Both the position numbers and the translations under genes were made by a program. The notes under the pieces are model-generated. The model saw only the letters and a program-made list of their open reading frames with translations, was not told the origin of the DNA and did not search any database. A DNA stretch of 35,526 nt, taken from NCBI GenBank assembly GCA_022823725.1, contig JAJEHL010000003.1, positions 1-35,526 on the forward strand, written 5' to 3'. Below are positions 1 through 35,526 of the stretch, piece after piece. The DNA comes from Candidatus Latescibacterota bacterium. Lineage in GTDB: Bacteria; Latescibacterota; UBA2968. Each line of letters opens with the position of its first letter. Positions within the stretch are counted from its first letter, which is position 1.

Positions 1-86
1 GCTAAATCGTTGGCACTACGACCGGATCTGACCAGCGCGACCATTTGCTGGCGAAATGCTGCTGGATATGATCTTTTTCTGCCCAT
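1..86 (-). CDS. IS3-family transposase OrfA, N-terminal fragment
   Basis: Partial gene running off the left edge. The 28 visible residues start MGRKRSYPAAFRQQMVALV and continue RSGRSANDLA. This is the characteristic start of IS3-family OrfA helix-turn-helix proteins (basic start, Y-x-x-x-F-R-x-Q-M-V, then an R-S-G-R-S turn). The start ATG at 86 has a good ribosome-binding site, AAAGGAGT, a few bases upstream. The terminal inverted repeat of the element lies just upstream at about 117-141. OrfA supplies the DNA-binding part of the OrfAB transposase that is made by frameshifting. OrfB would lie outside the window, so activity cannot be judged. Confidence 0.8.
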   Translation of the reverse strand, partial: MGRKRSYPAAFRQQMVALVRSGRSANDL

Positions 87-116
87 TTTGGACTCCTTTC
101 TCTGAAAGAGATAAGT

Positions 117-141
117 TGTCCACTAAAACGGGTCAAGTCCA
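117..141 (-). repeat. Probable terminal inverted repeat of the IS3-family element
   Basis: Read on the minus strand, the 25 bp begin TGGACTTGACCCG and end in TGGACA, directly upstream of the orfA start. IS3-family ends begin with TG and sit at this distance from orfA, so the element boundary is probably at base 141. The partner repeat is outside the window and the target duplication cannot be checked. Confidence 0.55.
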
Positions 142-263
142 CCTTTCCAGAAGACTCATCATATCATAGATTTTCGCCAATAGCTGACCAAAATTTTCAA
201 ATAGCTAACCGACATTTTCAAAAAGACCCGAATACCTTTTATTATACGCCAGAGAAACCGACG

Positions 264-512
264 ATGTCCGTAGAGTCGTTCAGCTTGGAGTGTAAACAGT
301 GGCGTCACGGAATCGGTGACGAATATTTTAGGGGACAAATCTCTATTGACTGTGATACCAATCAGATTTGTGGGGCAATCGAATTTCAAATTCACGCCGA
401 AAATCTATCGAGCCCCGCCAAAAAGGTCCTTCCCATAAGAATCTCAATTAAAAGAGTAAGTACGAGAGACTATGCTCAGGCTCTTATAAAGGATTTATTC
501 AATTCAAGTTAG
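264..512 (+). CDS. Small hypothetical protein, 82 aa
   Basis: I do not recognise this protein. It has no signal peptide or membrane segment. Alternating hydrophobic and polar stretches such as GQISIDCDTNQICGAIEFQI suggest a small beta-rich fold. The ribosome-binding site is weak. Its stop codon (510-512) lies immediately before the next gene, whose Shine-Dalgarno sequence overlaps that stop, so the two may be co-transcribed. Because it begins only about 120 bp from the IS3 end, it could also be the surviving 3' part of a gene cut by that insertion. Confidence 0.45.
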   Translation: MSVESFSLECKQWRHGIGDEYFRGQISIDCDTNQICGAIEFQIHAENLSSPAKKVLPIRISIKRVSTRDYAQALIKDLFNSS

Positions 513-521
513 GTGAGCGGT

Positions 522-1958
522 ATGACGCGATCCGATCTCCACTCCCAAATCGCCCTGGGCGAAGATAGTACCCATCAGTTCAAGGTTGATGTGCGTAATG
601 CTGAATCATTGGCCTCTGAGATGGCGGCGTTTGCCAATTCCAATGGGGGGACAATTTTTATTGGGGTCGCGGATGACGGTACTACACCAGGGCTTGCTAT
701 GGCGGATGTTTCCCGCATCAACCAACTCATAAGCAATGCCGCGAGTCAATTGGTGCGTAGTCCTTTGAACGTGCAGACAGAGAATGTGGCATTGGACAAT
801 GGCTACCTCGTGATTGTGCTAACCGTGCCCAAAGGAATTGACAAACCCTATTTCGATAAGAACGGGGTAATCTGGCTGAAGACTGGGGCGGACAAGCGAC
901 GGGTGAACTCAAAAGAAGAACTGCGTCGGTTGTTCCAGATCTCCGCGCAGTTTTATGCAGATGAATTGCCTACCCAGGCGGGTATTGACAAATTGGATAA
1001 ATTGCGTTTTCGCGATTTTTTGCGCGAGGTTCATAATCAAGATTACCCGGACTCCTCCGAAGAAATGGTTCGTCTGCTCCAAAACATGAATCTCGCCACT
1101 GAGAATGGATATTTGAATCTGGCGGGCGTGCTGATGTTCGCTGAACAGCCAGAGTGGGTTACACCACAGTTTGTTATAAAAGCCATTCGCTATCCCGGCA
1201 ATAAAATTCACGTCACAGACTATATCGATACCGAGGATTTTTCCGGGCCGTTGCCCAAGGTATTTGATGACACTCTGGCTTTTGTCATGCGTAACTTACA
1301 CAAGGTACAGGCTGGGCGCGGCGTAAATGCGCCGGGATTGCCAGAAGTTCCAATAAGTGTGTTCGAAGAGTTGCTGGTCAATGCCCTGGTGCATCGAGAC
1401 TATCTGATAAGTGCGCCAATTCGCCTGTTCATTTTCGACAACCGCATTGAAATCATCAGCCCTGGTCATTTGCCGAACAATCTGACCGTTGAAAAAATCC
1501 TATCCGGCAATTCCAATATCCGCAATCCAATTTTGGTTTCTTATGTGGCCAAGGGGTTGTTGCCCTATCACGGATTGGGTTCTGGAATCAAGCGTGCCCT
1601 GGATGCATGGCCGCAGATCGATTTTGTGGATGATCATGAAGGCAACTTATTCACCGCGACGATTCACCGAAAGCCCATGGGAGAGCTGAGATTGGTGGAA
1701 AGTTCGGAGAAAAGTTCGGAGAAAAGTTCGGAAAAGCATCAAGGTTTAGAAAAAAGTTCGGAGAAAAGTTCGGAGAAAACGGATGTTGAGATTTTGACCA
1801 GACTCGCGGAAAACCCCGACATGACGATTTTTAAGCTCGCTGAAGCACTCAGTGTCACCACGCGCGCTATCGAAAAACAGCTTGCCAAACTTCAAGAACA
1901 AGGACGTCTGCGCCGCGTTGGGCCAGCCAGAGGGGGGTACTGGGAGGTGCTGGATTGA
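522..1958 (+). CDS. AlbA_2 (Schlafen-type) / GHKL ATPase-like regulator with C-terminal winged helix
   Basis: Putative transcriptional regulator of the AlbA_2 plus HATPase_c_4 family, 478 aa. Residues about 10-130 form the AlbA_2 domain (GEDSTHQFK, then MAAFANSNGGTIFIGVADDG). Residues about 283-370 carry the ATPase-like block (FEELLVNALVHRDY, IEIISPGHLP, GLGSGIKRAL). A low-complexity SSEK linker precedes a C-terminal winged helix (LAEALSVTTRAIEKQLAKLQ, about 420-478). I chose ATG 522 because AGGTGA at 511-516 is well placed for it; a GTG at 513 is also in frame. Proteins of this type are common beside mobile or defence genes, but their ligand and target are generally unknown. It is the second gene after an IS3 end. 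Confidence 0.8.
   Translation: MTRSDLHSQIALGEDSTHQFKVDVRNAESLASEMAAFANSNGGTIFIGVADDGTTPGLAMADVSRINQLISNAASQLVRSPLNVQTENVALDNGYLVIVLTVPKGIDKPYFDKNGVIWLKTGADKRRVNSKEELRRLFQISAQFYADELPTQAGIDKLDKLRFRDFLREVHNQDYPDSSEEMVRLLQNMNLATENGYLNLAGVLMFAEQPEWVTPQFVIKAIRYPGNKIHVTDYIDTEDFSGPLPKVFDDTLAFVMRNLHKVQAGRGVNAPGLPEVPISVFEELLVNALVHRDYLISAPIRLFIFDNRIEIISPGHLPNNLTVEKILSGNSNIRNPILVSYVAKGLLPYHGLGSGIKRALDAWPQIDFVDDHEGNLFTATIHRKPMGELRLVESSEKSSEKSSEKHQGLEKSSEKSSEKTDVEILTRLAENPDMTIFKLAEALSVTTRAIEKQLAKLQEQGRLRRVGPARGGYWEVLD
1701..1778 (+). repeat. 12-bp in-frame tandem repeat encoding the SSEK linker
   Basis: The unit AGTTCGGAGAAA occurs three times in tandem at 1701-1736 (the last copy altered) and twice at 1755-1778. 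The two groups are separated by a short diverged segment encoding HQGLEK. Each unit encodes S-S-E-K, so gain or loss of a unit changes linker length without a frameshift. Confidence 0.85.
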
Positions 1959-2032
1959 CCTGCATTACCGTGCATAATTGCCTAAATGCACTGCGTAAGG
2001 CTTTTATACTGAGAAACATCAATGAATAAGGC

Positions 2033-2063
2033 TTGACACCTTGTAGTCAATGCGATATATCAT
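2033..2063 (+). promoter_or_regulatory. Putative sigma70-type promoter before the HNH gene
   Basis: A perfect TTGACA at 2033-2038 is followed by TATATC at 2056-2061 (17-bp spacer) or the closer TATCAT at 2058-2063 (19-bp spacer). It lies about 60 bp upstream of the HNH start and may be the entry point for the trpS-scpAB-rluB-cmk-plsC cluster. It was called by eye; no transcript evidence is available. Confidence 0.5.
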
Positions 2064-2124
2064 GAGGATTTATGGTAGGGAGTGGATGGGAGGAGGCTAA
2101 TCGCTATTTTTGAGGTGTTTTATC

Positions 2125-2652
2125 ATGCCCGTGACAATGCCCACAATACTCAATCAGTCTGTACTGGTGCTCAATCAGAGTTACGAACCACTGCATGTGT
2201 GTTCTGTACGCAGGGCTATTGTGCTGGTCTTTCGAGGTCGCGCTGAAGTTGTTGAAACGTGCGACTCTCGCATCCATACGGTGAGCGATTCATTCCCCGT
2301 GCCGAGTGTGGTGCGTCTGGCTATATATGTGCGCGTACCTCCCAAGCCACTCGCCTTGACCAAGCGCAATATCTTAAAACGCGATGGGTTCCAGTGTCAG
2401 TATTGTGGCATTCGCCGCGGTCCGTTTACCATTGATCATGTGGTGCCGAGGTCCCACAATGGGCGCAATTCATGGGACAATCTGGTGTGCGCCTGCCATC
2501 GGTGCAACAACCGCAAGGGCGACAATACGCCTGCGGAAGCCGGTTTGTCATTATTGCGCAAGCCGCAGTCTCCCAATCGCGTGACCTTTATTCGGCACCA
2601 TATTGGGGTGCCAGACCGTCGCTGGCGGCCCTATCTTTTTATGGATGATTAA
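2125..2652 (+). CDS. HNH endonuclease family protein
   Basis: Small HNH nuclease, 175 aa. The N-terminal half (VLNQSYEPLHVCSVRRAIVL) is the conserved lead-in of the stand-alone HNH_5-type proteins found in many bacterial chromosomes. The HNH core has two zinc Cys pairs: C-Q-Y-C at about 91-94 and C-H-R-C after the catalytic helix. Between them lie the catalytic IDH at about 103-105 and the Asn of NLV. ATG 2125 is preferred over the upstream TTG because GAGGTG at 2112-2117 is a good Shine-Dalgarno sequence for it. Its cellular role is unknown. It lies just 12 bp before trpS and is probably co-transcribed with it, so it looks like a resident gene rather than a mobile one. Confidence 0.85.
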   Translation: MPVTMPTILNQSVLVLNQSYEPLHVCSVRRAIVLVFRGRAEVVETCDSRIHTVSDSFPVPSVVRLAIYVRVPPKPLALTKRNILKRDGFQCQYCGIRRGPFTIDHVVPRSHNGRNSWDNLVCACHRCNNRKGDNTPAEAGLSLLRKPQSPNRVTFIRHHIGVPDRRWRPYLFMDD

Positions 2653-2664
2653 AAGCGGGGATTG

Positions 2665-3732
2665 ATGGAAAAAAAACGAATTTTGACAGGTGATCGGCCC
2701 ACGGGGCGTTTGCATCTCGGGCACTATGTCGGGTCTTTGAAAAACCGCGTGGCCTTGCAAGATGATTACGAGTGCTATTTTTTGGTGGCAGACCTGCACA
2801 TGTTGACCACGCAGCCCCAAAAAGAACACATCGATGCGTTGCGTGAAAATATCTATGAGATGGTATTGGACTATTTGGCTTTGGGAATAGACCCAAAAAA
2901 ATCAACCATTTACCTCCAATCGGCCATTCACGCTGTATATGAAATGAATCTGTTTTTTGAGATGCTCGTTACATTGCCCCGCGTGGCGCGGTTGCCCAGT
3001 GTAAAAGATATGGCACGCGCGGCGAATATGACCGATGAGGCAATTCCATTTGGACTGATTGGGTATCCCGTGCTTCAAAGTGCCGATATTTTGATGCCGC
3101 GCGCACATGTTGTGCCGGTGGGGAAAGACAATGAGGCACACGTTGAAGTGACGCGGGAAATTGCGCGTCGGTTCAACGCGTATTACGGCGATGTATTTCC
3201 CATTCCCGAACTCCTCATGGGCGATGTGCCTACTCTGGTGGGGACCGATGGACAAGCCAAGATGAGCAAAAGTCTCAACAATGCGATTTTTTTGTCTGAC
3301 GATGAAAAGACGGTAGAAAAAAAAGTGCGCGGTATGTACACAGATCCCAATCGCGTTCGCGCAGATATTCCGGGCACTGTTGAAGGCAATCCCGTATTTA
3401 TCTATCACGACGCGTTTAATCCCAATGTCGATGAGGTTGAAGATCTCAAAACCCGCTATCGTCAAGGCCGTGTGGGGGATGTCGAAGTAAAAGATAAATT
3501 GGCTCGCGCGCTCAATGTGTTTCTCGATCCTATCCGCCAACGCCGAACGCATTTTGCGGCGCAGTCGGGTTATATCGAGCAAGTGATTTACGAAGGCACG
3601 ATGAAAACACAAGCGCTTGCACACGAAACGCTTTTGGCTATGAAAAAGGCGATGGGTTTTACCGGCGTATGGAATCGGATTTCTCGCAAAGCGCGAGATA
3701 GAATGAAAAAACAAGAGAAGGAGGCGCGATGA
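2665..3732 (+). CDS. trpS: Tryptophanyl-tRNA synthetase
   Basis: Class I aminoacyl-tRNA synthetase that charges tRNA-Trp in the cytoplasm. The signature HIGH-type motif is GRLHLGH near residues 14-20 in the TrpRS context [15 protein letters not shown]. The KMSKS loop is intact at about 199-203 (AKMSKSLNN). The 355-aa length is normal for bacterial TrpRS. ATG 2665 follows GCGGGG; a TTG one codon earlier is unlikely. The gene overlaps the scpA start by 4 bp (ATGA), which implies coupled translation in the trpS-scpA-scpB cluster. Confidence 0.97.
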
Positions 3733-4532
3733 TTGCATCCAATTTGACGGCTCGATTCGATCCGGATGCCGCGCCTTATGGCGTGAAGCTCGATTTGTTC
3801 GAAGGCCCACTGGATCTGTTGCTCTTTCTCATTCAAAAAAACGAGATTGATATCTACGATATTCCCATCGCCGATATTACGCGGCAATTTTTAGAATACG
3901 TCGAGATCATCCAGCGATTAAATTTAGAGGTTGCTGGCGATTTTGTCGTGATGGCCGCCACATTGATGCGTATCAAATCGCGCATGTTGTTGCCCTCTGA
4001 TCCAGAGGCAGAGGAGGAAGAAGGTGATCCCCGCGAGGAACTGGTGCGCCGCTTGTTGGAATATCAGCAATTCAGAGAAGTAGCCGCGTGGATGGACGAT
4101 CAGCAGACGGAGTACCGCGATGTTTTTTATCGAGGTACTTCAATAGATCTGGAAGATATTCGGAAGCAACACGAGGCCGAAGCTGGGGAATTTCGTCCCG
4201 TGAGTCTGTTCGAATTGCTCCGTGCCTTTAAGCAAGCGATGGATGCTGCGCCAAAAGTCGATTTTCACGAGGTAACGCGGGTTGATGTGACTACAGAGGA
4301 GCGCGCCGAATACGTGCTCGATGTACTTGAACGACGGCATCAGGTTCCATTTAGTGAACTGATTGCCAGTACACATCGCATTGTGGTGGTAGTGACATTT
4401 GTCGCGTTGCTGGAATTGATGAAAGAGGGAAAAGTTCGCGTTCAACAGACTGATATCGATGGGGAGCTCTGGGTTTATCGCCGAGAGGTTTTAGACACGG
4501 CGTCTTTTGAGGAGACCACAACCGATGTCTGA
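3729..4532 (+). CDS. scpA: Segregation and condensation protein A
   Basis: Kleisin subunit of the bacterial SMC-ScpAB condensin, which bridges SMC heads and helps chromosome segregation. The conserved N-terminal kleisin motif is plain ([20 protein letters not shown], then [14 protein letters not shown]). The C-terminal winged-helix region ends near [16 protein letters not shown]. Its 267 aa match the family. The AAGGAGG-like ribosome-binding site sits in the end of trpS. It overlaps scpB by 8 bp, which suggests the two partners are made in coordinated amounts. Confidence 0.95.
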
Positions 4533-5271
4533 AAGAGATGACGCACGCGTCGCAAATTTGGCTACCGATGAAGAGGCGCGCAACAAAGGCGTGGTTGAAG
4601 CGTTGTTGATTGCAGCCGATGATCCTCTGGGAGCATCGCGCCTGTCATCGGTTTTAGGACGGGATACTGGCGCAAAAGAGATTCGCGCTTATGTCAATGA
4701 TCTCAATGAAGAATACGCACAGACTGGTCGCAGTTTCAGGGTTGTCGAAGTCGCGGGTGGCTTTCAGTTGGCGGTACACAGCGAATTTGCGCCCTGGATT
4801 CGGCAACTGATGCGCGAAAAAGTCGCCCCCCGGCTTTCGCAAGCTTCCTTGGAAACCCTCGCCATTCTGGCCTTTAAGCAGCCGATTACCAAAGCCGAAG
4901 TCGAGCATATTCGCGGCGTGTCCGTCGATGGCGTTTTGCGGCAATTGATGGAAAAGAGCCTGATCCGTATTTCCGGGCGGTCAGACGCACCTGGACGGCC
5001 CCTGTTATACGGAACGACACGCGATTTTTTGAAGCATTTTGGCCTTAAGACCCTGTCTGATCTGCCCCGGATTCGCGAGTTGGAAGAGTTGCTCCGAGAA
5101 GAAGAGCAACGGGTGGCCGAAGGCAAAGACAGCCCGTTATCGGGCGTGATCAATACCGATGGGAATAGCGAACAGGATGCCCATGACAGAGCGCCTGAAC
5201 CGGTTTCTGGCCCGCGCGGGGGTGGCTTCGCGGCGGGCGAGCGAGCGGTTGATTCAAACGGGCAGCGTTAA
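4525..5271 (+). CDS. scpB: Segregation and condensation protein B
   Basis: Partner of ScpA in the SMC condensin complex; dimeric winged-helix protein, 248 aa. Diagnostic stretches are VVEALLIAADDPLGASRLSSVLG at the start, the SLETLAILAFKQPITKAEVEHIRGV helix-turn-helix and GRPLLYGTTRDFLKHFGL near the end. ATG 4525 is chosen over an upstream in-frame TTG at 4507 because it overlaps the scpA stop by 8 bp and is preceded by GAGGAG. The last ~30 residues are low-complexity and overlap the start of the downstream pseudouridine synthase gene in another frame. Confidence 0.95.
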   Translation: MSERDDARVANLATDEEARNKGVVEALLIAADDPLGASRLSSVLGRDTGAKEIRAYVNDLNEEYAQTGRSFRVVEVAGGFQLAVHSEFAPWIRQLMREKVAPRLSQASLETLAILAFKQPITKAEVEHIRGVSVDGVLRQLMEKSLIRISGRSDAPGRPLLYGTTRDFLKHFGLKTLSDLPRIRELEELLREEEQRVAEGKDSPLSGVINTDGNSEQDAHDRAPEPVSGPRGGGFAAGERAVDSNGQR

Positions 5272-5917
5272 AATAAATGGCGTTGTTGTGACGCATCCGG
5301 GCACGCGAATAAACCCGCGTAGCGATCAGGTATGTGTCAATGGTCGGGCGATCCAATCGGTTGATCGACAAACTTATATTTTATTGCACAAACCCCCGGG
5401 ATATCTGGTATCGGCGCGCGATCCGCATCATGCCCAGACAATTTACAAATTGTTGCGCGGCATTGATGCTCGGGTTTTTCCCGTCGGACGGCTCGATCTG
5501 GATACGCGAGGGGTTTTGTTGTTGATGGACGACGGCGATCTGGCATTTCGATTGACCCATCCGCGGTATGGTGTAAAAAAAGTCTATCGCGCCTGGGTGA
5601 GCGGGCATCCCAGCGAGGCTGTATTGAGAGTACTGCGAGAGGGAATAAAGCTCAATGATGGTATTTCTGCTCCTGCACAGATTCGGGTTATGCGCGCAAG
5701 AGGTGGAGATACACAATTGGAATTAGTGCTGCACGAGGGGCGCAAAAGACAAGTGAAGCGGATGTGCGAAGCGGCAGGACATCGGGTGCAATGTTTAATA
5801 CGCACGCATTTTGCCGGTCTCACGACGCGGCACCTCAAGTTGGGGCAATGGCGGCATCTGACCCAGGCAGAAGTAAAGAGGCTCCGAGAAACGGTTGGGC
5901 TGAACCAGGAACAATGA
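5183..5917 (+). CDS. rluB: Ribosomal large subunit pseudouridine synthase, RluB/RsuA type
   Basis: Isomerises a specific uridine of rRNA to pseudouridine. The N-terminal S4 RNA-binding domain is visible (RLNRFLARAGVASRRASERLI, residues about 3-60). The catalytic domain follows with the active-site Asp in GRLDLDTRGVLLL and the family motif EGRKRQVKRMCEAAGH. Of several in-frame ATGs, 5183 gives the usual family N-terminus (MTERLNRFLARAG) and has AGGA 7 bases upstream. It still overlaps scpB by 89 bp. The RluB versus RsuA/RluE target cannot be settled from sequence alone; clustering with scpAB favours RluB. Confidence 0.9.
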   Translation: MTERLNRFLARAGVASRRASERLIQTGSVKINGVVVTHPGTRINPRSDQVCVNGRAIQSVDRQTYILLHKPPGYLVSARDPHHAQTIYKLLRGIDARVFPVGRLDLDTRGVLLLMDDGDLAFRLTHPRYGVKKVYRAWVSGHPSEAVLRVLREGIKLNDGISAPAQIRVMRARGGDTQLELVLHEGRKRQVKRMCEAAGHRVQCLIRTHFAGLTTRHLKLGQWRHLTQAEVKRLRETVGLNQEQ

Positions 5918-5924
5918 GTAATGT

Positions 5925-6608
5925 ATGCGCGAAAATGGTATTGTTATTGCGATAGATGGCCCGGCTGGTGCTGGCAAGAGCACGACTGCCCGGCTCGTTG
6001 CAGAGCAAATGGGATACCTCTATCTGGATACTGGGGCGATGTATCGCGCCGTAGGGCTGGCGGTCCTGCAACAGGGCGTTGATCCCGATGATGCCGATGG
6101 CGTGACTGCATTGTGCAGTGCGCTCAATATCGCACTTGAGATGCGAGATGGGCAGTTGCAAACCCTGCTAAATGAAAAAAATATATCCGATGCAATTCGC
6201 TCATCTGAAATATCGCAAACTGCGTCTCGCGTAGCTGTCCATCCGGGGGTGCGCGATATGCTCGTTGCATTACAGCGGGCCATGGGGCGGGATGGGGGGA
6301 TTGTTTTAGAAGGTCGAGATACAGGCACTGCTATTTTTCCAGATGCGGAATTGAAAATTTTTCTCGTTGCCGATCCCGCCGAACGCGCGCGGCGACGGCT
6401 CAGAGACCTCGAAAAAAGGGGCGAATCTGCTGTGTTTGAGTCGCTGTTGGACGAAATCCGCATTCGGGATATCCGCGATAGGGAGACGCAGTTACAGCGT
6501 GGTGCGTGGCCCGCATCGGATGCTATATGTATAGATACCACGAGACTGTCAATAGCAGAACAAGTAGATCGGATTGTAGCACTTGCCCAACGGCAAAATA
6601 GGGCGTGA
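5925..6608 (+). CDS. cmk: Cytidylate kinase
   Basis: Phosphorylates CMP and dCMP with ATP in pyrimidine nucleotide recycling. The Walker A P-loop GPAGAGKST lies at about 12-20, followed by LDTGAMYRAVGL, the conserved CMP-binding segment. GRDTGTAIFPDAELKIFLVA and the lid-region Arg cluster (ERARRRLRDLEKRG) are typical. The 227-aa length is that of the standard bacterial enzyme. It begins 7 bp after the rluB stop and is followed directly by plsC, the cmk-plsC-rpsA order seen in many bacteria. Confidence 0.96.
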   Translation: MRENGIVIAIDGPAGAGKSTTARLVAEQMGYLYLDTGAMYRAVGLAVLQQGVDPDDADGVTALCSALNIALEMRDGQLQTLLNEKNISDAIRSSEISQTASRVAVHPGVRDMLVALQRAMGRDGGIVLEGRDTGTAIFPDAELKIFLVADPAERARRRLRDLEKRGESAVFESLLDEIRIRDIRDRETQLQRGAWPASDAICIDTTRLSIAEQVDRIVALAQRQNRA

Positions 6609-7273
6609 ATGGTAAATGGATGGTATCGATGACATTTTATCGCTTTTTCTGGTGGCTGGCCTATGGGCTGGCCGTTATTCTCTTTCGATTACGGGTCGAA
6701 GGGCAGCGTCACATACCCCAGTCGGGTGCTTTGATTTTAGCTGCTAACCACTGTTCTTACGTCGATCCCGTTATTATTGGAGTTGCGGCAGGACGCGAAC
6801 TTTGGTATCTTGCTAAGGCTGAACTCTTTCCTATTCCGTTGCTGGGAAAGTTGATTCACAGGTTGCACGCGATGCCCGTAGATCGGAGCCGTGGAGACCG
6901 CAGCGCATTTTTGGCCTGGACAAGAACTTTGCAGGCAGGTAATTCTGTGCTCATTTTTCCAGAAGGCACGCGCAATAAACGCCCCGGTTTTCTGCGTCCC
7001 CGTTCAGGGGTTGGCATGCTGGTTTATCGCACTCAGGCACCTGTAGTACCCGTATATATTTCGGGTACAGTTAATATCTGGAAAACGGTGGTTGGGCTGG
7101 ATCGGTTGCAGGTGCGATTTGGCAAGCCTATTTTGAGTTGTCCAGAACAATTGCCCGACAGGCGTCGCGACGCCTACAATTTTATCACCCATGAGGTGAT
7201 GCGTCATCTCGCTGTTCTGAAGCGGATGCGGCGGAAAGCCGGCACGGTCGCACCCACTTCTCACAATAGTTAA
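6605..7273 (+). CDS. plsC: 1-acyl-sn-glycerol-3-phosphate acyltransferase
   Basis: Membrane-associated acyltransferase making phosphatidic acid from lysophosphatidic acid. The catalytic HX4D motif is NHCSYVD, and the glycerophosphate-binding motif FPEGTR follows. A hydrophobic N-terminal segment (FYRFFWWLAYGLAVILF) anchors the protein. The GTG at 6605 overlaps the cmk stop by 4 bp; ATGs at 6620 and 6629 are alternative starts, and the last gives the most usual N-terminus (MTFYRFF). The family also includes acyltransferases acting on other lysolipids, so exact substrate preference is inferred. Confidence 0.9.
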   Translation: MNGKWMVSMTFYRFFWWLAYGLAVILFRLRVEGQRHIPQSGALILAANHCSYVDPVIIGVAAGRELWYLAKAELFPIPLLGKLIHRLHAMPVDRSRGDRSAFLAWTRTLQAGNSVLIFPEGTRNKRPGFLRPRSGVGMLVYRTQAPVVPVYISGTVNIWKTVVGLDRLQVRFGKPILSCPEQLPDRRRDAYNFITHEVMRHLAVLKRMRRKAGTVAPTSHNS

Positions 7274-7298
7274 CAATAAGGTGTCGGTACGGTTTGAT

Positions 7299-7327
7299 CG
7301 ACGTTGTTCGTCGTTCTTTTTTTATTA
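7299..7327 (+). terminator. Possible weak intrinsic terminator after plsC
   Basis: A short stem, CGACG (7299-7303) with CGTCG (7309-7313) around a 5-base loop, is followed by a T-rich run (TTCTTTTTTT). The stem has only five pairs, so termination may be partial, letting some transcription reach rpsA. Confidence 0.4.
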
Positions 7328-7367
7328 TTTTGCGCGATTTTTTTTAGCGTGAAAGGAATTATTTGGT

Positions 7368-9254
7368 ATGTCCGTTAATACCCTTCCCAAACCCACTCCT
7401 GAAGAAGCACTGGCCGCGCTGGATGAAAGCGAATATAGCGAGGCAGAGTTTAATGAAATGATGGAGCTCTACGAAGAGACGTTAGAGACCATTAAGCAGG
7501 GCGAGATTGTTATGGGCACTGTGAGGTCCATTCACGATGGAATCGTAGTGGTAGATATTGGTTTTAAGTCTGAAGGCGCGATTCCCCTCTCTGAGTTTGG
7601 CGACCCTCCAGCTATAGAGGAGGGCGATGAAATCGAGGTTTTTTTAGAGAGTATTGAAGATCAAGAAGGTCAGGTAGTGCTGTCCAAGACCAAAGCTGAC
7701 TTTATGCGGGTGTGGGATCGCATTAAGGATGCGTATGATAGCGATCAGATTGTCGAAGGTCGCTTGATGCGGCGAATCAAGGGTGGCATAGTGGTGGATC
7801 TTTTCGGCGTCGATGCTTTTTTGCCTGGCTCCCAAATAGACATCAAACAGGTCAAAAATTTTGATCAATTTCTCGGCAATGTGTACCCGTTCCGAATTAT
7901 AAAGCTCAACAAGAATCGCCGAAATATTGTCATTTCTCGCCGCGTCGTGCTCGAAGAAGAACGCTCCAGGCTGCGCAAACAGATTCTCGCCACATTAGAA
8001 GTGGGGCAATTGCGTCAGGGATCGGTCAAAAATATCACCGATTTTGGCGCATTTATCGATCTGGGCGGATTAGATGGATTGTTGCATATTACAGATATTG
8101 CCTGGGGCCGCGTTGGACATCCATCAGAGGTTTTGTCCATAGGAGAAGAAGTAGAAGTCAAGGTGCTCAATTACGATGAAAAACGCGAGCGCATTTCGCT
8201 GGGCATGAAGCAATTACAAGATCATCCCTGGAAAGATGTTGAGGAAAAATATCCGGTTGATAGCAAAGTGATAGGTAAGGTCGTCAGCATTACGGATTAC
8301 GGGGCTTTTGTCGAGTTAGAACAGGGGGTTGAAGGATTGGTCCACATTTCTGAAATGTCGTGGACGCAGCACATTCGCCATCCTTCCAAGCTGGTCTCCA
8401 TCAGCGATGAAGTTGAGGTTATGGTCCTGCGTGTGGACCAGGAAGGTCAAAAAATTTCGTTGGGTCTCAAGCAGGTGCAGCCCGATCCCTGGGAAGATCT
8501 CGACGACAAGTACCCCTCAGGTACACCTCTTCGAGGCATTGTACGCAATTTGACCAATTTTGGTGCCTTTGTCGAAATTGAAGAGGGGATCGATGGGCTG
8601 GTACATATTTCCGATATGTCCTGGACCAAGCGCATTCGCCATCCGAGTGAGGTTATAAAAAAAGGCCAGGAATTGGATATTGTTGTGCTCAATATTGATA
8701 AAGAGCGGCGGCGCATCTCGCTGGGGCACAAACAGACTATTGAAAATCCCTGGGCAAAACTGGCCGTTACCTATGCTGTGGGAAATGCCGTAGAAGGTAC
8801 TATTTCACGTGTTCTCGAACGCGGGGTGGTCGTTGACCTCGAAGGCCATGTAGAGGGATTTGTGCCGGTCTCTCAACTTGGTATTGACGACCTTCAACGT
8901 CCCGATGAATATTTCGAGGAAGGCGATGAGATGCCACTGAAAGTCGTGGAGTTTGACGAAGATCAAAAGAAAATTGTCTTGAGCGTGCGAGAGCGTTTGC
9001 GCGATGCAGATCAAGATGAAATAGACGCTTTTCATGCAGCACATCCTCGACGCGAAAGCGCAGAAGTAGCAGTGGAAGATGAAGTCGCCGAAGAAGATAC
9101 TGTGGAAGTTGAAGCTGAGGCAGAAGCAGAAGTTGAAGATACTGTGGAAGTTGAAGCTGAGGTAGTAGCAGAAACAGCCGAGGCAGAAGCCGAAATAGAA
9201 GTAGAAGCGGAGGCAGAAGCAGAGGATAAATCACAGAGCAGCAAAGAGGAATAA
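7368..9254 (+). CDS. rpsA: 30S ribosomal protein S1
   Basis: RNA-binding protein that helps load mRNA on the small ribosomal subunit. Six S1 (OB-fold) domains can be counted: about 42-110, 126-192, 212-282, 297-370, 383-455 and 468-540. Domains 3 to 5 carry the strong S1 signatures NITDFGAFIDLGG, SITDYGAFVELEQG and NLTNFGAFVEIEEG, each followed by GLLHI or GLVHIS. The total is 628 aa, longer than the roughly 560 aa of E. coli S1. The extra length is a C-terminal acidic tail (about 560-628) built of E-A-E-A and D-T-V-E-V-E-A-E repeats. The cmk-plsC-rpsA context supports a true S1 rather than an S1-domain paralogue. Confidence 0.95.
   Translation: MSVNTLPKPTPEEALAALDESEYSEAEFNEMMELYEETLETIKQGEIVMGTVRSIHDGIVVVDIGFKSEGAIPLSEFGDPPAIEEGDEIEVFLESIEDQEGQVVLSKTKADFMRVWDRIKDAYDSDQIVEGRLMRRIKGGIVVDLFGVDAFLPGSQIDIKQVKNFDQFLGNVYPFRIIKLNKNRRNIVISRRVVLEEERSRLRKQILATLEVGQLRQGSVKNITDFGAFIDLGGLDGLLHITDIAWGRVGHPSEVLSIGEEVEVKVLNYDEKRERISLGMKQLQDHPWKDVEEKYPVDSKVIGKVVSITDYGAFVELEQGVEGLVHISEMSWTQHIRHPSKLVSISDEVEVMVLRVDQEGQKISLGLKQVQPDPWEDLDDKYPSGTPLRGIVRNLTNFGAFVEIEEGIDGLVHISDMSWTKRIRHPSEVIKKGQELDIVVLNIDKERRRISLGHKQTIENPWAKLAVTYAVGNAVEGTISRVLERGVVVDLEGHVEGFVPVSQLGIDDLQRPDEYFEEGDEMPLKVVEFDEDQKKIVLSVRERLRDADQDEIDAFHAAHPRRESAEVAVEDEVAEEDTVEVEAEAEAEVEDTVEVEAEVVAETAEAEAEIEVEAEAEAEDKSQSSKEE
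9093..9162 (+). repeat. 42-bp direct repeat in the rpsA acidic tail
   Basis: Bases 9093-9120 recur exactly at 9135-9162, an offset of 42 bp. The segment starts GAAGATACTGTGG and ends GCTGAGG. It encodes E-D-T-V-E-V-E-A-E, so the tail seems to have grown by in-frame tandem duplication. Confidence 0.85.
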
Positions 9255-9280
9255 GATTGTTCAGATCTTTCTGGCGGTTG

Positions 9281-9318
9281 CAAAGCGTTGGGGCATATCG
9301 TCTCAACGCTTTGTTTTT
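9281..9318 (+). terminator. Intrinsic terminator after rpsA
   Basis: A perfect 10-bp stem, CAAAGCGTTG (9281-9290) with CAACGCTTTG (9304-9313), encloses a 13-base loop and is followed by TTTTTG. It lies inside the longest open frame of mtaB, which supports starting mtaB downstream at 9336. Confidence 0.85.
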
Positions 9319-9335
9319 GCAAATGGCTGATTTTT

Positions 9336-10691
9336 ATGCGAGATCAAAAGACAGTTGCGTTTTATACACTGGGTTGTAAGCTCAATACCTATGACACACA
9401 GTGGTATGCCGAGCAGTTTGTGGCGCAGGGTTATTGCGAGGTGCCGTTTGGGGAACTCGCAGATGTTACTGTGGTCAATACATGCACCGTGACTGGTCAA
9501 GGGGACGCGCAATCGCGCAAGGCATTGCGCAAAGCGCATCGGATTTCGCCCACAGGCACCGTGGTTGCGGTGGGGTGTTACGCACAAACCGATCCAGATG
9601 CCCTATCTACAATGCCCGAAGTCGATCTGGTGGTCGGAACAGCAGAGCGGATGCAACTCCTGGATCTGGTAAATAATACCTGTTCTTTGGGGCGCACATT
9701 TGTGACGCGCAGTCGCACGGCTGATTTTCAGGATATGGATATTTACAATTTTGGCGGACGCGCTCGCGCTTTTGTCAAAATTCAGGAAGGTTGCAACGAG
9801 TTTTGCTCGTTTTGCATTATTCCGTTTGCGCGTGGCCGAAGCCGCAGTCGCACGCTTGAGAGTACCGTATTGCAGGTCGAAAAGTTGGTGGCTGCGGGCT
9901 ATCGAGAGGTGGTGCTGACGGGTGTGCATATTGGCGATTACGGTGTGGATTTGGAGGCGCGCGATTTATTGCATGTACTGGAGGCTATTGAGGGGATCAA
10001 CGGATTGGAACGCTTCCGCGTGAGTTCTATTGAAGCGACTTATGTGACTGATGCCATGATCGACTTTTTTGCGTCGAGCCAGAAGTTTTGCAGGCATTTG
10101 CATATTCCATTGCAAAGCGGTGACAATGGCGTGTTGAAGGCGATGCGCCGCCCCTATACGCGGGAACAGTATATCGCGTTGATTGAAAAACTTGCGGATC
10201 GGATTCCCGACGTGGGTATTGGCGGCGATGTGATGGTGGGGTTTCCCGGCGAGTCGGATGAGGCGTTTCAAAATACGCGCGATTTGATTGCCAATTATCC
10301 CATGACGTATTTGCACGTGTTTCCGTATTCGCCGCGCGGCAAAACGCCTGCAGCGCGCATGACGAATCAGGTTGCTCCAAAGATGAAAAAGCAACGCGGC
10401 GCAATACTCCGCGAATTGGGGCAGCAAAAGGTGGCGGCATTTCAAGCGCGGTTTATTGGGCGGACATTGCCCGTGCTTTTTGAAAATCGCCGCAATGGGC
10501 AGTTTTTACAGGGGTTGACCGATAATTATATCCGCGTGGTTGCGCCCGCACCAGATGCTGCGTGCGAAGAGATTGTCGATGTGCGCTTGCAGCGGATCGA
10601 AGACGATGTGGTCGTCGGGGAATTGGCGGGTTTTGATCGCGAAATAGTGCAGCATCACGCGCGGGAGTTATTACAGGTGCAAAGTGCATAA
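9336..10691 (+). CDS. mtaB: tRNA t6A37 methylthiotransferase MtaB
   Basis: Radical-SAM enzyme that converts t6A37 to ms2t6A37 in ANN-decoding tRNAs. The N-terminal UPF0004 domain has its three cluster cysteines in GCKLNTYD, VNTCTVTGQGDAQSRK and VAVGCYAQ. The radical-SAM motif CNEFCSFC is at residues 153, 157 and 160, followed by the TRAM region. GCKLN and NTCTVT, rather than GCQMN, point to MtaB instead of MiaB or RimO. At 451 aa it has normal length. ATG 9336 lacks a clear Shine-Dalgarno sequence, but upstream starts would put the rpsA terminator inside the gene. Confidence 0.93.
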   Translation: MRDQKTVAFYTLGCKLNTYDTQWYAEQFVAQGYCEVPFGELADVTVVNTCTVTGQGDAQSRKALRKAHRISPTGTVVAVGCYAQTDPDALSTMPEVDLVVGTAERMQLLDLVNNTCSLGRTFVTRSRTADFQDMDIYNFGGRARAFVKIQEGCNEFCSFCIIPFARGRSRSRTLESTVLQVEKLVAAGYREVVLTGVHIGDYGVDLEARDLLHVLEAIEGINGLERFRVSSIEATYVTDAMIDFFASSQKFCRHLHIPLQSGDNGVLKAMRRPYTREQYIALIEKLADRIPDVGIGGDVMVGFPGESDEAFQNTRDLIANYPMTYLHVFPYSPRGKTPAARMTNQVAPKMKKQRGAILRELGQQKVAAFQARFIGRTLPVLFENRRNGQFLQGLTDNYIRVVAPAPDAACEEIVDVRLQRIEDDVVVGELAGFDREIVQHHARELLQVQSA

Positions 10692-10713
10692 ACTGCGAGA
10701 TCTGGACAGAATA

Positions 10714-10750
10714 GGCCGATTCCCAAAGGGAATTGGTCTTTTTTTTTTCA
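10714..10750 (+). terminator. Intrinsic terminator after mtaB
   Basis: Stem GGCCGATTCCC (10714-10724) pairs with GGGAATTGGTC (10728-10738), with two G-T pairs and a 3-base loop. A run of about 11 T follows. This is a strong rho-independent signal separating mtaB from the next gene. Confidence 0.9.
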
Positions 10751-10835
10751 AAATTCTGAGTATATTCGATGAGAAAGAATTTTTGAGTTTGTTAAAGGCG
10801 ATTATTGCGAGCCAACAAAATAAAGGAGTGAGATT

Positions 10836-11402
10836 ATGTCTTTTGACGCAGGGACTTATGGCGATGTTTTTGCGGAATTGATTTCCGAAAAACGATTGAA
10901 TCCACTGGATGGCGGCGAAGAGAATACCGCGGCACAAAGCGCGCTCGACGCGCTGACTGTGCAGTCTGCATTTGCTGGAAAAACAGTGGTGGATGAAGAT
11001 ATGGCACAGGGCTGTATTTCTGGCCTGTGGTTGTATCACAACTTTTTAGATGCATCTCACACCATCAGCCAGGGCATTCATACGGCGACTGGAAGTTATT
11101 GGCACGGTATCATGCACCGCCGCGAACCCGATTTTTCCAATTCAAAATACTGGTTTGGCAAAGTGGGCAATCACGCCATTTTTGAAGATTTGTGCAAGGC
11201 GGCGGCCAGCATTGCGGGTGGCGTTTCCGGCGCGCCAGAGTTTTTGACGACACAAGCCCATTGGGATGCAGGTGCCTATGTTGATCTGTGTGCCGATGCT
11301 CTTGAAGGACGTTCTGCACATGACGCGCTTTGCCGCGAGATTCAACTGTGCGAATGGGAGTTGTTATTTGATTATTCGTATCGAAAAGCGGTTGGGGAAT
11401 GA
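10836..11402 (+). CDS. Conserved hypothetical protein, 188 aa ([11 protein letters not shown] motif)
   Basis: Uncharacterised soluble protein. The central stretch [20 protein letters not shown], followed by FGKVGNH, has the look of a strongly conserved, possibly metal-binding or catalytic motif. I recall similar unnamed proteins from Planctomycetes- and Acidobacteria-like genomes, but I know of no demonstrated function. A second His-containing segment ([17 protein letters not shown]) precedes it, and [13 protein letters not shown] follows. There is no signal peptide. AAAGGAGTGAG gives a strong ribosome-binding site. It lies between a terminator and mutS, 21 bp from the latter, and so may be co-transcribed with mutS. 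Confidence 0.75.
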
Positions 11403-11423
11403 GAAGTCTTTAGAGGATTTGGG

Positions 11424-14048
11424 ATGGCGACGCAATTGACACCTGCGATGGAACAGTACGCGCGTTTTAAGGAGCAACATCCAGATGCGATTTTGCTGTT
11501 TCGGATGGGCGATTTTTACGAGACGTTTTACGACGATGCTGTTGTTGCATCTCAGCTTTTGGGATTGACGTTGACATCGCGCAACAACGGGCGTGCAGAT
11601 CGCATCCCACTGGCAGGTGTTCCGCATCACGCGCTGGATACGTATCTCGCAAGACTTATCAAAGCCGGTAAAAAGGTGGCGATTTGTGAGCAGATGGAGC
11701 CACCTCAAAAGGGCAAAAAAGTGGTGCGCCGCGAGGTGGTGCAGGTCGTATCGCCTGGCACGGTAATGTCCGATGATCTGCTCGATCAAAAGCGCAATAA
11801 TTATCTTGTGGGCATTTATGTTTCTGACGATCAATTGGGCGTGGCAACAGCGGATTTGTCAACGGGGATGTTCAGGGCATCGGAACGCGCGGCAGATGAT
11901 TTGTGGGAGGTATTGGAGCGCGTGGCTCCCGCAGAGGTGCTGGCCCCTGAGTCGTGGGTCAAAGACAACGAAGCCGAGTTTGAAGCGCGGATGCCAGGTG
12001 CATTGCTCACGCATATAGAAGATTGGCACTTTGGACAACACTATGCGTACGATGCACTGAAGGAGCATTTTAAGGTGGCGTCTCTCAAGGGCTTTGGGTG
12101 CGATGACCTCACCGTTGGGATATGCGCCGCGGGCGGCGTGCTGTGTTACTTGCGCGAAAATCAGAAGGGAGCCGTATCCCATATTACGCGATTGGCGCGG
12201 GAGCACACCGAGTCGGTGATGGAACTGGATCTGGTGACACAGCGCAATCTGGAACTGGTGACAACCATTCAAGAGGGGCGGCGCGAGGGCACGCTATTTG
12301 GAGTTTTAGATCAGACGTGTACACCGCAGGGCGCACGAACACTGCGTACATGGTTATCACAGCCACTTGTAGATGTTGGTCGCATTGAAGCGCGTTTAGA
12401 TGCGGTGCAAGCATTTGTCGAATCTGCGGTGTGTCGGAACGAAGCGCGAGAGGCTTTGCGCCGCATTGGAGATCTGGAGCGGTTGATGTCCCGAATTTGT
12501 TGCAATCGGGCCAGTCCGCGAGAGCTTGTGGCTCTCCAGCGGTCTTTGGAAGCGGTTGTTCCACTGCGAGAAACCCTGCGCGAATTTCGTGCGGATTTGC
12601 TGGTGAAGGCACGCGATCAGGGCATGCCGGACCTGACAGAGTTGATAGAGTTGATCGCTCACACGCTTGAAGACGATCCGCCTGCACAGATCAGCGATGG
12701 CGGATATATCAGAACGGGCTATCACAAAGAACTGGATGAGTTGCGGGAAATCGCTTCGGGCGGGCGCGATTGGGTCGCCAATCTGCAGGCAGAGGAACGC
12801 GAGAAAACGGGTATCGCGTCGTTGAAGGTGGGGTATAACAAGGCATTTGGATATTATATTGAGGTCACCAAGGCCAATCAGGATAAGGTGCCCGCATATT
12901 TTGTGCGGAAGCAAACGCTGGTCAATGCCGAGCGGTATATCACGCCAGAGTTGAAGGATTGGGAGGCGAAAATTTTGGGCGCTGATGAGCGGGCCAGAGA
13001 TCTCGAGCGCGATTTGTTTGCCGCGTTGCGCGAAAAGGTGGCCGGTTGGGTGGAACCCGTTCAGCGCACGGCACTATCCGTGGCCACTGTAGATGTGTTG
13101 AGCACTCTGGCCGAGGTGGCATCGTCCAATGATTATGTGCGTCCTCAGGTGGATGATAGCGTGCGTATTGATGTGGAAGAAGGGCGACATCCCGCGGTTG
13201 AGCAGTTGCTTCCGGGCGGCAATTTTGTGCCCAATGATCTGACGATTGATGGCGAGAAAGATCAAATTTTGCTGATTACTGGCCCAAATATGTCGGGGAA
13301 ATCGACGATTTTGCGCCAGACAGGGTTGATTGTGCTTTTGGCACAGGTCGGCAGTTTTGTGCCGGCGCGCGAAGCGCGTATTGGGGTGGTGGATCGCATT
13401 TTTACACGGGTGGGTGCATCCGATAATCTGGCTCGGGGCGAGAGTACGTTTTTGGTGGAGATGAATGAGGCTGCGAATATTTTGAATAATGCGACGCCGA
13501 AGAGTCTGGTGCTTTTGGATGAGATCGGGCGCGGGACGAGTACGTTTGACGGGTTGAGCATTGCCTGGGCAATGACGGAGTATTTGCACAATGCCGAACA
13601 GATTCAGCCGCGGACGTTATTTGCGACGCATTATCACGAGTTGACAGAATTGGAGGATTTGCTGCCGCGGGTGGTGAATTACAGCGTTGCTGTGCGCGAG
13701 ACGGGCGATACGATTGCGTTTTTACACAAGTTGGTGCCGGGCGGGTGCGACCACAGCTATGGCATAGAGGTGGCGCGTTTGGCCGGGATGCCGACAGAGA
13801 TGATTGCGCGGGCAAAGGAGATTTTAAATCGGCTGGAGCAAAACGATCTGTCTGTGGGATCAAAGCCCCAACCCGACCGCGTGAAGGAGAATGGGCAGAT
13901 GCCTCTGTTTGCGCCGGTAGCAGAAGTGAAGGTTGAGCGGGAGGATCATCCGATGCTGTCTGAGTTGCGCGATTTAGATATTGCCCGTCTCACGCCCGTT
14001 GAGGCGCTGGTAAAATTAGATGCGTGGAAGCGGACGTTGGAAGATTGA
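11424..14048 (+). CDS. mutS: DNA mismatch repair protein MutS
   Basis: Recognises mismatches and small loops in newly replicated DNA and starts repair. The mismatch-reading Phe-X-Glu lies in GDFYE at about 29-33. The ATPase domain has Walker A GPNMSGKST at about 620-628 and the Walker B/signature LVLLDEIGRGTSTFDG from about 695, followed by FATHYHELTEL. The full length of 874 aa and a C-terminal LDAWKRTLED support MutS1 rather than MutS2. The expected partner mutL is not downstream: a xisH-xisI unit flanked by copies of the mutS 3' end lies there instead. Confidence 0.97.
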   Translation: MATQLTPAMEQYARFKEQHPDAILLFRMGDFYETFYDDAVVASQLLGLTLTSRNNGRADRIPLAGVPHHALDTYLARLIKAGKKVAICEQMEPPQKGKKVVRREVVQVVSPGTVMSDDLLDQKRNNYLVGIYVSDDQLGVATADLSTGMFRASERAADDLWEVLERVAPAEVLAPESWVKDNEAEFEARMPGALLTHIEDWHFGQHYAYDALKEHFKVASLKGFGCDDLTVGICAAGGVLCYLRENQKGAVSHITRLAREHTESVMELDLVTQRNLELVTTIQEGRREGTLFGVLDQTCTPQGARTLRTWLSQPLVDVGRIEARLDAVQAFVESAVCRNEAREALRRIGDLERLMSRICCNRASPRELVALQRSLEAVVPLRETLREFRADLLVKARDQGMPDLTELIELIAHTLEDDPPAQISDGGYIRTGYHKELDELREIASGGRDWVANLQAEEREKTGIASLKVGYNKAFGYYIEVTKANQDKVPAYFVRKQTLVNAERYITPELKDWEAKILGADERARDLERDLFAALREKVAGWVEPVQRTALSVATVDVLSTLAEVASSNDYVRPQVDDSVRIDVEEGRHPAVEQLLPGGNFVPNDLTIDGEKDQILLITGPNMSGKSTILRQTGLIVLLAQVGSFVPAREARIGVVDRIFTRVGASDNLARGESTFLVEMNEAANILNNATPKSLVLLDEIGRGTSTFDGLSIAWAMTEYLHNAEQIQPRTLFATHYHELTELEDLLPRVVNYSVAVRETGDTIAFLHKLVPGGCDHSYGIEVARLAGMPTEMIARAKEILNRLEQNDLSVGSKPQPDRVKENGQMPLFAPVAEVKVEREDHPMLSELRDLDIARLTPVEALVKLDAWKRTLED

Positions 14049-14072
14049 TTTGGAGGTAGATAAACTGGCAAC
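14016..14072 (+). repeat. mutS 3'-end direct repeat, copy 1
   Basis: The 57 bp from TTAGATGC to TGGCAAC cover the last mutS codons (L-D-A-W-K-R-T-L-E-D-stop) plus 24 bp downstream. They match 14881-14937 without gaps at 48 of 57 positions. The repeat ends in CTGGCAACG, where copy 2 has ATGGCAACT. Confidence 0.85.
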
Positions 14073-14095
14073 GATTTCAGAGGAGACACCAGCTA

Positions 14096-14512
14096 ATGCC
14101 AGCTAAAGACACATATCACGACACAGTGAGGAATGCCTTAATCAAAGACGGCTGGAAGATTACACATGATCCGTACCGAATGATATGGGGTTCAACGCGC
14201 TTCTTTGTTGATTTAGCCGCTGAGCCACTGTTAGCAGCAGAGAAAGAAAATCAGAAAATTGCTATTGAAATCAAGAGTTTCACTGGTCAATCCAATATGG
14301 TAGATCTCGAAAAAGCATTGGGGCAGTACATTTTGTACCGTACCATTATGCAGAAAGTTGAACCCAATCGTATTTTGTACCTCGCTGTCTCTGAAAAGGC
14401 CGTTGAGGAAATTTTTGATGAACCTGTTGGCAGGCTCATAACCGAGAAGCAATCCCTGAAATTGATCTTCTTTGAACCCAAATCGGAGGTGATTACCAGA
14501 TGGATCGAATAG
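14096..14512 (+). CDS. xisH: XisH-like protein (fdxN element excision controlling factor family)
   Basis: 138-aa protein matching the XisH family first defined in cyanobacteria, where XisH and XisI are needed with the recombinase XisF for excision of the nifD/fdxN element. Diagnostic parts are the start PAKDTYHDTVRNALIKDGW, TRFFVDLAAE and the PD-(D/E)XK-like core IAIEIKSF followed by LEKALGQYILYR. The family has a nuclease-like fold, but its biochemical role is not established. The gene overlaps xisI by 13 bp. No xisF-like recombinase is seen here, so its job must be something other than local element excision or act with a remote partner. Confidence 0.9.
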   Translation: MPAKDTYHDTVRNALIKDGWKITHDPYRMIWGSTRFFVDLAAEPLLAAEKENQKIAIEIKSFTGQSNMVDLEKALGQYILYRTIMQKVEPNRILYLAVSEKAVEEIFDEPVGRLITEKQSLKLIFFEPKSEVITRWIE

Positions 14513-14838
14513 AGAAGTACCGAGAAATAGTATTGCAAGTCTTCCGTGAAAATACGGAAGTCCCGGTCGCTCACGATGATATAAAGGACGAAATCATCGT
14601 TGACCGTGAAGCAGACCGCTATCTGTGGATGGCTTCGGGGTGGCGTAAGCGCACGGGTAGCCGGGTTCATGGCTGTATCGCCCGCATTGATATTATTGAT
14701 GGAAAACTGTGGATTCAATACGACGGGACCGAAGGTATTGCGCCAGATTTGGAGCGATACGGCGTGCCAAAAGAGCATATTGTCCTGGGATTTCGCGCCC
14801 CAGATGTTCGACAACATACCGGGTATGCAGTTGAGTAG
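14500..14838 (+). CDS. xisI: XisI-like protein
   Basis: 112-aa partner of XisH. Family features are the start MDRIEKYREIVLQVF, then DREADRYLWMASGW and the conserved core RVHGCIARIDIIDGKLWIQYDG. The C-terminal part (PKEHIVLGFRAPDVRQHTGYA) is typical of the family. AATCGGAGG lies upstream of the start, inside xisH. The pair is very common in cyanobacteria and patchy elsewhere, so horizontal acquisition is likely. The flanking repeats in mutS support insertion. Confidence 0.9.
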   Translation: MDRIEKYREIVLQVFRENTEVPVAHDDIKDEIIVDREADRYLWMASGWRKRTGSRVHGCIARIDIIDGKLWIQYDGTEGIAPDLERYGVPKEHIVLGFRAPDVRQHTGYAVE

Positions 14839-14880
14839 GAAATAACGCGTATTGTCTCCTGCACGCGATACAAATACAGA

Positions 14881-14937
14881 TTAGATGCATGCAAGCGGGC
14901 GTTGGAAGAGTGATCAGGAGATAGATGAAATGGCAAC
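14881..14937 (+). repeat. mutS 3'-end direct repeat, copy 2
   Basis: Diverged copy of 14016-14072 (48/57 identical, no gaps). In the mutS frame it reads L-D-A-C-K-R-A-L-E-E-stop, with the stop codon in the same place as in mutS. Immediately after, ATG at 14930 opens a 31-codon frame (MATVFPIAQENEVV) that ends at a TAG near 15030. This may be the remnant start of the gene that originally followed mutS. Confidence 0.85.
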
Positions 14938-15038
14938 TGTATTCCCCATTGCACAGGAAAATGAGGTTGTGGCGATTAGTCCCATAAATACGATAATCTT
15001 TTCCACCTCTTTGAAGGCTCCCACATAGTCTTTTTTTC

Positions 15039-15158
15039 TTATATACCATCTGCCAGAAACAGATGTTTATCCAACATGATCTCTGGCGGCAGTTGGGCAG
15101 ACGCGACCGCGAAAAGGGCGAAGAAGGCGGGGATGAGAAAGGGAGTAAGCATTCGCAT
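15039..15158 (-). pseudogene. Remnant of a secreted-protein gene: signal peptide and first mature residues
   Basis: A 39-codon frame reads MRMLTPFLIPAFFALFAVAS and then AQLPPEIMLDKHLFLADGI before a stop. It is a classic Sec signal peptide followed by AQLPPEI. The large ankyrin protein 3 kb away has the same mature start (LASAQLPPEIRLDAYLLQA). DNA similarity is obvious between about 15060-15105 here and 18370-18418 there. I read it as the decayed 5' end of a paralogue; nothing downstream in any frame continues the ankyrin protein's sequence. The 348-bp stretch from xisI to the next gene holds only this and repeat copy 2. Confidence 0.6.
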
Positions 15159-15186
15159 GGTGTTTTTTCTGACATTTTTTTGTTTT

Positions 15187-15681
15187 TTATCCACAATGAA
15201 AAATTGGGAACCAAATTGGGAACCATATGTAAAGCAGAAGGATTAAAGCACAGAACAACATGAAAATCCGTAATAAGCGTCTATCGAGCCTGTCACCTGT
15301 AGGCCAGTGACGAGTAATTGCACGATCTTTTGCCTTCTTGCTGGCTTTGGAAATCGGATCATTAGGTTTAAGAGTTTTGCTATCCAGATACCAACCCAAC
15401 AGATCGGCCTGCCATTGAATCTTGCCCTGTGATTTGGCTAAAAAATATCCACATATGATCACCAGCGTTAAGAAACTGGCACCGAAAATGGTGAACCAAG
15501 TTAAAAAATTGGCACCATACATGGTGGACCAAGTTTCAACTGCACTGCCAAATTTCACAGCAGCATATATAGTAACTCCGGCAATTAATGATGCTGCCAA
15601 GGTGCTGTTTAGGCGCATAATACGCTTATACTTAGCCAATCTTATTCCGACAGTTTCAGGCTGCTTCTTCATCTGTGTCAT
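15187..15681 (-). CDS. Putative three-TM membrane protein, 164 aa
   Basis: I do not recognise this protein. Hydrophobic segments lie at about 25-46 (LNSTLAASLIAGVTIYAAV), 59-82 (FLTWFTIFGASFLTLVIICGYF) and 137-160 (LRIFMLFCALILLLYIWFP). A basic, soluble loop between the last two contains SKASKKAKDRAITRH. Several starts are possible because the frame extends upstream. ATG 15681 or 15672 is most likely, both lying inside the 3' end of the upstream acidic-protein gene. It is the last gene of the ankyrin unit. The position after a secreted protein suggests an envelope role, but no function can be assigned. Confidence 0.6.
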   Translation of the reverse strand: MTQMKKQPETVGIRLAKYKRIMRLNSTLAASLIAGVTIYAAVKFGSAVETWSTMYGANFLTWFTIFGASFLTLVIICGYFLAKSQGKIQWQADLLGWYLDSKTLKPNDPISKASKKAKDRAITRHWPTGDRLDRRLLRIFMLFCALILLLYIWFPIWFPIFHCG

Positions 15682-15997
15682 CCCCATGTGACCAACAGTA
15701 TATGAATCCACTGAGGCGGTCGGCAAAATCTATGACATTGTTCCGCCCAATATCAAAGGGATTTCCACCGGAGTTTGCCCTGGTGTACATTCCTATGATG
15801 ATAAGTTCACATAGGATCTGTACAGCACGCGGGTTCCACCATTCCTCCGGTATAGCTTGAACGCAATCTACTATGAAATTGCGATACGCATCATCTGTGG
15901 CCGCTGGATCAAAATTAGGGATTGTGGCAACAAAACGGTCTCTTCCCAGCAAAATCCCTGCGTCAATGCTTTGGGTTATCTCATCTGTAATATTCAT
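15656..15997 (-). CDS. Small acidic hypothetical protein, 113 aa
   Basis: Unrecognised soluble protein, acidic at the C-terminus (GDDTDEEAA), with a Trp/Tyr-rich middle (AIPEEWWNPRAVQILCELI). ATG 15997 has a good GGAGA site. It starts 29 bp after the ankyrin gene stop and overlaps the downstream membrane-protein frame by 26 bp with ATG 15681, so the three genes are probably one transcript. It has no signal peptide, so it stays in the cytoplasm unless carried by a partner. Confidence 0.65.
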   Translation of the reverse strand: MNITDEITQSIDAGILLGRDRFVATIPNFDPAATDDAYRNFIVDCVQAIPEEWWNPRAVQILCELIIIGMYTRANSGGNPFDIGRNNVIDFADRLSGFIYCWSHGDDTDEEAA

Positions 15998-16026
15998 GGG
16001 TTGTCTCCTTTAGAATAAAAGCCAGT

Positions 16027-18471
16027 TCATTTACAATACGGACACTTACTCTCTAACCCATCTTTTTTCAGTGCCGCACAATTCTGTTGCAAGCTCGCAC
16101 GTAATTTACTTATGGCTTCGCTACTTTGCGCTCTCTTGAGCGCGCAGTAGTCATTGAAAGCAGCCATACAGTAAAATCGATAGTGGTCATTATCCGCAAA
16201 ATTACTCTGGTATTTTTCCCCGCACACATTCTCGAGATTTTGAAGTGCCTGCTGCATCGTATCTGGCGCTTGTCCACCCTGAGATTGCGAAGGTGTCGTA
16301 GTCGAATTGCTATTCTCATTCCCAACAGGTTGCTCACTTAACACCCCGTCCATGTACTGGCGTACAGCTTCTGTGACTGCCTCCTGATCTGCAGCGTCTT
16401 TGCCAGCATACATAATCGCAGCACCACCTAAAAGTGCGGCTGCTGCTTTACCGAAACCGTCTCCTTGCTGTGATTTCTCCGCTATTTGCGTCTGGCTGGC
16501 CCCGGCGTCGCGCAGGACCCTGACCACATCCGGATTCTCGTTGTTCTCAACTGCCAGACCCAGAGGCGTGAAGCCCTCTCTATCTTGCGCATTCAGGTCG
16601 GCACCAGCATCAATCAAGACTTGGACAATGGCCGGATTATCGGTGTCTTTAGCCGCCTTATGTAAAGGCGTCTCTTTATCATCGTCCTGCGCCTCTATGT
16701 CGGCACCAGCATTGAGCAGGACTTTAACGACATCCGGATTCTCGTTGTTTTCAGCCGCCTCATGCAGGGGTGTATCGCCCACCCCGTCCTGCCTATTCGG
16801 ATTGGCTCTGGCATTGAGTAGAACTTTAGCGACATCAGCATTCTTGTTGAACACGGCCTCATGCAGAGGTGTTGTAACAGGCCGACCCCGGAAGTCCCTC
16901 CTATTCGGATCGGCCCCGGCACTGAGCAGAATTTTAACTACATCCGGGTTCTCATTGTAAGCGGCCCGGTGTAAGGGCGTGTGTTTAAAAGATGGGTCCT
17001 GGGCTTCAGGATCGATTCCACTTTCAATCAGAGCCTTGACAGCCTCTGGATTCTTATTGTATTTAGCCGCATGATGCAGAAGTGACCATCTATTTTTTTC
17101 TCGATCCTTATAATCGGTTTCAGCCTCAAATAAGGTTTTAATGATCTCCGGATTTGGGTTGGACCAGGCCGAAAAATGCAGAGGTGTCCGTTTGTATTCA
17201 TCCCGTGCTTTAAGGTCGGCACCCGCATTGAGTAGGGTTTTAATGATCTCTGGATTCTTGCTGTACTTAGCTGCGTAGTGCAGTGGTGTCTGTTTATCAT
17301 CACCCTTGGCATTGGGATCGGCCCCGGCATTGATCAGAGCCTTGATAGCAACTGGATTTTCATTATACGTAGCTGCCCAATGTAGAGAAGTCCATTTATC
17401 TTTGATTCGCGTATTGGCCCCGGCTTCAATCAGAACCTTTATAGCGGCAGGACGCTCGAAAAAGACGGCATCAGACAAGGGTGTATTTTTATATTTGTCC
17501 TGCACCTCGATTTTGGCCCCAGCATTGAGCAGGGTCTCAATAGCGTCTATATTCTTGTTCAGGACTGCATAATGCAGGGGTGCGTTTTTATATTTGTCTC
17601 TTGCATCCAGACCGGCTCCAGCATCAACCAAGGCCTTAATTATATCCGGATTCTCGGTATTTTGGGCCGCGCGATGCAAGGGTGTAGCACCTGCATCATT
17701 CCGCTCATTCAGGTCAATGCCTGTGTCAAGGCAGGCGGTCACCTCCTCAAGGGTCGCTGTCTTGAAATATTCTTCTGTGTCCCACCCCCTGCAACTCACC
17801 GCCATTTGAACCTTGTTCATCAACGCCAGAGCTTCAGGATAATGTTGTCCTTCACGTCCTGATACTGCCAGATATTTCAAGACAGATTCGAGTGCCTGAT
17901 CGGGCATGTCCAAGATGCCCGCTGCTTTCGCGTATCTGAAGTGAAACTCATTCGGTAAATCTAATTCGTGCTGCTCCTGCAAGTCGCGGATGTTTTGTAC
18001 CGCATCTCTGCCCCGGATGTGGTCACCATTCCGAATAGACTGCTCAGCTTGCAACAGATAGGCGTCCGTTATGATGTTCGGCGATAGTTGGGACGCGACA
18101 ACTTCCCTTGAAGACCTATCCTGTACCTTGTTCATCAACGCCAGAGCCTCGACATAGTGCTGGCCTTCGCGTCCTGACGCTACCAGATATTTCAAGACAG
18201 ATTCGAGTGCCTGGTCGGACAAATCTACAGCGTCCGCTGCTTTCGCATATCTGAAGTGGAACTCATCCGATAGATCTAATTCGTGCTCTTTCAGCAGGCG
18301 GAGGATGTTTTGTATTGCGGCTTGTGCTCGATAGAGGTCTCCATTGTGAATAGCCTTTTCCGCTTGCAGCAGATAGGCGTCCAACCTGATCTCTGGCGGC
18401 AGTTGGGCGGATGCGAGCGTGAAGAATCCCAGTAAAAATAGCACGGAAATACTTCTGGTTACTCTCTGCAT
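16027..18471 (-). CDS. Secreted ankyrin-repeat protein with duplicated N-terminal modules
   Basis: Large exported protein, 814 aa. A Sec signal peptide occupies residues 1-22 (RSISVLFLLGFFTLASA). Two homologous helical modules follow at about 31-117 and 136-222, each with YLLQAE, a GD turn, EFHFRYAKAA, QALESVLKYL, GREGQHY and EALALMNKVQ. Residues about 234-660 form 12 clear ankyrin repeats (TPLH-type motifs) plus a degenerate leading one with the CLDTG variant. A glycine/alanine-rich hydrophobic stretch (AAAALLGGAAIMYAG) and a Cys-containing tail ending CPYCK complete it. ATG 18471 is chosen because AGGAGAG lies just upstream; longer starts lose the signal peptide position. Ankyrin domains mediate protein binding; in symbionts and predators such proteins may contact hosts, which is only a possibility here. 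Confidence 0.85.
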   Translation of the reverse strand: MQRVTRSISVLFLLGFFTLASAQLPPEIRLDAYLLQAEKAIHNGDLYRAQAAIQNILRLLKEHELDLSDEFHFRYAKAADAVDLSDQALESVLKYLVASGREGQHYVEALALMNKVQDRSSREVVASQLSPNIITDAYLLQAEQSIRNGDHIRGRDAVQNIRDLQEQHELDLPNEFHFRYAKAAGILDMPDQALESVLKYLAVSGREGQHYPEALALMNKVQMAVSCRGWDTEEYFKTATLEEVTACLDTGIDLNERNDAGATPLHRAAQNTENPDIIKALVDAGAGLDARDKYKNAPLHYAVLNKNIDAIETLLNAGAKIEVQDKYKNTPLSDAVFFERPAAIKVLIEAGANTRIKDKWTSLHWAATYNENPVAIKALINAGADPNAKGDDKQTPLHYAAKYSKNPEIIKTLLNAGADLKARDEYKRTPLHFSAWSNPNPEIIKTLFEAETDYKDREKNRWSLLHHAAKYNKNPEAVKALIESGIDPEAQDPSFKHTPLHRAAYNENPDVVKILLSAGADPNRRDFRGRPVTTPLHEAVFNKNADVAKVLLNARANPNRQDGVGDTPLHEAAENNENPDVVKVLLNAGADIEAQDDDKETPLHKAAKDTDNPAIVQVLIDAGADLNAQDREGFTPLGLAVENNENPDVVRVLRDAGASQTQIAEKSQQGDGFGKAAAALLGGAAIMYAGKDAADQEAVTEAVRQYMDGVLSEQPVGNENSNSTTTPSQSQGGQAPDTMQQALQNLENVCGEKYQSNFADNDHYRFYCMAAFNDYCALKRAQSSEAISKLRASLQQNCAALKKDGLESKCPYCK

Positions 18472-18983
18472 GATGTCTCTCCTATCATCAATTTCACCTG
18501 CTATCGCCGAGTACACAGTAATCAGAAATGTAGGCTTCGAGTGTGTAGCCAGCGCAGTCGCGAAGACAGCCCGGTGCAGGTCTTGTGCTTCATACTGCTC
18601 ATCGTCCTGACGGGAACTGAATTTTATTTATAAATGCAAAAATCGTGCCAATGGAAGCGTTGTTCCAGAGAGTTTATTCGTAAAGGATTGTTTTATATAA
18701 AAAAAAGAGCCAATCTGACTATATCATATCGTCGCAGAATAGTCGGATTGGCTCTTACGTAAGACTTTATATCGTCTTAAAAGATGTATTACAGTCTCAA
18801 TCGTCCCATCCCGGTGTCTCGATCTAGGACCAAATACACTGCGTAGAGACTGAGAAACGCTTCGAAACACTCGCTTCCAAAGTGATATTCGAATGTGCGT
18901 CACATCAGTTTCAATACATCAATCCAATATACTTCCTCGGTTTTCACTGAATCTGGTACATCGCTATGAATCGGCAAGTATTC
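18472..18983. other. 512-bp gap between the ankyrin gene and DUF433
   Basis: This stretch holds a strong minus-strand terminator (18699-18754) and a decayed open frame next to DUF433 (18789-18987). A smaller hairpin follows near 18756-18775 (TAAGAC paired with GTCTTA). Between 18472 and 18698 I see no convincing gene; it probably contains the ankyrin promoter, but no clear -35/-10 pair stands out. Confidence 0.5.
18699..18754 (-). terminator. Strong intrinsic terminator of the GNAT-PhyH-DUF433 unit
   Basis: GAGCCAATCTGACTA (18707-18721) pairs with TAGTCGGATTGGCTC (18740-18754): 14 Watson-Crick pairs and one G-T, with an 18-base loop. Read on the minus strand, the stem is followed by eight T (the A run 18699-18706). 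It is oriented to end transcription coming from the DUF433 side. Confidence 0.88.
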
Positions 18984-18987
18984 TCAT
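18789..18987 (-). pseudogene. Decayed partner gene overlapping the DUF433 stop
   Basis: An ATG at 18987 overlaps the DUF433 TGA (ATGA), as in two-gene antitoxin-toxin operons, but the frame stops after MRILADS (TAG). Another frame continues with DVPDSVKTEEVYWIDVLKLM, a TGA, then RTFEYHFGSECFEAFL and on to a stop at 18789. MRILAD followed by VPDSV resembles the start of DUF5615 (PIN-like) toxins, the common partner of DUF433. The rest is not recognisable as that family. I infer a frameshifted and decayed toxin gene, with low certainty about its identity. Confidence 0.4.
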
Positions 18988-19256
18988 CTACCGTTGCCAT
19001 CCATAATAGCGTCAATATCCGCCCAGGTTACATTGGACAGCTTTGCACCAGTGGCGGCGTAATCCCGACAGGCTCGAATATCCCCCGGGGTGATGTGCGA
19101 GTACATACGAATGATATCGGCTTCGCTGCGCCCCCCGTCCAGCAATTCCATGATCAGTTCCACCGAAATCCGAGTGCCTTTTATTGTTGGTTTTCCGGCC
19201 AGAATCAACGGGTCAGTGACAATGCGATCCTGCCAGATTGGATTCTTATTTTTCAT
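18984..19256 (-). CDS. DUF433 domain protein (antitoxin-like)
   Basis: 90-aa protein of the DUF433 family. It has the typical core DPLILAGKPTIKGTRISVEL followed by IMELLDGGRSEADIIRMYSHITPGDIRACRDYA, a helix-turn-helix-type DNA-binding fold. DUF433 genes usually precede a PIN-like DUF5615 gene and are thought to act as antitoxins. Here the partner appears broken. ATG 19256 has GGAGGAGG 8 bases upstream; the longer frame to 19280 lacks this. It lies 36 bp after the PhyH gene and shares its transcript. Confidence 0.85.
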   Translation of the reverse strand: MKNKNPIWQDRIVTDPLILAGKPTIKGTRISVELIMELLDGGRSEADIIRMYSHITPGDIRACRDYAATGAKLSNVTWADIDAIMDGNGR

Positions 19257-19292
19257 AGCGTGCCTCCTCCTGCTCACCACCTATGCCGTTGC

Positions 19293-20138
19293 CTATTCGC
19301 TACCGATCCCGTGTTCTTCGAGCCAGGTTTTGAGGGGCGCATCTTCGGGGGTGGGGGAGGTGTAGCCGCGACCACCGGAGTAGCTGACGCCGAGGAGTTG
19401 TTTTTGGATGGGCGTGCAGCGGTCGAGATAGTGTTCTACCTGCATGTCGTCGCGGGGGCGAAGCCAGCGGTAGGAGTAGCCGTAGAAGAGTACGCGGCGG
19501 GGTTCCTTCCAGTAGTTGGTACTGGCGGAGTGCCATAAGCGGCGGTCGAAAAACACGGCTGATCCGGGGGGTACGAGCACCGGGACAGCATCTTTGTGCG
19601 GCGCGTTGCGATCTTCTCCGGGAAATGTGTTTTGCGTTTGGCTTTTGGGAAGGACGTAGAAATTGCCGCGGCCCGGTTCGGTTGTGTCGGTGAGAAAAAA
19701 ACCGATTTTGAGGGAGATCATGGGACGTGGGATCATGTCAAAATCCTGATTGATGCGGCCACTGTCTTGATGGAAACCGAGGCCAGGTCCGTCTTTTTCG
19801 AGTGTTTTGTGCGGTTCTGAAGGGGGTGTCACAGTCATGTGGGTGTGGTAGAGTTGGATGTGCCAGCCCAGGATGCCCCACACTTTGGGGAATGTTTTGT
19901 ACCAGTCGAGCAGGGGCAAAAAGTGGTCGTCCTTGCCAATGAAGTCGTAGTGGTTGATGCGCGCTGTGGCGCTTTTGCCCATTCGAGCGCGTTCTTCTTT
20001 ATCCACGCGATCTACTGCAACGACGAGATCGCTGACCATGTCTGGGGGCAGGGCATCCGGAACGATGAAATAGCCATCCCGTTTGAATTTGCGCGCTTCT
20101 TCTTCTGTCAGACAATAATCGAGACATTTGGGGTGCAT
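19293..20138 (-). CDS. Phytanoyl-CoA dioxygenase (PhyH) family protein
   Basis: Fe(II)/2-oxoglutarate-dependent oxygenase, 281 aa. The iron triad is visible: H123 and D125 in GFHQDSGR, and H203 in RRLWHSAS, with the 2-oxoglutarate-binding Arg in KEPRRVLFYGYS. PhyH proteins hydroxylate diverse small molecules; the substrate cannot be read from sequence. ATG 20138 has AGGAGC upstream. It lies 41 bp after the GNAT gene and ahead of DUF433. PhyH genes are greatly expanded in Latescibacterota/Poribacteria-like genomes. Confidence 0.9.
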   Translation of the reverse strand: MHPKCLDYCLTEEEARKFKRDGYFIVPDALPPDMVSDLVVAVDRVDKEERARMGKSATARINHYDFIGKDDHFLPLLDWYKTFPKVWGILGWHIQLYHTHMTVTPPSEPHKTLEKDGPGLGFHQDSGRINQDFDMIPRPMISLKIGFFLTDTTEPGRGNFYVLPKSQTQNTFPGEDRNAPHKDAVPVLVPPGSAVFFDRRLWHSASTNYWKEPRRVLFYGYSYRWLRPRDDMQVEHYLDRCTPIQKQLLGVSYSGGRGYTSPTPEDAPLKTWLEEHGIGSE

Positions 20139-20179
20139 TGTATCTGGCTCCTTTTGAGATTGGGGGGAAAGACGTAATC

Positions 20180-20641
20180 TCACACCTTTGTTTTCCAACG
20201 TCGCGTCAGTACATACCGATCTTCTGCAGCGCGATAATAACCTTTCACAAAGTTTTTCTCACTAAATCCCCATTTTTCGTACAGGGAAATAGCACTTTCA
20301 TTTTCGGGATCTACGGTTAAAAAACAATCCACACCGAGTTGATCGCACGCGGCCAAAATCGCATCGAACAAAGCAGAACCAATGCCTTTGCCGCGATGGG
20401 GATGATCCACAAATACTTTGTGCAAACAATACAGCCTGTCCGTCCTCGTGGGAAATGCCAGCACAGCACCGATCAGTTTCTCTTTTTCCCATGCACAAAA
20501 TACCAGCGCGTGCTCTGCCCACAATCGCCAGACGTGTTCTCCATCGGGAATATACTCAGAATTTCGGTTTTGTGCCCATGCTTCGCGATCCAATTTTGCG
20601 ATTTCCAAAAAATCGCGTGTTTCGGCACGTTGGATGTGCAT
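20180..20641 (-). CDS. GNAT-family N-acetyltransferase
   Basis: Acetyl-CoA-dependent acetyltransferase, 153 aa. The acetyl-CoA loop R83-G-K-G-I-G lies in HPHRGKGIGSALFDAI, and the late motif ENESAISLYEKWGF (about 113-126) is typical of GNAT motif B. The beta-strand LIGAVLAFP precedes it. The acceptor substrate is unknown. It is the first gene of the minus-strand GNAT-PhyH-DUF433 unit; AAGGAT lies upstream of the start. A weak promoter candidate is TTGACG (complement of 20703-20708) with TATCTA (complement of 20678-20683), though the 19-bp spacing is poor. Confidence 0.88.
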   Translation of the reverse strand: MHIQRAETRDFLEIAKLDREAWAQNRNSEYIPDGEHVWRLWAEHALVFCAWEKEKLIGAVLAFPTRTDRLYCLHKVFVDHPHRGKGIGSALFDAILAACDQLGVDCFLTVDPENESAISLYEKWGFSEKNFVKGYYRAAEDRYVLTRRWKTKV

Positions 20642-20746
20642 TTCAAATATCCTTGTGAATAGCGGTTTGTACCCGTGTAGATATGGCGAAATGTTTGATG
20701 TGCGTCAAGTTATTTTCTATGTCTTACGGAAGATCCTTCAAAGGCA

Positions 20747-20774
20747 TTGACATTATTACAGCAAGTCCTATCTT
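20747..20774 (+). promoter_or_regulatory. Putative promoter of the isomerase-methyltransferase unit
   Basis: A perfect TTGACA at 20747-20752 is followed after 16 bp by TATCTT (20769-20774). It is the best candidate for the + strand genes that start at 20873 and sits in the 231-bp divergent region facing the GNAT gene. Confidence 0.45.
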
Positions 20775-20780
20775 CAGAAG

Positions 20781-20838
20781 TGGTCGGCAACTACAAGTTC
20801 ATCCACTTTCAGCTTTTGGCCCTTTGTTTTGCCGACCA
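20781..20838 (+). promoter_or_regulatory. Perfect 10-bp inverted repeat in the isomerase leader
   Basis: TGGTCGGCAA (20781-20790) and TTGCCGACCA (20829-20838) are exact reverse complements separated by 38 bp. They start just after the predicted -10 box and end 34 bp before the start codon. They could be paired operators for a sugar-responsive repressor or a folded leader RNA. Confidence 0.45.
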
Positions 20839-20872
20839 ATAGCGGCTGAGAGCTACCAATTGGGAGATAAAA

Positions 20873-21634
20873 ATGAAGTTGGGTATTGTCACGTATCAAA
20901 TCGCTGCGGATTGGGATGTTCCTACTATTATTGAAACCTGTGCGAAGCTCGGTTATAGCGGTGTCGAATTGCGTACTACGCATGCTCACGGCGTTGAATC
21001 ACATCTTTCGGCGGGACAACGGCAGGATATCCGCAAACAATTCGAAGATGGTGGGGTCGAAATCGCGGGTTTGGGATCGGCATTTGAATATCATTCGGAT
21101 GATCCCGGTGTTGTGCGCGAAAATATTGATGGCACGATTGAATACGCCAAACTCGCCGCTGATCTGGGGTGTCCGGGGGTTAAAGTGCGGCCCAATGGTC
21201 TGCAAACCGAGAAGGGTATTTCGGTGGATCAAACACTCGAACAAATTGGCAAATCCGTGCGTGAATGCGCGATTGCGGCTGATGATCTGGGGGTGCAAAT
21301 CCGGGTGGAAGTCCACGGGCGAGAAACGCAAAAGCCCGCGTATATGCGTACCATTATGGATTGGGCAGATCACGACAATGCAAAGGTATGCTGGAATTCG
21401 AATTTGGGTGAAGTAGAAGATGGCTCTATCAAAGCCAATTTCGATCTGCTCAAACACAAAATCGGTCTGGTACACATCACCGAATTGTGCAATCCGGCCT
21501 ATCCCTGGCGCGAACTCTTCTCTCTCCTCAAAGCCGAAGGCTATGCGGGATATACGCTGGCCGAAATCCCCGGTAGCTCAGATGCCGAGCGTCTGCTCCA
21601 ATATTACAAGGCGTTGTGGGTAGCATATCAGTAG
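20873..21634 (+). CDS. Sugar phosphate isomerase/epimerase (AP-endonuclease 2-like TIM barrel)
   Basis: 253-aa member of the xylose-isomerase-like TIM-barrel family. Barrel-edge acidic and His residues appear in the expected order: GYSGVELRTTHAHG, then IRVEVHG with its Glu and His, VCWNSNLGE and VHITELC, and finally TLAEIPGS. Such proteins isomerise or epimerise sugars or sugar acids with a divalent metal; the substrate is unknown. GGGAGA precedes the ATG. The downstream methyltransferase begins 16 bp later in the same direction. The gene diverges from the GNAT-PhyH unit. Confidence 0.88.
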   Translation: MKLGIVTYQIAADWDVPTIIETCAKLGYSGVELRTTHAHGVESHLSAGQRQDIRKQFEDGGVEIAGLGSAFEYHSDDPGVVRENIDGTIEYAKLAADLGCPGVKVRPNGLQTEKGISVDQTLEQIGKSVRECAIAADDLGVQIRVEVHGRETQKPAYMRTIMDWADHDNAKVCWNSNLGEVEDGSIKANFDLLKHKIGLVHITELCNPAYPWRELFSLLKAEGYAGYTLAEIPGSSDAERLLQYYKALWVAYQ

Positions 21635-21650
21635 GTAGGCTCTGTTCTCT

Positions 21651-22337
21651 TTGATAAGCGTACAAAAAGAAATTTACGCCCTCAAACGCGAACTCGCCGC
21701 ACGCTATCAACTCGGCGAAGAACACCACAATATTTGTGGGCGTAAAATAGGTGTGACTTGTGTTGAAGATGCCGAAGCTCTTTTTGACAAGTTGACAGTG
21801 GCCGATCCCGATAGCCTTGAGGTGCAAGACGAACGTCTGCCGTATTGGGCAACGCTTTGGGATTCTGCGCTTGTTTTGTCGGATGTTCTGCTCGCGGATA
21901 ATCTGATTGCGCCAGGCGACTCCGTGCTTGAACTCGGCTGTGGATTGGGCCTTGTCTCATCTATTGCCTGTCTCAAACGCGCGCGTGTCACTGCCACGGA
22001 TTACCAGCCCGACGCACTCAAATTCGCGCGGCTCAACAGTTTGCAAATTGCGGGCGTCGTTCCCCAGACGATGCTCATCGACTGGCGTTCCCCGCCGCAA
22101 GATCAATGCTACACTACCTTGTTGGGTGCAGATCTCGTGTATGAATTGCGCTTTTTCGATCCTCTCATTACCACATTCGACGCCCTTCTCGCACCGGGAG
22201 GGCGCGTTTTGTTTTCTGAACCCAATCGCGTTTTAGGTCGATCTTTTTTCGACCGCTTGCACAATGCGGGCTGGGCGTTTTCCATTATAACTGAGCGGGA
22301 AGGCGGGACGGTGTATGAGATCGTGAGGTGTGATTAA
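21651..22337 (+). CDS. Class I SAM-dependent methyltransferase, METTL21/ETFB-KMT-like
   Basis: 228-aa methyltransferase. Motif I is SVLELGCGLGL (about 91-101), preceded by PYWATLWDSALVLSDVLL, the typical lead-in of METTL20/21-type protein-lysine methyltransferases. The acidic residue after strand 2 is in VTATDYQPDAL, and the post-motif segment is LGADLVYEL. The start is a TTG with a weak AGG upstream; no in-frame ATG gives a complete domain. Substrate is unknown, and a small-molecule target is also possible. Its stop overlaps the stop of the convergent aldolase gene (shared TTAA), with no terminator between them. Confidence 0.8.
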   Translation: MISVQKEIYALKRELAARYQLGEEHHNICGRKIGVTCVEDAEALFDKLTVADPDSLEVQDERLPYWATLWDSALVLSDVLLADNLIAPGDSVLELGCGLGLVSSIACLKRARVTATDYQPDALKFARLNSLQIAGVVPQTMLIDWRSPPQDQCYTTLLGADLVYELRFFDPLITTFDALLAPGGRVLFSEPNRVLGRSFFDRLHNAGWAFSIITEREGGTVYEIVRCD

Positions 22338-23224
22338 AAAATATCCAGTGCCGCTGCTTCGATTTCTTTCCTCAGTGCTTTCTCTTCTTCCACATTTAAC
22401 GGACGTGTTGGCTTGACGGGGTCGCCGCACTCGATTCCCTGCCAGCGCAATACGGCGCGTACACTGCCGTGTCCGCCGTATTTTTGACAAATCCGGATCA
22501 GTTCATTCACGTCTGCTTGCAATGCGCGTGCCGTGTCCAAATCGCGCTTGTTCACTGCCTCGTAAATACCCACAAAATGCGCGGGCATCACATTGTAAAA
22601 TGTGCCGATACCCCCCTGAGCACCTACCGCAATGCCCGATAGGGCCACTTCGTCATGTCCGTTAAAAATATGCGGGTTATGCGGCCCGTTGAGTATGCGT
22701 TCCATTAAGAATAAGTTGAAATTTGTGAACTTAATGCCTACCACGCCTTCAAGTGCCAACATCTGGTTGATTTGTTCAAACGAATACTCTTGATGCGTGA
22801 CCACGGGGATATAATACACAAAGACCGGCAAGTTTGCCGCTGAACTCAGCGCATTGTAATACGCCAATATGTCGTCAAAACGATATCCCTGGACATAAGG
22901 TGGCAAACTCGAAATGCCATCGGCGCCTGCATCTGCGGCGTGTTTGGCGAGTGCAACTGCTTCGCGCTCGGAGGGCGCGCCAACGTGTACCACCACCCGT
23001 CCACGCCCTTTTGATGCTTTGACGGCAACCTCAGTGGCCAACTTGCGTTCGGGCATTGTCATCAAATAGCCTTCGCCCGTGTTACCTGCCACATATACGC
23101 CATGTGATCCCTGTTCGTAAATACGCGCCATGAGTTTTTCGTACGCCGAGACGCTGAATGCGCCTGCTCCATCTCTGGGGCTGACCAGTGCGGGATACAT
23201 GCCCTTAAATCCGTTGAGTATCAC
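22334..23224 (-). CDS. Dihydrodipicolinate synthase / N-acetylneuraminate lyase family aldolase
   Basis: Class I pyruvate-dependent aldolase, 296 aa. The Schiff-base lysine is K165 in VVGIKFTN, the conserved Tyr is Y137 in VFVYYIP, and the pyruvate-binding loop is GNTGEGY (48-53). YYIP, together with residue numbering like E. coli NanA (Y137/K165), makes an NAL-like enzyme more likely than true DapA. It probably cleaves or forms a 2-keto-3-deoxy sugar acid. The GTG start follows AGGAGGT and overlaps the upstream ADP-ribosylglycohydrolase stop. It is the last gene of the nine-gene minus-strand operon. Confidence 0.88.
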   Translation of the reverse strand: MILNGFKGMYPALVSPRDGAGAFSVSAYEKLMARIYEQGSHGVYVAGNTGEGYLMTMPERKLATEVAVKASKGRGRVVVHVGAPSEREAVALAKHAADAGADGISSLPPYVQGYRFDDILAYYNALSSAANLPVFVYYIPVVTHQEYSFEQINQMLALEGVVGIKFTNFNLFLMERILNGPHNPHIFNGHDEVALSGIAVGAQGGIGTFYNVMPAHFVGIYEAVNKRDLDTARALQADVNELIRICQKYGGHGSVRAVLRWQGIECGDPVKPTRPLNVEEEKALRKEIEAAALDIF

Positions 23225-24228
23225 AGGGCACCTCCTGTTTTTTCGTAAAGTGTACGGGCTAATGATTCGATTTCTGTGCGTTCAACCAATGTCTCTACGA
23301 GATGTTGCGGCAAACTCGATGTCCCATTATACAAACCGCTCAATGTGCCGGCAATGGCTGCAAATGTATCTACATCTCCACCCGTGAGCAGCGCGCGTTC
23401 AACCGTGGGGATAAATTCTCCTTCTGCGCGCAAAAAAGCCTCCAGAGCCACGACAATCGTGGCTTGAGCTTCGCTTGGGATGGCATTTTCTCGCGCAGCT
23501 TCGGGCATTTGTACCATGGCTGTCCATGCATCTTCCTCGTTCATTGTCAGCAATGTGCGTACCTGCGCGATCAGTTCGCCTGTGGATTCGCAAATCGGTC
23601 TGGCCGACCACTCAGCTACGTCCAATACCTCATTCCCATCTAAGGGGCGATGTGTCATCAGATGTCCCACCACATGGGCCATCGCGACCGCAGGTGCAAC
23701 CGCGCGTGGGTCCTGGTGCGTCACATGGCTCGCTGCAATTGCATCATCCCGAATATTTTCACCGGTTGCCCAGTGCCACAAGCCCACTGGCGCGATTTTC
23801 ATGACTGCTCCGTTGGAGGGGTGGTCTTTCGATGCGGCTTCGGACCACGACAGACCCTGATCAAGGCGTTCCAGGGTTTCCCGAAAAGCCCTGCCATACA
23901 TTTGCAGGAGTCCCTCGCGCCACATCGCCAAAAATCGGTTGCTCAGGTCTTCGGGATCGATCTTTTCACACGCTATAATTGACTCAACGAGGACGAGGGT
24001 CTGCTGGGTATCGTCTGTATATTCTCCTGCTGGTCGGGTCAATACGCCTTCCTGATTGACTCGACCGCGATAGTGGTCTGTCAATCCTTCTACCGCTAAA
24101 ATTCGTTCCCGGGGCCATCCCTCACAAAAACAGCCCAGGGTATCGCCTATTGCGCCGCCCAATAGCGCACCTACAAACATATCCTCAACCTCAATGTCTT
24201 CCAGATCGTCTTCCCAATAATCAGCCAT
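23221..24228 (-). CDS. ADP-ribosylglycohydrolase family protein
   Basis: 335-aa DraG/ARH-fold hydrolase. The di-metal site residues are present: E-Y-T-D-D-T (T71, D72, D73) and the late GGDVDTFAAIAG (D285, D287, T288), with the N-terminal FVGALLGGAIGDTLG helix. The family removes ADP-ribose from proteins or hydrolyses related N- or O-glycosidic bonds, and many members are found in nucleoside or sugar operons. The 4-bp overlap with the aldolase gene and the 38-bp gap to the methyltransferase gene place it in the corrinoid operon. A role on a glycosylated substrate, rather than on modified proteins, is inference. Confidence 0.9.
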   Translation of the reverse strand: MADYWEDDLEDIEVEDMFVGALLGGAIGDTLGCFCEGWPRERILAVEGLTDHYRGRVNQEGVLTRPAGEYTDDTQQTLVLVESIIACEKIDPEDLSNRFLAMWREGLLQMYGRAFRETLERLDQGLSWSEAASKDHPSNGAVMKIAPVGLWHWATGENIRDDAIAASHVTHQDPRAVAPAVAMAHVVGHLMTHRPLDGNEVLDVAEWSARPICESTGELIAQVRTLLTMNEEDAWTAMVQMPEAARENAIPSEAQATIVVALEAFLRAEGEFIPTVERALLTGGDVDTFAAIAGTLSGLYNGTSSLPQHLVETLVERTEIESLARTLYEKTGGAL

Positions 24229-24266
24229 AATTCAAATCCTCAAATTTAACCGGTAAAAAAGAGCCT

Positions 24267-25265
24267 CTATCGCGTATCTACGATATTTCGGAATGCCCGA
24301 ATGTGCTTGGGCGTTGTTCCGCAACATCCGCCTATCAAGAATCCACCGGCGTCCAATAAGTCTTCGACGTGTTGCGCCATGTCTTCTGGTCCTTGCGAAT
24401 ACGACGCCTGTTTGGTGACTTTATCCAGGGTGGGTAAGCCCGCATTGGGATAGGCCATTAAACGCTTGTTTTCAATGCCGCGATTCGCAAGCGCTTTTTG
24501 CATCTGCATTGTGCCCTCAATGGCATAGGGCATGCCCGTGTGATCTGTATTGCGCGTTTCTGCGCCGCAGTTCAGGCCCAGGAGTTGCACGTCGTCGAGT
24601 AGATTATCGCCGTTTGAAAATTCGCCACTTGCCAAAATGTCCAGTACATCGCCAGGCGAAAAGCCCCAATCCGTGCGATAAATCAATTCGCCTGTTTTGC
24701 GATCTTTTGTGAATTTATACGTCATATTCACGGCGATGGGCAAGCCCGTTTGTCGTGCAATATCAACGGCGATTGCCGCTTCTTTGGCGGAAAATTGCGT
24801 TTCTATGACAAAAAAATCGACGCCGCCTTTGACCAGGGCAGAGATCACGCGCTCGTGGGCTGATCGCACATCTGCATTGGGAATGCCAAAAACCGTATCG
24901 CCAGCATCGGCTTCGATAGCACCGGGGGAGGGACCGATGGAACCGCCCACATAAACATCTTTCTCGCTTTCTTCAACGGCTTGTCGCGCGTGTTGAACAG
25001 CTAATTCTGTTAAGTGCTCGGCATCATCCTCATCGGCATCGGCCATTTCGAGATGGAGAGGGGATACCACAAATGTGTTTGTGCCAATGGCGTTTGCACC
25101 GGCATCGATATACGCGCGATGTACTGCTACAACCTCGTTGGGATGCGATAGATTGGCGATGGAACTGTTTGCCAGATTCACCCCATGTTCAAATAATTGA
25201 GACCCAAACCCACCGTCATACACCATAGGTTGGTCATCTGCGAGGCGTTCTGTAAAAGACTTCAT
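24267..25265 (-). CDS. Homocysteine S-methyltransferase domain protein
   Basis: 332-aa TIM-barrel protein of the S-methyl_trans family (BHMT/MmuM/N-terminal MetH). The zinc-binding cysteines are all present: C233 in LLGLNCG and C314-C315 in GGCCGTTPKHI. The N-terminal VYDGGFGSQLFEHG and the GTNTF motif are also typical. In MetH this domain takes a methyl group from cobalamin to homocysteine. Here it stands alone, coupled by an ATGA overlap to the corrinoid activase and next to a corrinoid protein. Methyl-corrinoid-to-homocysteine transfer is therefore the likely reaction. Other thiol acceptors cannot be excluded. Confidence 0.88.
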   Translation of the reverse strand: MKSFTERLADDQPMVYDGGFGSQLFEHGVNLANSSIANLSHPNEVVAVHRAYIDAGANAIGTNTFVVSPLHLEMADADEDDAEHLTELAVQHARQAVEESEKDVYVGGSIGPSPGAIEADAGDTVFGIPNADVRSAHERVISALVKGGVDFFVIETQFSAKEAAIAVDIARQTGLPIAVNMTYKFTKDRKTGELIYRTDWGFSPGDVLDILASGEFSNGDNLLDDVQLLGLNCGAETRNTDHTGMPYAIEGTMQMQKALANRGIENKRLMAYPNAGLPTLDKVTKQASYSQGPEDMAQHVEDLLDAGGFLIGGCCGTTPKHIRAFRNIVDTR

Positions 25266-27190
25266 ATCGTCATCCTCTTAAACTGACACCCTTCGACAAA
25301 TACGTCAAAAAAGTCTGGCTTTGTCTCCAGTTCTACATGCTCGATCCGTTTCACCAGGCGTTCTAACCCGTCGCGTCGTTTCCGCGAGAGTAATACTTCT
25401 CTCGCGCCCAATATCGCGGCATTTCCCACCTTTTCAATACGCTCTTGCGGCACGGGTGCGAGAAAACCGATGTCAATCGCATTTTGCACATTTACGTAAT
25501 TGGCAAATCCGCCGGATAGATAAAGCCGCTGGATCTGATCGGGAGTAATGCCAAATTCGCGCATGACGAGTAACTGTCCACAATAATTTGCGGCTTTGGC
25601 CTGAGCCAGATTGCTCGCGTCTTCGCGCGACAACGCAATGCCGTGTTCGGGCACCACCATCATTTCATATTGCTTGCGGTCGGCAAATACGCCTTTTTCC
25701 GTCATCATATCATGTCGCCGGAGCGCGGCCAACAAATCGATTAGCCCAGAGCCACACAACCCCTGAGGCGCGCCACCGCCAATTACGCGATAATTGAACT
25801 GACCATTTTCCCACACCATTGATTCAATCGCACCATCTTGCCCGGGCATACCGCAGGCGATGCCGCCGCCTTCAAATGCCGGTCCCGCCGGACATGATGC
25901 CGCCACCAACCGGTCTCGGTTACCCACGACGACCTCGGTATTGGTGCCCACATCGACGAGCATGAATACTTCGTCCTGATCACCCATTTCTACGGCCAGC
26001 ATATCCGCTGCAACATCGCCGCCTACATGGCTTGCTATAAGGGGCATGCCATATATCCGCGCTTTGGGATTTGCGCGAATGCCCAACCGCCTGCTGCTTT
26101 CGTAAAGGGCGGTTGTTTTTCGCTCTCCGGCCAGATATTCGTGTTCTATTTGAGATTTATAGGGTTTTTGTCCAATGCTCTGCACGTCGAGCCTGAAAAA
26201 CATATCTCTCATGGTGGCATTGCCCGCGACGACAATTTCGTAAATTTCTTGTCGCTCAAAATCCAATTTTTCACATAGTACGAGAATTTCGTGGTTGATC
26301 GCATTTACCAGTGCCTTCCACAGCTCATTTGGATATTCGCCATCATAGGAAATGCGATACATGATATCGCTGCCGCCAAAGCGCTGGGGATTTTCATAAG
26401 ATGCAATCGCAGTACTCTCGCCAGATTCGAGATCTACGAGATCCATCACAATTGTGGTGGTGCCCACATCAATTGCCAGTCCATAGATGTGACCCCGAAA
26501 CCGGTCGATGTCTTCACCGTCGTAGAATACCCGGTCCCCTTTGCGCGTTACCACGGGATTGAGATCAATTTCTTTTTTCTGGCTCAAGGTCAAAATTTGA
26601 GGCGCGCGGCGCAGGGGCGCAAATTCAACTTCATCATCCAGATCTACGACTTCGGCCTGACAGGCCAATCGGTAATTGTTTTTTAAGAAGGCTTCAGCCT
26701 CTGTTTTAGGGCACAGGGCTTTTTCTCCTTTTGTGATCTCTACCACGCATTCATGGCATATCCCCGACCGAAAACACGATGTTGGAACCCGAACAGATAG
26801 GTCGTCGGCATAATCAAATATCGTCTTCCGCGCTTCGAGTTGTTGCACCTGACCCATGTGTGTAATTGTGCCCGTTCCCTGTTTTTTACGACGCCCTTTT
26901 TGTTTTTTGAGCGTGGTCTTCATCTCACGATAGGCATCTGGCTCTGTTTCCCAGGCCGTGCGATAGTCGAGGTTATCGTTGCTGGCACATTGAAAAAGCG
27001 CCCGGTCGGGCGCTGGTTTACGCTGAAATTTACATCCAAATTTGGCGGTACATTCGTTGTCCTTATTTTTGTAAGGACAACGCATCTGCGCCTGTTCGTC
27101 AGCATGTTGGACAATATCTGCAAAAATTTCAGACATGCGATCCAGCCGCTTTTGATAGGCTTCTCGATCTATTTTTTCTTGCTTACTCAT
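25262..27190 (-). CDS. RACo-like reductive activase of corrinoid proteins (ferredoxin + ASKHA ATPase, DUF4445)
   Basis: 642-aa ATP-driven activator that would return inactive cob(II)amide to the Co(I) state. A [2Fe-2S] ferredoxin domain spans about 108-195, with ligands C139, C145, C148 and C177 (TSCFRSGICHECV, then RLACQAE). The C-terminal ASKHA half begins with the phosphate loop DVGTTT (241-246) and has VDVGTNTEVV and CGSGLIDLLAAL. The first 70 residues are unusual, with four extra cysteines (C38, C47, C53, C68), possibly a second metal site. The start overlaps the corrinoid-protein stop by 8 bp and the end overlaps the homocysteine methyltransferase start by 4 bp. Confidence 0.92.
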   Translation of the reverse strand: MSKQEKIDREAYQKRLDRMSEIFADIVQHADEQAQMRCPYKNKDNECTAKFGCKFQRKPAPDRALFQCASNDNLDYRTAWETEPDAYREMKTTLKKQKGRRKKQGTGTITHMGQVQQLEARKTIFDYADDLSVRVPTSCFRSGICHECVVEITKGEKALCPKTEAEAFLKNNYRLACQAEVVDLDDEVEFAPLRRAPQILTLSQKKEIDLNPVVTRKGDRVFYDGEDIDRFRGHIYGLAIDVGTTTIVMDLVDLESGESTAIASYENPQRFGGSDIMYRISYDGEYPNELWKALVNAINHEILVLCEKLDFERQEIYEIVVAGNATMRDMFFRLDVQSIGQKPYKSQIEHEYLAGERKTTALYESSRRLGIRANPKARIYGMPLIASHVGGDVAADMLAVEMGDQDEVFMLVDVGTNTEVVVGNRDRLVAASCPAGPAFEGGGIACGMPGQDGAIESMVWENGQFNYRVIGGGAPQGLCGSGLIDLLAALRRHDMMTEKGVFADRKQYEMMVVPEHGIALSREDASNLAQAKAANYCGQLLVMREFGITPDQIQRLYLSGGFANYVNVQNAIDIGFLAPVPQERIEKVGNAAILGAREVLLSRKRRDGLERLVKRIEHVELETKPDFFDVFVEGCQFKRMTI

Positions 27191-27944
27191 TCTCCTCCTC
27201 CCACTCCTTCAACAGTTGCACAGCCAGTTCCACGCAGTCCAGGGCGTTTTCACCGTATCCATCTGCCCCCATGTCGTCGGCAAATTCCTGTGTCACAGGA
27301 GCGCCGCCCACCATGATTTTTACATCATCTCGCAAATCTTCGTCGATAAATGCCTCAATTGTCTTACCCATATTCGGCATTGTCGTGGTCAAAAGTGCGG
27401 ACATACCCAGCAAATTGGCTTCGTGTTCTTCGACGGCATCCATAAATTCGTCTTCGGATGTATCCACGCCGAGGTCGTGGACGACAAACCCGGCGCCGCG
27501 CAACATCATGATACACAAATTTTTGCCAATATCGTGCAAATCGCCCTTCACCGTGCCCATAATGACTGTGCCTACCGGCTCGACACCCGAGGCTGACAAA
27601 ATGGGTTCAATATGCGCCATTCCCGCTTTCATTGCCCGGGCGCAGGCGAGGACTTCGGGTACAAAAATAAAATTTTCTCTAAATTTAATCCCCACAATGC
27701 CCATGCCAGCGATCAATCCATCGTCCATAATTTCCAGCGCGCCCACGCCTGCATTCAGGGCTTCGCGCGTCAATTGATCGACATTGTGATGCGCGCCATC
27801 GATCAATGAGGCGGCAATTTCCTGCATCTCGGGACTCGCATTTGAGAACAGATCGATATTGCGTTGGATCTCATTGGGGCGTTCTAAAAATTCCTCTATT
27901 TCCTCTTTGATAAATTCATTTTGAATATCGGATAATTCAGCCAT
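27183..27944 (-). CDS. Corrinoid (B12-binding) methyl-carrier protein
   Basis: 253-aa two-domain carrier like MtaC, MtbC, MttC and the MetH B12 module. The helical cap domain (about 40-120) ends with EVLACARAMKAGM. The Rossmann-like domain carries the base-off/His-on motif D135-x-H137-x-x-G140 (GDLHDIGKNL), then GLGVDT-like and GMSALLTTTM segments. It shuttles a methyl group on cobalt between methyltransferases. ATG 27944 overlaps the upstream methyltransferase stop by 8 bp; a longer start at 27965 is possible. An N-terminal acidic extension (EFIKEEIEEFLERP) precedes the cap. Confidence 0.93.
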   Translation of the reverse strand: MAELSDIQNEFIKEEIEEFLERPNEIQRNIDLFSNASPEMQEIAASLIDGAHHNVDQLTREALNAGVGALEIMDDGLIAGMGIVGIKFRENFIFVPEVLACARAMKAGMAHIEPILSASGVEPVGTVIMGTVKGDLHDIGKNLCIMMLRGAGFVVHDLGVDTSEDEFMDAVEEHEANLLGMSALLTTTMPNMGKTIEAFIDEDLRDDVKIMVGGAPVTQEFADDMGADGYGENALDCVELAVQLLKEWEEENE

Positions 27945-28989
27945 GAACTCTTTTTTCCTCCGCATGCCAATCCGCGATCGCTTTGGGGATTTCTTTCAGA
28001 TTTTCGATGGATGTCTGCAATGGAATCGCGCATTCAGGCCCGATCAGATTCACACCGGCGTCCAGGTTTTTGTACACTTCTTCTTTTACGGTTTCCGGCT
28101 CTTTTGAAAATAGCGTTTCCGGGTTGTTGATGTTGCCGACCAGCGCGATCCGTTCCTTCATAATATCGATTGACTCATTCGGGTCGTTTTTGGAGTCGTA
28201 GTGGAATGCCGCCATGCCCGTTTGCGCGATGTATTCCATCCGATCAACGGTGCGCCCACATATATGTAAAATCAATGGAATGGGTATGCGGTCGGCAAAT
28301 TCAATGTGTAATTCGCGCAAATACCGGTCGTAATAATCGCCGCTGACCAGATCACCCGTTGCGTGATCGGGCAGGGTCAAGGCGTCGGCGCCTGCCTCAA
28401 TTTGCGCCACGCCAAATTCGACGGTTACTTCTTTTAATTTGTCCAGTATTTGCCGCGTGTGATCCGGGTCGTCCAGTGATAGGAGCAAAAAATCCTCTAC
28501 GCCAAAACAGTGATAGGCCAGGGACCAGGGTCCCATTGTTTTGCCGATAATCGCCACTTCGTCGCCGTATTCTTTTCGCAATATGCCAATCGCGTCCAGT
28601 ACGCATTTTGTATCGGGGTGGGTCAATAAGTTAGACGGGATTTCAATATCATCTACCTTGTGCCAGATCGGTTCTTTCATTTTCACTGTGGGCCAGTTGT
28701 CTTTTTGCTCCCACTGGATTTTGCATCCGAGGGCGGATGATTCTTGAATAATTGTAAATACGGGCATGATCGTGTCAAAACCCAGTTCGGTATAACCCGT
28801 TGCCGCCAGGCGCGCCATGAGTTCTGGCTCGCGATTCGCCTGAGGAAATGGCGCATCAACGAGATCCATCAATTCTACGGTTGCAACCGAAGTCGGGTTA
28901 CAGGTCGGTGTGCGATCTACAGGTGCCCGATTGAGTGCGGCCAATACGCGGTCGCGCGGTTTCATGGGTTTTTTTGTCTGGTCGTGCAT
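27937..28989 (-). CDS. MtaA/CmuA-like corrinoid methyltransferase (uroporphyrinogen decarboxylase fold)
   Basis: 350-aa member of the URO-D superfamily, methyltransferase branch. The three zinc ligands of MtaA/MtbA-type enzymes are kept: H242 and C244 (ILHICGRT) and C320 (GPECAIP); true decarboxylases lack them. It begins MKPRDRVLAALNRAPVDRTP, the usual lead-in. In methanogens these enzymes move methyl from a corrinoid protein to coenzyme M. In CmuA the same fold takes a methyl from chloromethane to an attached corrinoid domain. The order methyltransferase then corrinoid protein matches CmuA's domain order. Either donor-side or acceptor-side activity is possible. ATG 28989 has GGAG 6 bases upstream. 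Confidence 0.88.
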   Translation of the reverse strand: MHDQTKKPMKPRDRVLAALNRAPVDRTPTCNPTSVATVELMDLVDAPFPQANREPELMARLAATGYTELGFDTIMPVFTIIQESSALGCKIQWEQKDNWPTVKMKEPIWHKVDDIEIPSNLLTHPDTKCVLDAIGILRKEYGDEVAIIGKTMGPWSLAYHCFGVEDFLLLSLDDPDHTRQILDKLKEVTVEFGVAQIEAGADALTLPDHATGDLVSGDYYDRYLRELHIEFADRIPIPLILHICGRTVDRMEYIAQTGMAAFHYDSKNDPNESIDIMKERIALVGNINNPETLFSKEPETVKEEVYKNLDAGVNLIGPECAIPLQTSIENLKEIPKAIADWHAEEKRVHG

Positions 28990-29004
28990 ACGTGACTCCA
29001 TTCC

Positions 29005-29634
29005 CTAATTTTGCGCGCTTGGGGCAGCGAGTACGCCCCGGCTGGCAGCCTGTTCCAATTCTCGCAGGACAGAGCGGACATTGGGGGCGCGTACGAGAAG
29101 GACGCCTATGAGAGGATCGTGTGTCATACCGCAATCAAAGCGTACCTGGTCTTCTCCCACTTGTTCCAATTCGCCCAGCTTTGCAAGTCCTCCAGCCACC
29201 AATCGAATGCGCCGGTCTGCGCCTTTTTCATCGCTGTCAGCCGTGATTTTGTACACGCCATCAGATTGGGCCGTTGCGGTAATATGCAGTCCCGATTTTT
29301 TGTCCAGGATGGTCAATGGTCGCCTGGATACATCGTCATTCATGCCGAGTTTACACGCTTCCAAAAATAGCCGTTTCACAGATAGCAGATGTGTGGTTCC
29401 ACACGGAAAACGCAGCAATCCCTCGCCTGTGTTTTCCATCCCTCCCAGGACGCGCATCGCGTGGTTTACGGAGTCTATACGCGCTTGCGCTCCGTCTATC
29501 TGGCTGTATGTGTGAACGCGAAAAGTCGTGCCCTGTGCGTTTTCCTGGCGATATAGCCCAATTGTGATGTCGTGAAAATGGGGATCCATAGGCACCAATT
29601 CTATTCGCCGACCTATATCTAATGTTTGTCCCAT
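29005..29634 (-). CDS. Uncharacterised protein with duplicated RFxCGxTH motif, 209 aa
   Basis: Not recognised. It appears to be an internal duplication. GLLRFPCGTTHLLSVKRLFL (C78, H82) and DQVRFDCGMTHDPLIGVLLV (C168, H172) are spaced exactly 90 residues apart, each preceded by a GG and a helical segment (HAMRVLGGMENTGE; LVAGGLAKLGELEQVGE). Two Cys-His pairs in the same protein suggest a metal or cofactor site. There is no signal peptide. AAGGA lies 5 bases before the ATG. Its position 15 bp ahead of the corrinoid methyltransferase gene in a tight operon implies a part in the same pathway. Confidence 0.75.
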   Translation of the reverse strand: MGQTLDIGRRIELVPMDPHFHDITIGLYRQENAQGTTFRVHTYSQIDGAQARIDSVNHAMRVLGGMENTGEGLLRFPCGTTHLLSVKRLFLEACKLGMNDDVSRRPLTILDKKSGLHITATAQSDGVYKITADSDEKGADRRIRLVAGGLAKLGELEQVGEDQVRFDCGMTHDPLIGVLLVRAPNVRSVLRELEQAASRGVLAAPSAQN

Positions 29635-29648
29635 GAGAATCCTTCCTC

Positions 29649-30512
29649 TTACCTTTCAAGCACATATCGACGCACGGCTTTGGCAAATCCATCGTTTTCA
29701 ATGTGGTCGGTTTGTAAAATATTTTCTCCGGCCACTGCGCGATGGGTTGCTGCATCTGCATTGTGCATCAATATACCGGTTCCGGCTGCGCGCAACATGG
29801 GGAGATCATTATTGCCGTCGCCCACCGCCATCACTTCATTGAGGCCACTGCCAATATGGTTGGCTATCGCTGTGAGTGCCGCGCCTTTGTTCACATTTGG
29901 ATGCATGATTTCGATGCGTCCCGCCACGGCCCAGGCCATGTAGATTTGATCGCCAAATATATTTTTTAATTCGTCAACTGTTTCATCGGCATGCCCGGGT
30001 TTGGGCAAGAGCATTATTTTGGGGGGCGAGGCCAGTTCTTTTGCGCGTATTCGCTGGGCGAGGTCGGCATCAACTTCATAGACCATATTGGTCATTGTGG
30101 CAACCGCGCGGCTCATTTTTGTCATGCGGTCGGTGATATAAACTTCGCAGGGCCCCTCGCTATTCATGTCACAGCGGCAATATACAAAATTCATGAGCCG
30201 GTCATCGGCATATTGGATCAGCGATGAGAATATGTCATTGGGCAGTCGCTGCTCGTGCATGAGTTGGCGTGTGCCATTCGTTTTGGGTGCAAAAACCATT
30301 GCGCCATTATAGCATCCGGCGTAGAGCGCGTCGGCCACGTTGGGATTGTTCACAAACGGAATTTGATTGCGTTCGAAATTGCGCCCACTCATAGACGCTA
30401 CAGCTATGCCGCGATCCAATAATTCGCAAATCGCTGCCATCGAAGCATCCGATGGGATGTTGTCGTGATTTAAGATCGTTCCATCCAGGTCAAATGCCAC
30501 AAGTCTGATCAC
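29649..30512 (-). CDS. Cof-type HAD-superfamily hydrolase (HAD-IIB)
   Basis: 287-aa phosphatase. The catalytic DxD is in VAFDLDGTIL (D8, D10), followed by the motif II region MSGRNFE and the C-terminal motif IV VMAVGDGNNDLPML. The MHPNVNKGAALTAIANHIG segment gives the HAD-IIB lysine. Such enzymes dephosphorylate sugar phosphates or small cofactors; specificity lies in the C2 cap and cannot be predicted. The GTG start follows GAGGAGGT. It is 10 bp after the Gfo/Idh gene and 14 bp before the CGxTH protein. Confidence 0.9.
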   Translation of the reverse strand: MIRLVAFDLDGTILNHDNIPSDASMAAICELLDRGIAVASMSGRNFERNQIPFVNNPNVADALYAGCYNGAMVFAPKTNGTRQLMHEQRLPNDIFSSLIQYADDRLMNFVYCRCDMNSEGPCEVYITDRMTKMSRAVATMTNMVYEVDADLAQRIRAKELASPPKIMLLPKPGHADETVDELKNIFGDQIYMAWAVAGRIEIMHPNVNKGAALTAIANHIGSGLNEVMAVGDGNNDLPMLRAAGTGILMHNADAATHRAVAGENILQTDHIENDGFAKAVRRYVLER

Positions 30513-30522
30513 TGCACCTCCT

Positions 30523-31560
30523 CTAATCGACCAGAGGCAACCGAACGGTTCCGCCTCGCTCTGCCGAGCGGTGAACCGCTTCGGTAAATTCCATATATTT
30601 CATGCCTTCGTAAAAGCTGGTATCGCCCTGAGGCCCGCCCTTGATGGCATTGATAAAATCGGCTTCGACAGTCCATTCAGCGGCTTCATCTTCGGGGATG
30701 GGAATTTGTTGCGGACGCCGATCACCCGTTTTTGCGCCGAGGATTTGCGTTCCCATGTCGTAGGTCAATGTGCCTTCACTGCCATAAGCTTCGACGAGGG
30801 ATTTTCCGCCAAATTGTGCGACGCCCGAAAACAGAAATGCCGCACGCGCGCCATTTTCCATTTTGCCTATGACATGCGCCATATCAGGTGTTTCAACCGG
30901 CCCGTTGCCAGACCCATCGGGTAGTGGTCGCTCTCTGGTAAAAATTTCAGTTTCAGCCGTTATGGTTGACATATAGCCAAATACGCGAGCGACGCGCTCG
31001 ACAGTGATGCCCATTCCCAGGATATTTAAGCCCGAATATCGTCTGACCTGTCGCCAGTGTAACGGTTCGTCAGTATCCCAATAGCGCCCGCCCAGATCGC
31101 GGACATATACGTGGAAAATATCGCCCAAATACCCTTCATCTATGAGCCGCCTCAAGAAACGCCCACCTTTCCACGGGGGGGCCGGACAAATTTGAGTCAC
31201 GAGATTGGATTCTCGACTTCTGGCATACATCAAACGGGCTTCGCGCAAGTTCATCGCCATGCGGGCCTGTACAAAGGTGTGTTTGCCCGCGTCTAAGGAT
31301 GCGAGGACAAATTCGCAGTGCTTGTACGGCCAGGTGCCGATCATTACCGCGTCGATATCGTCCCGATGCAACAATGTCTGTGGGTCTGTCAGGGCTTCGG
31401 CTGATAGGCCCTGCTCGGCTATTACCTTTTCTCCGCTTTCTATGCTGCGGTTGCATATTGCCACGACTTCGGCATCGTCAATTTTTGCCAATCCCGGAAA
31501 ATGCCGACTCCGAAAAATACCACCCGCACCAATAATACCAATGCGAATTTTATCTGCCAT
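30523..31560 (-). CDS. Gfo/Idh/MocA-family oxidoreductase
   Basis: 345-aa protein with an N-terminal Rossmann fold (IGIIGAGGIFRSRHFPGL) and the alpha/beta C-terminal domain of the family. Members oxidise or reduce sugars and cyclitols with NAD(P). The usual EKP motif with its catalytic Lys is replaced by Q98-A99-R100 (FVQARMAMN), and the later DxGxH segment reads GLNILGMGITVE. Classic dehydrogenase chemistry is therefore uncertain. It is the first gene of the nine-gene operon. The 108-bp gap upstream (31561-31668) contains TTGACA (minus strand, complement of 31630-31635) but no properly spaced -10 box. Confidence 0.88.
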   Translation of the reverse strand: MADKIRIGIIGAGGIFRSRHFPGLAKIDDAEVVAICNRSIESGEKVIAEQGLSAEALTDPQTLLHRDDIDAVMIGTWPYKHCEFVLASLDAGKHTFVQARMAMNLREARLMYARSRESNLVTQICPAPPWKGGRFLRRLIDEGYLGDIFHVYVRDLGGRYWDTDEPLHWRQVRRYSGLNILGMGITVERVARVFGYMSTITAETEIFTRERPLPDGSGNGPVETPDMAHVIGKMENGARAAFLFSGVAQFGGKSLVEAYGSEGTLTYDMGTQILGAKTGDRRPQQIPIPEDEAAEWTVEADFINAIKGGPQGDTSFYEGMKYMEFTEAVHRSAERGGTVRLPLVD

Positions 31561-31668
31561 TTTTTACCTCGCTGTGTTGTCGCTGTTTTAAGGGGTGCAG
31601 AAACTGCTGTGCGAATGTATCATAGTTTTTGTCAATTAGCAAATGAATCGGTCACGGCAGTGCTGCCT

Positions 31669-32979
31669 TTAATCGTTTCTGTTTTCGCTTTTCGCCAAAC
31701 TGGCACAAACCAGTTCTTTATCATTTCGGGCGAACACATGTTTATAGGCAAACGCAGGATGCGACCATGTGACACCACCTCTGCGGTTCAACTGGTCGCG
31801 CGTCGGTTCGATCAGTTTCGCGCGGCTGATGATATTCAGCCCGTCCGGCGAAAGCGTTGTAATCAGGAGTTCGCCGCGCTCATTGAACATCCAGACCTTA
31901 TCGCCATTTTTGATAAAATGGATGTTGCTCCAGCGCGCTTTTGGAACCGCGGTGAGGTCCTCCCAAATCCGATCGCCGTTGCGGGCGTCGAGACAGCGGA
32001 GTTCCCCATAGCTATCCACACCGTAAATGTAATCGCCGAGTCGGATCGGGGTTGACATCGTGGAATGGAGCGCGTCTGTGTTCCGCTCATTTTTTCCCTT
32101 ACGGTGCCAACCAAATTGCATCATCGGCTTATCTGGATTCAGTTTCAGCAGCAGCGAGCCTTCAAAGAAATCAGTGATAAACAACTCATTTTGATAAAAA
32201 ACGGGACTTGCGATTCCGATCTCCATGCGAGTCGGTGGAAACGGATGGCGCCAATGAATGCTGCCTGTCTGCGGGTTGAGTCCAGCGATATGTTCACCTG
32301 TCCAACAGACGAGCACTCGCTCGTCACCCTGTGTAATCACAATTGGAGCTGAGTAAGATGCGTTGTCTTCAAGGGCTTTCCATTTTTCGACTCCGGTTTC
32401 GCGGTCGAAAGCGACGATGCACGCTCCGGGCGTGCCGCCGATTTGTACGATGAGGTGTGAACCCTCGACAATCGGCGCGCTCGCAATCCCCCAGGTTGGC
32501 ATCTTAATATTGTATTCGGTGTTGAGGTCTTTTTTCCACTTCAACGCGCCGGTTGCGGCATCGAAACAGTGAAGATGCCCCATCGCTCCTAAGGCGTAAG
32601 CGAGTCCGTCATGAATGATAACAGTGGCTCGAGGCCCGGCGGTATAGTCAATTCGGTATTCACACTCGTAGGTGAAGGACCAAATCGATTTACCTGTTTC
32701 CCAGTCGAAACAGTGAACCCGTTCGACCTGTTTCGGTTTCGCGAGACGGTCAGTAACGTAAACGCGCCCGTTAGCGACGCTCGGGCCGCTATAGCCACTG
32801 CCGATTGGCACTCGCCAACGAATCGGGATCTCCGGTCCGTCAAATGCCTCCAATATCCCGGTTTCGCTCCAAACACCGTCCCGGTGTGGCCCCCGCCACT
32901 GCGGCCATTCATCGGCCAAAACCGAAGAGGTGGGAAAAAGTAAAGCGAGCAGTATTAGTTTCAATAGGATTCGGTTCAT
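31669..32979 (-). CDS. Secreted PQQ-like beta-propeller protein
   Basis: 436-aa exported protein. The signal peptide covers residues about 1-22 (LLKLILLALLFPTSSVLA). The mature start DEWPQWRGPHRDGVW is the standard lead of WPQWRGP-type PQQ_2 propeller proteins common in Planctomycetes-like bacteria. Repeated blades contain motifs such as FDAATGALKWKKD, FDRETGVEKWKAL and LDARNGDRIWEDL. No residues proving PQQ binding are evident, so it may be a structural or carbohydrate-associated propeller, like BamB in fold. It starts inside the hydrolase stop (ATGA overlap), forming a two-gene unit. Confidence 0.88.
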   Translation of the reverse strand: MNRILLKLILLALLFPTSSVLADEWPQWRGPHRDGVWSETGILEAFDGPEIPIRWRVPIGSGYSGPSVANGRVYVTDRLAKPKQVERVHCFDWETGKSIWSFTYECEYRIDYTAGPRATVIIHDGLAYALGAMGHLHCFDAATGALKWKKDLNTEYNIKMPTWGIASAPIVEGSHLIVQIGGTPGACIVAFDRETGVEKWKALEDNASYSAPIVITQGDERVLVCWTGEHIAGLNPQTGSIHWRHPFPPTRMEIGIASPVFYQNELFITDFFEGSLLLKLNPDKPMMQFGWHRKGKNERNTDALHSTMSTPIRLGDYIYGVDSYGELRCLDARNGDRIWEDLTAVPKARWSNIHFIKNGDKVWMFNERGELLITTLSPDGLNIISRAKLIEPTRDQLNRRGGVTWSHPAFAYKHVFARNDKELVCASLAKSENRND

Positions 32980-34334
32980 GGTTCATTATGTCCTTTTTTA
33001 AAACACAAGTTTTTGACCCGGTTTCCCGTCAGTTTGAACCCCGTAACTTGTCCCGTATTATCTCGCGTAAAATGAACTTCTGAGAAAAACCACGCATCCC
33101 CGACGAAATGACCGTCGGCACAGGTTAGCAATATGTCGTCATGCCGTCTGTGTTGCGCCACGAGTTGATCCCCTCGCACACCAATGGTATAGGTCGTATC
33201 GAGTTCTTCGGTGTAATAATCGCCTTCGAATTCTGACAACTGTTCTGCTGATAGGGGTTTCGTCTCGTTGCGTTCAGAGGGTTGCTTATCCGGATCGGGT
33301 GCTTCGGGAGCGAGGGCATCTGTAAGATAGAGATCAGCGATTTTTCTCGCCAGATTAAGCGGATTAGAGGTGTCCAGATTGCACAATATGACAACGCCAA
33401 ATTTCTGGGCTGGAAAACGTATGAGATGGCTGCGGAATCCCCGCCATGATCCGCTGTGTCCGACCGTTTTCAGTGCTCTATACTCGCCGGTGTCCAATCC
33501 GAAGGCGTAACTGATCTGTTCTCCATTATTGAGAACTCCCCGCTGATGCATCTGCTCAACCACTGCCTGTCCGCCTATCCGTGCATCGTCAAAGTTCATA
33601 ACCCACTTTGCCAGATCTTCTACTGTTGAATAGAGAGAACTCGAACCGAGAGCGGTTAAGTTGTTCACGGCATTCTTGAACCCATTATTTTTCACGGACA
33701 AATAGGAATACGCCCGGTTCTTCACGATCATCTCGTGGTCATCGTGAAAGTGGGTGCTGGTCATGGCGAGGGGCTTAAAGATGTTGGCGTCCGTCCATTC
33801 GCGAAATGAATCTCCCGTTATTTTTTCAACGATTTCTGCGAGCAGATTATACCCCGTATTTGAGTACAAAAACGCTGTTCCTGGCTCGAAATTGAGTTCT
33901 TTCTGACGCCTTACCATTCTCAAAATATGCTTAAACGAGATCGCATCGTCCATCTCTCCGCCCGCGATGACAAGTGCCTGTACCCAGTCCCGCAATCCAC
34001 TCGTGTGATGCACCAGATGTCGAATCGTTATTTTTGTTCCAAAATCCGGAATATCGGGCAAGTGCATCCGAATGTCGTCATCCAGCGAAAGTTTCCCTTC
34101 ATGTAACAATGTGGCGATGGCAAAGCCAGCAAATTGCTTGGAGACCGAAGCAATGTCGAAGATGGTTGTCGGCGCAATCGGGATGTCGTATTCCAGATTC
34201 GCTATGCCGTATCCGCGTTTGTATATAATTTCGCCGTTTTTGATAACCGACAGGGCCGCACCAGGAGAATCCGGCCTGTCCCATTCCGCGAATACACGAT
34301 CGACTTTTGCCTCAAGTGACTCGTGATTTGCCAT
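32976..34334 (-). CDS. Serine hydrolase, class C beta-lactamase/D-alanyl-D-alanine carboxypeptidase fold
   Basis: 452-aa serine hydrolase. The nucleophile motif is S63-V-S-K66, the second motif Y157-S-N159 and the third H293-S-G295, all intact. The lipocalin-like C-terminal domain (GDYYTEELDTTYTIGVRGDQL) is shared with many esterase/peptidase homologues. There is no evident signal peptide, so it may be cytoplasmic. Its true substrate is not predictable; peptide, ester or D-amino-acid amide are options. The start MANHESLEAKVDRVFAEW is well matched to the family and has AAGGTGA upstream. It is overlapped by 133 bp of the upstream DUF6602 frame. Confidence 0.92.
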   Translation of the reverse strand: MANHESLEAKVDRVFAEWDRPDSPGAALSVIKNGEIIYKRGYGIANLEYDIPIAPTTIFDIASVSKQFAGFAIATLLHEGKLSLDDDIRMHLPDIPDFGTKITIRHLVHHTSGLRDWVQALVIAGGEMDDAISFKHILRMVRRQKELNFEPGTAFLYSNTGYNLLAEIVEKITGDSFREWTDANIFKPLAMTSTHFHDDHEMIVKNRAYSYLSVKNNGFKNAVNNLTALGSSSLYSTVEDLAKWVMNFDDARIGGQAVVEQMHQRGVLNNGEQISYAFGLDTGEYRALKTVGHSGSWRGFRSHLIRFPAQKFGVVILCNLDTSNPLNLARKIADLYLTDALAPEAPDPDKQPSERNETKPLSAEQLSEFEGDYYTEELDTTYTIGVRGDQLVAQHRRHDDILLTCADGHFVGDAWFFSEVHFTRDNTGQVTGFKLTGNRVKNLCFKKGHNEP

Positions 34335-35191
34335 TGGTCACCTTCTCTCGTCGAATTTCTCATAAAGCCGCCAGCGAAATCCCCGATGTAATCACCGAAT
34401 TCTGGATAGAGCAATGCTTTACTAACGGTCAACATGAACATGTAAGTTCCAAATAGTTTAAAATGGATGTGATCACTTGTGTGGGGATATGTAAATCTAC
34501 TATGTAGATTGATCCCGTTGAATCGAGGATAGGGAATATTCTTATCGTTTTGATCAAAGTAGCTCAGAAGACCATCTTCAATGCTGAGTATCATGTTGTG
34601 TTTATGTCTATGCCGCACATCAGCTTCATACATGTCATCAATTTCATTTTCTATATTCGAAAGATTGAAGTCTAATTTTTGGCATATAAGAATACTCGGG
34701 ATTAAGTCATATGGATCGTTAGTCGGGTCAAATGGGCCGGGTCGATATTTGCGAATTATAGTAGGATTAGTGATGCGCTCACTTAAAGATTTAATCTTGG
34801 CGAGCTTGTTCAGAGCAGCGGCGAGTTCAAGTTTTGAGAGAGTTGATTTCACTTCTCCCACACAGAAAACAGATTCTATAGGGAAGAATCTTTGGCGTTC
34901 ACCACCTTGATATAAAGGAGTCATGCCAGAATCAAAAATAACGATGTCGCATTGGGTACTTACATCTTCCATAGAGGTGATGAGAAATCCCGTCGAGATA
35001 TCTAAGCTGGAAGGAACTATAAATTTTAGGAAATTTCGAACAATTGATTCTCGATACATTCCATATTCGCCTGTATGGCGCAGACTATTTTCCTCTTGGT
35101 CATAGAATACTTCGGTAGAAATCACAGAAAATGCTGTACGGAAAATATTCACTTGTTCGTGAAAAAGAGACTCGAAAACTTGTTTACTCAC
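34202..35191 (-). CDS. DUF6602-type PD-(D/E)XK nuclease-like protein with run-on C-terminus
   Basis: The YGMYRESIVRNFLKFIVPS stretch followed by STGFLI, TQCDIVIFD and VFCVGEVKSTL has the D...E-x-K layout of a restriction-like nuclease fold and resembles DUF6602. The frame gives 329 aa from the GTG at 35191, which has AGAGGAA upstream; a TTG at 35206 is less likely. The last ~45 residues (after GDFAGGFMRNST) are simply the antisynonymous reading of the hydrolase 5' end, rich in R, S and T. The natural stop has therefore probably been lost by deletion or frameshift. Function is unknown; the family occurs in defence-like and mobile contexts. Confidence 0.7.
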   Translation of the reverse strand: MSKQVFESLFHEQVNIFRTAFSVISTEVFYDQEENSLRHTGEYGMYRESIVRNFLKFIVPSSLDISTGFLITSMEDVSTQCDIVIFDSGMTPLYQGGERQRFFPIESVFCVGEVKSTLSKLELAAALNKLAKIKSLSERITNPTIIRKYRPGPFDPTNDPYDLIPSILICQKLDFNLSNIENEIDDMYEADVRHRHKHNMILSIEDGLLSYFDQNDKNIPYPRFNGINLHSRFTYPHTSDHIHFKLFGTYMFMLTVSKALLYPEFGDYIGDFAGGFMRNSTREGDQWQITSHLRQKSIVYSRNGTGRILLVRPCRLSKTAKLYTNADTA

Positions 35192-35274
35192 AGGAATTCC
35201 TCTCAAATGTAGCTATCAATAGCATACGCCAGGTAGATTCTGATTCTTTCTTCCCATATCGCATATCGGCTCTT

Positions 35275-35342
35275 CCGTTGATGACCCCGCGTATGCGGGG
35301 TGGGCGAAACCCCAAGCGGCATATGCCGCGTAGCCTCAACGG
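35275..35342. repeat. Nested palindrome cluster (three-way-junction-like)
   Basis: An outer pair CCGTTGA (35275-35281) and TCAACGG (35336-35342) encloses two perfect hairpins. The first is ACCCCGC-GTAT-GCGGGGT (35284-35301) and the second the 14-bp palindrome GCGGCATATGCCGC (35316-35329). It lies between the IS630 remnant and the DUF6602 gene and could be a REP-like element, a terminator or part of the IS end. Confidence 0.7.
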
Positions 35343-35415
35343 GATATTAACGGATGTTTGAGTTTAGTTCTTTTTTACAGATTGCTCTAGTGCCTCTTGG
35401 CAAAAGTCATTGGTC

Positions 35416-35526
35416 TTATAGATTAAGGGGTCTGCCGGTGTAGGTCCACTTAAAGGGTTTGGCCATGGTTTTGTTGAAAAAGTCAATGAAGTCCAAGAGC
35501 GATTGCTGGAGGTCTTGTACAGAAGT
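35416..35526 (-). CDS. IS630-family transposase, C-terminal fragment
   Basis: The last 36 residues of a transposase enter from the right edge. DFIDFFNKTMAKPFKWTYTG followed by RPLNL and a stop is the typical C-terminus of IS630-family DDE transposases. The remainder of the gene is outside the window. The IS end and its TA target would lie below 35416; I could not fix the boundary. Confidence 0.85.
   Translation of the reverse strand, partial: TSVQDLQQSLLDFIDFFNKTMAKPFKWTYTGRPLNL

Follow-up and report, generated by a model that had tools for sequence, protein, structure and literature searches.

xisH and xisI lie between duplicated mutS ends

In the 35,526-nt stretch of Latescibacterota DNA analysed here (the window), an intact mutS gene (11424..14048, + strand; 874 amino acids, Pfam MutS domains I–V) is followed by two small genes, xisH (14096..14512, +; 138 amino acids, a PD-(D/E)XK-type protein; PF08814, E 7e-54) and xisI (14500..14838, +; 112 amino acids; PF08869, E 1.5e-34; homologue PDB 2nlv). 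Both genes are intact and overlap by 13 bp. XisH scored 182 bits against PF08814 over model positions 1–133 of 134 and XisI scored 119 bits against PF08869 (curated cut-off 25 in each case), and the D...ExK residues of XisH are kept, VDLAAE...IAIEIKSF aligning with the same motif in PDB 2okf and 2inb. Neither protein was matched by PADLOC or NCBIfam.

The pair is bracketed by a direct repeat. Copy 1 (14015..14072, +) comprises the final 34 bp of mutS and the next 24 bp, reaching the first bases of an antitoxin-like gene whose start is now CTG, and copy 2 (14880..14937, +) comprises the mutS end, the intergenic stretch and the start of the antitoxin-like gene. The copies are identical at 49 of 58 positions (84%), lie 865 bp apart from start to start, share a longest exact run of 10 bp and have the same frame and stop position; among 200,000 random pairs with the same spacing, the maximum was 30/58. 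An earlier note, made from the letters of the window, had described a duplicated mutS end of 57 bp around an 808-bp insert carrying xisH and xisI alone, and apart from the lengths, which we measured as 58 and 807 bp, that description was borne out. Across 822 kb of this genome the 58-bp repeat occurs at two sites only (the next best 58-mer reaches 33/58), which rules out the widespread intergenic element that the earlier note had weighed against its reading. An RNA element was rejected as well.

XisH occurs once in its own genome and in no other among the 64 phylum genomes searched, the nearest relatives found are cyanobacterial (55–56% identity), and G+C falls from about 0.53–0.57 in mutS to 0.46 in xisHI. 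To either side of the pair the contig keeps synteny with congeners and is therefore not mis-binned. XisH was found in 37 plasmid records, the organisms listed being cyanobacterial genera, and in no phage record; it is patchy in one Bacteroidota order (23/399 genomes). At four cyanobacterial loci (L086, L088, L089 and L091) xisHI units are repeated in tandem, with as many as three in series.

Related genomes hold a single copy and no xisHI

We read across the mutS end in ten same-genus genomes, none of which carries the xisHI pair; an xisHI pair at mutS lacking the second repeat, which the earlier note had held against its reading, was thus not seen among them. Identity of mutS DNA to same-genus relatives is 92–95%, with the exception of G008 (84%). 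In G007 (L046) and G008 (L047) additional sequence splits the alignment of the mutS 3′ coding region into two pieces; G007 also aligns poorly with the window in this region (84% at 13799).

At seven congener loci (G002, G004, G005, G006, G007, G009 and G010b) one copy of the block lies behind mutS, without xisHI, and runs into a small antitoxin-like gene, MATVDLRTEAKQILDKLSDESLE... (MATVDLRTEAK...), so that the filled site in the window holds an extra copy of resident target DNA. These loci provide the comparison that the earlier note had proposed, relatives with mutS followed directly by the downstream gene, and support its claim of an acquired insert, a duplicated target and recombination at the mutS end. 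Copy 2 is 93% identical to the single copy of G002, and its similarity to congeners extends to about 14940.

The small follower gene gives a sub-threshold Pfam match only (DUF6247); we infer that it is antitoxin-like from its small size, its acidic tail and its position ahead of ParE, PIN or TIR genes. In the window, comparison with congeners identifies its leftover start, ATGGCAACTGT (14931..14941, +), which is joined at 14942 to a 41-bp scrap of a periplasmic-binding-protein gene (Peripla_BP_6; 14942..14982, +; 88% to G000:C45:186769-186809), and the remainder of the gene beyond its first bases is absent from the genome. Displacement of the original follower of mutS is thereby upheld, and its suggested identity as mutL is ruled out, since the congener block continues into the antitoxin-like gene. 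The proposed parallel between LATISEE after copy 1 and MATVFPIAQ after copy 2 likewise holds for the gene start that they share: LATISEE opens with the mutated start (ATG to CTG), and MATVFPIAQ is ATGGCAACTGT fused to the periplasmic-binding-protein scrap.

The mutS–phyH interval is a hotspot

The interval between mutS and the convergent gene phyH (19293..20198, −), which differs in nearly every congener, is a hotspot of toxin–antitoxin (TA) and defence modules in this genus. Congener cargo includes ParE, PIN, CAP12-type TIR, STAND-like ATPase, DUF5615/DUF433, HigA-like and AAA/PD-DEXK genes. In six congener genomes the 3′ end of phyH is duplicated, truncated ends lying beside modules at seven loci (G001, G002, G006, G007, G009 and both of G010) with intact phyH at the edge. 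The phyH remnants measure 41, 57, 104, 134, 146, 186, 191 and 220 bp and differ in their inner boundaries, and this variability argues against a site-specific integrase. When we compared the remnants with phyH of their own genomes as a possible source, all copies were about 90–95% alike. In G001 the mutS end is duplicated too, the second one being at least 82 bp long.

The window carries further traces of turnover in this interval. An ankyrin-repeat protein gene (16027..18516, −), present also in the G002 hotspot, is accompanied by a scrap at 15070..15113 (no strand assigned) that is 89% identical to positions 18380–18423 inside it. At 18936–19280 a DUF433 gene (18984..19280, −) is retained, and its lost DUF5615 neighbour is reduced to a 36-bp remnant of the toxin gene (18936..18971, −), which is intact in four congeners (G001, G004, G006 and G007). 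Elsewhere in the same genome, AbiEi/AbiEii-type and DUF5615 genes lie between duplicated stretches, and the region G000:C2:78000-96000, with dense repeats and partly duplicated genes, is probably another hotspot.

Neighbour-derived repeats flank small modules in general

The earlier note had also proposed looking for repeats of neighbouring gene ends at other XisHI pairs. We scored a unit as flanked when copies of a strong direct repeat lay no more than 300 bp from it on either side. By this measure 18 of 157 other xisHI units were flanked, as were 5 of 433 pseudo-units taken from those loci (p 2e-7), a control that is not matched for gene context; mismatched flank pairs gave 1/316. This excess at first favoured an xisHI-specific repeat mechanism, which we dropped because DUF5615 units, drawn largely from the same genomes, matched xisHI in repeat rate: 8/69 versus 19/154 for flanks of equal extent (p 0.53). 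This comparison, which followed several other measures, draws on a small number of DUF5615 units, each delimited by a single open reading frame. The footprint is thus a general feature of small TA-type modules: direct repeats of neighbour DNA mark about 12% of units in both families, xisHI and DUF5615, and about 1% of control spots.

Several of these repeats are built from adjoining genes, namely panD in a Saprospiraceae metagenome-assembled genome (MAG), the 5′ end of a TPR gene in Okeania and, in Bacteroidota, the 5′ end of a DUF433 gene and the region upstream of an AAA gene. At the place matching the TPR case, the Okeania relative G481 has a single 60-bp copy, with tandem TPR paralogues as a caveat; no relative informative about a single-copy site was found for the L269 case. 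Other flanking repeats are intergenic, part of these probably multi-copy. Repeat lengths range from about 40 to 340 bp, five being 58–64 bp, and the xisHI inserts are compact (780–856 bp) and hold xisHI only, with no conserved termini seen among the cases. A cassette that targets mutS 3′ ends, as the earlier note had considered, is not supported, since other xisHI pairs adjoin panD, TPR, DUF433 and AAA-ATPase genes and other modules at the present locus adjoin truncated mutS or phyH ends.

Two of the loci have features of their own. In the Saprospiraceae MAG (L090, 1120-2803) xisHI lies between two near-complete panD copies, 91% identical over 341 bp, and the MAG may encode two aspartate decarboxylases. 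In L186, some 60 bp that immediately precede xisH (2408-2468) recur dozens of times in Okeania genomes and are probably an interspersed repeat.

Excision of the insert is extremely improbable

XisHI is required for excision of the fdxN element in Nostoc PCC 7120, as cited in two papers (PMC2674450, PMC4874684), and the earlier note had linked the locus to programmed DNA excision. That link found no support. The genome contains no match to a large serine recombinase of the XisF type (PF07508), and the longest run of identical bases in the two copies is 10. RecA-dependent recombination needs roughly 25–30 bp of identity. In E. coli the minimum is 30 bp (PMC2884548). With no such recombinase detected and a longest shared run under the RecA minimum, programmed or even occasional excision by recombination between the repeats is extremely improbable. 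Excision would restore nothing in mutS, which is already intact, and the antitoxin-like gene was deleted rather than split, so that the insert interrupts no gene that excision would restore. Moreover, xisHI without xisF is already known (PMC4853749).

The pair in the window is most likely an accessory TA-like module, made up of nuclease-fold XisH and its partner XisI, and not an excision factor; its putative TA character is suggested by a genomic behaviour that resembles that of TA units.

Route of acquisition

Given the observed repeat, the single-copy sites of relatives, the hotspot and the recurrence of such duplicates with other modules, we consider it probable that xisHI was gained horizontally, as an accessory TA-like module, through homology-facilitated illegitimate recombination. 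The mutS–phyH interval is a recombination hotspot at which members of the genus gain and lose TA or defence-type modules. An xisHI pair of cyanobacterial type would have been inserted immediately after mutS, where the resident antitoxin-like gene begins; one end of the incoming DNA would have paired with mutS through homology, and the other would have been joined without it. The event would have doubled about 60 bp of the target, so that the newcomer has the intact mutS and its end to one side and the old mutS end with the antitoxin-like start to the other; the resident mutS end would thus have survived as a remnant behind the newcomer, and the remaining antitoxin-like gene would have been lost. 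Such recombination accounts for intact edge genes, truncated inner ends, variable boundaries and repeated events, and it has been proposed for variable segments in general, 10–18% of which are flanked by direct repeats (PMC2884548). The architecture fits its product; no donor with mutS joined to xisHI was found, the mutS gene and mutS end of the window gave no clear signal of an imported tract, and this route does not account for how xisHI was first joined to a mutS end.

The same arrangement might instead have arisen by local repair, if a break behind mutS with a stagger of about 60 nt was filled in during capture of a linear xisHI fragment, with no incoming mutS homology. We hold this main rival to be unlikely, yet it fits the two copies as well, because they differ from G002 by similar numbers of changes (7 and 4 of 61) and look derived from one G002-like sequence. 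The compact inserts without common termini, the repeats elsewhere that are pieces of adjoining DNA and the single copy in the Okeania relative point the same way, whereas repeats of about 40 to 340 bp are long and variable for a staggered break, and the Okeania case is weakened by its tandem TPR paralogues. A further notion is that small TA-type pairs, xisHI included, move as bare cassettes of less than 1 kb, without an integrase, by a shared and so far undescribed mechanism in which tens to hundreds of target bases are duplicated; we regard it as quite unlikely.

That xisHI itself is a mobile cassette, XisH nicking the target and the pair inserting with a long target duplication, appears very unlikely: the excess of flanking repeats over controls (18/157 versus 5/433), the inserts holding xisHI only and the five repeats of 58–64 bp would suit it, but DUF5615 units show an equal rate, modules without XisH at the mutS–phyH locus show the same duplicates, and the termini have nothing in common. 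No more weight falls on an earlier tandem duplication of the mutS end and the next gene's start, into which xisHI was inserted afterwards. It would produce the same arrangement, and G001 too has a second mutS end, but none of the congener loci examined shows the bare duplication, and two independent events would be required.

On the favoured reading, horizontal gain by homology-facilitated recombination, what seemed suggestive of an excision element is reclassified as an accessory module gained at a genomic hotspot. The locus is an instructive but ordinary case of gene acquisition, with a well-preserved scar in a TA and defence hotspot, and not a switchable excision element. It is a further pointer to a role of XisHI that, outside heterocyst-forming cyanobacteria, is unconnected with programmed DNA rearrangement, and the measured footprint makes integrase-free chromosomal entry of small TA-type modules directly testable.

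Comparison with known systems

The locus shares with the Nostoc fdxN element the same two protein families in the same overlapping order, and differs from it in that the genome yielded no XisF-type large serine recombinase, no gene is interrupted and the insert is just 807 bp long. Integrative elements can replace a gene 3′ end, the old end being left at the far side. The order of intact gene, cargo and truncated old end is the same here, whereas the insert has no integrase, there is no common core and the boundaries of the duplicates vary. The polymorphic E. coli mutS–rpoS interval (PMC4209514) is likewise a mosaic, strain-variable region adjoining mutS; its neighbours are others, whereas here xisHI and TA modules occur with duplicated gene ends. 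In the effector–immunity arrays of the Vibrio type VI secretion system (T6SS), displaced gene ends have been described and homology-facilitated illegitimate recombination proposed (Kirchberger 2017, PMC5361080). As in those arrays, a module lies behind a conserved anchor, the truncated 3′ end of the resident is shifted back, events are successive and no integrase is involved; unlike in them, a housekeeping repair gene serves as anchor at this locus, and the cargo is a TA- or defence-like pair.
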